NCBI RefSeq assembly: GCF_002879855.1 | Contig: NZ_PNYB01000028.1 | Location: forward strand, 1 to 64,000 | DNA: 64,000 nt | Direction: 5' to 3' | Source of the DNA: Trinickia soli | GTDB taxonomy: Bacteria > Pseudomonadota > Gammaproteobacteria > Burkholderiales > Burkholderiaceae | Shown: positions 1 through 64,000 of the stretch, in pieces | Position numbering within the stretch: position 1 is the stretch's first letter | How the letters are laid out: every line of letters begins with the position of its first letter | Program-made: the position numbers and the translations under genes | Notes under the pieces: model-generated | What the model saw: the letters and a program-made list of their open reading frames with translations, nothing else | Database searches by the model: none | What the model was told of the DNA's origin: nothing

Positions 1-198
1 CCCTACCTCAATACTAGTGTGAGACTTGATACTTTCGCTATCGGCCAGATCCGAAGACCCAACCTCGCGTTCGCTATCAAGCGCCCACACTTATCGGCTG
101 TAAATTTTTAAAGATCGCGTCGCTTGACCGCCGGCAGCACCTGAAGAACCTTCCCTTCCGGTACCGCCCGTCTTGCGTTGCTGCGTCAGCAGCAGAGA
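1..198 (-). other. 5' leader of an rRNA operon (16S gene lies beyond the left edge)
   Basis: Read on the minus strand, this stretch runs from a strong promoter into a leader with an ATCTTTAAAAATT stretch, the element ACAGCCGATAAGTGTGGGCG and, near the edge, TATCAAGTCTCACACTAG. I recognise these as the conserved pre-16S leader of Burkholderia-type rRNA operons, just before the mature 16S start. No rRNA gene body is inside the window. The operon transcribes leftwards. Identification rests on remembered leader sequence plus the promoter architecture; the expected 16S 5' end lies outside the window. Confidence 0.75.
105..116 (-). promoter_or_regulatory. boxA-like antitermination element in the rRNA leader
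   Basis: On the minus strand this reads CGATCTTTAAAA, close to the boxA core (TGCTCTTTAA) where NusB/NusE-type antitermination factors load on rRNA transcripts. It lies about 90 nt downstream of the predicted start of transcription and just ahead of the conserved leader element. The assignment is by similarity and position only. Confidence 0.5.
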
Positions 199-204
199 AA
201 CGAG

Positions 205-233
205 ATTATGCAGAGTGTTTCGCATCGCGTCAA
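205..233 (-). promoter_or_regulatory. rrn P1-type sigma70 promoter
   Basis: On the minus strand a -35 box TTGACG (228-233) is followed after exactly 17 bp by a -10 box CATAAT (205-210). Directly upstream (about 234-260) lies an A/T-rich stretch with runs of T and A, fitting an UP element for the RNA polymerase alpha subunits. Near-consensus boxes, ideal spacing, an UP element and the rRNA leader downstream together mark this as a ribosomal RNA promoter. Confidence 0.8.
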
Positions 234-358
234 CTGTTTTTTTAGCTTTTCGCTTAAAACCTGTTGCCGCCGGCGCCGCTTCGTCGCCGCCTCACAAAGG
301 AGGAAGCGAATAGTAGGTCAAACACACCCGCGATGACAAGGGTGTGACGCAACTTTTT

Positions 359-1654
359 TTAGTGGCGGCGCGCCGCCGTGACGACAGCTTCGAGCGGCAC
401 CGCCGCAGCCATCGCTTCATACCCCTCGTCGCTCGGGTGGATGTGATCGCCACTATCGAAGCGCCGCTGCAGACGGTCAGGGTGCGCGGGGTCGCGCAAT
501 GCGGCATCGAAATCGACGACGCCGTCGAACGCATGGCTGTTGCGCACCCAGTCGTTCACCGCTGCGCGCACCGCCTCACGAGCGGGCGGCAACGAGGCGG
601 GCGTCAGCGTGGCGCCGAAAATGCGCACGCCGCTCTGGTGCGCCCGCTCGATGAGTCTGCGGTAGCCCTCCGTCAGATCGCGCGCCGTCACGGCGGTATG
701 CGGCGCGTCGCAATCCAGGCCCGCATGCGGCGGCATCGACGCGAAGTTGATGTCGTTGATGCCAATCAGCACGAGCACGGCCGTCACCCCCGCGTGACCC
801 AGCGCGTCGCGATCGAAGCGGCGCTCGAGCGCCTGTCCATAACACGATGAATCATTGAGCAGACGGTTGCCGCTGATGCCCAGGTTGAGGATAGCCACGG
901 GCTCGTCCCCGGCCCCTTGCAGCCGACGCCCGAACGCGTCCGGCCAGCGCCGGTTTCGATTCAGACTCGAGCGCAGGCCGTCCGTAATGGAGTCCCCGAT
1001 CGCCGCGATTGCCACCCCGCGCGGCGCCTGTACGTCAAGCGCGCTGACCCACGCCGATTCGGTGAACTTGCGCGTGTACGCGGCAGGCGCCGCGTCGGCG
1101 GAGTGATCACCAGGCGCCGACACATAGTTGATTTGGTTCGCTACCCGATGCCAGGCGGTCATCGCCTGCGATGGCCCGGCCACGAGGCTGATCGCGTACG
1201 GTTCGCCCGCCGTGACTGTCGTTTGGATCGGATCGCTGTACGCTTCCGCGCCGGCCCTCAACACGATCGACGGCTTCCCGCCGAAGGTCACGCGCACGGA
1301 CGTGCCCGGTTGCGTCGCCGCGCCGCCCGCGGACTGCGCGAGCGCGACGCCGGCCAGCGTAAGCGGCGCCCGCCCGTCGACGTTGCTGATCCGAATGCGC
1401 ACGCCCTTGCCCGAGATCGTCGGATAGACGATTTGCCTGACCGTGCGCCCCGCTACTTCGGGCGTGCGGTAAAGAGGCGGCGGATTGGAGAGATCGGGGA
1501 TCGACTGCATGGCCGATGCCCACGCGGTAACCCAACCGCTCGAAACGACGGCCGGCGCGGCAGCCTGCGCAGTGGACGCGATACAAGCCAGAAAAAGCAG
1601 GGACGCGCCTGATGCGCGGACGGCTCGCAAAATGGGGTTGGACCAATCATTCAT
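359..1654 (-). CDS. Secreted SGNH/GDSL-family hydrolase
   Basis: 431-aa protein of the SGNH hydrolase superfamily (lipase/esterase/carbohydrate-esterase fold). The four blocks are visible: nucleophile block IGDSITDG, the block II glycine in LGISGNR, block III GIND and the Asp-His pair in DHIHPS near the C-terminus. The ORF stays open up to 1774, but the start at 1654 gives a clean Sec signal peptide (MNDWSNPILRAV... hydrophobic core... ending AQA) and is preferred; no good Shine-Dalgarno helps the choice. An N-terminal domain of about 190 residues precedes the catalytic block, as in related Burkholderia proteins. It is divergent from the lipoprotein gene at 1838. The substrate cannot be told from sequence. 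Confidence 0.85.
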   Translation of the reverse strand: MNDWSNPILRAVRASGASLLFLACIASTAQAAAPAVVSSGWVTAWASAMQSIPDLSNPPPLYRTPEVAGRTVRQIVYPTISGKGVRIRISNVDGRAPLTLAGVALAQSAGGAATQPGTSVRVTFGGKPSIVLRAGAEAYSDPIQTTVTAGEPYAISLVAGPSQAMTAWHRVANQINYVSAPGDHSADAAPAAYTRKFTESAWVSALDVQAPRGVAIAAIGDSITDGLRSSLNRNRRWPDAFGRRLQGAGDEPVAILNLGISGNRLLNDSSCYGQALERRFDRDALGHAGVTAVLVLIGINDINFASMPPHAGLDCDAPHTAVTARDLTEGYRRLIERAHQSGVRIFGATLTPASLPPAREAVRAAVNDWVRNSHAFDGVVDFDAALRDPAHPDRLQRRFDSGDHIHPSDEGYEAMAAAVPLEAVVTAARRH

Positions 1655-1837
1655 CGGCGTGCGGGATTTCGGGACAGAAACGGAATTGTGCCTCATGAGA
1701 AGAACGATGACGGGCCCAAGCGGGGCGCGCCAAGCTGGGGTGGTGGCCCGAGGCGTGCGCACCCGAATCCGCATTCGTCAGTTTTAATCATCGGGCCGAG
1801 GCTGCCGATAAAGCACTTCTCAGTCTCGGAGATCAAA

Positions 1838-2230
1838 GTGAAAGCGCCTATCCGCTCGCTTATCTGCCTTCTTGTCGTCGCGGCCCTATCCGGGTGCGCG
1901 CAGTTGCAGGCGCTTCGGTCCGACGGGCCGCAGCAATCGGCGTCCGCAACTCAGACACCGACCCCGGTCGTCGACTTCACGATCCCGCCCGACGCGCTCG
2001 GCGCACGCGATCCTCATCTCACCGCGATCCTCGGGAAGGTTGGCGCGGTCGCCTCGAAACAATCGCAACCCACGACGATCCGCGTCGCCGCGCTGGCACA
2101 GGACTTCCCGTACCTGAACCAGGCGATCAAGCGCGGCATCGCACCCTCGCGCGCCGCGACCATCCGACTCGAAGACCTTGCCGTAGGCAGCTGTCAGCCC
2201 TACCGGATCCAGCTCGGACCTACCGAATAG
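1838..2230 (+). CDS. Small lipoprotein of unknown function
   Basis: 130-aa protein starting with GTG at 1838, placed there by a GGAG ribosome binding site at 1828-1831 and by the lipoprotein signal that follows (VKAPIRSLICLLVVAALSGC, lipobox LSGC). The mature part is polar, begins with a low-complexity Gln/Ser/Thr stretch and ends in a compact segment with one Cys (GSCQPYRIQL). I recognise no family. The next two genes on the same strand also encode exported proteins, the last a lytic transglycosylase, so a role in an envelope-spanning structure is possible but only inferred. Confidence 0.7.
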   Translation: MKAPIRSLICLLVVAALSGCAQLQALRSDGPQQSASATQTPTPVVDFTIPPDALGARDPHLTAILGKVGAVASKQSQPTTIRVAALAQDFPYLNQAIKRGIAPSRAATIRLEDLAVGSCQPYRIQLGPTE

Positions 2231-2245
2231 CTTATGGAGACGACC

Positions 2246-2674
2246 ATGTTTCGCTACTTCGCGCTCCGGTTGGCCGGATGCCTGTGCCTCGCAACAGCAC
2301 TGCCGATTCATGCCCAGACGAGTCCGCACGGCGGTGCATCGCCGCTGTCAACCAAGGCAGCAGCGGAAGCTGCGGGCCCGAACGAATTGTTTCCGCCGCT
2401 GCCGTCTCTGGCTTCGTTGCCCCCTTCGTCGGCACAGCAACTGGAAGAAGACGCCGCCCCCGTCACCAAAGCCCGTCGCTCTGGCAAGAAGACCCGACGC
2501 GCGGCACCGCGCAAAGCCGTCGAAGCGACGGTCCGCGTCATCGTCAGCGATGAATCGCAGGCTTACCTGGCCGCCGTCGAACGCACGCTCGACAATGCGC
2601 TGCGCGAAACACCCCACGATCCGCGCGATCGGCTCGCGCCGTCGGGCGCGGTCTCGGTGGCAGACGTCCGTTGA
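2246..2674 (+). CDS. Exported protein of unknown function
   Basis: 142-aa protein with an N-terminal signal sequence (MFRYFALRLAGCLCLATALP, cleavage near IHAQ). A GGAG at 2236-2239 lies 6 nt before the ATG at 2246, which favours this start over the in-frame ATG at 2234. The mature part is Ala/Pro/Ser-rich, with a basic middle (RRSGKKTRR) and an acidic, possibly helical C-terminal region. No family is recognised. It lies 15 nt after the lipoprotein gene and 37 nt before the transglycosylase gene, so the three are probably co-transcribed. Confidence 0.65.
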   Translation: MFRYFALRLAGCLCLATALPIHAQTSPHGGASPLSTKAAAEAAGPNELFPPLPSLASLPPSSAQQLEEDAAPVTKARRSGKKTRRAAPRKAVEATVRVIVSDESQAYLAAVERTLDNALRETPHDPRDRLAPSGAVSVADVR

Positions 2675-2711
2675 CAGCGCGCTTCGCCCCTCAGCCGTTG
2701 GAGATCGCCAG

Positions 2712-3191
2712 ATGAGAACCGACTTTGCCGCCAGTGTTTGCAGCTCACGTGCGCGACTGACCGGGGTCGTGCTCGGGGTAGCCTGCTTGCTCGGCGCAGC
2801 CGGCGCGGCGCGCGCGCAAGAGGATTGCTTCGCACGCGCCGGCGCCTACCAGGGGGTCAATCCGCTCGTTCTGCGCGCGATCGCGTGGTACGAATCGAAG
2901 GGCAACCCCAACGCCGTTCACCGCAATGCCGACGGCAGCATCGACGTCGGCCAGGCTCAGATCAACTCCGTGCATTTCGCCGAGCTGCGCCGTTATGGCG
3001 TACCGCCGGGCGCACTGAAGGATGCCTGCGTCAATACCTACGTTGCGGCATGGATGCTCAAGCAAAAGATGATTCGCTACGGCAACACGTGGCACGCGAT
3101 CGGCGCCTATCACTCGGAGACGCCTTCGTTACGCGATCAGTACGCACGCAGCATCCATGGCGTGCTCGTGTCATGGGGCGTGGCGAAATAG
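2712..3191 (+). CDS. IagB/VirB1-like lytic transglycosylase
   Basis: 159-aa periplasmic peptidoglycan lytic transglycosylase of the small, specialised type that opens the cell wall locally for secretion or pilus machines. After a signal peptide (to ARAQ) comes an SLT domain with the catalytic Glu in WYESKGNPNAV, the substrate-binding block VGQAQINS and the late AYHSE block. Size and motif order match IagB, VirB1 and PilT-associated enzymes rather than large Slt/Mlt proteins. It is last in a three-gene set of exported proteins, but no secretion apparatus is encoded nearby, which is unusual for this type. Confidence 0.85.
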   Translation: MRTDFAASVCSSRARLTGVVLGVACLLGAAGAARAQEDCFARAGAYQGVNPLVLRAIAWYESKGNPNAVHRNADGSIDVGQAQINSVHFAELRRYGVPPGALKDACVNTYVAAWMLKQKMIRYGNTWHAIGAYHSETPSLRDQYARSIHGVLVSWGVAK

Positions 3192-3238
3192 CGCGCGGCG
3201 CGCTCGTGCCGCCGGCGGGGCATGTGCCGGAGCGGCGC

Positions 3239-3421
3239 CTATTGCCGCTGCTGCGTGATGATCTGGTATCCGGGATCGGCGCACTCGTGCGCGGCGCGCT
3301 CCGCCTCTTCATAGGAAAGGAAGTGCTCGGCCTCCTCGAACGAGGCGGTAAAGCCAATGTCGCCATCCTCTCCCGGGCAAAGGTATTGCTCGCCGATCTT
3401 CACGAAATATACGGTCGCCAT
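3239..3421 (-). CDS. Small acidic protein, hypothetical
   Basis: 60-aa protein, compact and acidic, with aromatic residues and two Cys (YLCPG and HECAD). No signal peptide or membrane segment. It lies alone between the transglycosylase gene and the paa promoter, on the opposite strand to both. Composition and clean ends resemble conserved small Burkholderia proteins, but I do not recognise a domain and no convincing Shine-Dalgarno is visible, so it is a moderate call. Confidence 0.5.
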   Translation of the reverse strand: MATVYFVKIGEQYLCPGEDGDIGFTASFEEAEHFLSYEEAERAAHECADPGYQIITQQRQ

Positions 3422-3564
3422 GGTCGGAACGCACGAGGCGTCGGCTGGAACACGATGCTTTCAGTCTAGCAGGCCATAGTCTGACCGCGAGCCCTGTCTG
3501 GCTTCGGCCCGGCCATCCTTTCTTTGGTCGATCGGATCCCGTCGCCTCAAAAAAATAATTTATT

Positions 3565-3590
3565 AACCGACCGGTCGGTTGGTTTATACT
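3565..3590 (+). promoter_or_regulatory. PaaR-type operator overlapping the paaA promoter
   Basis: A perfect 16-bp palindrome, AACCGACCGGTCGGTT (3565-3580), sits directly before a -10 box TATACT (3585-3590); a weak -35 candidate (TTAACC, 3563-3568) overlaps its left edge. Palindromes of this kind are bound by the TetR-type regulator PaaR in Burkholderia-group paa promoters. A dimer here would cover the spacer and block RNA polymerase. paaR itself lies downstream of the operon at 7655. Transcription would start roughly 30 nt before the paaA ATG. Confidence 0.8.
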
Positions 3591-3625
3591 CGCGGCAACG
3601 TACAACTCAGGACGAGATCGTTCCC

Positions 3626-4624
3626 ATGTATACGCAATCCCTCGATATTCCGGGCAACGTCGCGGCGCTCGATACGGGCGCGGCGTCGCCCGAGCAACAA
3701 CGCTTTGACGCCGTCGTCGCCGCCGACGGCAAGATCGAGCCGCAGGACTGGATGCCCGACGCCTACCGCAAGACGCTTGTGCGGCAGATCTCGCAGCACG
3801 CGCATTCGGAGATCGTCGGCATGCTGCCCGAGGGCAACTGGATTTCACGCGCACCGAGCCTGAAGCGCAAGGCGATCCTGCTCGCGAAGGTGCAGGACGA
3901 GGGCGGCCACGGGCTCTATCTCTATAGCGCCTGCGAAACCCTCGGCGTCTCGCGCGATGAGCTCATCGACGCGCTGCACAGCGGTCGCGCCAAGTACTCG
4001 AGCATCTTCAACTACCCGACGCCCACGTGGGCCGACGTCGGCGTGATCGGTTGGCTCGTCGACGGCGCCGCGATCATGAACCAGATTCCGCTCTGCCGCT
4101 GTACCTACGGTCCTTATGCCCGCGCCATGATCCGCATTTGCAAGGAGGAGTCGTTCCATCAGCGTCAAGGCTACGACGCCCTGCTCGCCATGATGAAAGG
4201 TACCGACGCGCAGCGCGAACTCGTGCAGCAGGCTGTCGATCGCTGGTGGTGGCCGGTGCTCATGATGTTCGGCCCGAGCGATAAGGATTCCGTCCACAGC
4301 AATCAATCGGCGAAGTGGGGCATCAAGCGGATTTCGAACGACGATCTGCGCCAGAAATTCGTCGATGCCACGGTCGAGCAAGCGAAGGTGCTCGGCGTCA
4401 CGCTGCCCGATCCCGACCTCAAATGGAACGAGGAACGCGGACACTTCGACTACGGCGCGATCGACTGGGACGAGTTTTGGCGTGTCGTCGGCGGCGACGG
4501 CCCGTGCAACCGGGAGCGCCTCGCCACACGCGTGAAAGCGCACGACGAAGGCGCCTGGGTGCGCGAAGCAGCGCTCGCCCATGCCGAAAAAGTTCGCCAG
4601 CGCGCGCAACAACAAGCGGCTTGA
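3626..4624 (+). CDS. paaA: Phenylacetyl-CoA epoxidase catalytic subunit PaaA
   Basis: 332-aa di-iron ferritin-like oxygenase subunit that forms the ring 1,2-epoxide of phenylacetyl-CoA, the first committed step of aerobic phenylacetate breakdown. The carboxylate-bridged di-iron ligands are visible as E..(x2)H-type pairs, for example VQDEGGHG and [10 protein letters not shown]. Length and ends match the family. The start [10 protein letters not shown] at 3626 follows the promoter/operator; the longer open frame would run through the operator and is rejected. First gene of paaABCDE, with PaaC as its structural partner. Confidence 0.97.
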
Positions 4625-4681
4625 TACACCGCCGGGCGGTAGCCGATCGCCCGGTTCTACCAAGGATTCAGGAGTCAGTTC

Positions 4682-4966
4682 ATGAACAAGGAATGGCCGA
4701 TTTGGGAAGTGTTCGTGCGCAGCAAGCAGGGCCTCGATCACAAGCATTGCGGCAGCCTGCATGCCGCGGACGCGTCGATGGCGCTGCGCATGGCGCGCGA
4801 CGTCTATACGCGCCGCCAGGAAGGCGTGAGCATCTGGGTCGTGCCCGCCAGCGCGATCACCGCTTCCGACCCGAGCGAAAAGGCGGATTTGTTCGAGCCG
4901 GCCGGAGACAAGATCTACCGTCACCCGACCTTCTACACGCTACCCGACGCAGTCAACCACATGTAA
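4682..4966 (+). CDS. paaB: Phenylacetyl-CoA epoxidase subunit PaaB
   Basis: 94-aa small subunit that bridges PaaAC heterodimers in the epoxidase complex. The family hallmarks are clear: it begins EWPIWEVFVRSKQGLDHKH and contains the HAADASMALRMARDVYTRR block. Full length. An AGGAG ribosome binding site precedes the ATG. It lies 57 nt after paaA and 5 nt before paaC in the same operon. Confidence 0.97.
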   Translation: MNKEWPIWEVFVRSKQGLDHKHCGSLHAADASMALRMARDVYTRRQEGVSIWVVPASAITASDPSEKADLFEPAGDKIYRHPTFYTLPDAVNHM

Positions 4967-4971
4967 CCGTC

Positions 4972-5775
4972 ATGACGACCACGCCCGAACATCTTTCCTA
5001 CGTGCTGCGTCTTGCCGACAACGCGCTGATCCTCGGTCAGCGCAATGCCGAGTGGTGCGGGCACGGGCCCGTTCTCGAAGAGGACATCGCGCTCGCCAAC
5101 ATGAGCCTCGACCTGATCGGGCAGGCCCGCATGCTCTATTCGCACGCAGCGACGCTCGAACAATTGCTGACCGGCGCGAAGAAGACCGAGGACGATTACG
5201 CCTACTTCCGCGCCGAACGCGAATTCGCCAACTATACGTTGGTCGAGTTGCCGCATCGCGGCCCGCTGAGCGGCACGGCGAGCAGCAGCCGCGATTACGC
5301 GGTGACGATCGTGCGCAATTACCTCTATACCGCGCTGATGGCGCATATCTGGACCGCGCTCGAAGGGTCGAAGGACGCGCAACTGGCGGCGATCGCCTCG
5401 AAGGCGATCAAGGAAACGCGCTATCAATTGCAGCATGCGCGCGAGTGGCTCATTCGTTTCGGTGACGGCACGGAAGAATCGCATCGCCGTGCGCAGGCCG
5501 CGCTCGATCATCTGATGCCCTACCTGCGCGAGTGCTTCGCGGCCGATCCCATTGAAGACGCGGTGGCAGCCGCGGGCGTCGGCGTGCGCGCCGCGGACTT
5601 CGAGGCCGATTGGCAGCGCGACGTGCAAGCCACGCTCGCCGAAGCACCGCTGACGATGCCCGCGCCGGTGCAACACATCACCACGGGCAAGCTCGGCGAG
5701 CATTCGGAGCATATGGGCTTCCTGCTCGCGGAAATGCAGAGCCTCGCCCGCCAGCATCCTGGCGCGACCTGGTGA
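4972..5775 (+). CDS. paaC: Phenylacetyl-CoA epoxidase structural subunit PaaC
   Basis: 267-aa ferritin-like helical protein that pairs with PaaA but does not itself hold the active di-iron site. Family features include the start YVLRLADNALILGQRN, the EWCGHGP segment and the C-terminal GKLGEHSEHMGFLL block. The ATG at 4972 is 5 nt after the paaB stop, so translation is probably coupled. A longer open frame reaches back into paaB and is not used. Confidence 0.96.
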   Translation: MTTTPEHLSYVLRLADNALILGQRNAEWCGHGPVLEEDIALANMSLDLIGQARMLYSHAATLEQLLTGAKKTEDDYAYFRAEREFANYTLVELPHRGPLSGTASSSRDYAVTIVRNYLYTALMAHIWTALEGSKDAQLAAIASKAIKETRYQLQHAREWLIRFGDGTEESHRRAQAALDHLMPYLRECFAADPIEDAVAAAGVGVRAADFEADWQRDVQATLAEAPLTMPAPVQHITTGKLGEHSEHMGFLLAEMQSLARQHPGATW

Positions 5776-5816
5776 TCGAATGAAGCCGTCGTCGACTGTT
5801 TTTCCGGTTCGTCAAA

Positions 5817-6383
5817 ATGCCAAGCACATCTGACTGTTTCGACTTCGCTGAAAAGCAAGCCGGCACGAGCGGCGACGAAGCGCTCGCCCGCGCCTGGTCC
5901 GTGCTCGAATCGGTACCTGATCCGGAAATCCCGGTGGTCTCTATCAGAGAGCTTGGTATTTTGCGCAGTGTCGAGCGCGGCGAAGACGGCGCGCTGGAAG
6001 TCGTGATCACGCCGACTTACTCGGGGTGCCCGGCGATGGCGCATATCGCTGAAGACATCGGGCACGCGCTCGAGCGGGCGGGTTTGACGCCACATCGGAT
6101 CAAGACCGTCCTCGCGCCTGCGTGGACCACCGACTGGATCACCGACGAAGCGCGCGAGAAGCTGCGCGCCTACGGCATCGCGCCGCCCGGCGGCCGCTGC
6201 GCGAGCGCAGCGGCCGGCGAGCAAACCATTCGCTTCGTGCCGCGCCCGGACGCCGCGCCGGCCTGCCCGCAATGCGGCTCGATCCATACGGAGCGCCTCG
6301 CGCAGTTCGGCTCGACGGCCTGCAAGGCGCTCTACCGATGCCTCGACTGCCGCGAACCCTTCGATTACTTCAAGCCCTACTGA
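5817..6383 (+). CDS. paaD: Phenylacetate degradation protein PaaD (Fe-S assembly type)
   Basis: 188-aa MIP18/DUF59-type protein needed for maturation of the PaaABCE enzyme, probably iron or Fe-S delivery. The N-terminal half has the DUF59 signature (SVPDPEIPVVSIRELGI, then TPTYSGCPAM). The C-terminus holds a zinc-ribbon-like pair, CPQCGS and CLDC, typical of PaaD. Same operon, 41 nt after paaC and 5 nt before paaE. Essential in known systems although not a subunit of the purified complex. Confidence 0.95.
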   Translation: MPSTSDCFDFAEKQAGTSGDEALARAWSVLESVPDPEIPVVSIRELGILRSVERGEDGALEVVITPTYSGCPAMAHIAEDIGHALERAGLTPHRIKTVLAPAWTTDWITDEAREKLRAYGIAPPGGRCASAAAGEQTIRFVPRPDAAPACPQCGSIHTERLAQFGSTACKALYRCLDCREPFDYFKPY

Positions 6384-6388
6384 AACCT

Positions 6389-7477
6389 ATGACGACTCCG
6401 CAATTCCATTCGCTGCGCATCCGCGAGGTACGGCCCGAGACCGCCGATGCGGTTTCGGTTTCGTTCGAAGTCCCGCCCGAACTGCGCGAGCAATATCGCT
6501 TCACGCAAGGGCAATTCGTGACCCTGAAGGCCCACGTCGACGGCGAGGAGACGCGGCGCTCTTATTCGATCTGCGTAGGCGTGACGGACTATGACCGCGA
6601 CGGCGAGCTGCGCATCGGCATCAAGCGTGTGCGCGGCGGGCGCTTTTCGAACTTCGCGTTCGATACGCTGCAGGCCGGTCATGCGATCGACGTCATGACG
6701 CCCGACGGCCGCTTCTTTACGCATCTGAACGCCGAGCAGGGCAAGCAATATGTCGCCTTCGCCGGCGGCTCCGGCATCACGCCCGTGCTGGCAATCGTCA
6801 AGACGACGCTCGATATGGAACCGCGCAGCACCTTCACGCTGATCTACGGCAACCGCAGCGTCGATGCGATTATGTTCGCCGAAGAACTCGAAGATCTGAA
6901 GAACCGCTACATGAACCGGTTCGTGCTGTACCACGTGTTGTCCGACGATATGCAGGACGTCGAGTTGTTCAACGGCGTGCTCGATCAGGCGAAATGCGCC
7001 GCATTTCTCGAGACGTTGGTGCCGGCGGCTTCGATCGACGAAGCATTCATTTGCGGCCCCGCGCCGATGATGGATGCAGCCGAGGCGGCGCTCAAGGCCG
7101 CCGGCGTGGAGCCGTCGAAGGTTCACGTCGAGCGCTTCGGTTCGCCGCTGCCGCAAGCGGGCGCAGCGCCCGTCGAGATCACCGAGGAAACGCCGGCTGC
7201 GGAGCTCGAGATCATTATCGACGGCAAGCGTCGCAAGATGCGGCTGCCGTATGAAGGGGCGAGCCTGCTCGATGTCGGCTTGCACGCGGGCCTCGCGCTG
7301 CCTTACGCCTGCAAGGGCGGCGTCTGCTGCACATGCCGGGCGAAGGTGCTCGAAGGCGAAGTGAAGATGGACAAGAACTACACGCTCGAAGAGCAGGAGA
7401 TCCGCGATGGCTTCGTGCTGACGTGCCAGTGCCATCCCGTCAGCGAGCGCGTGGTAGTCAGCTACGACGAGCGCTGA
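6389..7477 (+). CDS. paaE: Phenylacetyl-CoA epoxidase reductase PaaE
   Basis: 362-aa reductase that passes electrons from NAD(P)H through FAD and a plant-type [2Fe-2S] cluster to PaaA. Order of domains: an FAD-binding barrel with RRSYSIC, an NAD-binding domain with GGSGITPVLAI and FICGPAPMM, and a C-terminal ferredoxin domain with the cysteines of YACKGGVCCTCRAK and a later LTCQC. Full length. The ATG at 6389 is 5 nt after the paaD stop. Last gene of the local paa operon; paaGHIJKZ-type genes are not in this window. Confidence 0.97.
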   Translation: MTTPQFHSLRIREVRPETADAVSVSFEVPPELREQYRFTQGQFVTLKAHVDGEETRRSYSICVGVTDYDRDGELRIGIKRVRGGRFSNFAFDTLQAGHAIDVMTPDGRFFTHLNAEQGKQYVAFAGGSGITPVLAIVKTTLDMEPRSTFTLIYGNRSVDAIMFAEELEDLKNRYMNRFVLYHVLSDDMQDVELFNGVLDQAKCAAFLETLVPAASIDEAFICGPAPMMDAAEAALKAAGVEPSKVHVERFGSPLPQAGAAPVEITEETPAAELEIIIDGKRRKMRLPYEGASLLDVGLHAGLALPYACKGGVCCTCRAKVLEGEVKMDKNYTLEEQEIRDGFVLTCQCHPVSERVVVSYDER

Positions 7478-7654
7478 GCGTCCGTCGCCTTCGCCCGACC
7501 CGCGGCGCGTTTCGCGTAAACTAGCGCCGCGGCGGCCCGAAGCAAGGCGCCCCGGCAGCGGTTCACCCGCCGCGCGGCGCCCGCAAGCGACGATCAGGAA
7601 GAGACCAGCGGCTCCTCTCTTGTACCTCGGCCGGCCCGAAACGACGATAAGACC

Positions 7655-8275
7655 ATGGCCCGTACCCGAGCACCCGATCACGAAACCCAGCGCGAGCAAA
7701 TCCTTGAACTTGCCGCCGCCGCCTTTGCACAGACGAGCTACCCGAGCACGTCGATGGCGGAGCTTGCCGCCGCAAGCGGTACCTCCAAAGCACGGCTCTA
7801 TCACTATTACGAGAGCAAAGAAGCAATCCTGTTCGACCTGCTCGACCGCTACACGAAGCGGCTCATGCTGATCATCGCCGAGGTCGAAGGCGCGAGCCAG
7901 CGGCGCGGGTTGTCCGAGCGCGAGAGCTTTGCCGAACTCGTGCGCGCGTTCCTGACGGAGTACGAGACTTCGCACAGCCGGCACGTTGCGCTGCTCAACG
8001 ACGTGAAGTATCTGGTCGACAGCCAGCGCGAGGTCATTCTCGATCGACAGCGCGATATCGTCGCAGCCTTTGCGCGTCAGCTCTCGCGCGCCTACCCCGA
8101 ACGCGCCACGAAAGAAAACCAGACCGCGCTCACCATGATGGTGTTCGGCATGATCAATTGGACCTTCACCTGGCTCAAGCCCGGCGGACGTCTGGGCTAT
8201 CGCGAATTCGCGGACCAGGTCATCGACGTTCTCGAGCGGGGACTCGTCGGCGGTGTTGACCCGACGCAGCACTGA
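7655..8275 (+). CDS. paaR: TetR-family regulator, probably PaaR
   Basis: 206-aa TetR/AcrR regulator. The N-terminal helix-turn-helix is typical (SMAELAAASGTSKARLYHYY) and the C-terminal ligand domain is of the kind seen in betaproteobacterial PaaR, the phenylacetyl-CoA-responsive repressor of paa genes. It lies 177 nt after paaE on the same strand, and the palindrome at 3565-3580 is a matching target. Name inferred from position and family; ligand not shown by sequence. Confidence 0.85.
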   Translation: MARTRAPDHETQREQILELAAAAFAQTSYPSTSMAELAAASGTSKARLYHYYESKEAILFDLLDRYTKRLMLIIAEVEGASQRRGLSERESFAELVRAFLTEYETSHSRHVALLNDVKYLVDSQREVILDRQRDIVAAFARQLSRAYPERATKENQTALTMMVFGMINWTFTWLKPGGRLGYREFADQVIDVLERGLVGGVDPTQH

Positions 8276-8506
8276 ACGCTGCATCGCAGCATGCCTTTGG
8301 GCGGATGCAATCGGTCAAAATGACATGATGCGCATGCGCAACATAGAATTTTGTACCTAATAATCAGCCACTTACGGCCGACAACGCAGCAAATAGAAGC
8401 CGCCCTCGGGGTAAGATTCGGGTTTTCCCTAGTGATGCCGATGCGCATCGGGTAAAATTCGCACTGCGTCGCAACATGAGACGCATGACGAAAAGGAGAA
8501 CCCACG

Positions 8507-9178
8507 ATGAACCCGCACCTTTCTACTCGCGCCGTCGCGTCGATCGAGCAACACGACCGCCGCTCGCAGGCGGCCCATCGTGACTTGGTGCTCGTGCGCG
8601 AGCTGACAGCCGGCGACCGGGACCCGCTCCTCGCGCATTTTCTGGCGCTGGGCGAGGACGATCGCCTGCTGCGCTTTGGCCAGGCCGCGCCCGATCATGT
8701 GATCGAGAACTACGTCCGTTCGATCGATTTCGCCCGCGACAAGGTATTCGGCGTCTACGATCACGCGCTGGAACTCGTCGGGGTCGGCCATCTGGCCTAT
8801 CTGCCGGCCGACGGCGAACAACGGACCGCCGAGTTCGGCGTCTCGGTGCTCGAAAGCTCGCGAGGCATGGGCGTCGGCTCGAAGTTGTTCGAACGCGCGG
8901 CGATCCATGGCCGCAACACGCGCGTGACCACGCTTTATATGTACTGCCTGTCGCGCAACACCACGATGATGCACATCGCCAGGAAAGCCGGCATGAAGAT
9001 CGAATATGCCTACGGCAGCGCGGACGCCTACCTGACGCTGCCGCCGGCCGACCAGACGAGCATCATCACCGAGATGCTGCAAGAGCAAGCCGCCCTGTTC
9101 GACTATGCGATCAAGCGCCAAGCGCGCAATACGGCGCGTTTCATCGAAGCCATGATGCCGGACGAAGCGCTGGCCTGA
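8507..9178 (+). CDS. GNAT-family N-acetyltransferase
   Basis: 223-aa protein with a GNAT acetyl-CoA-binding core: beta strand AEFGVSVLESSRGMGVG followed by SKLFERAA (motif A, RGxGxG-like). The C-terminal part after residue 180 is helical and outside the fold. A very good AAGGAG lies before the ATG. Substrate unknown. The 231-bp upstream region contains short palindromes (such as ATGCGCAT), but no clear operator can be named. Confidence 0.85.
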   Translation: MNPHLSTRAVASIEQHDRRSQAAHRDLVLVRELTAGDRDPLLAHFLALGEDDRLLRFGQAAPDHVIENYVRSIDFARDKVFGVYDHALELVGVGHLAYLPADGEQRTAEFGVSVLESSRGMGVGSKLFERAAIHGRNTRVTTLYMYCLSRNTTMMHIARKAGMKIEYAYGSADAYLTLPPADQTSIITEMLQEQAALFDYAIKRQARNTARFIEAMMPDEALA

Positions 9179-9345
9179 CGCTCGCCGAACGGTCCCGCAG
9201 CTGCCGACACCCTTCATGCATCTTCCCCTGGCGCACTGCTCTCCCCTGTGCGGTGCGCCCGGCGAGGCGACTTCGGTCGCTTCGCCGCCCCATTCCCTCC
9301 ATCCAGACCGACTCCGACCACGCGATCTGCCTTCGCACGCAACGG

Positions 9346-9837
9346 TCAAAGGATCGGCAAAGCCGTCGTCTCTTTGAACGATTCGAGTGCGAAGCTCGTC
9401 TTGACGTCGATCACCGACGGATGATGCAGCAACTGGTCCTGCACGAAGCGCGAGAAATGGACCATGTCCTTGACCTGCACGCGCAGCAGATAGTCCATTT
9501 CACCCGTCATCGCATGGCAGGCGACGACCTCGGGCCACGCCTGCACGGCCGCGCGAAAAAGCTCGGCGTGGGTCGTGCCGGCATGGCCCGTCGCGCCGCC
9601 GCGCTTCTCCAAACGAACGTTGACGTAGGCGAGCAGTCCAAGGCCTAACTTCTGCGGATCGAGCAGCGCCACGTAGCCGCGAATGACCCCGATTTCTTCG
9701 AGCCGCCGAATGCGCCGCAGGCAGGGGCTCGGCGACAGGTTCACGCGCTCGGCGATATCCTGATTCGAGGCCCGTCCGTTTTCCTGCAAAAACGCCAGAA
9801 TGCGCCTGTCGACGGCATCGAGCTCGATATCAGCCAT
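9346..9837 (-). CDS. Lrp/AsnC-family transcriptional regulator
   Basis: 163-aa regulator with an N-terminal winged HTH (DRRILAFLQENGRASNQDIA, then LSPSPCLRRIRRLEEIGVI) and a C-terminal RAM (ligand-binding) domain (YVNVRLE...CHAMTGEMDYLLRV). It is divergent from hpd with a 177-bp gap carrying AT-rich palindromes, so it probably controls hpd, with an aromatic amino acid or keto-acid as likely effector (inferred). A GGGGAG Shine-Dalgarno supports the ATG at 9837. Confidence 0.92.
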   Translation of the reverse strand: MADIELDAVDRRILAFLQENGRASNQDIAERVNLSPSPCLRRIRRLEEIGVIRGYVALLDPQKLGLGLLAYVNVRLEKRGGATGHAGTTHAELFRAAVQAWPEVVACHAMTGEMDYLLRVQVKDMVHFSRFVQDQLLHHPSVIDVKTSFALESFKETTALPIL

Positions 9838-9871
9838 TTTCTCACTCCCCTCGGTTTTATTAGGACAGAAA

Positions 9872-9912
9872 ATTGCGCAATCGTAGTCGACGCCGACAAA
9901 TTTCGCAAATTT
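9872..9912. promoter_or_regulatory. Candidate Lrp-type binding region between the regulator gene and hpd
   Basis: Two symmetric AT-rich elements lie in the divergent intergenic region: ATTGCGCAAT (9872-9881, perfect) and AAATTT-CGC-AAATTT (9898-9912). Their centres are about 28 bp apart. A possible hpd -10 box TATACA (9929-9934) follows. Lrp-family octamers commonly bind repeated short AT-rich palindromes over their own promoter and that of a divergent target. Assignment is by position and symmetry. Confidence 0.45.
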
Positions 9913-10014
9913 TCGTCGATGTGACCGCTATACACTTGCGTCTATCTGTGGCCTGCGACGCGCGGCCGCACCGACCTGATTCCAGCCGCATCATCGCGAA
10001 ACACGGAGACAAGC

Positions 10015-11112
10015 ATGCAGGTTCAAACGTGGGACAACCCCGTCGGCACTGACGGCTTCGAATTCATCGAATACACGGCACCCGACCCGAAGGCGCTCGG
10101 CAAGCTGTTCGAACAAATGGGCTTCACGGCCATCGCCCGTCACCGCCACAAGGATGTGACGCTGTATCGCCAGGGCGACATCAATTTCATCATCAACGCC
10201 GAGCCCGATTCGTTCGCGCAGCGCTTCGCGCGCCTGCACGGCCCGTCGATCTGCGCGATCGCATTCCGTGTCCAGGATGCGGCCAAGGCGTACCAGCACG
10301 CCCTCGACCTCGGCGCCTGGGGCTTCGACAACAAGACCGGCCCGATGGAGCTGAACATTCCGGCCATCAAGGGCGTCGGCGATTCGCTGATCTATTTCGT
10401 CGACCGTTGGCGCGGCAAGAACGGCGCGCAGGCAGGCAGTGTCGGCGACATCGACATCTACGACGTCGACTTCGAACCGATTCCCGGCGCCGATCCGCAT
10501 CCCGTCGGCCATGGGCTCACCTATATCGATCACCTGACGCATAACGTCCATCGCGGCCGCATGCAGGAATGGGCCGACTTCTACGAGCGTTTGTTCAACT
10601 TCCGCGAGATTCGCTACTTCGACATCGAAGGCAAGGTCACAGGCGTGAAGTCGAAAGCGATGACGTCGCCGTGCGGCAAGATCCGCATTCCGATCAACGA
10701 AGAAGGCTCCGAAACGGCCGGCCAGATTCAGGAATATCTCGACGCCTATCGCGGCGAAGGCATTCAGCACATCGCGCTGGGCTCATCGGACATCTATCGC
10801 ACCGTCGACGGCGTGCGTGCCGCGGGCATCAAGCTGCTCGATACGATCGACACGTATTACGAACTCGTCGATCGTCGCGTCGAGGGACACACCGAGCCGC
10901 TCGAGGAACTCAGGAAGCGCAAGATTCTGATCGACGGAGCGAAGGACGATCTGTTGCTGCAGATCTTCACCGAAAATCAAATCGGCCCGATCTTCTTCGA
11001 GATCATTCAACGCAAAGGCAATCAGGGGTTCGGGGAAGGCAACTTCAAGGCGCTGTTCGAATCGATCGAACTCGATCAGATTCGCCGCGGCGTCGTGCAG
11101 GACAAGGCCTGA
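10015..11112 (+). CDS. hpd: 4-hydroxyphenylpyruvate dioxygenase
   Basis: 365-aa non-haem iron(II) dioxygenase converting 4-hydroxyphenylpyruvate to homogentisate in tyrosine breakdown. Two vicinal-oxygen-chelate domains; the iron ligands are seen as His in YIDHLTHNV, His in GIQHIALGSSDI and Glu in GPIFFEIIQRKG. Length and C-terminus (GNFKALFESIELDQIRRG) are typical. Divergent Lrp-type gene upstream. Homogentisate dioxygenase and fumarylacetoacetase are not in the window. Confidence 0.96.
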   Translation: MQVQTWDNPVGTDGFEFIEYTAPDPKALGKLFEQMGFTAIARHRHKDVTLYRQGDINFIINAEPDSFAQRFARLHGPSICAIAFRVQDAAKAYQHALDLGAWGFDNKTGPMELNIPAIKGVGDSLIYFVDRWRGKNGAQAGSVGDIDIYDVDFEPIPGADPHPVGHGLTYIDHLTHNVHRGRMQEWADFYERLFNFREIRYFDIEGKVTGVKSKAMTSPCGKIRIPINEEGSETAGQIQEYLDAYRGEGIQHIALGSSDIYRTVDGVRAAGIKLLDTIDTYYELVDRRVEGHTEPLEELRKRKILIDGAKDDLLLQIFTENQIGPIFFEIIQRKGNQGFGEGNFKALFESIELDQIRRGVVQDKA

Positions 11113-11217
11113 CGGGTCGGGCGCGCCCGGCTGCTGCCGTTGCGCGCCCGCAAGGGAGACAGGCGGCGGGGCACCCGGCCCGCAGCCGGCGCGGGTTGCA
11201 CCGCGCGTCGATCACCG

Positions 11218-11532
11218 TTACATGAGAACGTTCGGTGCGGAATCGGCTTGGATCTGCAACTCGTGCCGCTTGGCGGCGGCCGTCTCGGCCGTCGTGGCGT
11301 GTTCGCGGCTGGCCTGCGCGATCGGGCGGGCTGCGAAACGCGAGGTCCGTGCGCCCGCCCCGCCCAGCGATGCAGCCCAGGCCTCGGCCGGGCTCGCGCC
11401 GATCCCCGCCTGAGCGAGCGTGCGCGATACCGCCGCCGCGACCACACCGGCCTGTGCGTGACGCACGGGCAAGCCCATCGCGAAGAATGCGGCGGAAATC
11501 ATCAGAAAGGTTTGAACGTGTCGCTTTTCCAT
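11218..11532 (-). CDS. Small exported protein, hypothetical
   Basis: 104-aa protein starting MEKRHVQTFLMISAAFFAMG with a Sec signal peptide ending near RHAQA. The mature part of about 75 residues is Ala-rich, without Cys, and probably helical. A near-ideal AAGGAG lies 5 nt before the ATG, strong evidence that the frame is translated. It is convergent with hpd and divergent from the IOR gene. No family recognised. Confidence 0.65.
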   Translation of the reverse strand: MEKRHVQTFLMISAAFFAMGLPVRHAQAGVVAAAVSRTLAQAGIGASPAEAWAASLGGAGARTSRFAARPIAQASREHATTAETAAAKRHELQIQADSAPNVLM

Positions 11533-11939
11533 CTGTACTCCTTGTATTTAGTGCGCCCGCGCAGTACCGCCGCCCAGGACGCCTCGCGAGCCCGACGGGC
11601 CGGCATGTCATTCGATGACACAGCCGCTCGGACGATGGCGAGTGGGACAAATTAGACCAAATCACCCGAGGCGACTCCAGCCTTAAAACAACACGTTACG
11701 GCCGTTACAGACAGAAACGCCGCCCTGACACATCTTTGCAGAACGAATTTCGAGATATCGTGACTCCGCGAGAGTCTTGCCGGACAAGCGATGGCACTAT
11801 TTTTGACTGCTGCGGCGGGTTTCCACCAGTGCTACCATCGAAAAAAATCCGCCAATATGGCGGCCCCGGCCGAACCATCCACAAGATGGCGACGCTGAGA
11901 CGTTTTGGTGATCCCAAACAGGGTTGAGGAGTCAATACA
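11533..11939. other. Intergenic region ahead of the IOR gene
   Basis: 407 bp between the small exported protein gene and the divergent IOR gene. It should hold both promoters. GC falls in the middle (about 11650-11860). A GAGGAG ribosome binding site sits just before the ATG at 11940. Short ORFs on both strands here (about 60-75 codons) lack Shine-Dalgarno sites and recognisable domains and are not called. I see no clear operator or RNA element. Confidence 0.5.
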
Positions 11940-14900
11940 ATGAATGCCCCGCTGGACGCAGGTCAGCGAGCCTCGCTCGAAGCCGCGCTATCTTCCGTCA
12001 CGCTCGACGACAAATACACGCTCGAACGCGGGCGCGCCTATATGAGCGGCATCCAGGCGCTGGTCCGCCTGCCCATGCTGCAACACGCGCGCGACCAGGT
12101 TGCCGGGCTCAATACGGCCGGTTTCATTTCCGGCTATCGCGGCTCCCCCCTCGGCGGTCTCGATCTCGCGCTTTGGAAAGCCAAAAAGCACCTCGCCGCC
12201 AATCAGGTCGTGTTTCAGCCCGGGATCAACGAAGATCTCGCCGCCACGGCCGTATGGGGCACGCAGCAGGTCAATCTCTACCCCGGCGCCAAATACGACG
12301 GGGTGTTCTCGATGTGGTACGGCAAGGGGCCCGGCGTCGACCGCAGCATCGACGTCATCAAGCACGCCAACTCGGCCGGCACTTCGCGGCACGGCGGCGT
12401 CCTCGTGCTCGCCGGCGACGACCACGCCTGCAAATCCTCGACGCTCGCGCACCAGTCCGAGCACGTCTTCAAGGCATCGGGCGTGCCCGTGCTGTTTCCG
12501 TCGAACGTCCAGGAATACCTCGACTTCGGCCTGCACGGCTGGGCGATGAGCCGCTACTCGGGACTCTGGGTGGCGATGAAGTGCGTGACCGACGTCGTCG
12601 AATCGTCGGCTTCGGTCGACATCGACCCGCACCGCACGCAGATCATCCTGCCGGGCGACTTCGTCATGCCCGAGGGCGGCCTGAACATTCGCTGGCCCGA
12701 TCCGCCGCTCGAGCAGGAAGCGCGGCTGCTCGACTACAAGTGGTATGCGGCGCTCGCTTATGTGCGGGCGAACAAGCTCGATCGCGTCGAGATCGACTCG
12801 CCGCACGCGCGCTTCGGCATCATCACGGGCGGCAAGGCCTATCTCGACGTGCGTCAGGCGCTCGTCGACCTGGGTCTCGACGATGACACCTGCTCTCGCA
12901 TCGGCATTCGACTCTATAAGGTCGGGTGCGTCTGGCCGCTCGAAGCGCAAGGCGCGCAAGCGTTCGCACGCGGGCTCGACGAAATTCTCGTCGTCGAAGA
13001 GAAACGCCAGATTCTCGAATACGCGATCAAGGAAGAACTCTACAACTGGCCGGACGGCCAGCGCCCGCGCGTGTTCGGCAAGTTCGACGAAAAAGACGGC
13101 GCCGGCGGCGAATGGTCGGTGCCGATGGGCAACTGGCTGCTGCCCGCTCACTACGAACTCTCGCCCGCGCTGATCGCCAAAGCGATTGCAACGCGTCTCG
13201 AGAAATTCGAGTTGCCGTCCGACGTGCGCGCACGCATTGCAGCGCGGATCGCCGTCATCGAAGCGAAGGAAAAGGCGCTGGCCAAGCCGCGCGTTACGGC
13301 CGAGCGCAAACCCTGGTTCTGCTCGGGCTGCCCGCACAACACGTCGACGAATGTGCCCGAAGGCTCGCGTGCGATGGCCGGCATCGGCTGTCACTACATG
13401 ACGGTCTGGATGGACCGCAATACCAGCACGTTCAGCCAGATGGGCGGCGAAGGCGTCGCCTGGACGGGGCAGGCGCCGTTCACGAACGAGAAGCATGTGT
13501 TCACGAACCTCGGCGACGGCACTTACTTCCATTCGGGCCTGCTCGCGATTCGCGCCGCGATCGCCGCAAAATCGAATATCACTTACAAGATCCTTTATAA
13601 CGACGCCGTTGCGATGACGGGCGGCCAGCCCGTCGACGGTGTGTTGACGGTGCCGCAGATCACGCATCAACTCGCGGCCGAAGGCGTGAAGAAGATCGTC
13701 ATCGTCACGGACGAGCCGCAGAAATACAGCGGGACGACGCTATTGGCGCCGGGCGTGACCGTTCATCACCGCGACCAACTCGACGCCGTCCAGCGTGAGC
13801 TGCGCGAGATCGAAGGCACGACGATCCTCATCTACGACCAGACCTGTGCAACGGAGAAGCGCCGGCGCCGCAAGAAAGGCGAATTCCCCGATCCGGCGCG
13901 GCGCGTCGTCATCAACGAGGCCGTCTGCGAAGGCTGCGGCGACTGCTCGGTACAGTCTAACTGCTTGTCGGTCGAACCGCTCGAAACCGAGCTCGGCACG
14001 AAGCGGCAGATCAATCAGTCGAGCTGCAACAAGGACTTCTCGTGCCTGAAGGGCTTTTGCCCGAGCTTCGTCACGGTGGAAGGCGGCCAGTTGCGTAAGC
14101 CGAAAGCCGTCGGCGCCGCAGCCAGCGAGGGTCTGCCGGCGATCCCCGAACCGACGCTGCCCGCGATCGCCCGCCCGTACGGCGTGCTCGTCACCGGCGT
14201 GGGCGGCACGGGCGTCGTCACGATCGGTGCGTTGCTCGGGATGGCCGCTCACCTCGAGCAAAAGGGCGTGACCGTGCTCGACGTGACCGGCCTTGCGCAA
14301 AAGGGCGGCGCCGTGATGAGCCATGTGCAGATCGCCAATGCGCCGACGGACATCCACGCCACGCGCATCGCAATGGGCGAAGCGAATCTCGTGATCGGCT
14401 GCGACGCGATCGTCACGGCCGGCGACGAATGCACGTCGCGGATGAAGATCGGGCAGACGCGCGTCGTCGTCAACAGCTCGAAGACGCCCACGGCCGAGTT
14501 CATCAAAAACCCGAACTGGACGTTCCCCGGCACGAGCACGGAACAAGATGTCCGCGCGGCCGCCGGCGAACATGTCGATCTCATCGATGCGAACCGCTTC
14601 GCCGTCGCGCTGCTCGGCGATGCGATCTACACGAACCCGTTCGTGCTCGGCTACGCATGGCAACGCGGCTGGCTGCCGCTCGAGCATCGTTCGCTCGTGC
14701 GGGCGATCGAGCTCAACGCCGTTCAGGTCGAGAAGAACCTCGCCGCGTTCGAATGGGGCCGTCGTGCAGCGTTCGATCTGGCCAGCGTCGAGCGTGCGGC
14801 GCAGCCTGCTGCCGGTGCGCATGACGCTGGCGCGACCGTCATTTCGTTGCATACGAAAAAGTCGGTCGACGCACTGATCGCCAAGCGTGTCGAGCTGCTG

Positions 14901-15527
14901 ACGGCTTATCAGGATGCGGCGTATGCGAAGCGCTACGAGACGCTCGTCTCGCAGGTGCGGGCCGCCGAACGCGGACTTGCTGACGGCAATGCCGTCAGCG
15001 AACCGTTGACGGAAGCTGTGGCACGCAATCTGTACAAAGTCATGGCGTACAAGGACGAATATGAAGTCGCGCGCCTGCAGACGGACCCTGCGTTCCTTGC
15101 CAGGCTGAAGGAGCAGTTCGAAGGCGACTGGAAGCTGAACTACTACCTCGCACCGCCGCTGTTGGCGAAGAAGGATGCGAAGGGCCATCTCGTGAAGAAG
15201 CAATACGGGCCTTGGATGCTCACGGCGTTCAGGCTCGTCGCGAAGATGAAGTTCCTGCGCGGCTCGGCTTTCGACGTGTTCGGCAAGACGGAAGAGCGTC
15301 GGACCGAACGTGCGTTGATCGGCGAATACGAAGGGCTCGTGCGTGAGTTGATCTCGGGGATCAAGGCCGAGAATCTGCCGCTCGCCATCGAACTCGCAAA
15401 TCTGCCCGATGGGATTCGCGGGTACGGGCACGTGAAGGAAAACAACCTGAAGGCCGTGCGCGTGAAGTGGAATGACCTGCTGGCGAAGTGGCGCACGCCA
15501 GGAGGGGCGACGCGACATGCGGCGTGA
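11940..15527 (+). CDS. Fused indolepyruvate ferredoxin oxidoreductase (IorA-IorB type)
   Basis: 1195-aa one-chain 2-oxoacid:ferredoxin oxidoreductase that decarboxylates aryl-pyruvates (indolepyruvate, phenylpyruvate, 4-hydroxyphenylpyruvate) to aryl-acetyl-CoA. In order: a pyrimidine-binding domain (residues about 30-400, with GFISGYRGSPLGGLD), a thiamine-diphosphate domain (about 440-640, with CSGCPHNTS and NLGDGTYFHSG), a cysteine-rich Fe-S segment (about 655-710, CEGCGDCSVQSNC and SCLKGFC), a gamma-type domain (about 735-930, GVGGTGVVTIGALLGMAA) and a C-terminal domain of about 200 residues. Such fusions are normal in betaproteobacteria. Its product class feeds the PaaABCE step encoded about 8 kb upstream. 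Good GAGGAG site. Confidence 0.93.
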   Translation: MNAPLDAGQRASLEAALSSVTLDDKYTLERGRAYMSGIQALVRLPMLQHARDQVAGLNTAGFISGYRGSPLGGLDLALWKAKKHLAANQVVFQPGINEDLAATAVWGTQQVNLYPGAKYDGVFSMWYGKGPGVDRSIDVIKHANSAGTSRHGGVLVLAGDDHACKSSTLAHQSEHVFKASGVPVLFPSNVQEYLDFGLHGWAMSRYSGLWVAMKCVTDVVESSASVDIDPHRTQIILPGDFVMPEGGLNIRWPDPPLEQEARLLDYKWYAALAYVRANKLDRVEIDSPHARFGIITGGKAYLDVRQALVDLGLDDDTCSRIGIRLYKVGCVWPLEAQGAQAFARGLDEILVVEEKRQILEYAIKEELYNWPDGQRPRVFGKFDEKDGAGGEWSVPMGNWLLPAHYELSPALIAKAIATRLEKFELPSDVRARIAARIAVIEAKEKALAKPRVTAERKPWFCSGCPHNTSTNVPEGSRAMAGIGCHYMTVWMDRNTSTFSQMGGEGVAWTGQAPFTNEKHVFTNLGDGTYFHSGLLAIRAAIAAKSNITYKILYNDAVAMTGGQPVDGVLTVPQITHQLAAEGVKKIVIVTDEPQKYSGTTLLAPGVTVHHRDQLDAVQRELREIEGTTILIYDQTCATEKRRRRKKGEFPDPARRVVINEAVCEGCGDCSVQSNCLSVEPLETELGTKRQINQSSCNKDFSCLKGFCPSFVTVEGGQLRKPKAVGAAASEGLPAIPEPTLPAIARPYGVLVTGVGGTGVVTIGALLGMAAHLEQKGVTVLDVTGLAQKGGAVMSHVQIANAPTDIHATRIAMGEANLVIGCDAIVTAGDECTSRMKIGQTRVVVNSSKTPTAEFIKNPNWTFPGTSTEQDVRAAAGEHVDLIDANRFAVALLGDAIYTNPFVLGYAWQRGWLPLEHRSLVRAIELNAVQVEKNLAAFEWGRRAAFDLASVERAAQPAAGAHDAGATVISLHTKKSVDALIAKRVELLTAYQDAAYAKRYETLVSQVRAAERGLADGNAVSEPLTEAVARNLYKVMAYKDEYEVARLQTDPAFLARLKEQFEGDWKLNYYLAPPLLAKKDAKGHLVKKQYGPWMLTAFRLVAKMKFLRGSAFDVFGKTEERRTERALIGEYEGLVRELISGIKAENLPLAIELANLPDGIRGYGHVKENNLKAVRVKWNDLLAKWRTPGGATRHAA

Positions 15528-15581
15528 GCCGGTTTGACAAGGGCGAGCGCGTGGTGAGCGCTCGCTGGAACTGAAAAAGCC

Positions 15582-15620
15582 AAAGCCCCGCGTTTTTCGG
15601 AACGCGGGGCTTTGTTGTTT
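15582..15620. terminator. Bidirectional rho-independent terminator between IOR gene and maeB
   Basis: A perfect 13-bp stem (15582-15594 with 15601-15613; core AAAGCCCCGCGTT) and a 6-nt loop, followed by a T-rich run on the plus strand (TTTGTTGTTTTT) and preceded by AAAAAGCCAAAG, which gives a T-run on the minus strand. It can stop both convergent transcripts. Confidence 0.92.
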
Positions 15621-15661
15621 TTACCAGCGGGTCAGGAGCGGCGGCCCGTTGCCCCGCGGCT

Positions 15662-17932
15662 TTACTCCGTCCGCACGTTCGCCGCGGCCACCGCCGTCAT
15701 ATTGATAATTCGGCGCACCGTCGCAGCAGGCGTCAGGATATGCACGGGCTTGTCCGCTCCCAACAAGAACGGCCCGACCGTCACCCCTTCCCCGCCAACC
15801 ATCTTGAGCAGGTTGTACGCGATGTTCGCGGCTTCGACGTTCGGCATCAAAAGCAGATTCGCTTCGCCCGTGAGCGTCGTGCCCGGGAACGACTGCTTGC
15901 GGATCACTTCCGACAACGCCGCATCACCATGCATTTCACCGTCGACTTCGAGTTGCGGCGCACGTTCGGCAATCAACTTGCGCGCAGCGGCCATGCGTTG
16001 CGAGGATGCCGACGGCGCACTGCCGAAGTTCGAGTTCGACAGCAGCGCGATCTTCGGCACGATGCCGAAACGCTCGATCTCGCGCGCGGCCAGAATCGCC
16101 ATGTCGGCCAATTGCTCGGCGCTCGGCACTTCGTTGACGTACGTATCGCAGATGAACAGATTGCGGCCCGGCAACATCAAGAGGTTCATCGCCGCATAGT
16201 GCTCGGCCTGCGGCGCGCGACCGAGCACCTGCTCGATGTACTTCAAATGGCTGTGATACGTATCGATCATGCCGCAGATCATGCCGTCGGCCTGGCCCAG
16301 ACGAATCAGGATCGCACCGATCAGCGTATTGAACTTGCGCATCGCGGCCTTGGCGATCTCGGGCGTCACGCCGTCGCGCGCACCGATCTCGTGATAAAGC
16401 TGCCAGCTTTGCGTGAAGCGCGGATCGTCTTCGGGGTTGATGATCTCGAAATCGGTGCCGACCTTGAGCTTCGAGCCCATCTTCTTCAACCGCATTTCGA
16501 CGACTGACGGGCGGCCAACGATGATCGGCTTGGCGATTTTTTCCATCAGCACGAATTGCGCAGCGCGCAGCACGCGTTCGTCTTCTCCCTCGGCGAACAC
16601 GATGCGGGCGGCCTTCTTCTTGGCCGCGGCGAACACGGGGCGCATGACCATGCCCGTGCGGTAGACGGTGGTGCCGAGCTGCTCGCGATAAGCGTCCATG
16701 TCCTGAATCGGCCGCGTCGCAACGCCGGAATCCATCGCCGCTTGTGCAACGGCCGGCGCGATCTTGATGATCAGACGCGGGTCGAACGGCTTCGGAATCA
16801 GGTATTCGGGACCGAACTCGAGCGAGTGCCCTTCATAAGCCTTCGCCACTTCATCGCCCTGGTCAGTCTCTTCGGCCAATTCGGCGATCGCGCGCACGCA
16901 GGCGAGCTTCATCTCTTCGGTGATCGTCGTCGCACCGACGTCGAGCGCACCGCGGAAGATAAACGGGAAGCACAGGACGTTGTTGACCTGGTTCGGATAA
17001 TCGGAGCGCCCCGTCGCGATGATGGCGTCCGGGCGCACGGCCTTCGCGTCTTCGGGACGGATTTCGGGCTCGGGATTGGCCAGTGCGAGGATCAAGGGCC
17101 GATCGGCCATCTCCTTGACCATCTCGGGCTTGAGCACGCCCGCGCTCGAGCAGCCGAGGAAAACGTCAGCCGATTTGATGGCATCGGCGAGCGTGCGAGC
17201 ATCGGTGTCCGCTGCGTAGCGCGCCTTCGACGGATCGAGGTTGCCGCGCCCTTCGTAGATGACGCCCTTCGAATCGGCGACGAGCACGTTCTGCTTCGAC
17301 AACCCGAGCTTGACGAGCAGGTCCAGACAGGCGATCGCAGCCGCCCCGGCCCCCGAGCAGACGAGCTTGACCTTCGACAGCTCTTTGCCGACGACCTTCA
17401 GGCCGTTCAGGATGGCGGCCGACGCGATGATTGCCGTGCCGTGCTGATCGTCGTGGAAAACGGGAATCTTCATGCGCTCGCGCAGCTTCTGCTCGATGTA
17501 GAAGCATTCGGGCGCCTTGATGTCTTCGAGGTTGATGCCGCCGAGCGTGGGCTCGAGCATCGCGATCGCTTCGACGAGCTTATCGGGGTCCGATTCGGAC
17601 AGTTCGATGTCGAACACGTCGATGCCGGCGAACTTCTTGAACAAACAGCCTTTGCCTTCCATCACGGGTTTGGCCGCGAGCGGGCCGATATTGCCGAGGC
17701 CGAGCACCGCGGTGCCGTTCGTCACGACGCCGACGAGATTGCCGCGCGACGTGTACTTTTGCGCATCGAGCGGATCGGCGTGGATCGCCTCGCAAGCGGC
17801 CGCGACGCCGGGCGAATAGGCGAGCGAGAGGTCGAGCTGGTTCGACAGCGGCTTCGTGGGCGTGACCGAAATCTTGCCGGGCTTCGGGTTCTGGTGATAT
17901 GCGAGGGCGCTTTGCTTCAGTTGTTCGTCCAT
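15662..17932 (-). CDS. maeB: NADP-type malic enzyme with C-terminal phosphotransacetylase-like domain
   Basis: 756-aa MaeB-type malic enzyme that decarboxylates malate to pyruvate with NADP. The N-terminal malic domain (residues about 15-150, [25 protein letters not shown]), the NAD-binding domain (about 160-400, [33 protein letters not shown]) and a phosphotransacetylase-like regulatory domain (about 425-756) are all present. In this family the PTA-like domain binds acetyl-CoA and tunes activity rather than acting catalytically. The start [19 protein letters not shown] at 17932 matches the family; the longer frame to 18178 does not. Confidence 0.96.
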
Positions 17933-18247
17933 TTTTGAGCCTGAGACGTAATTGAATTCGGACCGGCACGCTCGCGCGGGGCCGCGCCTGACAAGTCGGA
18001 GAGGTAGCGACTGCGGCAGCGATGCTGGCGCCGGTTGGGCGCGGCGCCAATGCCTGCCAGGGGGTGGGGCAGGCGGCGCGAGAGCGTTTCGCGGGGCGCC
18101 TAGTGTACACCCCCTAAACTGCGTTTCCAGAGGAGCTGATTCGGACTCGGGTAAAATACTGGCCCACGCGCGCAGCAAACAAGCAGCAACGAGGCCTGCG
18201 CCACGGGCAAGCCGCCCGCCTCACGCCCATCATCCAAGGATTGACTT
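17933..18247. other. Divergent intergenic region maeB-pyrE
   Basis: 315 bp separating two divergent genes, so it must hold both promoters. A stretch near 18150 (GGTAAAATACT) could contain the pyrE -10 box but no good -35 partner is seen. The half next to maeB is GC-rich without structure I can name. No gene is supported here. Confidence 0.4.
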
Positions 18248-18934
18248 ATGACAGGCTTCGATCGCCAAACGATCTCCGATACGACCGCCAAGATTCTGCT
18301 CGAAGTGCAAGCCGTGCATTTCAACGCCGACAAGCCGTTCATCTTCACCTCCGGCTGGGCAAGTCCGGTCTATATCGACTGCCGCAAGTTGATTTCGTAC
18401 CCGCGCGTGCGCCGCGCCTTGATGGAGATGGCCGAAACGACGATCCTGCGCGATGTCGGCTACGAGCAGATCGACGCCGTCGCCGGCGGCGAAACGGCCG
18501 GTATTCCGTTCGCGGCCTGGATCGCCGATCGCATGATGCTGCCGATGCAATACGTGCGCAAAAAGCCGAAGGGTTTCGGCCGCAACGCGCAGATCGAGGG
18601 CCACCTCGAAGAAGGCTCGCGCGTGCTGCTCGTCGAAGATCTGACGACGGACAGCCGCAGCAAGATCAACTTCATCAACGCGCTGCGCACGGCCGGCGCG
18701 AGCGTGAATCATTGCTTCGTGCTGTTTCACTACAACATCTTCAAGGAAAGCGTGTCGGTCCTGAAGGACATCGACGTCGATCTGCACGCGCTGGCCACCT
18801 GGTGGGACGTGCTGCGCGTCGCCAAGGCGGCGGGCTACTTCGATACGAAAACGCTCGACGAAGTCGAGAAGTTCCTGCATGCGCCGGCGGATTGGTCGGC
18901 CGCGCACGGCGGTGCGACCGCCACGCCGCAGTAA
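18248..18934 (+). CDS. pyrE: Orotate phosphoribosyltransferase
   Basis: 228-aa type I phosphoribosyltransferase that makes orotidine 5'-phosphate from orotate and PRPP in pyrimidine synthesis. Family segments include [38 protein letters not shown] and the PRPP loop [14 protein letters not shown], the variant form of the loop used by this betaproteobacterial clade. Full length. Single gene with its own terminator downstream; divergent from maeB. Confidence 0.95.
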
Positions 18935-18985
18935 CGCGACATCATCGCAGTCGATGCGCGAGGCCGCCAGCCTCGCGCGTGCCAA

Positions 18986-19027
18986 CCGGCGCTCGCCTAC
19001 GCGCTATGCGAGCGCCGTTCGTTTTTT
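18986..19027 (+). terminator. Rho-independent terminator after pyrE
   Basis: Stem of 10 bp, CGGCGCTCGC (18987-18996) with GCGAGCGCCG (19008-19017), 11-nt loop, followed by TTCGTTTTTT. It lies about 50 bp after the pyrE stop and directly before the end of the convergent response-regulator gene. Confidence 0.85.
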
Positions 19028-19030
19028 CGG

Positions 19031-19801
19031 CTATGCCGCCCTCCCGCTCCCCGGCAGATGACATCCGCCACGACCGCGCCGGTGCGCCGGCTCACGGCGG
19101 GCCAGTCCCGGATGGGCCAATCCGCTCGCCCGCGCGTACTCGATCAACTCGGCATCGCCCGTCAATCCGAGCTTGCGCAGCGCCGACATCTTGTGCGAGC
19201 TGATCGTCTTGATGCTGCGATTGAACCGCGCGCCGATCTCGCTGACGCTGAGCCCCGACGCGAACAGGCGGACCACTTCGATCTCCCGCGACGACAAGGC
19301 CGGCGCACCCGGCATGCCGCCGCGCCCCGCAGCGGCCCGATCCAGCGCCGCCCGCAACGACGGGCTGATATGCCGAACCCCGCGCATCGCGTGGCGCACG
19401 GCCAGCCCGATATGCGAGAGATCGTCGCATTTGCCGACGACCGTCACCGCCCCCGCATCGAACAGGCGCCGCAGCAGCGCGGCGTTGCCGAGCATCGTCA
19501 GCACGACGATACGAAGGTCGGGAAAATGCCGTCGCAAATAGCCGATCAGTACGAGGCCATCCCCGTACCGCCCCCCGGGCATGGAGAGATCGGTCACGAC
19601 GACATCGGCGGGCACGCGCCGCAGCGTGTCCACGAGTTCGGTCGATTGGCGTGCCTGGCCAAGCAGGTCGATGTCGCCGAACGCGTCGAGCGCATGGCGC
19701 ACGCCGAGCAGGAAGAGCGGATGATCGTCGGCGACGACGACGCGGGTGGCCCGCACCGTCTGCACGGCGTGAGTGGGAAGGGTTGCGGTTGATTCGCTCA
19801 T
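19031..19801 (-). CDS. RcsB-like response regulator (receiver plus LuxR HTH)
   Basis: 256-aa two-component regulator. The receiver domain (residues about 20-145) has the acidic pocket VVADDHP, the phosphorylation site TDLSMPGGRYGDG and switch lysine in VVGKCDD. The C-terminal LuxR-type HTH (about 165-230) reads SSREIEVVRLFASGLSVSEI then RSIKTISSHKMSALRKLG. The phrase SMPGGRYGDG and the HTH are close to enterobacterial RcsB rather than generic NarL/FixJ. There is no kinase or phosphorelay gene beside it, so it is an orphan here. A basic tail of about 25 residues follows the HTH. Start MSESTATLP at 19801 chosen as the receiver begins about 20 residues later. Confidence 0.9.
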   Translation of the reverse strand: MSESTATLPTHAVQTVRATRVVVADDHPLFLLGVRHALDAFGDIDLLGQARQSTELVDTLRRVPADVVVTDLSMPGGRYGDGLVLIGYLRRHFPDLRIVVLTMLGNAALLRRLFDAGAVTVVGKCDDLSHIGLAVRHAMRGVRHISPSLRAALDRAAAGRGGMPGAPALSSREIEVVRLFASGLSVSEIGARFNRSIKTISSHKMSALRKLGLTGDAELIEYARASGLAHPGLARREPAHRRGRGGCHLPGSGRAA

Positions 19802-19987
19802 TTGGGATCGATGACGATTGACGTTATGCGTGGCGCCGGAAGGCGATCGGGCGCCACGAGCAAGGGGCGCCGATGTTAGACTGGCTACCGCGTTACGGCG
19901 CGCCTTGGGCAAAAAATGGGCCGTTGAAACGTCTGTCTGCATCCGTCTGTATCCGTCTGCTCTCGCCGTCGACCGGGGAATCGGCTC

Positions 19988-20596
19988 ATGCTCCTTTTTA
20001 GCGAAGTCGTCGCATCGATTCTCGCCGGGCGATCGCCTGGGCGAGCGGTGCTCGGCTTCGGTTCGCTCTGCATCGCATTGCTGGCCGCGGGCACGAGTCA
20101 AGCCTCGGCGCAAGCGGTCTTCTCCGTGACGAGCCGCGATTTGCACGACGGCGCGGCCGTCGGCAACGCGCAGGTCTACGACAAGGACGACTGCAAGGGC
20201 GCCAACATCTCGCCGCAGTTGTCGTGGCGCAACGCGCCGGCGGGAACGAAGAGTTTCGCCGTTACCATGTTCGACCCCGACGCCCCCGGCCCGGGCTGGT
20301 GGCACTGGGCCGTCGCCGAAATCCCGAACAACGTCGATTCGTTGCCCGCGAATGCGAGCGCGTCGGGCGTCCTGAAGAAGATGGGCGCGATCGAGGCGCG
20401 CAACGATTACGGCGACGCCGGCTACGGCGGACCTTGCCCGCCGGCGGGCAAACCGCACCGCTATGTGGTCACGGTCTTCGCGCTGAATACGGCGGACTTG
20501 CGCCTGGGGCCGGCGCGCCATGCACTGATGTTCGATCACGAGATCAATACGTCGGTGCTCGCAAAAGCCCGATTGACGGTCACGTACGGGCGCTGA
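19988..20596 (+). CDS. Periplasmic YbhB/YbcL-type PEBP-family protein
   Basis: 202-aa phosphatidylethanolamine-binding-protein-like (Raf kinase inhibitor-like) protein. The ligand-pocket motif is visible as VTMFDPDAPGPGWWHWAV, followed by YGGPCPPAGKPHRY. An N-terminal hydrophobic stretch ending near SQASAQA indicates export. The function of bacterial members is poorly known. The ATG at 19988 gives a long N-region; a GTG at 20048 is an alternative. Divergent from the RcsB-like gene. Confidence 0.88.
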   Translation: MLLFSEVVASILAGRSPGRAVLGFGSLCIALLAAGTSQASAQAVFSVTSRDLHDGAAVGNAQVYDKDDCKGANISPQLSWRNAPAGTKSFAVTMFDPDAPGPGWWHWAVAEIPNNVDSLPANASASGVLKKMGAIEARNDYGDAGYGGPCPPAGKPHRYVVTVFALNTADLRLGPARHALMFDHEINTSVLAKARLTVTYGR

Positions 20597-20744
20597 GCCG
20601 CTCGCCGCGCTTGCGCGTTCAGCCGGCTTCTGGCGGCAACCTGCCGCCTCGCGTCGAAATTTCACCGCAACTCCCGTTAACCCTTAAAATCATGCTTTTC
20701 GCGCCGAAGCAGGCGCCATCTCAACCGGCCATAGCGAGATCGAA

Positions 20745-21692
20745 ATGAGCACGAAAGTTTTTGTCGACGGACAGGAAGGCACGACGGGTCTGAAGATTTT
20801 CGAATACCTGTCGCGCCGCACCGACGTCGAAGTGCTCCGCATCGAGGAATCGAAGCGCAAGGATCTGGACGAACGGCGCCGGCTCATTAATGCTTCCGAC
20901 GTGACGTTCCTCTGCTTGCCGGACGTCGCCTCGCGCGAGTCGGCCAGCCTCGTCGAGAACGCGAACACGGTGCTGATCGACGCCAGCACGGCATTTCGCA
21001 CGCACGCCGATTGGGCGTACGGCCTGCCCGAACTCACGCATGCGCAGCGCGAGCGCCTGCGTACGGCCAAGCGCATCGCCGTGCCGGGCTGCCACGCTTC
21101 CGCGTTCGTGCTGGCCATGCGTCCGCTCGTCGATGCCGGCTTCGTCCCGGCCGATTTCGCCGCGCACAGCCACTCGATCACGGGCTACAGCGGCGGCGGC
21201 AAGAAGATGATCGCCGACTACGAAGGCGAACCGAACCCGAAGCTGCAAAGCCCGCGTCCTTACGCGCTCGCGCTCGGCCACAAGCATCTGCCCGAAATGG
21301 CGGCCCATACGGGCTTGCGCGCCGCACCGATCTTCACCCCGATCGTCGGGCCGTTCTATAAAGGCTTGGCCGTCACTACGTACTTTTCGCCGAACCAACT
21401 GGCCAAGCGCGTGAGCCCGCGCGACGTTCAGGCCGTGTTCGCCGAATACTATGCCGGCGAAGCGTTCGTCCGCGTCGCGCCGTTCGATGCCGAAGACAAT
21501 CTCGACGGCGGTTTCTTCGACGTGCAGGCCAACAACGACACCAACCGCGTCGACCTGTTCGTGTTCGGCAATGAAGAGCGTTTCGTCACCGTCGCGCGGC
21601 TCGACAACCTCGGCAAGGGGGCATCGGGCGCGGCCATCCAATGCATGAATCTGAGCATAGGCGCCGACGAACAAGCCGGGCTGCAGCGCTGA
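20745..21692 (+). CDS. argC: N-acetyl-gamma-glutamyl-phosphate reductase (short form)
   Basis: 315-aa NADPH-dependent reductase of arginine synthesis, of the short ArgC type. It opens [19 protein letters not shown] (nucleotide-binding loop) and has the catalytic Cys in VPGCHASAF. Also seen are [12 protein letters not shown] and GHKHLPEM. Full length, followed by a terminator, and not clustered with other arg genes. Confidence 0.95.
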
Positions 21693-21718
21693 TCGGCTCA
21701 CCCAACGAATGCTTGATG

Positions 21719-21746
21719 AAGCCGGCAGCAATGCCGGCTTTTTTTA
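21719..21746 (+). terminator. Rho-independent terminator after argC
   Basis: Stem AAGCCGGCA (21719-21727) with TGCCGGCTT (21732-21740), GCAA tetraloop, followed by a run of T. It lies about 27 bp after the argC stop. Confidence 0.92.
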
Positions 21747-22495
21747 TGGTACTGAGATGGCGCTTTAGCGCCTGACTCCGGCCTCATGCAGCGCAAGGCT
21801 GCATCGCAATAGCGGATTGCATGCTTCGAATAGCGGCATCGCCATGAACGGCGCATGGCTTTCCAATCACTTACATTTCCCTTATCCCTCCGACGGGCAT
21901 TCAGCAATAACTGCGTTATCGATCAGATTCATGGATCGTTGAGCGCACAACTTTCCGATTGCGCTTGCCAGCGGCGGGCAACCACCGCTTCGCCCCACGC
22001 CCCCGCCCTCCGGCAAACCGTGTGCAGGATCGTGCCAGACCGGCCTTTGCATGCATCCGCTTGAAACGCTGTTTTTGTTTCAATATCGCGCCGCTCCCCT
22101 TATCTCGCTTTGCTTTGATTGATGCGTCGTTTTTTGAATTGGCTTTTTTAGACGGCTTTATCAATTGACACAAAATAAATGCGCGAGGAAATTATGCCGC
22201 ATAACGAGATCAGATCAGGGAGACGAGCGGCGACACCCACGCCGCTCCGACGACGAGCGCGGCACAGCCGCCGCCGCTCGATGGCTGCTGCATGCCGCCT
22301 TCTTCTTCCCCGATCGACCGACTGTTTGGAACACTGCCGGCGCGCGCGTTGCCGCCGCCGGCTGCGGGCAACGCGTGCGCACCGCGGAAGGAGGAAACAA
22401 ACGACACATCGGAATCAGTTAGCAGTACGAATCAAATCAAGCGGCAGCCGACGGGGAGCCGGCCGCCCGATAACGATAAAGCCTGGAGGAACGTC
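21747..22495. other. Long non-coding stretch before the DUF2957 gene
   Basis: About 750 bp without a supportable gene. The part at 22060-22200 is clearly AT-richer than its surroundings. It contains a consensus-like -35 TTGACA (22165-22170) with a weak AATTAT (22190-22195) 19 bp later, which could be the promoter of the downstream lipoprotein gene with a leader of some 300 nt. Small ORFs of 60-106 codons overlap each other in several frames and have no domain or signal peptide. Several A/T runs could bend the DNA. Confidence 0.35.
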
Positions 22496-23737
22496 ATGAC
22501 CCGGAACGCCCCTTTCAACGCTCTTTTGACGCTGACGCTCGTCGCGCCTTTCCTGACCGCATGCGGCGGCGGCGGCGGCACTAGCGGCGCGGCCGGCGGC
22601 AGCTCTGCTGCGGTTGCAGACCGGCTCTGCCCGGCTTCGCTCGATTACAACACCGTGTTCACGGGCGGCGGCGGTGACGGCGAGCTCGTCAAGATGCAGA
22701 TCGATACGACGAAGATGACCTGGCAGGTGACTTACGTCGAATCGGCGATCCCCGCGACGACAGGCACCGTGTCGCCCTCGCGTGCCGGCACGTCGCAAAG
22801 CGGCACGCTCGCGCCCGAGACGCTGCTGCCGACGCAGAAGCAGAACGAATGTGCGTTCTATCTGCAGGGCGCCAGCCTCGACCCGAACAAGCCCGCACGT
22901 ATTTTCGTCGGGCAGGGGGTGCTGGGCGGCACGATTCCCGGCAAGGAGATCCAATACAACGGTGTAGTCGGCTTCGGCGCTGTACCGGACAACAAATTCC
23001 CGTACTTCCCGTTTATCGGCTTTTCGTCGATCGAAACGAATCTCGCGAATGTGGCGGGCACCTATAACCAGTTGGGCTATCACATCATCCCTTCGCAGAA
23101 CTATGCGACGGTGCCCGTCGACGCCAAAATCGTCATCCACGCCGATGGCACCTGGAGCGAAACCGACAACGTCGGCGTCAACGCAGGCAAGACCCAGCAG
23201 GCCGGAAGCGATTGGGCGCAGTCGAGCGACGGCAGCGGTGCGTTCGAAAGCGACAACTTCCAAAGCCAGGCGAAGGCCACCAATGCGGTCGTCCCTGCCG
23301 GCAAGGGCTACATGATCGTCGGCAAGTTGCGCAATCAACTCGTGCCGATCCTGATCAGAACAGGCTATGCGAACCCGTCGACGCTCCAGGCCGACGACGA
23401 ATCGGGCATTTCGATACTCGCGCCGCAAACGCCGATTGCCGTCGACACGCAGAACGGCCAATACATCGGCGTCGATAGTCAGTTCGCCTACCGCGCCACC
23501 GCACTCGAAGGCACCGAAGCCACGATGCTCGACCCGTATCAGGCATCGAATGCGTCGCTGGCAACGCCGCTCAATCTGAGCTTCGCCAACGCCGTGCCGG
23601 GCGTCGTGTTATCCGCCGTCAGTACCGCTTCGTCCACCGCAGCCACGGGCAAGCTCATTTTCACGGGCGGCGTGTTCGGCTACCTCTACAACGAAAACTC
23701 GGCGCCGTATTTCACCATCAACGCATTCGTCCAATGA
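22496..23737 (+). CDS. DUF2957-family lipoprotein
   Basis: 413-aa outer-envelope lipoprotein. The signal MTRNAPFNALLTLTLVAPFL runs into a lipobox LTAC and then a Gly-rich tether (GGGGG). The mature part is beta-rich with repeated short polar strands and ends in NAFVQ. I recognise it as the DUF2957 family found mainly in Burkholderia and Ralstonia; no function is known. GGAGG 6 nt before the ATG at 22496 sets the start. It is followed 113 nt later by an OmpW-type protein gene, with which it probably forms an operon. Confidence 0.8.
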   Translation: MTRNAPFNALLTLTLVAPFLTACGGGGGTSGAAGGSSAAVADRLCPASLDYNTVFTGGGGDGELVKMQIDTTKMTWQVTYVESAIPATTGTVSPSRAGTSQSGTLAPETLLPTQKQNECAFYLQGASLDPNKPARIFVGQGVLGGTIPGKEIQYNGVVGFGAVPDNKFPYFPFIGFSSIETNLANVAGTYNQLGYHIIPSQNYATVPVDAKIVIHADGTWSETDNVGVNAGKTQQAGSDWAQSSDGSGAFESDNFQSQAKATNAVVPAGKGYMIVGKLRNQLVPILIRTGYANPSTLQADDESGISILAPQTPIAVDTQNGQYIGVDSQFAYRATALEGTEATMLDPYQASNASLATPLNLSFANAVPGVVLSAVSTASSTAATGKLIFTGGVFGYLYNENSAPYFTINAFVQ

Positions 23738-23850
23738 CGACGTGAGGCCAAGCGCAATACGACGCAAAGGCGGCCCATGCGCCGCGCCGCCCGCCCGATG
23801 GCGGTAGGGCAGCGCGCGATCGCACAAAAGAACGAAGACAGGGAGGAAAC

Positions 23851-24702
23851 ATGAAGATCAGCAATAACAGCACGAAGCGCGTCCGCGCCGCATGCATGGC
23901 GCTGCTCGGCACGTTCGCAGGCGGCGCGAACGCGCAAAAGGCCGGCGACAATGTCGTCTCGCTCGGGTGGTTTCACATCATGCCGCAAGATTCGAGTACG
24001 CCGATGACCACCTATGTCACGCCGCAGCCGATCGATACGCCGCTGCGGCTGCCTAGTGCGTTTACTTCCTCCGGCACGGGGCTGTCGACGAACAATGCGG
24101 ACACGCTCGGTCTCGTCTTCAGTCACTTCCTGACCGACCATGTCGCGGTGACGACCGTGGCCGGCGTGCCCCCGACCTTCAAGATCAAAGGCCATGGGTC
24201 GATCGTGCCGCCGGGCCCGGCAGGCGCGCTCGGGACCGAGAACCTTGACGATCCGTCGAACGAACCGATCGTCAAGAGCGTTCGCCAATGGAGTCCGGCG
24301 ATGATGATCCAGTACTACTTCAATTCGGCGACGGCGCGCTTCAGGCCATTTGTCGGCGTAGGCGTGTCATACAACTTCTTTACGAATCTCAAACTGAACC
24401 CGAACTTCATCACGTCGACGCAGAACAATCTGGGCTCGGTGCTCGCCGCCGGTGCCGCCCGCCCTGGTGTGACGAGCGTGTCGGCGAAGGCGTCGCCGTC
24501 CTGGGCGCCCGTCTTCAATGCCGGGGCTTCGTACGACTTCTCGCAGCATTGGGGCGTGAGCGCGTCCGTCACCTACATTCCGCTCAAGTCGCGCTCGACG
24601 GTCTATGTGCGCGCGGCCGACGGCACCCTGCTAGGGACGACGCAGGCACAGTTGACGGCCGACCCGATCATCACTTACGTGGCACTGTCGTACAAATTCT
24701 GA
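23851..24702 (+). CDS. OmpW-family outer membrane protein
   Basis: 283-aa outer membrane beta-barrel protein of the OmpW family, small eight-stranded barrels that pass hydrophobic compounds. Signal peptide to GGANAQ; barrel strands alternate hydrophobic and polar residues, with family-like segments RPFVGVGVSYNFF and YDFSQHWGVSASVTYIPL, and a C-terminal Phe (ALSYKF) as needed for BAM-dependent insertion. Longer than E. coli OmpW (about 210 aa), with extra loops in the first third (about residues 45-75). GGAGG precedes the ATG. Confidence 0.88.
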   Translation: MKISNNSTKRVRAACMALLGTFAGGANAQKAGDNVVSLGWFHIMPQDSSTPMTTYVTPQPIDTPLRLPSAFTSSGTGLSTNNADTLGLVFSHFLTDHVAVTTVAGVPPTFKIKGHGSIVPPGPAGALGTENLDDPSNEPIVKSVRQWSPAMMIQYYFNSATARFRPFVGVGVSYNFFTNLKLNPNFITSTQNNLGSVLAAGAARPGVTSVSAKASPSWAPVFNAGASYDFSQHWGVSASVTYIPLKSRSTVYVRAADGTLLGTTQAQLTADPIITYVALSYKF

Positions 24703-24772
24703 CGAGAGCGGCACGCTCGACCGGCGTACCAGGCGGCGGCCCATGCCCGACGGCGCCCACGGGCGCGGGGCC

Positions 24773-24806
24773 ATGGCTAAAAAAAAGCCCGCCTAGGTGG
24801 CGGGCT
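24773..24806 (-). terminator. Rho-independent terminator for the leftward response-regulator gene
   Basis: Stem AGCCCGCC (24786-24793) with GGCGGGCT (24799-24806), 5-nt loop. The A-run on the plus strand to its left gives a U-run for a minus-strand transcript, so it ends the gene at 24941-25384. It has no T-run for the plus strand. Confidence 0.8.
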
Positions 24807-24940
24807 GAATCCATATCAGAGGAGACATGGAGGAGACAAGTCCACTCTAGCAAACCCTTAGATGCAATGCAACACGATCTATCCAACCACTCCCGAAGCT
24901 CGTTGCCGTGGCACAACATTCCGCCTGACGAGGCGGATTG

Positions 24941-25384
24941 TCACGCAAGTGTCATCGACAGCAGGAAACCCAGCTGATCGACGCCCACCGGTTTGACGAG
25001 ATGCACATCGTATCCGGCAGCCAGCGCCATTTCGCGATACTGCGGTTGACCCCAACCGGTCAGCGCAATCAATAACATGGCGGACTGTCCCGCCACCTCT
25101 CGCATGCATCGTGCCGCGGGCAAGCCCTCCAGCATCGGCGCGCCGATATCGATCAGCGCCGCGTCTGGCAGTGCAAGCCGCGCCGCTTCCAGCGCCTCTT
25201 CCGTCGAGCGCGCCGCTACGGCCACGTAGCCCAGGCTCTCCACCAGATTGACGAGCATGCGGCGCGCTGCGTCGTCAGGGTCGGCGATCAGCACGCGCTT
25301 GCGCGGGCTGGCGCTCGTGGGCTCGCCGGGCTCGTCCGTCCCGTGCACGACTGCTTCGTGTGCACCGTCCCAATCGGATTTCAT
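24941..25384 (-). CDS. Stand-alone CheY-like receiver protein
   Basis: 147-aa single-domain response regulator. After a polar N-terminus of about 28 residues comes a receiver domain with the acidic pair in LIADPDD, the phosphorylation site in ALIDIGAPM, the switch Thr in LIALTGWG and the conserved Lys in HLVKPVG. There is no output domain, so it probably works through protein contacts, for instance in a phosphorelay or with a chemoreceptor-type kinase. No kinase is adjacent. Confidence 0.88.
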   Translation of the reverse strand: MKSDWDGAHEAVVHGTDEPGEPTSASPRKRVLIADPDDAARRMLVNLVESLGYVAVAARSTEEALEAARLALPDAALIDIGAPMLEGLPAARCMREVAGQSAMLLIALTGWGQPQYREMALAAGYDVHLVKPVGVDQLGFLLSMTLA

Positions 25385-25904
25385 TGCTTCATCCTCGTTG
25401 CACGGAGCTCATTACGGTTCGCCCGGATCGGCACAGCGTTTTGTACGATGATTCGCAGTATCACGGATGTCCTGCACCTCAATCAAACGAGCGTTTGGAG
25501 AACGAGTTCAGCGCTGGGTTAAAAATAAGGGTTTCTGCTCACATAGGCAAAATTTTTTTCAACGGTGCGGCAACGCGCCCTCTCTTCCATCCGCTTCAAA
25601 CGAGACACCGCCCCGAAAATCGGTCGCATCCCTTGCTGCGCAACGACCGCACTGCGCGGGTCGAACGCTACCCGCCACGCTGCATGTCCCGCCCCCGTTC
25701 CCCAAAGTGCCGCCACTGCGCGCCGAGGTGCGACGAATAGGGCTAAAGATCCGCGTTCCACGACCGTTCTTCCGACTGTTACGACATCGCACCCGCAGCG
25801 CGGAGGCGGCGCCCGACCGGGATGCGCACGGACCCGCACCGATGGTACGCACGATGTCGATGGATCTACCGGTTCTCCGGTGCCTCATCAGCGAAGGAAA
25901 AGCA
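25385..25904. other. Intergenic region before the DUF2844/DUF3443 pair
   Basis: 520 bp between the receiver gene and the divergent DUF2844 gene. The part at 25500-25565 is AT-rich with a TTTTTTTTC run and may carry the promoter for the pair. The open frame of the next gene extends back through most of this region but has neither a signal peptide nor a good start there. No gene or structured element is supported. Confidence 0.4.
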
Positions 25905-26372
25905 GTGAAATCGCATATTTATTCGGGCGCAATGGCAATCGCCGTTGGGCTCGCCGCAGCCGGTGTCGTAGCCCCACCGGCAGCCGAAGCAGCCCTCGGC
26001 CAGCACTTCGACAGCATCGCCACCGACGCCGCCCGCCTCTCTGCCATTGCGCACGCAAGTAACGTGCATGCCGCCTACATCGTTCATACGATTACTCTCC
26101 CCTCGGGCACCGTGGTACGCGAATACGTGGGCGCGAACGGCGTCGTGTTCGGCGTCGCCTGGGAGGGCCCCACACTGCCCGACCTGAAAACGACCCTCGG
26201 CGCTTCGTTCGATCGATTCGCGAATGCCAGCCCGACACGCGGCGCCGGGCCACTCGCGGTTTCGGCGAGCGACCTGGTCGTCTACTCGGGCGGACACCTG
26301 CGCGCGTTCGCGGGTCACGCGTATTTGCCGCAAGCGTTGCCGGCCGGCGTCGACGCCGCCGTCGTTCGTTAG
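25905..26372 (+). CDS. DUF2844-family periplasmic protein
   Basis: 155-aa exported protein starting with GTG at 25905, set by GAAGGAAAA just upstream and by the Sec signal (VKSHIYSGAMAIAVGLAAAG) with cleavage near AEAALG. The mature part has the DUF2844 features: ALGQHFDSI, YIVHTITLPSGTVVREYVG, and a repeated pattern of short strands. Function unknown. The next gene, 11 nt on, is a DUF3443 lipoprotein; this two-gene order is recurrent in Burkholderia and Ralstonia, so the two proteins probably act together. Confidence 0.8.
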   Translation: MKSHIYSGAMAIAVGLAAAGVVAPPAAEAALGQHFDSIATDAARLSAIAHASNVHAAYIVHTITLPSGTVVREYVGANGVVFGVAWEGPTLPDLKTTLGASFDRFANASPTRGAGPLAVSASDLVVYSGGHLRAFAGHAYLPQALPAGVDAAVVR

Positions 26373-26383
26373 GGGTACGAACG

Positions 26384-27640
26384 ATGTTTCGACACTCATT
26401 TTCAAAGACCGTCAAATTCGCGACGGCGCTCGTGCTCGCCTGCCTGACCGCGGCCTGCGGCGGGGGCGGAGGCTCGGGCGCGGCGTCTTCGGTCAGCAAC
26501 ACGTCCACTCAAGCGCCGGCTCCCGCGACGTCGGCAGCAACCGCCAATGTCGCAACGATCACCGTCGATCACGGCGTGTCCGGCGTGCCCAACATGCCGT
26601 TCGTCAGCGTCACCGTCTGCACGCCAGGCGCGGCAAGCTGCCAAACGATCGATCACGTGCTGGTCGACACGGGATCGTGGGGCTTGCGCGTGTTCGCATC
26701 GCAACTGCCGGCCTCCGTCGCGTTGCCGCAGCAGACTAACGCAGCGGGCGGCGCGCTGGCCGAGTGCATGCAGTTCTTCGACGGCTACACCTGGGGCTCC
26801 GTGCGTATCGCCGATGTGCAGATCGCCGGCGAGCGAGCAGCGTCGCTGCCGGTCCAGGTCATCGACCCGAACTACGCAGCCGTGCCCACGAGTTGCTCGA
26901 ACACGGGCGCTGCCCGCAACACGCCGAACGCGCTCGCCGCCAACGGCATTCTCGGGATCGGCGTGTTCAAGCACGACTGCGGCGCAGCCTGCGCCAATCA
27001 GGCGATCGCGGGCACCTACTACGCCTGCACCGGCGCCAGTTGCGCACCGACCGCCATCGCCGAAGCGCGGCAGGTCGCCAATCCGGTGCCGTACTTCGGT
27101 GTCGACGGCAACGGGGTGATCGTCAGCCTGCCCGCAGTACCGAGCGGCAGCGCGACGAGCGTCACCGGGCAGTTGGTGTTCGGCATCGGCACGCAAAGCG
27201 ACAACGCGCTCGCCGCGACGGCGCAGGTGATCGGTGTCGATTCGATGCGCGGCGTGTTTACGACGATGGAAAACGGCACGACCTACTCCGGCAGCATCAT
27301 CGACAGCGGCTCGACGGGCCTGTTTTTCGCGACCAATCAAATGCCGGCCTGCGCCAGCCCGAATCAGAGCTACTACTGCCCAAGCTCGACGGAGCAGTTC
27401 AACGCGACCAATATCGGCACCAATGGCGTATCGAGCTCGGTCAGCTTCAGCGTCGGCAATGCGGCTCAGATCTGGCAGGCCTCGGGCGGCGCATCGGCCA
27501 TGCCGCTATTCGCGGGGCCGGCGTTCGTCGGTTCGCAGGTGTTCGACTGGGGACTGCCGTTCTTCTATGGCCGCAACGTCTACGCGGCCATCGAGCAACA
27601 GTCGACGCCAGGCGGCGCGGGACCGTACTTCGCCTATTGA
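26384..27640 (+). CDS. DUF3443-family lipoprotein with aspartyl-protease-like motifs
   Basis: 418-aa lipoprotein: signal to lipobox LTAAC (Cys25), a GGGGG tether and a low-complexity linker, then a bilobed-looking domain. Each half carries a D[TS]GS motif: VLVDTGSWGL (Asp95) and IIDSGSTGLFF (Asp307). Between them NGILGIGVF (residues 188-196) resembles the GILGL segment of pepsins, and GQLVFGIG (262-269) resembles the pepsin strand that opens the second lobe. Paired cysteines are also present. This is the layout of an A1-type aspartic protease, though the family is formally of unknown function. Its end overlaps the convergent LysR gene by 7 bp. Confidence 0.85.
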   Translation: MFRHSFSKTVKFATALVLACLTAACGGGGGSGAASSVSNTSTQAPAPATSAATANVATITVDHGVSGVPNMPFVSVTVCTPGAASCQTIDHVLVDTGSWGLRVFASQLPASVALPQQTNAAGGALAECMQFFDGYTWGSVRIADVQIAGERAASLPVQVIDPNYAAVPTSCSNTGAARNTPNALAANGILGIGVFKHDCGAACANQAIAGTYYACTGASCAPTAIAEARQVANPVPYFGVDGNGVIVSLPAVPSGSATSVTGQLVFGIGTQSDNALAATAQVIGVDSMRGVFTTMENGTTYSGSIIDSGSTGLFFATNQMPACASPNQSYYCPSSTEQFNATNIGTNGVSSSVSFSVGNAAQIWQASGGASAMPLFAGPAFVGSQVFDWGLPFFYGRNVYAAIEQQSTPGGAGPYFAY

Positions 27641-28563
27641 CGGACGGGTTGCGCCAGCGCCTCGCCCAGCGTATCGCGCAACAATGCCAGGGGCCGCACG
27701 AGGCGGCCCGGCAGCGTGCCATGCACGAGCCAGACGTTCAGGCCGCCTGACAACTCGGGCGCGTCGATGACCTGCAGCGCGTCCTTGTGCGCGCTCGCGG
27801 CAAGCTGGCCCGGCGTGACAATCCCCAGCCCCACACCGCGCGCGACCAACGACAGCTGCAATTCGGAGCCGAACGCTTCCACCGCAACATCGAACCGCAG
27901 CGACGCCGCGCCGAGCGCCCGGCTCAGCGCCGAACGCATGCCGCAGCCATCCTGACTGAGCACCCACGCATGTTGCGCGAGCTCGGCCAGCGTGAGCCGC
28001 GGCGCGCCCTGCCCCCGCTTCGCCTTGCGCGGCAACGGCAACGAACGCGAGGCCACGACGACAGTAGGCTGCACCGCAAGCAGCGTCGCCGTCACCGTAT
28101 CGGGCAGCGTGGTAGAGGTTGGCGTCATGACGACCGCCGCATCCAGTTCGGCCCGCATGACCCGTTCAAGCAGCGTCGGCGACCAAGCCGCCGTCACGCG
28201 CAGCGTGAGGCGCGGAAACGCCGCGCGCAGCCGATCGATCGGCTGTTCGAGCGCCAACTCCGACAGGAACGGCGGCACACCGATTTTCAGTTCGCCGGCC
28301 GGCTCGCTACCGGGTGCGGCGACGGCCAGCAAGTCGTCGACGCTGCGCAGCACCGCGCGCGCCAGCACATACACCTCCTTGCCCGCGCCGGTCGGCTTCA
28401 TCGGCTTGCTCTGCCGGTCGAGCAGCGGCACGCCGAGCGTCGTTTCGAGGTTCTGCACGCGCCGCGTCAAACCGGGCTGCGTCAGATGCAATTTCGTCGC
28501 AGCACGAACCATCGAGCCACTGTCGACGACTTCGACGAATGCCTGCAAGTCTCGCGTGTTCAA
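27634..28563 (-). CDS. LysR-family transcriptional regulator
   Basis: 309-aa LysR regulator: N-terminal winged HTH (DLQAFVEVVDSGSMVRAATK, LTQPGLTRRVQNLE) and a type 2 periplasmic-binding-like effector domain (GELKIGVPPFLSEL...GVGLGIVTPGQL). It starts with TTG at 28563, supported by GGAG 6-9 nt upstream; no in-frame ATG fits. It is divergent from the MFS gene at 28660, across 96 bp with AT-rich half-sites, and probably controls it. Effector unknown. Confidence 0.92.
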   Translation of the reverse strand: MNTRDLQAFVEVVDSGSMVRAATKLHLTQPGLTRRVQNLETTLGVPLLDRQSKPMKPTGAGKEVYVLARAVLRSVDDLLAVAAPGSEPAGELKIGVPPFLSELALEQPIDRLRAAFPRLTLRVTAAWSPTLLERVMRAELDAAVVMTPTSTTLPDTVTATLLAVQPTVVVASRSLPLPRKAKRGQGAPRLTLAELAQHAWVLSQDGCGMRSALSRALGAASLRFDVAVEAFGSELQLSLVARGVGLGIVTPGQLAASAHKDALQVIDAPELSGGLNVWLVHGTLPGRLVRPLALLRDTLGEALAQPVRQ

Positions 28564-28659
28564 AACAACTCCGCATAATCAATATCGACATATTTCAATT
28601 GTCGCATAACTTGCGCGAGCCTACGATGAGCGCTCCTTCAATCGTCCGCTCGACCCTCC

Positions 28660-29931
28660 ATGAATCGGCCCGCCACCTCACCTGAGCTTACTTGTCCGTC
28701 CACCGCGCCCGCGGCGGCCGAGGGGCAGACGCCCCACCGGCTGACCACGCCGCTCACGATCTTGTTCGCCGCGGCGACCGGCGTCATCGTCATGAACCTG
28801 TTCGCGGCGCAGCCGCTGACCGGTCCCATTCAGCGCTCGCTGGGCGTGCCCGCCTCGTTGACAGGCGCGATCGCGATGCTGCCTCAACTCGGCTATGCGC
28901 TCGGTCTCGTGCTGCTCGTGCCGCTCACCGATCTCGTCGAAAACCGTCGGCTTATCGTGCGCACGTTGGTGGCCTGTGCGGCACTTCTGGCGATAGCGAT
29001 GCTCGCGCAACAAGGCAGTGTGTTCCTCGCCGCACTCTTTCTTGCCGGCGCGAGTTCGAGCGTCATTCAGATGCTCGTGCCGATGGCCGCATCGATGGCG
29101 TCGGAAGCCCGGCGCGGACGTGCCGTGGGCAACGTCATGAGCGGTCTCATGCTCGGCATCCTGTTGTCGCGCCCGCTCGCGAGCGTAATCGCCGGCTCGA
29201 TCGGCTGGCGCGCGTTCTACGGCGTTGCAGCCGCGGCCGACGCACTGCTCGCGCTCGGGCTCTCGACGCGCTTGCCGCGCCACGCACCGCACGTCTCGAC
29301 GACTTATGGCGCGTTGCTACGCTCGCTGTGGACGCTGCTCAAGGGCGAGAGGGTGCTGCAACGGCGCGCGCTTTCCGCTGCGTTGGTGATGGGTGCGTTC
29401 AGCGCGTTTTGGACCGCGATCGGCCTGCGGCTCGCGCACGGCCCGTTCGATTTCAATTTTTACGACATCGCGTGGTTCGCTTTGGCAGGCGCGGCCGGCG
29501 TCGTGGCGACGCCGCTCGCGGGATGGGCCGGCGACAAGAAGTTGGGCCGTGCGGCGCTCGCCATGGCTCACGTGAGCATGCTCGCGGCGCTCGTCGCCAG
29601 CGGGATCGTCGGCGCCGGCTGGCTCGGCTTCGATCCGGCCGCGCACCGTGAACTCGCGGTCGGCCTGCTCGTCGTCGGCGCGGCGACGCTCGATGCGGGC
29701 GTCGTCACCGACCAGACGCTGGGCCGCCGGGCGATCAACCTACTCAACCCGGCCGCACGCGGACGACTCAACGGGCTGTTCGTCGGCATCTTTTTCGTCG
29801 GCGGGGCTGCGGGCGCTTCGGCTGCGGGCGCGGCCTGGGCGGCGGCGGGTTGGAGCGGCGTCTGCGTCGTCGGGCTCATCTTCGCCGGTGCGGCGTTCCT
29901 ACTGGGCCTGATGCCCGGCGCGCACGACTGA
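28660..29931 (+). CDS. MFS transporter (drug/metabolite efflux type)
   Basis: 423-aa major facilitator protein with about 12 predicted transmembrane helices and the loop 2-3 motif in DLVENRRLIV. N-terminal cytoplasmic tail of about 28 residues. A second half with GDKKLGRAALAM marks the symmetric loop between helices 8 and 9. Typical of inner-membrane efflux carriers; substrate unknown. Divergent LysR gene upstream suggests induction by a small molecule. Confidence 0.88.
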   Translation: MNRPATSPELTCPSTAPAAAEGQTPHRLTTPLTILFAAATGVIVMNLFAAQPLTGPIQRSLGVPASLTGAIAMLPQLGYALGLVLLVPLTDLVENRRLIVRTLVACAALLAIAMLAQQGSVFLAALFLAGASSSVIQMLVPMAASMASEARRGRAVGNVMSGLMLGILLSRPLASVIAGSIGWRAFYGVAAAADALLALGLSTRLPRHAPHVSTTYGALLRSLWTLLKGERVLQRRALSAALVMGAFSAFWTAIGLRLAHGPFDFNFYDIAWFALAGAAGVVATPLAGWAGDKKLGRAALAMAHVSMLAALVASGIVGAGWLGFDPAAHRELAVGLLVVGAATLDAGVVTDQTLGRRAINLLNPAARGRLNGLFVGIFFVGGAAGASAAGAAWAAAGWSGVCVVGLIFAGAAFLLGLMPGAHD

Positions 29932-30075
29932 GCCGAAACGACAAGGGCCGAGTCCCGTGCCACACAGGACCCGGACCTTGAGCGCTCAGCGTTCGATGGA
30001 CCGATCTTGCACCATCGATCGGTGCGCCGACTTCATCGCCCCTTCGTGTCGACTTCCGGGGCGATTTCGAACAAA

Positions 30076-30723
30076 TCAGTGCCGCACGAGCGCCATCATC
30101 GCGCCGAACCCGACGAACACGCCGCCCGTCAGCCGATTGAATGCACGCGCGACGCGTCCGCTTTTCAGCGTGGAGCCGATGCGCGCCCCGCACGCGGCAT
30201 AGACGAGGTACCAACTGACCTCGATCACGGCGAAGGTAGCGACAAGGATGCCGAACTGCGGCAACGTCGCCTTCGACGCATCGATGAACTGCGGCAGCAG
30301 CGCGGCCGCGAACAGGATTGCCTTGGGGTTGCTGCTCGCCACGAGAAAGCCGTTGCGATAGAGCGCGCCCAGCGAGCGCCCGGGCCTGCCCGGTATCGTA
30401 TCGAGGCCCGGTGCGTCGGCGACAGGCGCTGCGTCGGCCACGTTCGCGCGCCAGGACTTCACGCCGAGATAAATCAGATACGCCGCGCCGATCAGACGCA
30501 GTGCGTCGAACATCGTGGGCCATGCCTTCAAGAAGACGCCGAGCCCCGCGGCCGAAATCGACAGCATGAGCACGAGCGCCGACAGGCATCCGGCCATCGT
30601 CGCCGTTGCTCGGCGCATCGTGTGCTGCGCACTATGCGTCATCACCACGAGCATGTTGGGGCCAGGAATGGCGGAGATCACGAAAACAGTGGCGACGAAC
30701 AACCACCAGGTGTGCAAATTCAT
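30076..30723 (-). CDS. LysE/RhtB-family exporter
   Basis: 215-aa inner-membrane amino-acid exporter of the LysE superfamily (RhtB branch). Hallmarks: about six membrane helices, SAIPGPNMLVVMTHSAQHT in the first loop, GAAYLIYLGVKSWR, and GFLVASSNPKAILFAAALLP. Full length. Substrate likely an amino acid or derivative. Convergent with the MFS gene. Confidence 0.92.
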   Translation of the reverse strand: MNLHTWWLFVATVFVISAIPGPNMLVVMTHSAQHTMRRATATMAGCLSALVLMLSISAAGLGVFLKAWPTMFDALRLIGAAYLIYLGVKSWRANVADAAPVADAPGLDTIPGRPGRSLGALYRNGFLVASSNPKAILFAAALLPQFIDASKATLPQFGILVATFAVIEVSWYLVYAACGARIGSTLKSGRVARAFNRLTGGVFVGFGAMMALVRH

Positions 30724-30878
30724 GACGAAAAGCTTCCGGTAAAAAGCGCGAAGGCACGATTATGCGCGCGTTTCACCGCCGGCTCCTGCTCATGCGCCGG
30801 CGCGCATCGCTTCCACCGACCCATCGCGCCTCCATCCTCGACCCGCGCCACCGGCAACATCACGCCCGGGCGATCGCC

Positions 30879-31757
30879 TCAAGGCGCGGCGCGCCCCGCG
30901 CGGCGGGCGGCTACTTCGCCGAGCACGGCGAAGTCTTTCTCGCCGTCGCCGTGCGCGACGACATCGAGCAGGTTGTCGCGAAGCAGGCTGCCGAGCGGCA
31001 ACGGAGTGGACGTGGCTTCGGCCGCTTCGAGCGCGAGCCGGACATCCTTCAGGCCAAGCCGCGCCTTGAACATGGCCGGCTCGTAGCGACGTTCGGCGAC
31101 AAGCTTGCCGTAGCCGGCGTAGACGGGGCCCGGGAAGACGCTCGACGTGATGACATCGAGATAGTCGGTGACCGCTACGCCGTGCGCGCTCAAGAGCGAC
31201 GCCGCCTCGCCGAGCGTCTCGACGGCCGCGGCGAGCGTGAAGTTGGCCGCGAGCTTGATGACGTTCGCCTGTTCGGGCAGCGAACCGATGCGCCAGGTCT
31301 TTTGCCCGATCGCATCGAAGATCGGCTGCACGCGGTCGATGGCTTCGGCAGGGCCGGCCGCGATGATGGTCAGTTTCGCCGCCGCCGCAACATCGGGACG
31401 CCCCAACACCGGCGCGGCCACATAGTGGAGACCACGCGCGGCGTGGTCGTGCGCCAGCGCCTGGGCCAACGCAACCGACACCGTCGCCATGTTCACATGC
31501 ACAAGACCACGCGGCGCCCGGTCGAGCAGCGCCGCATCGATGACCTCGCGCACGGCGGCATCGTCGGCCAGCATCGAGAACACGGCGTCGCCCGAGAAGG
31601 CGGCCCCCGGCTCGTCGACGATCTGCGCGCCGAGCGCCGCCAGCGGCTCTGCCCGCTCGCGCGTGCGATTCCAGACGCGCACGCGATGGCCTGCCTTCAG
31701 CATGTTCTCCACCATTGCGTGGCCCATGTTGCCCAACCCGATAAAACCGATGTCCAT
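30879..31757 (-). CDS. NAD(P)-dependent beta-hydroxyacid dehydrogenase family oxidoreductase
   Basis: 292-aa member of the 3-hydroxyisobutyrate dehydrogenase/6-phosphogluconate dehydrogenase-like family. The Rossmann motif GFIGLGNMGHAM opens the protein, followed by the substrate segment VAAPVLGRPD and the catalytic Lys in VIKLAANFTLAA (the usual KxxxN). The C-terminal helical domain is complete. Substrate cannot be told (tartronate semialdehyde, hydroxyisobutyrate, succinate semialdehyde or a related acid). GGAGG before the ATG at 31757 fixes the start. Confidence 0.9.
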   Translation of the reverse strand: MDIGFIGLGNMGHAMVENMLKAGHRVRVWNRTRERAEPLAALGAQIVDEPGAAFSGDAVFSMLADDAAVREVIDAALLDRAPRGLVHVNMATVSVALAQALAHDHAARGLHYVAAPVLGRPDVAAAAKLTIIAAGPAEAIDRVQPIFDAIGQKTWRIGSLPEQANVIKLAANFTLAAAVETLGEAASLLSAHGVAVTDYLDVITSSVFPGPVYAGYGKLVAERRYEPAMFKARLGLKDVRLALEAAEATSTPLPLGSLLRDNLLDVVAHGDGEKDFAVLGEVAARRAGRAAP

Positions 31758-31877
31758 TGCGCATTCCTCCGCCAAAAAATCGAGAACCGCAGTAAAGCAC
31801 GATTGCGGCAGGTCTGCCGACGCGTGCGCACGGCGCCGCTGCACACCTGCGGGCGTCGTCGGTGCGATACTCGTGCG

Positions 31878-32648
31878 ATGTCGCCGATAACCGCCACGTT
31901 CCGTTTTTACGAGGAGCTGAACGATTTTCTCGCCCGCCCGCTGCGAGGCCGTGCGTTCGAGAGCGTTTGCGCGCATACGGCCACAACGAAACACATGATC
32001 GAAGCGCTCGGCGTGCCGCACACCGAGGTGGAGCTGATTCTCGTGAATGGCGAATCGGTCGGCTTCGACCGGGTGCTGGCAGACGGCGATCGCGTAGCCG
32101 TCTATCCGAAGTTCGAAGCGCTCGATGTAACGCCGCTTCTGCGCGTGCGCGAACGTCCGCTGCGCACGATCCGGTTCGTTGCCGATGCGCATCTGGGCGG
32201 CCTCGCGCAACTGCTTCGCCTGGCCGGCTTCGACACGCTGTACGACAACCATTTCGCCGATGCGGAAATCGAGGCGCTGGCTGCGTCGCAGGAGCGCATC
32301 GTCCTCACGCGCGACCGCGAACTGCTCAAGCGCCGCACGATCACGCACGGCTGTTACGTCAGAGCGCTCAAGCCGCAAACGCAACTGCGCGAGATCGTCG
32401 ACCGCCTCGATCTGGCCGGCAGCGTTCGCGCCTTTCGGCTTTGCCTCTCATGCAACGCGCCGCTGCGGCGAATCGACAAAGCGCAGGCCGAGGGCCGCGC
32501 GCCCGAAGGGGTGCTCGAGCGCCATGCGCAGTTCGTCACCTGCGACGTCTGCCGACGTGTGTTCTGGGAAGGCTCCCATTGGAAGCGTATGCGCACGCTC
32601 ATCGATTCGCTTGTGCCGGAGCAGCGCGAACGCGACGCCAAGGCTTAG
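31878..32648 (+). CDS. Mut7-C RNase-domain protein with N-terminal ubiquitin-like domain
   Basis: 256-aa protein. Residues 1-90 form a ThiS/MoaD-like ubiquitin fold (RFYEELNDFLARPL...VNGESVGFDRVLADGDRVAV) lacking a C-terminal Gly-Gly. Residues about 95-240 are a Mut7-C PIN-like nuclease domain with acidic residues in RFVADAHLGGLAQLLRLAGF and VLTRDRELLKRR, followed by a zinc ribbon (CLSCNAP...CDVCRRVFW). The family is thought to be an RNase, but targets are unknown. Monocistronic; divergent from the dehydrogenase gene. Confidence 0.88.
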   Translation: MSPITATFRFYEELNDFLARPLRGRAFESVCAHTATTKHMIEALGVPHTEVELILVNGESVGFDRVLADGDRVAVYPKFEALDVTPLLRVRERPLRTIRFVADAHLGGLAQLLRLAGFDTLYDNHFADAEIEALAASQERIVLTRDRELLKRRTITHGCYVRALKPQTQLREIVDRLDLAGSVRAFRLCLSCNAPLRRIDKAQAEGRAPEGVLERHAQFVTCDVCRRVFWEGSHWKRMRTLIDSLVPEQRERDAKA

Positions 32649-33217
32649 CGGATTTCGACGCAGGCGCGATACTGTTGCGCGCTTTCCACACCCGCGGCGC
32701 GACGGCGCCTTCGCATCGTCAGCGCCCGCGGCCGCTATGCGCGTGGACGTACGGACGGACCGAAAAAATTGAGGTGGCACCAAACTCGCTTATTGACGCA
32801 TCTTTGATGCAACAACTAAAATTCAACCAATTCCACAAATGGGGCATATGCCTTGGACAGTTGCAGTAGTCGACCTTCGAACAGTGTTTCCGCCTGATCG
32901 GCACGACGCTCGCTGAATTCTTCCTTTAGCCGCCGTCCTGCCCTCAGGCAGACGGTGCGCATCGCAGTACTTTCCCCGTTTCTTCGCGCATCGAATTTCG
33001 AATGGCCACCGGGTCGCCCGGACGCCGCTGCGTGTGCTCGCGCGCACGCAAGCGCCCATCGGCCCGACGCCGCGAGCGGTTTCGCTCGCGCCCATGCACG
33101 ACCACGCCGGTCACGTTCGCGTCAAGCGTCACTGCCGCCGTGCCGATGAATACGTTCATGCGCCTGCCGCGTATGGACGACGCGACAGAACATCGAGCAT
33201 CACTAAGGAAAATTAAA
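32649..33217. other. Long upstream region of the NRAMP-fold transporter gene
   Basis: 569 bp without a supportable gene. An AT-rich block at 32760-32850 probably holds the promoter (TTGACG at 32793-32798), which would give a leader of about 350-400 nt. The leader has a strong hairpin, GCGAGCG-GTTT-CGCTCGC (about 33071-33089). The transporter frame stays open back to 33002 but the AAGGA site at about 33205 selects the ATG at 33218. Metal or Mg-responsive leaders would be plausible, but I cannot match a known riboswitch consensus. Confidence 0.4.
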
Positions 33218-34891
33218 ATGTCCACGCCTGCAAACGTCTCCCCGGCACGTCGCACCGTGCTCGACGACGCCCACATCGGCGATATCAAAGGGGCCTTCGG
33301 GACGATCGCGCACCACGACACCGCGCCGCGCCGCAATTGGGGCGCGCGCCTGCGTACGTTGCTCGCGATTCTCGGCCCGGGGCTCATCGTCATGGTGGGC
33401 GATAACGACGCGGGCGCGTTCGGCACCTACACGCAAGCGGGGCAAAACTACGGCACCACATTGTTGTGGACGCTCGCGCTGTTGATCCCCGTGCTTTACG
33501 TCAATCAGGAAATGGTGCTGCGTTTGGGCGCCGTGACGGGCGTCGGGCACGCCCGGCTGATTTTCCAGCGCTTCGGCAAATTCTGGGGCGCATTCAGCGT
33601 CATCGATCTGTTCCTGCTCAATGCGCTGACGATCGTGACCGAGTTCATCGGCATCACGTTTGCACTCGATTTCCTCGGTGTATCGAAGATAGCCGGCGTA
33701 TGCATCGCAGCCGCTCTGACGATGGCCGCCGTCAGCACCGGCGACTTCCGCCGCTTCGAACGCTTCGCGATCGTCCTTTGCGTGCTGAGCCTGCTGCTCG
33801 TCCCCGTGCTTGTTTCGATTCATCCGCCGGTCGGCATCATTGCTCACAATTTCTTCGTCCCGACCTGGCCCAAAGATTCGAAGCTGTCCGACGTCATGCT
33901 GCTCGTGATCGGGATCGTCGGTACGACCGTCGCACCGTGGCAGCTGTTTTTTCAGCAGAGCTACGTGATCGACAAGCGCATCACGCCGCGCTTCATGAAG
34001 TACGAAAAGATCGATCTGTGGATCGGCATCGCGCTGGTGATCGTCGGCGCTGTCGCCATGATGGCGTTCACGGCCGCGCTGTTCCACGGGCGCGCCGAGT
34101 CCGGCCAATTCACCGACGCGAGCGGCGTCATCGCCGGGCTGCATAAGTATGTCGGCCGCACCTCGGCCACGATCTTCGCAGTGGCGTTGCTCGACGCATC
34201 GATCATCGGTGCGGCCGCCGTGTCGTTGTCGACGGCTTATGCGATCGGCGATGTCTTCGGCATCCGCCATTCGCTGCATCGCAGCGTGTCCGATGCCAAA
34301 GGGTTCTATCTCGTCTACTTCGTCATCATCGCGCTCGCTGCCGGGCTCGTGCTGATGCCCGGCAGCCCGCTCGGCCTGCTGACCGAAGCAGTGCAGACCC
34401 TGGCCGGCGTGCTGCTGCCGAGCGCCACGGTGTTCCTGCTGCTGCTGTGCAACGACAAGTCCGTGCTCGGTCCCTGGGCCAACTCCAGGCGGCTCAATGT
34501 CTTTACGGGCGCCGTGATCGCCGTCCTCGTCGTGTTGTCGATCATTCTGACGGCGGCGACCGTGTTCCCCGACATCTCGGCCAGGGCGATCATCGGCATT
34601 CTCGTCGGCGGCACGCTGACGTTCGCGCTCGGCTACGCGGCCGTCGCGATCATGCGACGTCGCGACGGTGCGGCCAACGGTGCGGCCAACAACAAGGCCA
34701 ACCTCGCGGACGGCGCCGCGCGCGCGGTGACCCGTGCGTTGCGCGACACCTGGCGCATGCCGCCACTGCACGAGTTGCCGCCGCCACAACTGACGGTCGC
34801 GACGCGTCTCTGGATGGGCGCCATGCGCGGCTACCTCGTCGTCGCAGTCGGACTCGTGATCGTCAAAGTCGTGCAGATGGCGATGCAGTGA
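33218..34891 (+). CDS. NRAMP-fold divalent metal transporter with altered metal site
   Basis: 557-aa membrane protein of the NRAMP superfamily with about 11 helices and a polar C-terminal extension of some 60 residues before a last helix. Aligned with the canonical NRAMP at 41060, the helix 1 motif DPGN becomes DAGA (in GDNDAGAFGTYTQAG) and the helix 6 motif MPH becomes APW (TVAPWQLFFQQS). So the Asp is kept, but the Asn and Met metal ligands are both Ala. The Met loss is a mark of NRAMP relatives with other substrates such as Mg2+. Substrate undetermined. AAGGA sets the ATG at 33218. Confidence 0.88.
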   Translation: MSTPANVSPARRTVLDDAHIGDIKGAFGTIAHHDTAPRRNWGARLRTLLAILGPGLIVMVGDNDAGAFGTYTQAGQNYGTTLLWTLALLIPVLYVNQEMVLRLGAVTGVGHARLIFQRFGKFWGAFSVIDLFLLNALTIVTEFIGITFALDFLGVSKIAGVCIAAALTMAAVSTGDFRRFERFAIVLCVLSLLLVPVLVSIHPPVGIIAHNFFVPTWPKDSKLSDVMLLVIGIVGTTVAPWQLFFQQSYVIDKRITPRFMKYEKIDLWIGIALVIVGAVAMMAFTAALFHGRAESGQFTDASGVIAGLHKYVGRTSATIFAVALLDASIIGAAAVSLSTAYAIGDVFGIRHSLHRSVSDAKGFYLVYFVIIALAAGLVLMPGSPLGLLTEAVQTLAGVLLPSATVFLLLLCNDKSVLGPWANSRRLNVFTGAVIAVLVVLSIILTAATVFPDISARAIIGILVGGTLTFALGYAAVAIMRRRDGAANGAANNKANLADGAARAVTRALRDTWRMPPLHELPPPQLTVATRLWMGAMRGYLVVAVGLVIVKVVQMAMQ

Positions 34892-34919
34892 ATGCGCTGG
34901 CCGACCGCTGGCCAACCGG

Positions 34920-35942
34920 TCACGCGCGCGCTTCGTCGCTCGCATCGTAGGCGCCGCGCGCAGCCGCGCTGTTCAGGCGCGCCCGCTTGAGCAGCGCCTG
35001 TTGCGCCGCCTCGACGTTGGCCGCCATGCCGCGCCACGCCGCGAGCGCCGGCTCTTGCAGTGCGCGCCCGTAGGAAAAGCTGAGCGGCCACGGGCGGCGT
35101 CCCACCCGATTGATCGCATCGAGGTGAGCGCTCGCTTCTTCCGGCGTTTGGCCTCCCGATAAGAAGTAGATGCCGGCAACGGCTGGCGGCACGGTGCGGC
35201 CCAGGATCGCCACCGTCCGTTCGCCGGCTTCGCGCACGCTCGCCGGCCGCACGTGCGCCTTACCGGCGACCACCATGCTCGGCTTCAACAGCATCAGCTC
35301 GAGCGTGACGTGATGGCGGTGCAGCGCATGAAACACTTCGTGCAACACCGCCTGCGTCACTTGCGCACAACGTTCGATCGAATGATCGCCGTCCATCAAC
35401 ACCTCGGGCTCGACGATCGGCACGACGCCGGCCGACTGGCAAATCGCCGCGTAGCGCGCGAGCGAATCGGCGTTCGCCTCGATCGCGAGCCGGCTCGGCA
35501 ACGTGTCCGACACGTTGTAGACGGCGCGCCATTTCGCGAAACGCGCGCCCTGTGTCTTGTACTTTTCGAGCCGGCCGGCCAACCCGTCCAGCCCCTGGGT
35601 GATTTCATCCCCTTCGGCGTGCGCCAATGCGATCTTGCCCGTGTCGACCTTGATGCCGGGCACGATGCCGAGTCGCGCCGCCAGAGCCGGCAGCGGCTCC
35701 CCGTCGTCAGCGCACTGTCCGAGCGTTTCCTCATAGAGAATCACGCCGCTCACGTATTGGCTCAGGCCGGGCGTCGAGAGCAGCAGGTGACGCCAGGCGC
35801 GGCGGTTCGCTTCCGTCGATTCGACATCGATCGTCTTGAAACGCTTGGCGATGGTGGGGCCGCTTTCATCTGCCGCGAGCAGGCCCTTACCGTCCTGCAC
35901 GATGGCGTCGATCGTTGATTGCAGTGCGCTCTCGGTTTGCAT
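34920..35942 (-). CDS. Class I fructose-bisphosphate aldolase
   Basis: 340-aa Schiff-base aldolase cleaving fructose 1,6-bisphosphate. Class I features: GKGLLAADESGPTIAKRF near the start, KVDTGK, EPEVLMDGDH, the Schiff-base Lys in LMLLKPSMV, and FLSGGQTPEEA. The sequence is complete. Many Burkholderiaceae rely on a class II enzyme, so this is probably a second aldolase for gluconeogenesis or stress. AAGGAG supports the ATG at 35942. Convergent with the NRAMP gene, 28 bp apart. Confidence 0.95.
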   Translation of the reverse strand: MQTESALQSTIDAIVQDGKGLLAADESGPTIAKRFKTIDVESTEANRRAWRHLLLSTPGLSQYVSGVILYEETLGQCADDGEPLPALAARLGIVPGIKVDTGKIALAHAEGDEITQGLDGLAGRLEKYKTQGARFAKWRAVYNVSDTLPSRLAIEANADSLARYAAICQSAGVVPIVEPEVLMDGDHSIERCAQVTQAVLHEVFHALHRHHVTLELMLLKPSMVVAGKAHVRPASVREAGERTVAILGRTVPPAVAGIYFLSGGQTPEEASAHLDAINRVGRRPWPLSFSYGRALQEPALAAWRGMAANVEAAQQALLKRARLNSAAARGAYDASDEARA

Positions 35943-36142
35943 CGTCTGCTCCTTGGGACGAAAGAATCGCGTCGCGCGCACAACGGATTGCGCGCAGCGC
36001 TCGCTCAAGTGTGCGCGGCGCCGTGCGTGGGCGCCAGCCATCGATGTGCGTTCGACCGCTTTGGGTCGTCAGACTGAGCAAGCAATCCAGGTACCTGCAC
36101 CATTACGCCGATCGTGCGGGAGGGCTCGCCCAAGGCTCACCC

Positions 36143-36196
36143 AAAAAAAAACCGCAGAGCGGCAACCCCAGGCGGGGCGGCCGTTCCGCGGTCAGG
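36143..36196 (-). terminator. Rho-independent terminator for the leftward EamA gene
   Basis: On the minus strand a compound hairpin (outer stem ACCGC/GCGGT; inner pairs GGC, CCCC with GGGG, GCC) is followed by nine U residues (A-run 36143-36151 on the plus strand). It lies about 30 bp after the end of the EamA-family gene. Confidence 0.75.
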
Positions 36197-36227
36197 ACCG
36201 GAACCTGGGTTCTTGTTAATTCACGGC

Positions 36228-37139
36228 TTAACGCGCCGGCGCGCGGCGGGAAAATTTGAAGAAACGAAAATGCCGAAACAGATTGAACGCGATCAGATTG
36301 CCGAGCACGACCAGCGCGAGACCGATCGCGGCCGGCGCCGACCATCGATAGCCCTCGAACACCGTGGATACGGCCAACGCGACGAACGGAAACAACACCG
36401 TGCAGTACGCCGCCCGCTCGGGCCCGATGCGGCCGACGAGCGTCAGGTATGTCGTAAAACCGATCACCGAACCGGGTATGGCCAGATAAAGCAGCGCGCC
36501 GAAATAGCGCGGCGTCCATTCGGGCTGGAACGAGAAGCCCGCCGCCAGGCTGCCGACCGTCAACACGGTTGCGCCGATCAGCATCGCCCAACCATTGGTT
36601 ACGGTTGGATGCAGGCCCATCGACTGCATCCGGCTCGACAGCAGATTACCGGCCGAGAAACACATCGTGCCGACCAAGGTTATCGCCAAACCGAGCCACA
36701 TCGTCTTGTCGCCGGCATGACCGGCCACCTCGGGCGCAAACAGGCAGAGGATGCCGATGAGCCCCAAGACCGCGCCGACGATCGCGCTCGGCTGCAGCGC
36801 ACGGCCCATGAACACGCGCCCGTTGATGGCATTGAACAGCGGCGCGGTCGAGAAGACGACGGCCACGAGACCGCTCGGCACAATCTGTTCGGCGTAGTAA
36901 AAGCACAGAAAGTTGCAGCAGAACAGTGCGAGTCCTTGCGCGAACAGCAACGGCCAGGCGGCGCGCGGCGGCCGCATCGGGCGCCGCATCAGGCGCACGA
37001 CGGCCAGCATGACAATCGAGGCAAGGATGAATCGGAACGCGATCGAAACCGGGGGCGCGACGACGCCGGTCTGCCACTTGATGGCGATCCAGGTCGTGCC
37101 CCAAATCAGCACGGTGGTCAAATAGAGCAGCAGGTTCAT
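36228..37139 (-). CDS. EamA-family (DMT) transporter
   Basis: 303-aa inner-membrane drug/metabolite transporter with ten predicted helices in two EamA repeats (first repeat around TTVLIWGTTWIAIKWQTG, second around WLGLAITLVGTMCFSAGNLL). The C-terminus is a basic tail (FRHFRFFKFSRR). Substrate unknown; such carriers export amino acids or related metabolites. Divergent from an AraC-type regulator gene which may control it. Confidence 0.9.
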   Translation of the reverse strand: MNLLLYLTTVLIWGTTWIAIKWQTGVVAPPVSIAFRFILASIVMLAVVRLMRRPMRPPRAAWPLLFAQGLALFCCNFLCFYYAEQIVPSGLVAVVFSTAPLFNAINGRVFMGRALQPSAIVGAVLGLIGILCLFAPEVAGHAGDKTMWLGLAITLVGTMCFSAGNLLSSRMQSMGLHPTVTNGWAMLIGATVLTVGSLAAGFSFQPEWTPRYFGALLYLAIPGSVIGFTTYLTLVGRIGPERAAYCTVLFPFVALAVSTVFEGYRWSAPAAIGLALVVLGNLIAFNLFRHFRFFKFSRRAPAR

Positions 37140-37319
37140 GGCAACAATGTGTGTCGAACGATTCGAAGCGGGGCCGGATTGCCCCGGGCTCTTTCACTAT
37201 GCAACCGGGGCCCCGATCCGCGTTGTCTATCCTTGCGGTTTTGTTGGCGCCGCTTCGGCGTGATCGCGCCGGTTTCTCTATACTCACCCGGTCATGACTC
37301 GATTCGCATTGCCCACGCC

Positions 37320-38306
37320 GTGAACGCGAGCCCCTTCGCCCCCGCTCCGACCGACGCTTCGCTTGCCGATGCGGCGCCGTTCGGCATGCACTCGGTCGGC
37401 GTCACGCTCGCCAACGCAAACGCCACGCTCGAGCGTTTCGCGTGGCTTGGCGACCGGCTCGCCGCCGCTATCTGGCGACGCGATATCGTCGAAGATGAAA
37501 CGGCCTACGATCGCCCGGGCCATCACACGCTTTCGTGCTACCTCGACGGCGGCTACCGGACCGAACGGCAGAAGTTGCCGGGCCAGTACGGCGCGCCTGC
37601 GCGACTGTGCGCGCTGCCCGGCGATCACGAATCGCGCTGGTGGGTGCGCGGCCACATGCATTTCATGCATCTGTACTTCCTGCCCGAGCATTTCACGCGG
37701 CGTGCCGTCCAAGAGCTCGATCGCGAGCCGCGCGAACTGACGCTCGCCGATCGAACCTACTTCGAAGACGCCCATATTGCCGCCCTCTGCCGCGCGCTGG
37801 CCGCGCAACCGTGGGACGCGCCCGACGCGCGCCTGCGGGCGAACGAAACGGCGCACGAAATCCTGAGCCTTTTGCTGCGCAGCCAATCGGTGCGCCGCGC
37901 GGACGCCCCGGTCAAGGGCGGCCTCGCGCCGGCCGTGCGCCGACGCCTGCGCGATTACATCGAAGCGCACCTGGCCGATGCAATCACGTTGGGCGATCTG
38001 TCCGACGTGGCCTGCCTCTCCGAATTCCATCTTTCGCGCATGTTTCGCGCCTCGTTCGGCATGCCGCCGCACGCGTGGGTCGCCGCGCGCCGCGCCGACC
38101 TTGCGCGGGCCCTGCTGCGCACGACGACGCTGCCGCTCGATGCGATCGCCGAACGTGCGGGCTACGCCGACGCCAGCCATTTCGGCCATCGTTTTCGCGC
38201 GGCGGTGGGCGCCTCCCCGCTGGCCTACCGCCGCGCGTTGAGGTGCGACTTCAGTGCATCGACGACGGCGGCAACTTTCGGCGAAGACTGGCGCGCCGAG
38301 GGATAA
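37320..38306 (+). CDS. AraC-family transcriptional regulator
   Basis: About 328-aa regulator. The C-terminal DNA-binding domain (residues about 205-305) has two HTH units: ITLGDLSDVACLSEFHLSRM and LDAIAERAGYADASHFGHRF. The N-terminal part is an unclassified sensor domain with WWVRGHMHFMHLYFLP. The GTG at 37320 is used; ATG at 37386 is an alternative, and neither has a clear Shine-Dalgarno. The last 82 bp overlap the 3' end of the convergent LysR gene, and the reading frame continues about 25 residues past the HTH domain. Confidence 0.85.
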   Translation: MNASPFAPAPTDASLADAAPFGMHSVGVTLANANATLERFAWLGDRLAAAIWRRDIVEDETAYDRPGHHTLSCYLDGGYRTERQKLPGQYGAPARLCALPGDHESRWWVRGHMHFMHLYFLPEHFTRRAVQELDREPRELTLADRTYFEDAHIAALCRALAAQPWDAPDARLRANETAHEILSLLLRSQSVRRADAPVKGGLAPAVRRRLRDYIEAHLADAITLGDLSDVACLSEFHLSRMFRASFGMPPHAWVAARRADLARALLRTTTLPLDAIAERAGYADASHFGHRFRAAVGASPLAYRRALRCDFSASTTAATFGEDWRAEG

Positions 38307-39139
38307 ACGGCCTGAATCGCCGCCGGCTCGCCCGCCCAGCGTGGAAACAGACGCACGAGCCGGCCGGCCGCCATGTCTTCCTCGATCGAAAAATCCGTCA
38401 GCAGCGCGAAACCCGCGCCCGCGAGTGTGGCCGCGCGGCAAGCGGTGGCCGTATTGGCCAGAAAGGCGCGCCTGCAACGAATGCGCAGGCGTTGTCCGCC
38501 CGCGCTCTCCAACGAAAGCGTGTACGGGTGCGCGATCGTCGTCAGCGCGACGAACGGCACGTCAGCCAGGCCGCTCGGCGATTGGGGCATGCGCCATTCG
38601 GTGAGGAAATCGGGGCTCGCCACGAGCCAGCGCATGTACTGCCCGAGCCGCGCCGATCGGTAGCTCGAATCCTTCAGGTTTCCTAAACGAATCGCGACGT
38701 CGATACGCTCCGCGACGAGATCGGCATATCCGTCGCCACCGATCAACTCGACTTCCAGCTCCGGATGCGCACGCCGCAGCGCGACCAGCGCAGGCGCCAC
38801 GACGAGCGCGCCGTAGTCGACCGGCGATGCGACGCGCACGGTGCCGCGCAACGGTCCCGCCGTGGCGGAAATGGCCGCAAGGCCGTCGCTCGCAGCCTGT
38901 AAGCAGGACCGGCTCGCCTCATAGAACGTGCGCCCCGCCTCGGTCAGATTCGAACGGCGCGTCGTGCGCACGAGCAGCGTCGCCCCCACCTCGGCTTCGA
39001 GCCGCTGCATGTGCGTGCTGACCATCGTCTTGGCGAGGCCCAGACGCTCGGCCGCCGCGCTGAGCGAACCCGTTTCGACGACAGCGGCAAAGACGACGAG
39101 CCGGTTGAGATTGATGTCGCGCAGTTCAGGCATAGGCAA
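38225..39139 (-). CDS. LysR-family transcriptional regulator
   Basis: 304-aa LysR regulator of the large CrgA/AaeR-like group: HTH in LNRLVVFAAVVETGSLSAAA and LAKTMVSTHMQRLE, effector domain with GTVRVASPVDYG. Divergent from the GST gene; a palindrome lies in the 119-bp gap, so GST and PNPOx genes are its likely targets. The start may be at 39139 (MPMP) or 39133 (MPEL). Its 3' end overlaps the AraC gene by 82 bp. Confidence 0.9.
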   Translation of the reverse strand: MPMPELRDINLNRLVVFAAVVETGSLSAAAERLGLAKTMVSTHMQRLEAEVGATLLVRTTRRSNLTEAGRTFYEASRSCLQAASDGLAAISATAGPLRGTVRVASPVDYGALVVAPALVALRRAHPELEVELIGGDGYADLVAERIDVAIRLGNLKDSSYRSARLGQYMRWLVASPDFLTEWRMPQSPSGLADVPFVALTTIAHPYTLSLESAGGQRLRIRCRRAFLANTATACRAATLAGAGFALLTDFSIEEDMAAGRLVRLFPRWAGEPAAIQAVYPSARQSSPKVAAVVDALKSHLNARR

Positions 39140-39142
39140 TTG

Positions 39143-39157
39143 TCCATTTTTAATGGA
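39143..39157. promoter_or_regulatory. Candidate LysR-type operator
   Basis: Inverted repeat TCCATT-TTT-AATGGA (39143-39157), 6-bp arms, in the divergent gap between the LysR gene and the GST gene and immediately upstream of the LysR start. Size and position suit an autoregulatory LysR site. Not tested by comparison. Confidence 0.45.
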
Positions 39158-39258
39158 TTGTGATTGAGCGATTATCCACCTTATGCGTTCAATGGCGCTG
39201 CGATACGCTTGACGTCAAAGCACTTGACTTCATCGTTACTCTTCGCAAGGACAATCTC

Positions 39259-39900
39259 ATGCCGCTCGTTCAGCCCGACCGCCCGATTCGTTTTTATGGA
39301 ATGCGTTTTTCAGGGCACGCGCATCGTGTGAAGCTCTTTTTGAGCCTGCTCGGTCTGCCGTTCGAAACGGCCGAGGTCAATCTGCGGGCCGGGGAGCAAA
39401 AAACCCCGGCATTCCTGGCGATGAACCCGTTTGGACAGGTCCCTGTGATCGAGGACGGCGAGACCGTCCTATTCGACTCGAACGCGATTCTCGTCTACCT
39501 GGCAAAGCGCTATGGCGATTCGTCGTGGCTGCCTGAGGACCCCGTCGGCGCAGCGCGGGTGGCGCAATGGCTGTCGATCGCGGCCGGACAAATCACGTAC
39601 GGCCCGTGCGCCGCGCGCCTCGTCAGAGCATTCGGCAACGAACTCGACTACGACGCGGCCGTGCGCACGGCGCTCAAGCTGTTCGACGTGATCGAACCGC
39701 TGCTCGGCAAACATGCGTTCGCAATCGGCCCGCAGCCGACTATCGCCGATGTCGCCGCTTACACCTACATCGCGCACGCGCCCGAAGGCGGGATTTCGCT
39801 CGAACCGTATCCGAACATCCGCGCCTGGCTCGCTCGTGTCGAGGCGCTGCCGGGGTTTGTTGCAATGCCCGCGTTCGAGCCGGCGCCTGCAACGCCGTGA
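39259..39900 (+). CDS. Glutathione S-transferase family protein
   Basis: 213-aa cytosolic GST. N-terminal thioredoxin-like domain (residues 1-85: FYGMRFSGHAHRVKLFLSLL, the cis-Pro GQVPVIEDG and the DSNAILVYLAKRY segment) and a helical C-terminal domain with the N-capping ADVAAYTYIAHA region. Ser in FSGHAHRVK is a candidate for activating glutathione. AAGGAC precedes the ATG at 39259. The PNPOx-like gene starts 38 nt later and is probably in the same operon under the divergent LysR regulator. Confidence 0.92.
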   Translation: MPLVQPDRPIRFYGMRFSGHAHRVKLFLSLLGLPFETAEVNLRAGEQKTPAFLAMNPFGQVPVIEDGETVLFDSNAILVYLAKRYGDSSWLPEDPVGAARVAQWLSIAAGQITYGPCAARLVRAFGNELDYDAAVRTALKLFDVIEPLLGKHAFAIGPQPTIADVAAYTYIAHAPEGGISLEPYPNIRAWLARVEALPGFVAMPAFEPAPATP

Positions 39901-39938
39901 ACTGCCGCCGATACCTTCGCCATGAGGTCGATTGAGCC

Positions 39939-40991
39939 ATGAGCCCTGAACTCACCGAACGCCGCCCCGTCAGTCCGCCGCCGGGCTGGGATCTCGACGA
40001 AGCCCCGTTCCACGCCGGCGAAATCGCCGTGCAAATGCGCGCCGGCGTACGCGAGAAAGCCGAGATTGGCGGGCGGCGCTCAATTCGCCGCTATATGCCC
40101 GATCAACACCGTCAGTTCTTTGCCCAGCTGCCGTTCATCGTCCTTGGTGGCATCGATGCGCAAGGACAGCCGTGGGCGACGTTGCGCATCGGCGAACCCG
40201 GTTTTGTTTCGTCGCCCGACGCGGGCACGCTGCGGATTGCCGGCGAGATGCTCGATGGCGATCCGCTCGTCGACGCCTGGCGCACTGGCGCAGCGCTGGG
40301 CGGACTCGGGATCGAGCCTCCCACGCGGCGGCGCAATCGCGTCAACGGCGTGGTGACCGACGACGCGGACGGCGCTCTGATGGTCCAGGTTCGCCAAAGC
40401 TTCGGCAATTGCGCGAAGTACATTCAAAGCCGCACGCCTGAGCGGATCCTTGCGCGGGAAGTCGATTCGACACGTGCACCACAGCATCGGTCCGCGACAT
40501 TGGACGCCGCCGATCGCGCGCTGATCGCACGCAGCGACACCTACTTCATCGCTACGCGCAGCACGTTGCGCGACGACGCTCCGTCGCAAGGTGTCGATGT
40601 CTCGCACCGCGGCGGCCTGCCGGGTTTCGTTCGCGTCGAAGACGAGTCGACTTTCCTCGCGCCCGACTATCGCGGCAATCAGTTCTTCAACACGCTGGGC
40701 AATATCGTTGAAGACTCGCGCGCCGGGCTGCTTTTCATCGACTTCGACAATGGCGACGTGCTCTACATCGCCGCACGCGCCGAAATCGTCTGGGAAGGCG
40801 CTGCACTCGACGAATTCAGCGACGCCCAGCGCCTCGTCCGTTTCAAAGTGGAGCAGGTGCGTCGCAGCCCGTCAGCGCTGCCATTCCGGTGGTCGGCCGT
40901 CGAATATGCGCCGCAATGGCGCGTTTCCGGCGCGGAGTCATTCAATCCAGCGCAGCGCGAGGCGCAGGGTGGCCATCGCCTTCATTTATAA
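39939..40991 (+). CDS. Pyridoxamine 5'-phosphate oxidase-like flavin-binding protein
   Basis: 350-aa protein of the PNPOx-like split-barrel group (COG3576-like). Two related halves are seen: FFAQLPFIVLGGIDAQGQPW with RRNRVNG, and TYFIATRST with SHRGGLPGFV and NQFFNTLGNI. In such proteins FMN binds between barrels. Related proteins are often fused to a ferredoxin reductase domain, which is absent here. It follows a GST gene under a LysR regulator, a pair seen in other Burkholderiaceae. Substrate unknown. Confidence 0.85.
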   Translation: MSPELTERRPVSPPPGWDLDEAPFHAGEIAVQMRAGVREKAEIGGRRSIRRYMPDQHRQFFAQLPFIVLGGIDAQGQPWATLRIGEPGFVSSPDAGTLRIAGEMLDGDPLVDAWRTGAALGGLGIEPPTRRRNRVNGVVTDDADGALMVQVRQSFGNCAKYIQSRTPERILAREVDSTRAPQHRSATLDAADRALIARSDTYFIATRSTLRDDAPSQGVDVSHRGGLPGFVRVEDESTFLAPDYRGNQFFNTLGNIVEDSRAGLLFIDFDNGDVLYIAARAEIVWEGAALDEFSDAQRLVRFKVEQVRRSPSALPFRWSAVEYAPQWRVSGAESFNPAQREAQGGHRLHL

Positions 40992-40998
40992 AAACAAT

Positions 40999-41017
40999 TA
41001 TCGATTAATAATCGATA
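40999..41017. promoter_or_regulatory. Candidate metal-regulator operator upstream of mntH
   Basis: Inverted repeat TATCGATT-AAT-AATCGATA (40999-41017), perfect 8-bp arms in a strongly AT-rich 60-bp stretch, with a possible -10 TAATAT at 41022-41027 and the mntH start at 41060. Location over the promoter suggests a Mn-responsive repressor (MntR or a Fur/Mur-like protein). Which one cannot be told. Confidence 0.55.
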
Positions 41018-41059
41018 GTTTTAATATAAGCACCGAGTGTAAGACGAACGAGGTGCGCC

Positions 41060-42373
41060 ATGACGACTGCGCAGATGCAATTGGGGATGAGCGAGCGAAC
41101 GACGCTCGCGCTCGGCACAGCGCTTGCCGGTCACGGCGCGGGCCGCCCGTTCGCGCGGTGGCGCGCTGCGCTGCTGTTCGCGGGCCCCGCCGTCGTGGCG
41201 TCAATTGCTTACGTCGACCCGGGCAACTTCGCCACCAACCTGCAGGCCGGCGCCAGGTACGGCTACTCGCTGCTTTGGGTCGTGTTGGCGGCGAATGTCA
41301 TAGCCATGCTGTTCCAAGCCCTCTCAGCCAAGCTCGGGATCGTCACGAACCGAAATCTGGCCGAGATCAGCCGCGCACATTTTCCCGCGCCGGTGGTTTA
41401 TGCAATGTGGGGGGTGAGCGAGATCGCCGCGATGGCTACCGACCTTGCGGAGTTTCTCGGCGGCGCGATCGGCTTGTCGCTGCTGCTGCACGTGTCGCTG
41501 ATCATCGGCATGGCGATGACGGGCGCCGTCACCTACGCGATCCTGGCGGCCGGGAAGCAGGGATTCCGTCCGCTCGAACTGATCATCGGCGCGTTGATCG
41601 GCACCGTGGCGCTGGCTTATGTGGTTGAGCTGCTGCTCGTCGACGTCAACTGGAGCGAAGCCGCGTACGGCGCACTCGTGCCGCAATTGCAAGGCCCCGG
41701 TGCATTGTCGCTCGCAGCCGGCGTCATCGGCGCCACCGTCATGCCGCATGCGATCTATTTGCACTCGGGCCTGACGCAGCACCGCGCACCCGCGCGCAAC
41801 GATGCGGCGCGCCAAACGTTGCTCCGGTTTTCCAATCGTGAAGTGATTGCAGCGCTGTCGGTCGCGGGGCTCGTCAATATGGCGATGGTGATCATGGCCT
41901 CCGGGGCGTTCCATGCCGGCCACGCTGATATCGCCGAGATCGAAACAGCCTATCGCAGCCTCACGCCGCTGCTCGGCGCAGGCGCAGCCGCTGTCTTTCT
42001 CGTCGCGCTGCTCGCCTCGGGCATCTCGAGCTCGGTCGTGGGAACGATGGCGGGCCAGATGGTTATGCAAGGCTTCGTCGGCTTTCATATTCCGGTCGGC
42101 GTGCGGCGGCTGTTGACGATGGCGCCCGCGTTCGTGATCGCGGCGCTCGGCGTACGGGCAACCGATGCGCTGCTCTACAGCCAGGTGGCGTTGAGCTTCG
42201 CGCTGCCGGTGCCGATGATCGCGCTCGTGATCGTGACGAGCCGTCGCGACATCATGGGCCGGTTTGCCAACAGCCGGCGCATGACGGCCATCGCCACGGC
42301 CGCGACCATCGTCATCCTCGCGGTCAATGTCGTGCTGTTGCTGCAAAGCTTCGGGCTGATGGCGCAGGTGTGA
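41060..42373 (+). CDS. mntH: NRAMP Mn2+/H+ symporter MntH
   Basis: 437-aa canonical NRAMP transporter with 11 predicted helices. The metal-site motifs are intact: DPGN in IAYVDPGNFATNLQAG (helix 1) and MPH in TVMPHAIYLHS (helix 6). Imports Mn2+ (also Fe2+) with protons across the inner membrane. An N-terminal tail of about 30 residues precedes helix 1. The AT-rich palindrome upstream suggests repression by metal. Contrast with the altered NRAMP at 33218. Confidence 0.95.
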   Translation: MTTAQMQLGMSERTTLALGTALAGHGAGRPFARWRAALLFAGPAVVASIAYVDPGNFATNLQAGARYGYSLLWVVLAANVIAMLFQALSAKLGIVTNRNLAEISRAHFPAPVVYAMWGVSEIAAMATDLAEFLGGAIGLSLLLHVSLIIGMAMTGAVTYAILAAGKQGFRPLELIIGALIGTVALAYVVELLLVDVNWSEAAYGALVPQLQGPGALSLAAGVIGATVMPHAIYLHSGLTQHRAPARNDAARQTLLRFSNREVIAALSVAGLVNMAMVIMASGAFHAGHADIAEIETAYRSLTPLLGAGAAAVFLVALLASGISSSVVGTMAGQMVMQGFVGFHIPVGVRRLLTMAPAFVIAALGVRATDALLYSQVALSFALPVPMIALVIVTSRRDIMGRFANSRRMTAIATAATIVILAVNVVLLLQSFGLMAQV

Positions 42374-42389
42374 GCGAGCGGCTCTGCGG

Positions 42390-43166
42390 TTAATGAGACC
42401 CCGCTCCGAAACGGTCGTTGAACGTGTGGAATTGCTCCATGTACTTCTCGTATCCCTGCTCTGCCGCAAATCGCAGCGGGTAGACACGTTTGACGAGCAC
42501 TTCGCGGGCGTTCGGTTGCGTTTCGAGGATGCTCATGACTTCTTCGATGAATTCGGCAAGCGGCATGGCGTTGGGATCGTTCGCCTGGCTCTCGCCCATC
42601 AATTCGGTCGCCACATAAGGCGGTGCAATCTCGATGACATCGACCGACGTGTCGCGCAATTGATAGCGCAATGCATCGCTGAAGGCATGAATCGCAGCTT
42701 TTGTCGCGCTGTAAGTCGGCGTATGGGCGAGCGTCAAGAATGCCAGACCCGACGAAACAGTCAGCACCGTCGATTTCGGCTGACGTTTCAATTGCGGCAG
42801 CAACGCTGCCGTCAGGCGAATCGGTGCGAGCAGATTGGTGGCGATCGTCGCCTCCGCCGTGGCAAGGTCCACCTTGTCGGCGCGCCAATTTTCCATCTGC
42901 ATGATGCCGGCGTTATTGAGGACGGCATTGAGCTTCGGGAATGCTTCGGCCATCCGCGCGGCGAATCGTTCGATGTCTTCGGGGCTTTGCAGATCGAGCA
43001 CGGCCGTTTTCATGCCCGGATTCGCTTCCGCCACTTCGCGCAAAGCATGCTCGCGCCGCCCCGCAATGATGACCTCGTTGCCGCGACGATGAAACGCTTC
43101 GGCCAGAGCGCGCCCGATGCCCGAGCCGCCGCCCGTGATGAGAATGGTGTTTCCAGTCACTTGCAT
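42390..43166 (-). CDS. Short-chain dehydrogenase/reductase (DltE-like)
   Basis: 258-aa SDR oxidoreductase. Cofactor loop ITGGGSGIGRALAEAF, NNAG at LNNAGIMQ, catalytic Ser in VSSGLAFL and Tyr/Lys in PTYSATKAA. Basic residues after the first strand (AGRREHA) favour NADP. Of the DltE-like type, substrate unknown. CGGAGA before the ATG at 43166. Divergent from an HxlR regulator gene, which likely controls it; convergent with mntH. Confidence 0.92.
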   Translation of the reverse strand: MQVTGNTILITGGGSGIGRALAEAFHRRGNEVIIAGRREHALREVAEANPGMKTAVLDLQSPEDIERFAARMAEAFPKLNAVLNNAGIMQMENWRADKVDLATAEATIATNLLAPIRLTAALLPQLKRQPKSTVLTVSSGLAFLTLAHTPTYSATKAAIHAFSDALRYQLRDTSVDVIEIAPPYVATELMGESQANDPNAMPLAEFIEEVMSILETQPNAREVLVKRVYPLRFAAEQGYEKYMEQFHTFNDRFGAGSH

Positions 43167-43226
43167 GATGGTTCTCCGTTGGTTGACCGACACCAGAATA
43201 TCGCCAATACTCTCATTCAGGAAGTA

Positions 43227-43242
43227 GGCACCGAAATGTGCC
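43227..43242. promoter_or_regulatory. Candidate operator in the SDR-HxlR divergent promoter
   Basis: Short inverted repeat GGCAC-CGAAAT-GTGCC (43227-43242) followed by GTAC (43243-43246), in the 115-bp gap between the SDR and HxlR genes. HxlR-family dimers bind inverted repeats in such divergent promoters. Weak, position-based evidence. Confidence 0.35.
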
Positions 43243-43281
43243 GTACGAACATATTGGTAAGTAATCAATCAGGAAGCGGTC

Positions 43282-43695
43282 ATGGCAGCGAAAAAACAAA
43301 AACCGACCGGGCGCGCCGTCGTCTTCGAATCGCCCACGGGCAAACCGTCCACGCCGGAAATCGACGACGTCGTCATGGAAGTGATCGGCCGCGTCGCCGA
43401 CAAATGGACCATGTGTGTGCTCGAAGTCCTCTCGCAACAGGGCGTTCTGCGATTTACGCGCATTGGCGAACTGGTCGGCGGGATCAGTCAGCGCATGTTG
43501 ACGAAGACGCTGCGGCAAATGGAAGAAGACGGGTTCGTCACGCGCACGGTTTATCCCGAAGTGCCGCCGCGCGTCGAATATGAGCTGACCGCGCTCGGCG
43601 AAAGTCTATGCGCCGCATTTTGCGGTGTCTGGCTCTGGGCCGAAAAGCATTACGCGCAATGGCAATCGCTACCCAAACGCGCGAAGGCGCGGTGA
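43282..43695 (+). CDS. HxlR-family transcriptional regulator
   Basis: 137-aa winged-helix regulator of the HxlR family: VADKWTMCVLEVLSQQG, RFTRIGELVGGISQRMLTK, LRQMEEDGFVTRTVYPEVPP and VEYELTALGESL are textbook segments. HxlR proteins often sense aldehydes or quinones through cysteine chemistry and control a divergent oxidoreductase, as arranged here. Confidence 0.93.
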   Translation: MAAKKQKPTGRAVVFESPTGKPSTPEIDDVVMEVIGRVADKWTMCVLEVLSQQGVLRFTRIGELVGGISQRMLTKTLRQMEEDGFVTRTVYPEVPPRVEYELTALGESLCAAFCGVWLWAEKHYAQWQSLPKRAKAR

Positions 43696-43874
43696 AACGA
43701 GGCGAACGTAACGCCCGCATCACGGCGACATTTCTGCGATTTGCTTCATTTACCCGTCAATACGTCTTGTTTTAGCCGAATCAGCGCCGAAGCCCCAGCA
43801 AACCACGAAGATCGACGTGCTCGCCATCGGCGGGCGCATTGCAATCCGCGTCCATCTATCAAAAGGGGCACATC

Positions 43875-45578
43875 ATGATTCGACGATTCACTGTTTGGGC
43901 GTCATCGCGCACGGCGATCGCGGCATCGGCATGCGCGCTGTTTTGTTCATTGCCGTTCAACGCGCGGGCGTTGCCGGCTATGCCGTCGCCGCAGGTCCAA
44001 CTCGTCGAAGGCGTCGTCGAAGGCGATCGCCTGATGACGGGCATCCATCAGGTCAACGTCTTCCGCGGCATTCCCTACGCAGCGCCGCCCGTCGGCGTCA
44101 ACCGCTGGCGCGAGCCGCAACGGTTGGCGCCTTGGACAAGCGTGCGAGATGCCAAGACGTTCGGGCCGCGCTGCATGCAAATGCCCCTGCCCGGCATCCG
44201 GTTTCGCTCGATGAGCATGAACGAAGACTGCCTTTATCTGAACGTCTGGGCGCCTCCATCGAGCAACGACGGCAAGCTTCCCGTGCTCGTCTATTTCCAT
44301 GGCGGCGGCTTTGCGTTCGGCGACGGATCGGAGCCGCGTTACGACGGCGCGCATCTGGCAGCGCGCGGCATGATCGTCGTCACGGTCAACTTTCGGCTCG
44401 GCGCGTTCGGGTTCATGGCGCATCCCGACGCATCGCGCGACAGTGCGGCCGGCGCAACGGGGAACTATGGCTTGCTCGATCAGCAGGCGGCGCTGCGCTG
44501 GGTCCGCGACAACATCGCGCGGTTCGGCGGCAACCCGGCGAAGGTGACGATCGGGGGTGAAACGACCGGAGCGATGGCCGTCAGCGCACATATGGCATCG
44601 CCGTCGTCGCGCGGTCTTTTTGCGCGCGCGATCGGAGAAAGCGGCGGAGCATTCACGCCGAACACCTTCTGGCACCGCGCGAAAGCGGAAAAGATCGCCA
44701 AGGCGTTCGCCACGCGCCTCGGGGCCGACTCGTTCGATGCGCTGCGCGCGATGCCGCCCGAGAAGGTGCAGGCGGCAATGGGTACCCGCCATGACCCTCA
44801 ACCCGCTTTCTGGCCGAACATCGACGGCCAGTTCCTGGCCGACACGCCGGCCGCCGTATTCGAAGCGGGCCAGCAAGCGAACGTGCCGCTACTTCTCGGC
44901 TCCAATTCGCAGGAAAGCCATTTCCGAACCATCTACGGCCCGATCGCGCCCACGGCCGAGAACTGGAACATCATCCTCACCGCGGTCTTCGGCAAGGAAA
45001 TCTCCGAGGCGCACCGGTTCTATCCGGGCAACGACGAGGACGAGATCAACCGATCAGCAGCCGTGCTGGCAAACGATCTGACAACGAGTCACAGCGCGTG
45101 GCGGTGGATGGATCTGCACCGGAACACGGGCCGCGCGCCGGTCTATTTCTATCTGTTCACGCATCGACGGCCGCGGCCCGTTGCCTCGGCTGCGAAGGAG
45201 GCCGAAGCTGAGAACCCGTCTCCCGCCACGGGCGCCCCGCATCGATCGGAAATCGTTTATGCCCTCGCCAATCTCGACGAAGATCGACGCTATCGGTGGA
45301 CCGAGGACGACCGCGCTGTCTCACGGATTTTTTCCGGGTATATCGAGCAGTTCGTCAAGACGGGCAACCCGAACGGCGTCAATGACCGGCAAGCGGATTT
45401 CACCCGGCTTGGGCGCATTTCGAGCGTGGGACGTCTGCCTCATTGGCCTGCCGTGCGGCAAGAGCGCGATGGACTGACCCGGCAGGCGATCGGTACCGAA
45501 ACGGTCACCCTGTGGGATTCGAGCGCCGAACGCCAGGCGTTGATCGAGCGGATCATGCAAGCGCGGTCGAGTCATTGA
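43875..45578 (+). CDS. Exported carboxylesterase-fold protein with Thr at the nucleophile position
   Basis: 567-aa type B carboxylesterase-family protein with a Sec signal (MIRRFTVWASSRTAIAASAC, cleavage near ARALP). Family segments: FRGIPYAAPPVG, EDCLYLNVWAP, the oxyanion hole YFHGGGFAFG and LLDQQAALRWVRDNIARFGG. The nucleophile elbow, normally GESAG, reads GETTG, with Thr230 where the Ser should be (ACG codon at 44562-44564). The acid (LLGSNSQESHF) and His (GAPHRSEIVY) regions are kept. It may be inactive, have a Thr nucleophile, or bind rather than cleave. The stop codon abuts that of the convergent propeller gene. Confidence 0.9.
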   Translation: MIRRFTVWASSRTAIAASACALFCSLPFNARALPAMPSPQVQLVEGVVEGDRLMTGIHQVNVFRGIPYAAPPVGVNRWREPQRLAPWTSVRDAKTFGPRCMQMPLPGIRFRSMSMNEDCLYLNVWAPPSSNDGKLPVLVYFHGGGFAFGDGSEPRYDGAHLAARGMIVVTVNFRLGAFGFMAHPDASRDSAAGATGNYGLLDQQAALRWVRDNIARFGGNPAKVTIGGETTGAMAVSAHMASPSSRGLFARAIGESGGAFTPNTFWHRAKAEKIAKAFATRLGADSFDALRAMPPEKVQAAMGTRHDPQPAFWPNIDGQFLADTPAAVFEAGQQANVPLLLGSNSQESHFRTIYGPIAPTAENWNIILTAVFGKEISEAHRFYPGNDEDEINRSAAVLANDLTTSHSAWRWMDLHRNTGRAPVYFYLFTHRRPRPVASAAKEAEAENPSPATGAPHRSEIVYALANLDEDRRYRWTEDDRAVSRIFSGYIEQFVKTGNPNGVNDRQADFTRLGRISSVGRLPHWPAVRQERDGLTRQAIGTETVTLWDSSAERQALIERIMQARSSH

Positions 45579-46262
45579 TCACTCGCCCGGCACGTCGACC
45601 GTTGCCGAACCATGATCCGAAGCCGCCTTGCGCACCGGGCGGCGAACCACTCGCACTTTTGCGCTTTTGCCCCCGCCGCAAAAGAATCGATCCGCGCCGT
45701 CCGATTCAAGCCCCGCGACGACCATGCCCTCCGGCATCGCAAGTGCTTCGAGCACTTCGCCTGTCTGCGCGTCGACATGCCGGATTTCGCTTTGATCGCC
45801 TTCCCAAGTACCGTGCCACAGTTCGCCGTCGACCCACGTCACCCCGGTTACGAATCGATTCGACTCGATCGCGCGCAGCACCTGGCCCGTTTCGGGATCG
45901 ACCTGGAAGATCTTGCGCTCCGAATAGCGCCCTATCCAGAGCGAGCCTTCGGCCCACGCCAACCCGGCATTTCCGCCGCCGGGCGGCGCGGCAATCGTAC
46001 TGAGCACGCGCCCCGTCGCGAGGTCGATCTTCTGAATCAGATCGTCGGCAAGCTGAAAAATATGCTGCCCATCAAAAGCAGTCCCCGCTCGCGCGGGAAC
46101 GTCGATCGTCCGTTGCGCGTGCCCGTTTGCTGGATCGAGCGCACATAGCCTGTCGCCGGCGGCAAACCATACGTAGCGGCCGTCATACGTCACGCCATGA
46201 ACGGCCTCGATCCCCGGCAGGGGGCCATATTCGCAAAGGATTTCTGCATTCGATGGGTTCAT
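45579..46262 (-). CDS. Beta-propeller protein (SMP-30/YVTN/glutaminyl-cyclase-like)
   Basis: 227-aa cytosolic-looking protein made of repeated strands of the kind GVTYDGRYVWFAAGDRLCAL, GLAWAEGSLWIGRYSERKIF and GVTWVDGELWHGTWEGDQSE, each followed by D-x-x-T-G-x-V turns: a beta-propeller with about five or six blades. No signal peptide. Start MNPSNAEI at 46262 is preferred over 46271. It follows the TPR/wHTH regulator gene by 10 nt, so it is in the same operon and may act as its sensor or target. Function unknown. Confidence 0.75.
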   Translation of the reverse strand: MNPSNAEILCEYGPLPGIEAVHGVTYDGRYVWFAAGDRLCALDPANGHAQRTIDVPARAGTAFDGQHIFQLADDLIQKIDLATGRVLSTIAAPPGGGNAGLAWAEGSLWIGRYSERKIFQVDPETGQVLRAIESNRFVTGVTWVDGELWHGTWEGDQSEIRHVDAQTGEVLEALAMPEGMVVAGLESDGADRFFCGGGKSAKVRVVRRPVRKAASDHGSATVDVPGE

Positions 46263-46272
46263 GGCGCGCATC

Positions 46273-47493
46273 CTAAACGTTCGGTAGCGGAGAGGGGAGT
46301 AACAACGTAGTCGCGAATCCGACGACGGGCGACGTCATCCATCGGCGCGCCCGCCCTTCGCCTACGGCTTCGATCCTGCCTGCCGATGCAAGCGCATCGA
46401 GCGCGCGCTGCACTGCGCGTTGGCTCGCGCCCAACGCCAACGCCAACGCGGAACTCGACCACAATTGACCGTCGGCGAGCAACGCGAGGACCGCCGCGTG
46501 CTTGTCCTCGAATGGTCGAGCCAGAACGACGACATCATGCGCGCCGTCAGGCATCAACGCGAAGCCCCGCTTCGTTGCCGTCACGTCGGCCAGCGTGCTC
46601 AACAGGGCTCGCAGACGGCCGATCTCGACGCGCAATCGCACCCGGTGTGACTCGTCGGAGAATTTCGTTCTGAACGCCTTGTGGATCAACTCTTCTCTCG
46701 CGACGTCTTGCGGCCATGCGTCGGCGAGAATGCGTGCAAGTGCAAACAACACGGGACGCGTGGCCAGCGGGATGGTCCTGTTCGCATCACGCACGACATA
46801 ACGACAGGCATCGACGATCAAACGCTGCTGCGAGGACAACGCCTGCACTTGCTCCAGGGTCAGCGGCGTGGCCTGCCCTTGCGACACCAGGTGTGCGGCC
46901 GGTTCGACGAGCGAGCGCGCCGCGTCGTCCACCTCGGCCATCAACGCAGCGATTCCCGATGCACGCGCCGCTCGTGCCGCGCGCTCGAACGCATCGCGCG
47001 CGGCACGAGCGTCCAGACAACGCACTGCAATGCCGGCAGCAATCAATTCGTGCGTCGCGCGCAATGCCGGTGGAAACGAAGCAGGAGGACGATCGGCCAG
47101 CGCTTCATGTGCATCGTCGAGTCGCCCGAGCAGCAACAGACGCCGCGCAGCCAGATTGCGCGCATGAGCCGCGTTGATTCGATCGCCGTGCACTTCGAGC
47201 GTCGCCCGCGCTTCATCCAGCGATTGTTCGGGCCAGCGCAAATCGCGCGATGCGAGCGCGACCTCGGCCTCTGCGACGATACAACGAGCGCGGGCGAGCG
47301 GCTGCTTCGGCCCGAATGCGCGCGCCGCACGGCGCAACAACTGCTTCGCGCGAACGAGATCGCCGAGTTGGGCCATGGCGATACCGCGCAACGCGAGCCC
47401 CGGCGCGTCCTCGCGCAGCAACACGCCGTTCAGCGCGGCGAGCGGATCACCGGCCGCCAATGCGCGCGCGGCCGCGGCGATCAATGAGTCCAT
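46273..47493 (-). CDS. TPR-like regulator with C-terminal winged helix
   Basis: 406-aa protein. Residues about 1-200 are Ala-rich helical repeats of TPR type (GIAMAQLGDLVRAKQLLRRA, LLLLGRLDDAHEAL). Residues about 215-330 resemble an OmpR/BTAD-like DNA-binding segment (VRLRVEIGRLRALLSTLADV then KRGFALMP). A final winged helix is at about 335-390 (LLADGQLWSSSALALALGAS, RAVQRALDALASAGRIEAVG). No signal peptide. The divergent promoter with DUF899 carries a perfect palindrome, so it probably controls itself and DUF899-DUF2182 (inferred). Confidence 0.75.
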   Translation of the reverse strand: MDSLIAAAARALAAGDPLAALNGVLLREDAPGLALRGIAMAQLGDLVRAKQLLRRAARAFGPKQPLARARCIVAEAEVALASRDLRWPEQSLDEARATLEVHGDRINAAHARNLAARRLLLLGRLDDAHEALADRPPASFPPALRATHELIAAGIAVRCLDARAARDAFERAARAARASGIAALMAEVDDAARSLVEPAAHLVSQGQATPLTLEQVQALSSQQRLIVDACRYVVRDANRTIPLATRPVLFALARILADAWPQDVAREELIHKAFRTKFSDESHRVRLRVEIGRLRALLSTLADVTATKRGFALMPDGAHDVVVLARPFEDKHAAVLALLADGQLWSSSALALALGASQRAVQRALDALASAGRIEAVGEGRARRWMTSPVVGFATTLLLPSPLPNV

Positions 47494-47549
47494 TCGAATC
47501 CCGACACACTTGTCACTCCCACCGTTGGATGCGGGTCACTAATCTAGCA

Positions 47550-47563
47550 CGTGACATGTCACG
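47550..47563. promoter_or_regulatory. Perfect 14-bp palindrome in the divergent promoter
   Basis: CGTGACATGTCACG (47550-47563) lies midway between the TPR/wHTH regulator gene and the DUF899 gene; a second ACATGT follows directly (47564-47569). Perfect symmetry and position make it the best operator candidate for the adjacent regulator. Confidence 0.6.
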
Positions 47564-47647
47564 ACATGTGGCCGCCTCGTCGACGCAGATTCTGCATGCC
47601 ATACGACGACGATGCGACGAATGACCAACGATCCGACGGAGTCAATC

Positions 47648-48412
47648 ATGACGACACATGCAACAGGAACCCGCGACGAGTGGCTCGCCGCCCGTCTCGC
47701 GCTGCTCGAAGCCGAAAAGGCGCTGACGCGGCGCAGCGATGAACTTGCGCGCCAGCGACAGGCCCTGCCCTGGGTGCGCATCGACAAAGACTACCGATTC
47801 GATACGGAGCGCGGAACCGTATCGCTGCCCGACCTTTTCGACGGGCGCTCGCAGTTGCTCGTCTATCACTTCATGTTCGGGCCTGATTACAAGGCCGGCT
47901 GCCCGTCATGCTCCGCAATCGCCGATACGTTCAACGGGTTTCACGTTCATCTGGCCAATCACGACGTGACGCTGACCGCCGTCTCGCGCGCGTCGCTGGA
48001 CAAGCTGCAGGCGTACCAGCGTCGTATGGGTTGGTCGTTTCCGTGGGCCTCGTCGGGCGACAGCGAATTCAACTTCGATTTCAACGTGTCGTTCACGGAG
48101 ATGCAACAGCGCGATGGCGAAGTCGAATACAACTATGAGCGCGGCGGACACGCAATGGACATGGACCCCGTCCCGCCGACCGTCGAGCAGTTTGCGCAGA
48201 CCTGCGGGACCAATGCGAAGACCTATTCAAGGGATCGGCCAGGGGTCAGTGCGTTCGTGCTCGAAGACGGGGTCGTTTATCACACGTATTCGACCTATGC
48301 GCGTGGGCTCGATGCGCTGTGGGGCATGTATCAATGGATCGATCGCGCACCGCTCGGTCGCAACGAAACGGGCCCCTGGTGGAAGCGGCACGACGAGTAC
48401 GCGGCCCGGTGA
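47648..48412 (+). CDS. DUF899-family thioredoxin-like protein
   Basis: 254-aa protein of the DUF899 family (thioredoxin fold). Visible: LPWVRIDKDYRFDTERG, YHFMFGPDYKAGCPSCS with a CPSC motif at the thioredoxin active-site position, and the late STYARGLDALWGMYQWID. Cytoplasmic. Redox role inferred from the fold only. Its stop overlaps the GTG of the DUF2182 gene, a known gene pair. Confidence 0.88.
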   Translation: MTTHATGTRDEWLAARLALLEAEKALTRRSDELARQRQALPWVRIDKDYRFDTERGTVSLPDLFDGRSQLLVYHFMFGPDYKAGCPSCSAIADTFNGFHVHLANHDVTLTAVSRASLDKLQAYQRRMGWSFPWASSGDSEFNFDFNVSFTEMQQRDGEVEYNYERGGHAMDMDPVPPTVEQFAQTCGTNAKTYSRDRPGVSAFVLEDGVVYHTYSTYARGLDALWGMYQWIDRAPLGRNETGPWWKRHDEYAAR

Positions 48413-49113
48413 GACCCGCCATGGGCGCGCTGCCTATGCCCGGCGACTGGTTCATGTCCGCCATGTGGCTACCGATGTGCGGCCAGACATGGCTCGACGC
48501 CGCGGCAACGTTCACCGGCAACTGGGCGCTCATGATGACGCCGATGATGCTGCCCGCACTGTACCGTGCGTTACGGGCGCATTGGACGCGCGCCCGTCTC
48601 GTGGGGGATGAGCGCCCCGCATCTTCGACGTTGTGGATCGGCGTGGGCTATTGTCTCGCATGGACGGCAGCCGGAACGATGGCGTTTGCCGTCGGCGCCG
48701 CGCTGGCGGCCAACATCATGCGATCCAGTGCGCTCGCGCGTGCGATGCCCGTTTGCGCCGGCATCGTCATCGCCTTCGCGGGGTTCGTCCAATGTTCCGC
48801 ATGGAAGGCCCGCCGCATCGCGTACTGTAGAGCGACGCCGCGGCATACTGCAGCGGGCGCCTTCGATCTACGGCGTGCGCTCGGGCACGGGCTTCGACTG
48901 GCGCTTCACGAAGGCTATGGCTGCGCCAATCTGATGGGGGCGCTATTCGCCCTCGGCGCCATGGACCTGTATGCGATGTTTGCAATCACCGTCGCGATGG
49001 TGCTCGAACATTGGGCGCCGTTGGGCGGACGCACCTTCAAATGCATCGGGTTCATACTCATTGCCATCGGCGCTTTCCTCATTAGCCGGGCGATGCGCCA
49101 TACCACTACGTAA
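48409..49113 (+). CDS. DUF2182-family integral membrane protein
   Basis: 234-aa inner-membrane protein with about six helices, of the DUF2182 family (predicted metal-binding). Met-rich segments WALMMTPMMLPALYRA and, later, HEGYGCANLMGALFALGAMDL are hallmarks. The GTG at 48409 overlaps the DUF899 stop (GTGA), suggesting translational coupling; ATG at 48421 is an alternative. It probably works with the DUF899 protein at the membrane; the reaction is unknown. Confidence 0.85.
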   Translation: MRPAMGALPMPGDWFMSAMWLPMCGQTWLDAAATFTGNWALMMTPMMLPALYRALRAHWTRARLVGDERPASSTLWIGVGYCLAWTAAGTMAFAVGAALAANIMRSSALARAMPVCAGIVIAFAGFVQCSAWKARRIAYCRATPRHTAAGAFDLRRALGHGLRLALHEGYGCANLMGALFALGAMDLYAMFAITVAMVLEHWAPLGGRTFKCIGFILIAIGAFLISRAMRHTTT

Positions 49114-49338
49114 TTCTACGTAGCACCCTTAAGTAGTTGTGCGCTTGCGCGCCAATATGCGAAACGCAAATACTACGCCCGTCAATTGCATGCGATGGCG
49201 CGAGAATGCACGCGCCTTTTACGCCATCGACCATCGCATTTGGCTCGATTCATCCCACGATATTCAATAAAGACAGAGAGTGGGCAGTCGCAGTTTAAAA
49301 GACGCCCATCGCGTAATTGCCGGCCCCTAAGGAGCATC

Positions 49339-49542
49339 ATGGAGACCCCGACCTCGACCCCGCCGCGCCGTGCGTGGCTACCGCTTATTTTGCTATTGCC
49401 TTATCTGGCACTGCTGTGGCTGCCGTTCTATAACGGCGCGCCCCCCTCGCTGCTCGGCTTCCCGTTCTTCTATTGGTACCAATTCCTCTGGGTGCCGATT
49501 ACTTCGCTGCTGATGTACGTTGTCTACCGGAGCGCCAAATGA
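49339..49542 (+). CDS. DUF3311-family small membrane protein
   Basis: 67-aa protein with two predicted helices (PLILLLPYLALLWLPFYNG and FYWYQFLWVPITSLLMYVVY), typical of DUF3311, which is nearly always encoded just before an SSS-family symporter. A strong TAAGGAG precedes the ATG. The stop overlaps the symporter ATG (ATGA). Probably a small accessory subunit of the transporter. Confidence 0.92.
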   Translation: METPTSTPPRRAWLPLILLLPYLALLWLPFYNGAPPSLLGFPFFYWYQFLWVPITSLLMYVVYRSAK

Positions 49543-51044
49543 ACCCGTTGACCCAGTCCGCTCCGATCAATACGACCGCTCTGGCGATCTTCATCGCATT
49601 CTTCGCACTGATTACGGTGCTCGGCTTTGTCGCGGCGCGCTGGAAACGCGGCGACCTTACGCAATTGCATGAGTGGGGACTCGGCGGCCGCCAATTCGGC
49701 ACCGTCATTTCGTGGTTCCTCGTGGGCGGCGATTTCTATACGGCATATACGGTCATTGCCGTCCCCGCGCTCGTCTATTCAGTCGGCGCATATGGTTTCT
49801 TCGCACTGCCCTACACGATCATCGTCTATCCGTTCGTGTTCGCCGTGATGCCGAAACTATGGCAGGCATGCCATCGCGGCAATCACATCACCGCGGCCGA
49901 TTATGTGCAAGGCGTGTTCGGCGGCAAATGGTTCCCTGCCGCCATCGCGTTGACCGGCATCGTCGCCACGATGCCCTATATCGCGCTGCAGCTCGTCGGC
50001 ATGCAAGTGGTCATCAAGAGCCTGGGCATCACCGGCGAATTGCCGCTCATCATCGCGTTCGTGATTCTCGCTCTCTATACGTATGCGAGCGGCTTGCGGG
50101 CACCGGCGATGATCGCGTTCGTCAAGGACATCATGATTTACATCGTCGTGATCGTCGCGGTGTGCTGGATTCCGACGAAGCTCGGCGGCTACGGCGCGCT
50201 GTTCGATATCGCCGACAAGCACTTCGCAGCCAAGGGCGGCGCCACGGGCATTTTGCTGAAGCCGTCGCAGTTCACGGCTTATGCGACGCTTGCGCTCGGC
50301 TCCGCGCTCGCCGCATTCATGTATCCGCACACGATGACGGGCGTGCTCTCGTCGAGATCGGCTGCCACCGTCAAGAAGAATGCGATCTTCCTACCGGCCT
50401 ACACCATTCTGCTCGGGCTGATCGCATTGCTCGGCTACATGGCGATCGCCGCGGGCGTGCACGTGAAGTCGCCATCCGATGTCGTGCCCGCGTTGTTCCT
50501 CACGCTGTTCCCGTCGTGGTTCGTCGGCTTCGCGGCCGCAGCGATTGCAATCAGTGCGTTGGTGCCGGCGGCGATCATGTCGATCGGTGCTGCCAATCTG
50601 TTCACGCGCAATCTCTACAAGCCGCTGATCGCACCGAACGCTACGCCTGAGAAGGAAGCGTCGAATGCGAAGCTCGTCTCGCTGGTCGTCAAGTTCGGTG
50701 CGCTCGTCTTCATCATCGCGCTGCCGACTCAATACGCGATCGATATGCAACTGCTCGGCGGCGTCTGGATTCTGCAGATTTTCCCGGCTGTGGTTTTCTC
50801 GCTCTACACGCGACGCTTGAGCACGCCGGGCCTGTTCCTCGGCTGGTTTGCGGGGATTTCACTGGGTACAGTGCTCGCAGCGATGCAAGGGCTCAAGCCT
50901 GTCTATGCGCTGCATTTCGCCGGTGCTACGTACCCGACGTATATCGGTTTGATCGCGTTGGTCGTCAATGTTGTCGTCACGGTCGTCGTATCGGCCGTGA
51001 CAGTGAAGAATCAGGCCGCGAACGTGAAAGTCGCGGCGCAATAA
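49539..51044 (+). CDS. Sodium:solute symporter (SSS family, monocarboxylate type)
   Basis: 501-aa transporter with about 13 helices. SSS features: LHEWGLGGRQFGTVISWFLVGGDFYTAYT near the start (split here as EWGLGGRQFG and FLVGGDFYTAYT), GLRAPAMIAFVKDIMIY and AAAIAISALVPAAIMSIGAAN, which contains the sodium-site serines. With a DUF3311 partner this resembles MctP-type uptake systems for lactate, pyruvate or other monocarboxylates. Substrate inferred from family. A terminator follows directly. Confidence 0.92.
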   Translation: MNPLTQSAPINTTALAIFIAFFALITVLGFVAARWKRGDLTQLHEWGLGGRQFGTVISWFLVGGDFYTAYTVIAVPALVYSVGAYGFFALPYTIIVYPFVFAVMPKLWQACHRGNHITAADYVQGVFGGKWFPAAIALTGIVATMPYIALQLVGMQVVIKSLGITGELPLIIAFVILALYTYASGLRAPAMIAFVKDIMIYIVVIVAVCWIPTKLGGYGALFDIADKHFAAKGGATGILLKPSQFTAYATLALGSALAAFMYPHTMTGVLSSRSAATVKKNAIFLPAYTILLGLIALLGYMAIAAGVHVKSPSDVVPALFLTLFPSWFVGFAAAAIAISALVPAAIMSIGAANLFTRNLYKPLIAPNATPEKEASNAKLVSLVVKFGALVFIIALPTQYAIDMQLLGGVWILQIFPAVVFSLYTRRLSTPGLFLGWFAGISLGTVLAAMQGLKPVYALHFAGATYPTYIGLIALVVNVVVTVVVSAVTVKNQAANVKVAAQ

Positions 51045-51060
51045 GCGCTATCGCTCCAAC

Positions 51061-51091
51061 AACGGCCGTCGCAACGACGGCCGTTTTTTTT
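51061..51091 (+). terminator. Rho-independent terminator after the symporter gene
   Basis: Perfect 11-bp stem AACGGCCGTCG (51061-51071) with CGACGGCCGTT (51075-51085), CAA loop, then a run of eight T. It lies just after the symporter and before the end of the convergent PepSY gene. Confidence 0.93.
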
Positions 51092-51125
51092 CGACCCGCT
51101 CGTCAGTTGCGCGCGAGCCGATCGT

Positions 51126-52613
51126 CTAAACGTTCGCGCCTGTCTGCCGGCGCGCCTTTCGTATGGCGCGTGTGTCAAACATCGCACGATCGATCAGCCA
51201 CACGCCGACAAGCGTCAGCCCCATCAGCGGGAACACGATGCCGAGCACGACGAGCGCGGCCTTCCACGCCCGCATCGGGGGTCCTTCCCGCTCCCGGCTC
51301 GGCGCGCCGAGCGCACCGGCGGGCCGACGCTTCCACCACATCACGAAACCCGTCACCGCCATCGCAGCGAGCCCCAATGAAATCGCCGCGCAAACGATTT
51401 GATTGGCCACGCCGAAATAACGCCCCATGTGCAGGGCGGTACCATACGACACAGCCTTTGCAATCGGACCATAGTCGCGATAGCGGATGTCCTTCAGCAC
51501 GGTTGCGCTGTACTGATCGAGGTAGAGCGTGCGCTCGCGTTGCGGATCGTCGGGGAAGTAGCTGACGGTATAGACTCCGTCGCGTCCTTGCGGGAACGCG
51601 ATCTCGTACCCATTCGTCAAACCGAGTGAACGCAGTCGGCTCACGATGCGCCCGAGCGGCAAACGCTGCGCGGCCGCGTGAACCGGGGCCTTCGGCACAG
51701 GCATCGCGCCCACGGCCCACGGCACGTTCGACAACGGCATATCGTCCATCACCATGCCGGGCATTGAATCGGCATTGCTCGATTGGACCGGCTGCGCCGA
51801 CTGCTTCTGTTGCTTCGTCGCAGGCACTTCAGCCGACTCGCCCGCTTGCGTCCCGTTGCCCCCGTTCACCCCTGGCATCGTCGAATGAAGCGGCAAGCCG
51901 CCCCATGCGCCGGGCGGTGCACCGAGTTTCGCGGTGGTCGCTAACGACTTGAAGTGTTTGCCCCAGGATCCGGTCCACGGCAGGCCCGTGACGATGAACG
52001 CTATCGCACCGACCGCGAGCCAGATGCCCATCACGGCATGGATGCTCTTCCACAACGGGCGCCCGCGTAAAGCCAGTTTCGGCCAAAACAGTTCGTGAAC
52101 GCGAGCCGTCTCCCTCGGCCACCAGAGCGCGATGCCGGTGCCGATCATCACGAGCGTCCAGCATGCGGCCAGTTCCATCAACAGCTCGCCCGGCTTACCG
52201 AGCAAGAGCTTTCGATGCAGCATCCGGTCGATCTGCATGAAGCGGCGTTCGACGCTCAACGTACCCAACACCACACCCGTATAGGGATTCACATAGACGC
52301 TCTCGCGTTCTCCGTTTGGCAGCCGAAATACGAATTCGGCACTGCGCGCAGGGTCGTCCGTCACGCGCGCGCTGCTTGGCGTGGCGCCGGCCGGCATCGC
52401 GGCAGCCGCGCTCGCCAGCAACGATTCCTCAGACAGCCTCGGCTTCATTTGCGGCTCGACCAACAGGCGCTGCGGATAAAGCAATGGCTCGATCTGCGGT
52501 TGAAAGCAATAGAGCGTGCCCGTGACGGCAAGCACGATCAACAGCGGCATCACGAAGAGAGCCGCATAGAAATGCCAACGCCAAAGCGTTCGATAACCGG
52601 TGTTCTGCATCAT
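51126..52613 (-). CDS. PepSY-domain membrane protein with Met-rich periplasmic segment
   Basis: 495-aa inner-membrane protein of the PepSY_TM group with four main helices (about 15-38, 145-165, 192-212, 385-410) plus one near 440-465. PepSY-type periplasmic parts lie at about 60-125 and 310-375. Between them, residues 284-304 read SMPGMVMDDMPLSNVP and on to AMPVP, rich in Met and Asp, with nearby His, a composition typical of copper-binding loops. The ATG at 52613 overlaps the stop of the TonB-receptor gene by one base (TGATG), so the two are translationally coupled. Likely an assistant, possibly a metal reductase, for the imported ligand. Confidence 0.88.
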   Translation of the reverse strand: MMQNTGYRTLWRWHFYAALFVMPLLIVLAVTGTLYCFQPQIEPLLYPQRLLVEPQMKPRLSEESLLASAAAAMPAGATPSSARVTDDPARSAEFVFRLPNGERESVYVNPYTGVVLGTLSVERRFMQIDRMLHRKLLLGKPGELLMELAACWTLVMIGTGIALWWPRETARVHELFWPKLALRGRPLWKSIHAVMGIWLAVGAIAFIVTGLPWTGSWGKHFKSLATTAKLGAPPGAWGGLPLHSTMPGVNGGNGTQAGESAEVPATKQQKQSAQPVQSSNADSMPGMVMDDMPLSNVPWAVGAMPVPKAPVHAAAQRLPLGRIVSRLRSLGLTNGYEIAFPQGRDGVYTVSYFPDDPQRERTLYLDQYSATVLKDIRYRDYGPIAKAVSYGTALHMGRYFGVANQIVCAAISLGLAAMAVTGFVMWWKRRPAGALGAPSREREGPPMRAWKAALVVLGIVFPLMGLTLVGVWLIDRAMFDTRAIRKARRQTGANV

Positions 52614-54955
52614 CACATCCTCAGTTTTGCATCGACATAGAAGGTGCGCCCTGGATAGGGGTGATAGACGAAGTAGCGCGCATCGAACAGGTTGTCGACG
52701 CCTACGCCGATTTCGGCATGCTTCGCCGGCTTGAACGTGAAGCGGGCATCCGCGACCGTGTACGTGCTCGTGCCCCCGAAGACATCGGGGTTCGCGTCGA
52801 CATTGGCGAGCGTGTTGTATTGCCGCCCCGAATAGCGCGCCGCAAGCGTAAGCGCCATCCGTGCGTCGATGCGATAGGTCGCAGCGAGATCGGCCCGCCA
52901 TAGCGGAATGCGATAGAAGTACTTGCCGATCGATGCCGGGTTCTGCGCATTGGCAAGAATCTTCGACTGGGTGTAAGCGAGGCTCGCGAGCAGATCGAGC
53001 CCGCGTATGCCGACATCCTCGCCCGCGTAGCTGACCTCCACTCCACGTGAACGCACTTTGCCGATGTTCTGAAAACTCGTGACGTTCGGTATCACGGTGG
53101 TATCGGTCTGACTGAAGATCGTGTTCTTGACGTCGTCCTGGAACAGCGAAACGCGCCATACGCCATTCCAATGCGCCCATTCGGCCGTGAACTCCTTCGA
53201 CAGATCGTCTTCGGCGGTGAGATAGGGATTGTTGTTGACGATGGACGAGCCGTTGATCTGCCCTTGGAACAATTCGCTGACAGTCGGGAAGCGGTACGCG
53301 CGCCCGATCGATGCGCGCAGTGTGATGTCATCGGTGACATCGAACGACAGCGATGCTTTCGGCGATACGTGATGCAGATCCGCCTGCGGGTATGGCAGCG
53401 AAGTCGCACCGATTGCCTGGCGCCCACCGTAAGCATTCCAATTTTCGTAACGCGCGCCATAGACGAATTTCCATCGCGGCAGAAAGCGCCAGGCGTCCTG
53501 CACGTAAAGCGCCTGCGTTTGCGTTTTTCCGCCGAACGCATTCGCGAGCGAGGCGGCCGCACCGCTTTGCCAATTCGCCGTGTTATAGGTCTGCGTCGCC
53601 GCGTAGTAATTGTCGTAGTGGTAGCCGAAGGTCAACCCATGGCCGCGCCATCCCGCGTTGCGCGAAGCGGGCGTCCACGTCGCCTTCAGATCGAGTGTCT
53701 TCCAACCGGCGCCGTCGCCGAACGTGACGACCCCGGGGCCGTTGCCGGGGCCGCCCGCATTGGCCGTGCGGGCCTCGCTGCGCGTGACGTCATAGTAAGA
53801 AGCGGTCGCTTCGGCATTCCACCCCTGAACCTGGTGCGTGCGCACCGACACGCCATAGAGCCAGTTTTCGTTGACGCCGAGGCTTGGCGCCAACGCCGCA
53901 GCGGGGATCGCATATTCGTAGCCGCCGATATCGACTTTTCCGCTATAGACCGGGTTGCCGTTCGAATCGGCTAGAAACGTCGATGTGCGGCTGTTATACG
54001 TCTGATGCCAATAGCCGAGCGTGAACGTGCCTTGCACTATGGGCGTGAAATCGTATTGTGTCTTCAGCGTCCATTGATCCTGGATCGTATGTTCGACACC
54101 TTCGCCGTTCACGCCGAGCACGGCGGTCGGCGCATTCGTTTGATTGTTGTAGAAGTACGCCCCCGTCACGGGGATATCGCCTGGCCTCGCGGGCGTCGAC
54201 GATCTCGCGAGCGTCGCGAACTGCAGCGGCTGACTCGTGTTCTCGAGATGATTGACGCCGAGCCGGAACGAGAACCTGCCGATCTTGTCGCCGAGTGTTG
54301 CCGTCGTCTCGCTGCCGTTGAAGTTCGCGTTGACGCCGTACAGGTCGAAGTGCTGCGTGAACCCTTTCACATCCGCCTCGGCCTCGAAGCGCTTGGGCAT
54401 GCGCGTCGAGATCAGCACCGTCGCCCCAAGCGAATTGCCCGGATAAAGCGCGGAAAACGGCCCATAAATAACGTCGACGCGCTCGATCGAATCGGGATTG
54501 ACCATCGACCAGCGCGGCGGAAACGAATAGCTGTTGCCGAGCAGGTTGCTCAGCAGCAAGCCGTCGGCGTAGACGAGTCCGCGTGCGCTTTGTGTGTTGC
54601 TGGTACCGCGCACGGCGATGATTGAATTGAGATCGCCGATGAAGCGTTTGCGCACAGCGAGATTCGGCGTGTACTTCAGCGCGTCTTCGGCATTGACGGC
54701 ATTCCAGTTCGAAAATTGTCTGCGCGTGACGGACTCGACCGTCGCCGGTAGATTCGGATCGACGATCCGGGTCGATGATGATCGCCCCGCATCGGCGCTC
54801 GCCGTGACGACGACGGCCGGCAATGTCAACGGGGCGGCGGTGTCTTCAGCGTGTGCGACGCGCGAGAACAGCGAGACGGGTAGAAGAATGAACGTGACAT
54901 GACGCGCCCGCTTGCGACGGCAAGCAGGCCCGCGATGTAGTGCGGACGGCAGCAT
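52613..54955 (-). CDS. TonB-dependent outer membrane receptor
   Basis: 780-aa TonB-dependent receptor. Signal peptide to AHAEDT; plug domain (residues about 60-180, with NAEDALKYTPNLAVRKR, VRGTSNTQSARGLVYADG and SIERVDVIYGPFSALYPGNS), then a 22-strand-type barrel ending in RTFYVDAKLRM. The usual final Phe is absent, the end being Arg-Met, although the preceding FYVDAKL strand is normal. AGGAAA precedes the ATG. Neighbours DUF2946 upstream and PepSY downstream suggest metal, perhaps copper, or metallophore uptake; the substrate is not proven. Confidence 0.92.
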   Translation of the reverse strand: MLPSALHRGPACRRKRARHVTFILLPVSLFSRVAHAEDTAAPLTLPAVVVTASADAGRSSSTRIVDPNLPATVESVTRRQFSNWNAVNAEDALKYTPNLAVRKRFIGDLNSIIAVRGTSNTQSARGLVYADGLLLSNLLGNSYSFPPRWSMVNPDSIERVDVIYGPFSALYPGNSLGATVLISTRMPKRFEAEADVKGFTQHFDLYGVNANFNGSETTATLGDKIGRFSFRLGVNHLENTSQPLQFATLARSSTPARPGDIPVTGAYFYNNQTNAPTAVLGVNGEGVEHTIQDQWTLKTQYDFTPIVQGTFTLGYWHQTYNSRTSTFLADSNGNPVYSGKVDIGGYEYAIPAAALAPSLGVNENWLYGVSVRTHQVQGWNAEATASYYDVTRSEARTANAGGPGNGPGVVTFGDGAGWKTLDLKATWTPASRNAGWRGHGLTFGYHYDNYYAATQTYNTANWQSGAAASLANAFGGKTQTQALYVQDAWRFLPRWKFVYGARYENWNAYGGRQAIGATSLPYPQADLHHVSPKASLSFDVTDDITLRASIGRAYRFPTVSELFQGQINGSSIVNNNPYLTAEDDLSKEFTAEWAHWNGVWRVSLFQDDVKNTIFSQTDTTVIPNVTSFQNIGKVRSRGVEVSYAGEDVGIRGLDLLASLAYTQSKILANAQNPASIGKYFYRIPLWRADLAATYRIDARMALTLAARYSGRQYNTLANVDANPDVFGGTSTYTVADARFTFKPAKHAEIGVGVDNLFDARYFVYHPYPGRTFYVDAKLRM

Positions 54956-55041
54956 CGATATTTCCTGAAAGCGTGGGACGAGCGACCGCGTGCGCCAACG
55001 ATGGGCGCACAGTCAGTACAAGCGGTCGAACGGGGTAGCGG

Positions 55042-55407
55042 TCAGGAAACGAACGGTGGCGCTCTGGGGCGACCGGATGGAAATGCGCCAAGCGGCGTGA
55101 AGCGCACCGATAGCACGGGCACGATCATGACGATCGTCAACGTCAACGGCTGCGCGACAGCCGGCGGCACCGATGGCATCGCAGCATGCGTGGCGAGCAA
55201 ATCGCAATAGCCGCATGCCGATAAGGGATCCGTCGATCCGCCGTGATGCGCGGCATCGGCGGGCGCAACAGCCGAACAGAGCGGCGCGATGGGCGCATCG
55301 GCGCGCGCGGCGATGACGAGCTGACTGATGAGCGGCACGCAAACGACAAGCCACATGGCCATGAGGCCAAGCCATGCGGTCGTGCGAGCGTGTCGTCGAA
55401 GGTTCAT
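55042..55407 (-). CDS. DUF2946-family small protein
   Basis: 121-aa protein with an N-terminal hydrophobic segment (TAWLGLMAMWLVVCVPLISQ) and the family mark SACGYCDLLATHA, a CxxC with nearby His. A second hydrophobic stretch (LTLTIVMIVPVLSV) follows. DUF2946 proteins often sit beside TonB-dependent receptors and copper-related genes. The ATG overlaps the stop of the TPR-glycosyltransferase gene (ATGA), while the TonB-receptor gene begins 86 bp downstream, so it links the two gene sets. Confidence 0.85.
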   Translation of the reverse strand: MNLRRHARTTAWLGLMAMWLVVCVPLISQLVIAARADAPIAPLCSAVAPADAAHHGGSTDPLSACGYCDLLATHAAMPSVPPAVAQPLTLTIVMIVPVLSVRFTPLGAFPSGRPRAPPFVS

Positions 55408-57278
55408 ATCGTCGGAGATGCCTCGGGCGTCGCGGAGTCTAGCATCGGAGCAAGGGGTATGGCCAGCCCGCTTTCGTCGTCTGGGACGGCTCGTGCGGCG
55501 GCTCGTGCGAGGTCGGCGCTCAGCGCTTCGAGCGGCGCGGTCCAATCGCGGAAGGCACGCTGGCGATACAGCTTGATCGTCGGATACCACGGGCTGTCGT
55601 CGCGCCCGGTCATCCAGACCCAGTGCGGATTCACGTCGAGCAGTAACCACGTTGGCCGCCCCAACGCCGCTGCGAGATGCGCCACCGACGTGCAAACAGT
55701 CACCACGAGGTCCAGGTTCGCAATCAGCGCAGCCGTTGCGTCGAAGTCGTTCAACTCGCTCGTTCGATCGATGACATGCAATCCGGCTGTGGCCATTCGC
55801 GCGACGTCCTGCGCGGCGCCGATCTGCAGGCTATACCATTCGACGCCCGCGATGTCGGAGAAGGCGCGAGCATAGCGCTCAGGGTCGATCGCGCGTACCG
55901 GATTGCGCTGATGCGTGAGGCTTCCGCTCCACACCAGGCCCACTTTCAATGCGGCGTTTTGACGCAATTCATCGTGCCAATGCGCGACGCGCGCAGGATC
56001 GGGCGACAAGTACGACGCGGGCGCAGGCAACGATTTGAACGTTACGCCCAGCGCAAGCGGCAAACTCGCAAGCGGGATCTGATAGTCGAACAGCGGCAGT
56101 TCGGCGACGTCGCTCGGCAACACTTGAACGTCATAGGCCGCCAGGCTTCGCTTGAACAATGCGTAGAGCGGCGCAAAACAGCAGCACACCACTTTGCCGC
56201 CGGCTTGGCCCGCCTGCTCGACAAGCCGCGGCAGGAAGCGAATGAATTGAATGGCGTCGCCGTGCCCTTGCTCACCCCACACCAGCAGCGTCTTGCCCGT
56301 CAGCGCCTGACCGCGCCAGCGTTGCTGCGGGCAGAACGCGGCGAGGCCGTCCAATTCCGGCGAGCCGCTCCAGCGCGCCTCGAAGTTGATCCAGCCGTTC
56401 GTGAAATCGCCGCGCATCAACTGCAGCATCGACACCGAGAACTGAATCTTCGGATCGGCGCCCGCCACGTTCGCCGCGCGCACGATCGCGTCAAACGCTT
56501 CGTCCCAAAGCTGGTTTTCGCGGGCGGCGTTGCTCAGTGCGAGTTGCCCCAGCCCGAAGTCGGGCGCAAGCGTGGTCGCACGGCGTGCGGCGAGCAGCGC
56601 TTTGGCCGGCTCGCGCAGTTGGAGGTAGACATTCGCTACGTTCGTCCAGGCGAGATGATGGCTCGGCGTCGCCCGAATCTCCGCCTTCGCCTGCTTCAGA
56701 GCCGCATCGTATTCGCCGCGCGTGTAATGCAGCGCCGCGAGGTTATTGCGCAACATCGGAAGACTGGCGTCGATCGACATCGCGCGCTGATAAGCCAGCA
56801 GGGCGGCATCAAAGGCACCGGCCTGTTGTTGGACGAGGCCGAGCATGAACCACGCGTTCGCCGAATCGGGCGTCAGCTCGCACCAGTCGGTGGCGACAGC
56901 CACGCCCACGTCCGATCGTTGCATCGAATGCGCGAGCGAGGCCCACTCGGAAAGCCAATCGGCTTCACCCGGCATCGCGCGGCGCGCACGCGCGAATGCT
57001 TCGAGCGCACGATCCGACGCTCCCGCCAGCGCCGCCAGACGGGCCGCCTCGACCCAGGCCGGCCCATGAAACGGCGCAACGGCGAGCACACGATCGAGCC
57101 ACGCCTGCGCTTCCTCATAACAGCCGCACAGCCGCAGCAATTGAGCGTGGGCGTACATGGCCTCGGGATTGCCGGGGGTATGCGTCAGCCACTCGGCGAC
57201 GACCGCCGAGGCCTCGATCAATTCCCCCGCTTCGATCTGCGCACGTACCGCCGCAGCCTTCGATGTCGAATCGCTCAT
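55404..57278 (-). CDS. TPR protein with GT9-like glycosyltransferase domain
   Basis: 624-aa cytoplasmic protein. Residues about 15-300 are TPR repeats (PEAMYAHAQLLRLCGCYEEA, ANAWFMLGLVQQQAGAFDAA, AWTNVANVYLQLREPAKALL). Residues about 315-590 form a GT-B glycosyltransferase-like domain of the kind seen in TPR-linked heptosyltransferase/O-GlcNAc-type enzymes: LLVWGEQGHGDAIQFIRFLP, VGLVWSGSLTHQRNP, the nucleotide-sugar region TSVAHLAAALGRPTWLLL and DDSPWYPTIKLYRQ. TPR plus glycosyltransferase is the layout of protein glycosylating enzymes, with TPRs picking the substrate. The trimeric adhesin encoded upstream in the same direction is a plausible substrate (inferred). Confidence 0.87.
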   Translation of the reverse strand: MSDSTSKAAAVRAQIEAGELIEASAVVAEWLTHTPGNPEAMYAHAQLLRLCGCYEEAQAWLDRVLAVAPFHGPAWVEAARLAALAGASDRALEAFARARRAMPGEADWLSEWASLAHSMQRSDVGVAVATDWCELTPDSANAWFMLGLVQQQAGAFDAALLAYQRAMSIDASLPMLRNNLAALHYTRGEYDAALKQAKAEIRATPSHHLAWTNVANVYLQLREPAKALLAARRATTLAPDFGLGQLALSNAARENQLWDEAFDAIVRAANVAGADPKIQFSVSMLQLMRGDFTNGWINFEARWSGSPELDGLAAFCPQQRWRGQALTGKTLLVWGEQGHGDAIQFIRFLPRLVEQAGQAGGKVVCCCFAPLYALFKRSLAAYDVQVLPSDVAELPLFDYQIPLASLPLALGVTFKSLPAPASYLSPDPARVAHWHDELRQNAALKVGLVWSGSLTHQRNPVRAIDPERYARAFSDIAGVEWYSLQIGAAQDVARMATAGLHVIDRTSELNDFDATAALIANLDLVVTVCTSVAHLAAALGRPTWLLLDVNPHWVWMTGRDDSPWYPTIKLYRQRAFRDWTAPLEALSADLARAAARAVPDDESGLAIPLAPMLDSATPEASPTI

Positions 57279-57333
57279 CGCTGAAAGCGCCTCGCGCAGA
57301 CGTGCGAACGTCGCACCGTTTTATTCATCGCGG

Positions 57334-57819
57334 TCACGGTTGACCCGTGCGAGCCTGCGGCGCAACGCCTTGACTTTGCCGCGGCTCGTAGCCGGTGAAA
57401 TGCCAACGACCGTCGCTTCCCAACTGAAAGCTGACTTTTTCATAAACGATGCGCCCGTCGGTGAGCCAAGTGGCGTAATCGACGTTCGCGTACAGGCCGT
57501 CGGGAACGACCTTGTCATGCGTATAGGTCAGGCGGGTGACCGACGCCCACCCACGGTGATCGATCGACCCGACACCTGTGCGCGATTGCGCGAGTCCTTG
57601 TTGGAAGGCGTCTGTCGAATACTTGGCGCGGACGAACGGCGCGGTGTCCTGCCATACCGTCGCGTACTGCCCCGCATCGATCTGTTGCAGCACGCGCTGC
57701 GCATCGCCGAGCAGTTCGTCGGCGGAAGTGCCCGCCTGCGCGCCATGCGCGAGCGCGCACCCCGTTGCGAGCGCACATACGGCCCCGGCCAGCCTGGTCA
57801 CACGGGCGATACCCTTCAT
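57334..57819 (-). CDS. DUF4019-like periplasmic protein
   Basis: 161-aa exported protein (signal MKGIARVTRLAGAVCALATG, cleavage near AHGAQA). The mature part of about 130 residues has LLQ-type opening ADELLGDAQRVLQQIDAGQY, then TVWQDTAPFVRAKY, and ends with a GSDGRWHFTGYEPR strand, matching DUF4019/NTF2-like small periplasmic proteins. The start overlaps the stop of the BamE-like gene (ATGA), so the two are coupled. Function unknown; context suggests a role in export or folding of the adhesin. Confidence 0.78.
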   Translation of the reverse strand: MKGIARVTRLAGAVCALATGCALAHGAQAGTSADELLGDAQRVLQQIDAGQYATVWQDTAPFVRAKYSTDAFQQGLAQSRTGVGSIDHRGWASVTRLTYTHDKVVPDGLYANVDYATWLTDGRIVYEKVSFQLGSDGRWHFTGYEPRQSQGVAPQARTGQP

Positions 57820-58235
57820 TGAACCTTCTCCGTCGTGCCGGCCGTGCCGGCGTCGGCTGCGATCTTAGCAGGCGCGAACCGTTCGCACTGCTGATCGTTC
57901 CACCGCGTTCGACTCACGCGGCTGCGGTCGTCGAATTGAATCTGGTATTCGCACGAAACCGTCTTCTCTTGCGAGTGAAAGTGAAACAGGTAGTTCCAGA
58001 CGCGGACATGGAACACGCTTTCATGAAAATGCGGCGGACCAATCAACGCGTAGACCTGATTCTTGGTCATGCCGGGTTCGATCGTTTTCAGATTGTCGAC
58101 ATTGGGGTACACGCCTTCCGCCGTCGTAGCCATCTCCTGCGACGGGAACGAGGTGTCGGTCGGCCCAACGCATGCGGATAGACCGAGCAGACACGAGAGC
58201 AGTCCAAGGGAGGCCAAAGCGCAGTGTTTGTTCAT
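57816..58235 (-). CDS. BamE/SmpA-like outer membrane lipoprotein
   Basis: 139-aa lipoprotein: MNKHCALASLGLLSCLLGLS then lipobox LSAC. The core IEPGMTKNQVYALIGPPHFH followed by VRVWNYLFHFHSQ and a Cys-Arg pair matches the BamE (SmpA/OmlA) fold, but the protein is not the housekeeping BamE, being placed between a trimeric adhesin gene and accessory genes. It starts 114 nt after the adhesin gene and overlaps the DUF4019 gene. Likely a dedicated outer-membrane assembly helper. Confidence 0.85.
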   Translation of the reverse strand: MNKHCALASLGLLSCLLGLSACVGPTDTSFPSQEMATTAEGVYPNVDNLKTIEPGMTKNQVYALIGPPHFHESVFHVRVWNYLFHFHSQEKTVSCEYQIQFDDRSRVSRTRWNDQQCERFAPAKIAADAGTAGTTEKVQ

Positions 58236-58349
58236 ATTCGATAGGAGTGCGAATCAAATCGCTTCGTGAGAGCCAGGTGGAACGGAAGCGCAAAACACGA
58301 AACACGTTCGCCGCCTCCCATTCCCGCGTTCAACAAAAGCTCAAGAGCA

Positions 58350-61300
58350 TCACCATTGATATCCGGCACCGACCACCGCGCCGTAACTGCCGCGCGTATT
58401 CGTCGAAACGGACGCCTTGTACACCCAGTGATCATTCTCCGAAATCGTCGAGACGCCGAGCGCCTGCCCCGATTGTCCGCGATAGACGCTGCCCGCAATC
58501 GCGACCATGCTGCGTCCGGGTCCTGTCGGCTGTGGCAGGCCGGCGACAGCCATCGCCGTGGCCACGCCGCCGTCGGCATCGCGGCGATACGAGTCGAGAC
58601 TGTTGCGCACGCCCGCAATCTGGTTGTCCGTATAGGTGTTCGCTTGCGAGAGCGTTTGGTTGAGCTGCTGGACATTGACGGCGTCTGTCGGCGCGGTACC
58701 GGCCGAGACGTTGATGACCTGGCGTGTCGACGTGCTCGATCCCACGGCCACGACATCCGCGCGGCCTCCGTCGTTGCTGCCGGAGCCGATCGCGGTCGAT
58801 CCGCTGCCGGTCGCGCTGGACCCAACGCCCACCGCCGTCGAGCCGCTCGCGCTGGCTTGCGCGTTGTTGCCCACGGCCGTGCTGCTGGAACCGGACGCCA
58901 CCGCGCCCGAGCCGCCCGCCGACGAATTCGCGCCGGTGGAGGAAGCAGGTGTGCCGCTGTTGCCGCCGCTGTTCGAACTCGACGAGAAGTTGCCGCCGGT
59001 CGCGATCATCGCCGTCAATTGTTGTTGCACCGCCTGCAACTGCGACACGTTGACGGCATCGGTACCGAGGCGTCCCGCGGCAAGGCCCGTGATCTGACGG
59101 CCACCAACATTGACTTCGCCCATCGACGTTTGCGGACTGCTCAGCCCGTACGCGACATAGTTGGTCAGCGCGCCGATCGTCGTCGACGAGCCCGCTCCCA
59201 ATGCCACGCTATTCGCAAAGGTCGCGCTCGCACCCGAGCCCAGCGCCAGGCTATTGGCAAACGAAGCTTTCGAACCGGCGCCGAGTGCGATGGCATCGAC
59301 GGCGCTGCTCGTCGCGCCCGAGCCGATCGCAACGCCGCCAGCAAATCCGGCGTTCGCGTTTGCGCCTTGCGCGATCGATTGTGCGCCGTTTGCGGTCGAG
59401 CCGCTGCCGAGTGCGATCGCATCGGCCTGCCCCGAATTCGCCGCTTCGCCGATCGCAACACCGCCTGGCGCGTTCTGCCCGACGATGGCACCGTTGCCGA
59501 CGCCGACGCCGTTATCGCCGTTGACCACTGTCGTCGGCCCGACCGCGATCGACTGCGCGCCCACTGCAAGTGAATCGGCCGCCGTCGAATTGGCGTGGAA
59601 GTAGAGCGTCGGCGTAACGGAGAACGACTGCAGCGCACCCGATAGCTGCCTGACGGTGACTGCATCGTTTTGCGCGGTGCCGTCGGCGACGTTCGTCAGT
59701 TGGCGATAGGTTTGGCTGCCCGCTGCCGAATTGCCGAACGAAACCGCACCGAGCAACGTCGCGTCGGTCGTGTTGAACGGAATCGCATGGCTTCCGGCCG
59801 CAATCGAACCTTGCGACGATGCGAGCGTCCGATCCGAGACCGAGCCTGACCCGATCGCCACGCCGCCCGCGACGGACACCGTCGACAGCGAGCCCAGGGC
59901 CATGGCATTGGTCGCTTGCGCTTGCGCGCCGTTCGCTGCCGCAAGACTGTCCGCTCCACTCGCCACCGCGAGCGGCCCGATTGCGACGCTGTCGGTGCCC
60001 GTTGCCTGGCTGTCGGCCGCCGTCGAATCCGCGTGGAAGTACTTGATGCCCGCGCCGTTCTGAATACCGGTGAGGGTCGTCGTGAGGTTCGAGACGTTTT
60101 GATTCGTCGTAAAGAGTTGCGAACCGTTGACCGCATCGGTGCTCGTCGAATTCAGCGCGCCGGGCGCCACGTTGGTGATCGTGTTCGGTCCGGTGCCGCC
60201 GTGGTTGGCGTTATAGGCGCCGGCCCCACCGTTGGCAGTCGGATCCCATTGCAGTGCACTGCTTTGCACCTGAGTGACTTGCGACTCGACCGATTGCAAC
60301 TGACTGACGTTGACCGCGTCGGTCGCGGCCGCGCCGGCCGCGACATTCGTGAGTCGCCGTTCGTTGCCGGCCGAGCCGACCGAGACTTCGCCGACCGGAG
60401 TCGTGCCCGACAGTGCGGCCGTGCCGGGATTATAGGCTGCGAGGCCGAGGTTGGCCGTCGTCGTGGAGTTCGAACCGAGCGCCACCGAGTTCGCTGCCGT
60501 TGCGCGTGCATTGCTGCCGAGCGCGAGCGAATTGGCGCTGCTCGCGGCCGAGCCCGCACCGAGTGCGATGGCGTCGACGGCGCTGCTCGTCGCGCCCGAG
60601 CCGATTGCTACGCCGCCGGCAAAGCCGGCGTTCGCGTTTGCGCCTTGCGCGATCGACTGCGCGCCGTTCGCGGTCGAGCCGCTGCCGAGCGCGATTGCAT
60701 CGGCCTGCCCCGAATTCGCCGCTTCGCCGATCGCAACACCGCCGGGCGCGCTCTGCCCGACGGTCGCGCCGTTGCCGACGCCGACACCGTTATCGCCGTT
60801 GACGACCGTCGTCGGCCCGACGGCGACGGACTCTGCCCCCACGGCGAGCGAGTCGGCCGCCGTCGAATTGGCATGGAAGTACCGCGTCGAGGTGACTGCA
60901 AACGCTTGCAACGCACCGGAAAGCTGCCTGACGGTGACTGCATCGTTTTGCGCGGTGCCGTCGGCGACGTTGGTCAGTTGGCGATAGGTTTGACTGCCCG
61001 CTGCGGAATTGCCGAACGAGACTGCACCGAGCAACGTGGCATCGGTCGTATTGAATGGGATTGAATGGCTTCCGGCCGCGATCGAGCCTTGCGACGATGC
61101 GAGCGGCCGGTCGGAGACCGCGCCCGACCCGATCGCCACGCCGCCCGCAACGGACACCGTCGACAGCGAGCCCAGGGCCATGGCATTGGTCGCTTGCGCT
61201 TGCGCACCGTTCGCTGCGGCGAGACTGTCCATGCCGCTCGCCACCGCGAGCGGCCCGATTGCGACACTGTCGGTGGCCGTTGCCTGGCTATCGGCCGCCG

Positions 61301-64000
61301 TCGAATCGGCGTGGAAGTACTTGATACCCGCACCGTTCTGGATGTTGCTGACCGTCGTCGCCAGATTGGTGACGTTTTGGTTCGTCGTGTTCAGCGAATT
61401 GCCGAGATTCGTGACGTTTTGATTCGTGGTGTTCAGCGAGGTCGTCAGGTTCGAGACGTTTTGATTCGTCGTGAAGAGTTGCGAACCGTTGACCGCATCG
61501 GTGCTCGTCGAAGTGAGCGAGCCGGGCGCCACGTTCGTGATCGTGTTCGGTCCGGTACCGCCGTGGTTGGCGTTATAGGCGCCGGCCCCGCCGTTCGCAG
61601 TCGGATCCCATTGCAGCGCATTGCTCTGCGCCTGTGTCAGTTGAGACTCGACCGATTGCAACTGACTGACGTTGACCGCATCGGTCGGCGCCGCGCCTGC
61701 GGCGACATTCGTGAGCCGGCGTTCATTGCCGGCCGTGCCGACGGAGACCTCGCCGACCGGAGTCGTGCCCGATAGCGTGGCCGTGCCCGGGTTATAGGCC
61801 GCGAGGCCGAGATTGGCCGTCGTCGTCGAGTTCGAACCGAGCGCCACCGAGTTCGCTGCCGTGGCCTGCGCGTTGTTGCCTAGCGCGATCGCATTGGCCG
61901 CTTGCGCTTGAGCGCCGTTGCCGGCTGCCAGACTATCGGCGCCGCTTGCCACCGCGAGCGGCCCGATCGCGACGCTGTCGGTGCCCGTCGCCTGGCTGTC
62001 GGCTGCGGTCGAATTTGCGTGGAAGTACTTGATGCCCGCGCCGTTCTGAATGCTGGTGACCGTGGTGGCGAGGTTCGTGACGTTTTGATTCGTCGTAAAG
62101 AGCTGTGAACCGTTGACCGCATCGGTGCTCGTCGAAGTGAGCGTGCCGGGCGCGACGTTATGGATTTGCGTCGATGCACCGCCCGGATCGAGCGTGATGT
62201 TGGTGAGATCCACCGTGCCGCCGATCATGTCGTATTTGACGGCGTCGTTATTGAGCGTGGTGAACGACGACGACAAACCCGTGAGCGTGGTCGAGATGCT
62301 GGTGACCGCTTGATTCGTCGCAAACAATTGCGAGCCGTTGACGGCGTCGGTGCTCGACGCATTGAGTTGCCCCGCCGCGACGTTCGTGATCTGCCTGACC
62401 GTTGTGCCCGAGCCGACGCTGACGACGCTCGTCGGGTTGCCGCCCGCGAAAGTGACGGTCGCACCGGCAAGCGATGCGCTTGGCGTCGGATTCGGCGCGG
62501 CCGTGACCGAGCCGGCGCCAAGGGCGACATCGTTGCTGTTGTTCGCCACCGCGCCGGAACCGAGCGCGAGGCCGCTCGTCGCCGTGCTCTGGACGATGGC
62601 GCCATTGCCAATCGCCACCGAGCCCGCTACGTTGGCCTGCGATGCGTTGCCGAGCGCGACCGAGCCGGTGCCGCTCGCCACATTGGTATTGCCGATGGCG
62701 ACCGCTCCGGTGCCGTTCGCCGTGTTGTCCGCGCCCATCGTGACGGCGCCCGTCCCGATCGACGAGTTCGGGTCGCCGATGGCGACCGCGCCGTTGCCGC
62801 TTGCCGTCTGCCCTTCACCGAGCGCGACGGCGCCGGTGCCGCTCGTCACCTGCGAATTGTGGCCGCCGGCGATCGAGCCCGTGCCCGCCGCGGCAGCGAC
62901 CGTATTGGTGTCGCCGATGGCAACCGTCGATGCGGCCAATGCCTGGGATGTGTTGCCGAATGCCGTCGCTCCCGTGGCCGAGGCAACGGCTGACGGGCCC
63001 ACGGCCGCGGCATTGAGCGCACTGGCCGTGGACGAGGCGCCAAGCGCCACGCCGTCGATGCCGCTCGCGGTGCTGGCGGCGCCGAGCGCGATCGCCTGGT
63101 TCGCCGACGCCGCGGCCCTGGCGCCGGCCGCGACCGTATCGCCCCCTGTCGCCGACGCGTTGATGCCGATCGCCGCCGAACCCACGCCGGACGCCGTCGC
63201 TCCGGCCGCCAACGCGATCGACGACGTATTCGTGGCTTGCGCGAGATCGCCCAGCGCGACGCCGAACTGCGCCGACGCCGTGGAGTTGACGCCGATCGCG
63301 ATCGAGCTCGTTCCGGAAGCTGTCGCGAGTTGGCCTAATGCCGCGGCAAAAATGCCGCTGGCCGTGGTGTTAAAGCCCAATGCCAGGGACTGCGCGCCCG
63401 TTGCCTGCGTGCCGGACCCTGGGACGCCAGCGGTTCCTCCCGCGCCGATCGCGATGGAGGCCAGGCCCTTCGCGCCGCTGTTGACGCCTATCGCAACAGC
63501 CGAATCCGCGTTCGATAAGGCGCCGCTTCCCAATGCGACGGCCGCCGCGCCAGAGCTCGTCGACTGATTGCCAAGCGCCACAGCGCCCGAATTGCTGGCG
63601 GTCGCGTGATTGCCGAGCGCCGCGGAGAAAGCGCCAGAAGACAATGACCCGAAGCCAAATGCCGCCGCCTGCTGGCCGGACGCGGTTGCGCCATTTGCGA
63701 TCGCCGTAGAGGAAACTCCGCTGGCGCTCGCGCCGCTTCCCATTGCCACAGCGCCAAGTGCCGGGGCATTCGCAGAGTTGCCTATCGCGATACTGAAGTT
63801 TCCAGCCGACGCGGCGAACGCCCCTAACGCAACGGAACTCGTCCCGCCGGCCGTCACGAAGTCACCGAGGGCTGTTGCATTGACCGACGATGCAGTCGCC
63901 GACACGCCGACTGCGACCGCATTGCCCGCGCTTGCGACGGAGCCGCTGCCTGCGTTGTACTGCGCGAGCGCGTACTGGGGAGCGAATAGTCCGCCAAAGC
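58350..64000 (-). CDS. YadA-like trimeric autotransporter adhesin, 5' end outside the window
   Basis: At least 1882 residues are in the window; the frame is open to the right edge, where it still reads as mature sequence (FAPQYALAQYNAGSGSVASA), so the start and signal peptide are missing. The GTG at 63905 is internal, not the start. Order: a long YadA head of left-handed beta-roll repeats (VAIG/ALG...A-T-A-x-G), several neck/stalk modules (TDAVNGSQLFTTNQ, NVAAG...TDAVNVSQLQ), more head segments interleaved, and a C-terminal membrane anchor (QIAGVRNSLDSYRRDADGG, ending GAVVGAGYQW) with a terminal Trp. It forms a trimeric surface fibre. Followed by BamE-like, DUF4019 and TPR-glycosyltransferase genes in the same direction. 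Confidence 0.96.
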   Translation of the reverse strand, partial: FGGLFAPQYALAQYNAGSGSVASAGNAVAVGVSATASSVNATALGDFVTAGGTSSVALGAFAASAGNFSIAIGNSANAPALGAVAMGSGASASGVSSTAIANGATASGQQAAAFGFGSLSSGAFSAALGNHATASNSGAVALGNQSTSSGAAAVALGSGALSNADSAVAIGVNSGAKGLASIAIGAGGTAGVPGSGTQATGAQSLALGFNTTASGIFAAALGQLATASGTSSIAIGVNSTASAQFGVALGDLAQATNTSSIALAAGATASGVGSAAIGINASATGGDTVAAGARAAASANQAIALGAASTASGIDGVALGASSTASALNAAAVGPSAVASATGATAFGNTSQALAASTVAIGDTNTVAAAAGTGSIAGGHNSQVTSGTGAVALGEGQTASGNGAVAIGDPNSSIGTGAVTMGADNTANGTGAVAIGNTNVASGTGSVALGNASQANVAGSVAIGNGAIVQSTATSGLALGSGAVANNSNDVALGAGSVTAAPNPTPSASLAGATVTFAGGNPTSVVSVGSGTTVRQITNVAAGQLNASSTDAVNGSQLFATNQAVTSISTTLTGLSSSFTTLNNDAVKYDMIGGTVDLTNITLDPGGASTQIHNVAPGTLTSTSTDAVNGSQLFTTNQNVTNLATTVTSIQNGAGIKYFHANSTAADSQATGTDSVAIGPLAVASGADSLAAGNGAQAQAANAIALGNNAQATAANSVALGSNSTTTANLGLAAYNPGTATLSGTTPVGEVSVGTAGNERRLTNVAAGAAPTDAVNVSQLQSVESQLTQAQSNALQWDPTANGGAGAYNANHGGTGPNTITNVAPGSLTSTSTDAVNGSQLFTTNQNVSNLTTSLNTTNQNVTNLGNSLNTTNQNVTNLATTVSNIQNGAGIKYFHADSTAADSQATATDSVAIGPLAVASGMDSLAAANGAQAQATNAMALGSLSTVSVAGGVAIGSGAVSDRPLASSQGSIAAGSHSIPFNTTDATLLGAVSFGNSAAGSQTYRQLTNVADGTAQNDAVTVRQLSGALQAFAVTSTRYFHANSTAADSLAVGAESVAVGPTTVVNGDNGVGVGNGATVGQSAPGGVAIGEAANSGQADAIALGSGSTANGAQSIAQGANANAGFAGGVAIGSGATSSAVDAIALGAGSAASSANSLALGSNARATAANSVALGSNSTTTANLGLAAYNPGTAALSGTTPVGEVSVGSAGNERRLTNVAAGAAATDAVNVSQLQSVESQVTQVQSSALQWDPTANGGAGAYNANHGGTGPNTITNVAPGALNSTSTDAVNGSQLFTTNQNVSNLTTTLTGIQNGAGIKYFHADSTAADSQATGTDSVAIGPLAVASGADSLAAANGAQAQATNAMALGSLSTVSVAGGVAIGSGSVSDRTLASSQGSIAAGSHAIPFNTTDATLLGAVSFGNSAAGSQTYRQLTNVADGTAQNDAVTVRQLSGALQSFSVTPTLYFHANSTAADSLAVGAQSIAVGPTTVVNGDNGVGVGNGAIVGQNAPGGVAIGEAANSGQADAIALGSGSTANGAQSIAQGANANAGFAGGVAIGSGATSSAVDAIALGAGSKASFANSLALGSGASATFANSVALGAGSSTTIGALTNYVAYGLSSPQTSMGEVNVGGRQITGLAAGRLGTDAVNVSQLQAVQQQLTAMIATGGNFSSSSNSGGNSGTPASSTGANSSAGGSGAVASGSSSTAVGNNAQASASGSTAVGVGSSATGSGSTAIGSGSNDGGRADVVAVGSSTSTRQVINVSAGTAPTDAVNVQQLNQTLSQANTYTDNQIAGVRNSLDSYRRDADGGVATAMAVAGLPQPTGPGRSMVAIAGSVYRGQSGQALGVSTISENDHWVYKASVSTNTRGSYGAVVGAGYQW
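59283..60062 (-). repeat. Long internal direct repeat in the adhesin gene, copy 1
   Basis: This 780-nt block is nearly identical to 60561-61340, at an offset of exactly 1278 nt (426 codons). It encodes head segment VAIGSGATSSAVDAIALGAGS, the neck QLTNVADGTAQNDAVTVRQL and the KYFHADSTAADSQAT segment. Frame is kept. Differences are scattered and mostly conservative. Confidence 0.9.
60561..61340 (-). repeat. Long internal direct repeat in the adhesin gene, copy 2
   Basis: Second copy of the 780-nt block at 59283-60062, same frame. A third, shorter relative starts around 62029, where the KYFHANSTAADSQAT segment recurs 708 nt further on, so the module has been copied more than once. After copy 2 there is an extra pair of short NTTNQNVTNL repeats (about 61345-61450) absent after copy 1. 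Confidence 0.88.

Follow-up and report, generated by a model that had tools for sequence, protein, structure and literature searches.

A YadA-like trimeric adhesin of Trinickia soli and three linked genes: a candidate maturation set with a DUF4019 component

Autotransporters were once thought to export themselves, and how they are helped is an open question. The trimeric adhesin AtaA of Acinetobacter is partnered by TpgA (PMC13082670, PMC8151025) and the ata and tpgA genes are reported to have been lost jointly (PMC6363060). Within the SadBA system of Salmonella the helper encoded with the trimeric adhesin is SadB, an inner-membrane lipoprotein (PMC8151025). Transferase-like proteins have also been described: heptosyltransferases of the BAHT group (TibC and AAH, with BimC beside BimA) are encoded beside autotransporters and are reported to have an N-terminal beta-barrel and a GT-B-like catalytic domain, HMW1C/NGT N-glycosyltransferases are described as glycosylating large adhesins in the cytosol before export (PMC8151025) and FlmG of Caulobacter is reported to combine N-terminal TPRs with a C-terminal GT-B domain in ~600 residues (PMC7591256).

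The window analysed here is a stretch of 64,000 nt from Trinickia soli (contig NZ_PNYB01000028.1, positions 1 to 64,000). Its minus strand carries genes for a YadA-like adhesin and, behind it, a lipoprotein with a BamE domain, a DUF4019 protein and a TPR glycosyltransferase; the order, the common strand, the 4-base overlap and the short gaps are as described in an earlier note on this DNA. The features are as follows.

58350..64000, minus strand: YadA-like trimeric autotransporter adhesin, part within the window (ESPR-type start, head and stalk repeats, anchor)
58353..58535, minus strand: YadA_anchor (trimeric beta-barrel) domain (PF03895, 67.5 bits, cut-off 22.7)
57816..58235, minus strand: BamE-domain lipoprotein, 139 aa, TpgA-N-like, no OmpA domain (Pfam BamE, PDB sequence match)
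57816..57819, minus strand: 4-nt overlap between the stop codon of the BamE-like gene and the start of the DUF4019 gene (sequence)
57334..57819, minus strand: DUF4019 protein, 161 aa, signal-peptide-like start, predicted NTF2-like fold (Pfam, predicted model)
55404..57278, minus strand: TPR glycosyltransferase, 624 aa, TPR superhelix ~1-310, GT9-type GT-B domain ~322-597
55042-55407, minus strand: DUF2946 gene, its start overlapping the glycosyltransferase stop codon by 4 nt

The locus resembles AtaA-TpgA in having a helper gene directly 3' of a trimeric adhesin and a BamE-like domain nearest to TpgA-N, but the window protein is without TpgA's peptidoglycan-binding OmpA domain and two further partner genes are present. 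As with SadBA, envelope helpers are encoded with the adhesin, but the two found here match just BamE and DUF4019 in Pfam (E <= 0.01) and no conserved lipobox was seen by eye in the DUF4019 alignment A1. DUF3251, which we take to be the SadB family domain, was not found in either envelope protein (Pfam, E <= 0.01). The glycosyltransferase is predicted to be laid out like FlmG, whereas its gene neighbour is an adhesin. It shares with the BAHT group a place beside an autotransporter and a GT-B-like catalytic domain, but with a predicted TPR superhelix instead of the beta-barrel. The likeness to HMW1C/NGT lies in a large adhesin as putative acceptor, but Glyco_transf_9 is the sole transferase family matched in Pfam (E <= 0.01).

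The adhesin and BamE-like genes are separated by 114 nt and the DUF4019 and glycosyltransferase genes by 55 nt, while the overlapping stop and start make it likely, from the sequence, that translation of the BamE-like and DUF4019 genes is coupled. This overlap is kept in 6/7 same-genus loci and the three helper genes have dN/dS values of 0.10-0.29, a rough figure with dS often >1; taken with the gene order in other genomes, these observations show that the arrangement is more than chance. DUF2946 and TonB-receptor matches follow the glycosyltransferase only in the window and G044 among eight same-genus loci (seven sets and L054), so DUF2946 lies outside the conserved set and the downstream cluster of DUF2946, TonB receptor and PepSY genes was rejected as part of it. 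Scans of the locus found one promoter (1.9 expected) and four terminators (9.8 expected), the coding strand having none of the latter, and an Rfam search gave no matches. We consider it probable that the four genes belong together as a set dedicated to the maturation of a single large trimeric autotransporter adhesin.

Of 11 same-genus genomes, seven carry all four genes in this order, and the chromosomal site is not the same in all of them. For the sets L050, L053 and L055 the fetched stretches (almost only the downstream side for L050) contained no gene that flanks the set in the window, which indicates that the set keeps together at different sites. The adhesin-BamE-DUF4019 order also occurs in four genomes from the Ralstonia genus group, whose loci lack the glycosyltransferase. 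No DUF4019 relative was found in three same-genus genomes (G025, G088 and G122), though YadA anchors are present there. A survey of 150 genomes of the same family, in which a gene counted as linked if a YadA anchor lay no more than 10 kb away, gave 25/28 for close DUF4019 relatives, 15/18 for close glycosyltransferase relatives, 3/36 and 0/65 for the next and a more distant glycosyltransferase group, and 31/54 for BamE-like genes versus 0/50 for weaker BamE matches, counts that are not independent since many loci are closely related. The control is weak for DUF4019, where just 6/20 distant matches fall in genomes with any listed anchor; for the weaker BamE matches the figure is 23/50. An adhesin is present in 37 of the 38 genome_contigs loci with DUF4019 relatives, and the remaining locus begins at a contig end. 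Adhesin-linked glycosyltransferases form one clade (SH-aLRT 99), with 22/24 rows linked versus 0/15 of the other rows in the tree, but the rule is not clean because second-group glycosyltransferases adjoin adhesins in three genomes. Close relatives of the three accessory genes therefore do not occur as often away from adhesins as beside them, and the earlier note's proposal of an adhesin-linked gene set is supported to that extent.

The complete adhesin ORF on the contig (58350-64178, 1,942 aa) runs 178 nt past the window end. An ESPR-type extended signal peptide, YadA head and stalk repeats and a C-terminal YadA_anchor were all found, so that the giant YadA-like adhesin proposed earlier can be placed in type Vc by its sequence features; the anchor was absent from the matches listed for the whole-protein Pfam scan and was found above cut-off in a separate scan. 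By sequence, the region 58353-58640 matched Hia (2gr7, 8.6e-21) and AtaA (9vnj_A, 3.1e-4) in the PDB.

The BamE-like lipoprotein is predicted from its sequence to be an outer-membrane tether or assembly partner of this anchor. It scores 66.8 bits against Pfam BamE (cut-off 23.2), its sole Pfam match, no OmpA domain being found, and carries the lipobox LSAC. Its best PDB sequence match is 9vnj_B (1.3e-10), the TpgA-N chain of a crystal structure with the AtaA anchor; the best of the BamE chains listed reached 1.6e-4, and TpgA-N is by sequence its nearest solved relative. Scores against the NCBIfam equivalogs fell below the cut-offs both for TpgA (53.4 bits, cut-off 350) and for BamE (18.3 bits, cut-off 93), and the latter score, with the rank of 9vnj_B, led to rejection of a housekeeping BamE identity. 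The outer-membrane assembly part claimed for the locus is not of a new kind: its nearest relation is to the N-terminal domain of TpgA, an established adhesin partner, of which it is a short version lacking OmpA. Two long relatives (L071 and L062) do carry OmpA. In the loci fetched from Trinickia and the Ralstonia group, each of the 11 BamE-like proteins that precede DUF4019 is short, at 129-144 aa. The idea that a short BamE-like protein and DUF4019 together substitute for the OmpA domain is not needed, since DUF4019 also accompanies OmpA lipoproteins. A tree of 41 distinct anchors, 21 followed by a BamE-like gene and 20 by an OmpA lipoprotein, has a single change of tether type, compared with a mean of 13.9 and a minimum of 9 when tether types were shuffled; the split has 56% support over 83 columns, and the tree leaves out divergent anchors that adjoin BamE-like genes, e.g. 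L074 and L116 (32% and 29% identity to the window's). Within this tree adhesin anchor type follows tether type.

The locus could also be read as a known TAA-TpgA-type pair, in which the BamE-like protein alone serves the adhesin, the glycosyltransferase has a different surface protein or glycan as its target, DUF4019 has a general envelope role and their nearness is historical. Similar pairs are reported for many genera, Burkholderia included (PMC13082670), and the Ralstonia-group loci lacking a glycosyltransferase fit this explanation, as does the DUF2946 gene, which is joined to the glycosyltransferase just as tightly and yet is clearly a mere neighbour. The same-genus genome G068 points the same way: its glycosyltransferase is intact and under the same constraint as at other loci while no YadA anchor was found in the genome at E <= 0.001, so the enzyme need not serve this adhesin alone. 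Against it, close relatives of DUF4019 and the glycosyltransferase are adhesin-linked in Burkholderia, Paraburkholderia and Variovorax even where the locus has no BamE-like gene, and we regard this reading as unlikely.

A glycosylation role for the TPR protein, with the adhesin as its putative acceptor, is plausible from sequence and predicted structure. Pfam finds TPRs and Glyco_transf_9 (26.9 bits, cut-off 22, across 32 residues), and the GT-B domain is confidently predicted, its model matching a GT9 structure; structure matches of predicted models were taken from VIA-align, which re-examines the ranking given by Foldseek. Both the Pfam match and the predicted fold place the protein in GT9, with a putative transferase activity suggested by residue conservation. 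E336, Q337, G338, G340, D341, H456 and D561-S-P-W-Y565 are invariant in 14 adhesin-linked glycosyltransferases (alignment A4). The score against TIGR02193 (LPS heptosyltransferase I) was 18.8 bits (NCBIfam cut-off 185.3), and a PDB sequence profile of the domain gave no matches. Sequons in the window adhesin number 43 against 34 expected, and the three Ralstonia-group adhesins whose sets have no glycosyltransferase show 40/31, 28/23 and 39/32 (seen/expected). The excess is alike with and without a linked glycosyltransferase, sequon content is uninformative and it was rejected as evidence of N-glycosylation. Serine is slightly richer in six same-genus adhesins (12.5-13.2%) than in the three Ralstonia-group adhesins (10.2-11.1%), a difference that is unusable because the adhesins are too few and too related. 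The glycosylation proposed in the earlier note accordingly keeps the predicted TPR superhelix and GT9-type fold and the conserved motif residues in its favour, and is weakened by G068 and by the Ralstonia-group sequon excess.

The TPR protein might instead partner the adhesin as a non-glycosylating cytosolic chaperone or targeting factor. For BimC, a heptosyltransferase-like protein whose gene adjoins that of the trimeric autotransporter BimA, a lack of transferase activity has been reported (PMC6439308); C529 of the clade (VCTSVAHL) is Asp in L126 and L128, which are the most distant of the homologues in alignment A2; and the sequons are uninformative. The invariant motif residues and a predicted GT9-like domain in a constrained gene argue against such a role, as does the requirement reported for the similarly laid out FlmG in flagellin glycosylation (PMC7591256), and we think it improbable.

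The DUF4019 protein scores 77.2 bits against PF13211 (gathering score 26.5), its model matches NTF2-like folds and it is predicted to be a soluble periplasmic adhesin factor; a PDB sequence profile gave weak matches only (E 0.015 and above), apparently unrelated. The subfamily was not found as an adhesin partner in the literature searched, and a 2026 bioRxiv survey of trimeric autotransporters (Dorison et al.), outside that coverage, may mention some of the genes. DUF4019 appears to be the one new component of the set. The kind of system is known while the gene combination and the DUF4019 part appear new, so that 'a new kind of export/modification system' was too strong and a new variant with one new component is what stands. 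A role for DUF4019 on the glycosylation side, binding or proofreading a glycosylated passenger, not in export, would fit the TPR-glycosyltransferase or DUF2827 gene present in 33/38 DUF4019 loci and the 4-nt overlap of DUF4019 and DUF2827 genes in Variovorax L166, but L135-L138 and L165 have DUF4019 and an adhesin with neither gene, the transferase role of DUF2827 is a guess since no function for it was found in the literature searched, and we think this reading improbable as well.

Under the preferred reading of a dedicated maturation set the helpers probably tether the adhesin in the outer membrane, accompany it across the periplasm and glycosylate it. From the observed gene content, order, overlap, constraint and adhesin linkage, and from predicted folds, we infer three biochemical steps. 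In the cytosol the adhesin passenger would be bound by the TPR superhelix and would receive sugar from the GT9-type domain, by analogy with FlmG on flagellins. After Sec export the NTF2-like DUF4019 protein, which would be made in step with the BamE-like protein, may escort or handle the passenger or anchor before outer-membrane insertion. The BamE-like lipoprotein, seated in the outer membrane's inner leaflet, would then bind the trimeric anchor barrel on its periplasmic side, aiding its assembly and holding it as TpgA-N holds AtaA, but without a peptidoglycan-binding domain. A fuller version, in which modules are also swapped between lineages (BamE-like or OmpA tether, TPR-glycosyltransferase or DUF2827/FkbM genes) with DUF4019 constant, is as a whole more tentative.

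DUF4019, a domain of unknown function, gains from this a testable role as an adhesin partner. Naturally occurring tethers that have a peptidoglycan-binding domain can be compared with others that lack one, and the anchor tree hints at joint evolution of the anchor's barrel type and the type of tether. Glycosylation of adhesins in the Burkholderiaceae would become directly testable, in laboratory strains of environmental Trinickia or Paraburkholderia.

The set occupies the minus strand and is made up of four genes:

58350-64178, minus, YadA-like adhesin of 1,942 aa (the last 178 nt lie past the window; the ORF is complete on the contig)
57816-58235, minus, BamE-domain lipoprotein (Pfam)
57334-57819, minus, DUF4019 protein (Pfam)
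55404-57278, minus, TPR glycosyltransferase (GT; Pfam)

The adhesin has an extended signal peptide at its N-terminus, YadA head and stalk repeats (Pfam) and a C-terminal YadA_anchor domain scoring 67.5 bits against a cut-off of 22.7. In a sequence search its last 96 residues were closest to Hia (8.6e-21), with an AtaA match at 3.1e-4, and judged by its sequence it is a complete trimeric autotransporter of the ordinary type. The adhesin and BamE-like genes are separated by 114 nt, the BamE-like and DUF4019 genes overlap by 4 nt and the DUF4019 and GT genes are 55 nt apart. A terminator scan found no terminator-like site on the coding strand between 54799 and 65499, which is compatible with a single transcript without proving one. 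The start of a DUF2946 gene (55042-55407) overlaps the GT stop codon by 4 nt and is followed downstream in the window by genes for a TonB receptor and a PepSY_TM protein; among eight same-genus loci compared, the DUF2946 neighbour was found only in the window and genome G044. Near the contig end, beyond the window, an ORF at 69272-69967 (locus L002) looks by eye like the C-terminal region of a protein of the RHS type.

The earlier note had proposed surveying genomes for this gene order beside YadA-like genes, and the full order, on one strand, was indeed recovered in 7 of 11 same-genus genomes, the window's own counted. The 4-nt overlap between the BamE-like and DUF4019 genes is present in six of the seven sets, with a gap of 277 nt in the seventh. 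Three further genomes (G025, G088 and G122) have YadA anchors and no DUF4019 relative (E <= 0.001), and G068 has the GT alone of the four genes. When seven flanking queries were compared with the other stretches (the PepSY query, of only 32 aa, was unable to match), flanking genes were common to the window, G044, G097 and, on the downstream side, G078. None of them matched around the sets of G059, G106 and G114, the first of which has nearly no upstream sequence, and so the set stays intact at more than one site. In the Ralstonia group, four genomes show adhesin, BamE-like and DUF4019 genes ordered as in the window, with no GT match in their 20-kb loci. Codon comparison with seven relatives for the BamE-like and DUF4019 genes and six for the GT, mainly window against relatives, gave dN/dS of 0.10-0.29 for the three helper genes, values that are rough because dS often exceeds 1.

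The association was examined more widely by searching 150 family genomes with the three helper proteins and YadA_anchor and taking distances to the 154 anchor positions listed. Of the 28 DUF4019 relatives at E <= 1e-30, 25 lay within 10 kb of one of these anchors; two of the others (G032, G133) were on contigs without a listed anchor, and the third (G051) was 21 kb from a listed anchor, yet YadA-like sequence starts ~5 kb from its DUF4019 gene. More distant DUF4019 hits were never within 10 kb of a listed anchor (0/20, only six being in genomes with listed anchors), and five such loci (L098-L102) gave no adhesin signal. For the GT, with at most eight candidates scored per genome and all counts among the matches listed, 15 of 18 hits of at least 450 bits were within 10 kb of an anchor, the exceptions being G068 and two contigs of G075 (C98, and C35 at 10.6 kb), as against 3/36 at 350-420 bits, where every hit came from a genome that has a listed anchor; below 240 bits it was 0 of the first 65 listed (49 in such genomes). 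At E <= 1e-9, BamE-like hits were near an anchor in 31/54 cases (48/54 in genomes with listed anchors) and the first 50 weaker hits listed in none (23/50), the latter being, on our reading, mostly housekeeping BamE. Inspection of 38 of the 54 as loci, 37 loci in all, recovered adhesin-like sequence by tblastn in 36, weakly in a few (e.g. L088, L110) and limited to the signal peptide in L118; in L114 none was found. Fisher p values of 1e-10 (DUF4019), 6e-8 (GT, 15/18 vs 3/36) and 4e-12 (BamE) describe the contrast and are not probabilities, because the genomes are related and two of the controls lie partly in anchor-free genomes.

The best PDB match of the BamE-like protein is the N domain of TpgA, the periplasmic partner of AtaA, crystallised with the AtaA anchor (9vnj_B, 1.3e-10, against 1.6e-4 for the best housekeeping BamE). 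It is predicted to act like TpgA-N, though at 53.4 bits against an NCBIfam cut-off of 350 it is not classed as TpgA and, unlike TpgA, has no OmpA peptidoglycan-binding domain; longer BamE-like relatives beside other adhesins (L071, L062) do carry one. A simulation study makes the case that binding of TpgA-N is by itself enough to strengthen anchoring, with no coupling to peptidoglycan (PMC13082670); this would fit a tether lacking the OmpA domain, and ata and tpgA are reportedly lost jointly in Acinetobacter (PMC6363060). A tree was built from 56 distinct anchors, found at ORF ends in the compared loci with a profile from seven anchors; at several BamE-linked loci, L074 and L116 among them, the more divergent anchors escaped this profile. 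Within 1.5 kb, 21 anchors were followed by a BamE-like gene; 20 were followed by an OmpA lipoprotein and 15 by neither. The first two classes are separated by one change on the tree (200 shuffles: mean 13.9, minimum 9), a contrast inflated by near copies, and the dividing branch has 56% support. Still, such a split is what direct contact between tether and anchor would predict.

Some findings speak against the GT as an adhesin-modifying enzyme. In G068 an intact GT of 603 aa (L054, 9865-11676) sits behind the upstream neighbours of the window locus, a class-III aminotransferase and a CMD-like gene, with adhesin, BamE-like and DUF4019 genes absent there and no YadA anchor in the genome at E <= 0.001. 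It is under the same constraint as other GTs (codon comparison). Either the other three genes were lost recently or the GT serves another acceptor. Sequon excess is equal in adhesins with and without a linked GT. Position beside an adhesin is no proof of glycosylation, because BimC, a transferase-like neighbour of the trimeric autotransporter BimA, reportedly has no transferase activity (PMC6439308). At L065 (509-6901) tandem trimeric adhesins (1,055 and 1,050 aa) precede an OmpA lipoprotein and a TPR-GT. Another adhesin cluster has a PpiC/SurA-like peptidyl-prolyl isomerase gene near its DUF2827 and TPR-GT genes (L083 8632-9528, by Pfam; L063 10753-11604), a candidate additional periplasmic helper.

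A contig scan using a DUF4019 alignment and one peptide pattern, which covers this subfamily only and contigs partly shared with the family survey, yielded 38 loci in Trinickia, Ralstonia, Burkholderia, Paraburkholderia, Variovorax and one Comamonadaceae MAG. A YadA-like adhesin is present at 37; at the exception (L149) the contig ends at an OmpA lipoprotein, the gene that elsewhere comes after the adhesin. Three layouts were seen: that of the window; the same without the GT (L135-L138); and, in Burkholderia and Paraburkholderia, adhesin, with or without an OmpA lipoprotein behind it, then DUF2827 genes and DUF4019, followed at many loci by DUF2827 and an FkbM-methyltransferase-type gene or by a TPR-GT. 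The DUF4019 and DUF2827 genes of the MAG and two Variovorax loci (L163, L164, L166) are oriented divergently to the adhesin gene. At 33/38 loci there is a TPR-GT or a DUF2827 gene, and at 13/38 a TPR-GT of at least 446 bits (tblastn). Many Burkholderia and Paraburkholderia adhesin loci have one to four DUF2827 (PF10933) genes (L060 4384-6701; L083 5197-8635; most of L139-L162), several with an FkbM-type methyltransferase gene, and DUF2827 is possibly a further adhesin-modifying family. In Variovorax a 286-aa gene lies directly 3' of DUF4019-DUF2827 (L164 5879-6739; L166 10593-11453), the L166 copy having no Pfam match.

Pairs of an adhesin and a TpgA-like protein are described, Burkholderia included (PMC13082670), as is glycosylation of autotransporters (PMC8151025, PMC4358343), and the literature searched, whose coverage did not extend to a 2026 preprint survey of trimeric autotransporters, yielded no description of DUF4019 or TPR-GT9 with trimeric adhesins. 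Within that coverage the DUF4019 subfamily is therefore called the new component of the set, the rest varying on known themes. With three layouts and adhesin linkage at 37 of 38 loci, it accompanies trimeric adhesins whatever its other partners.
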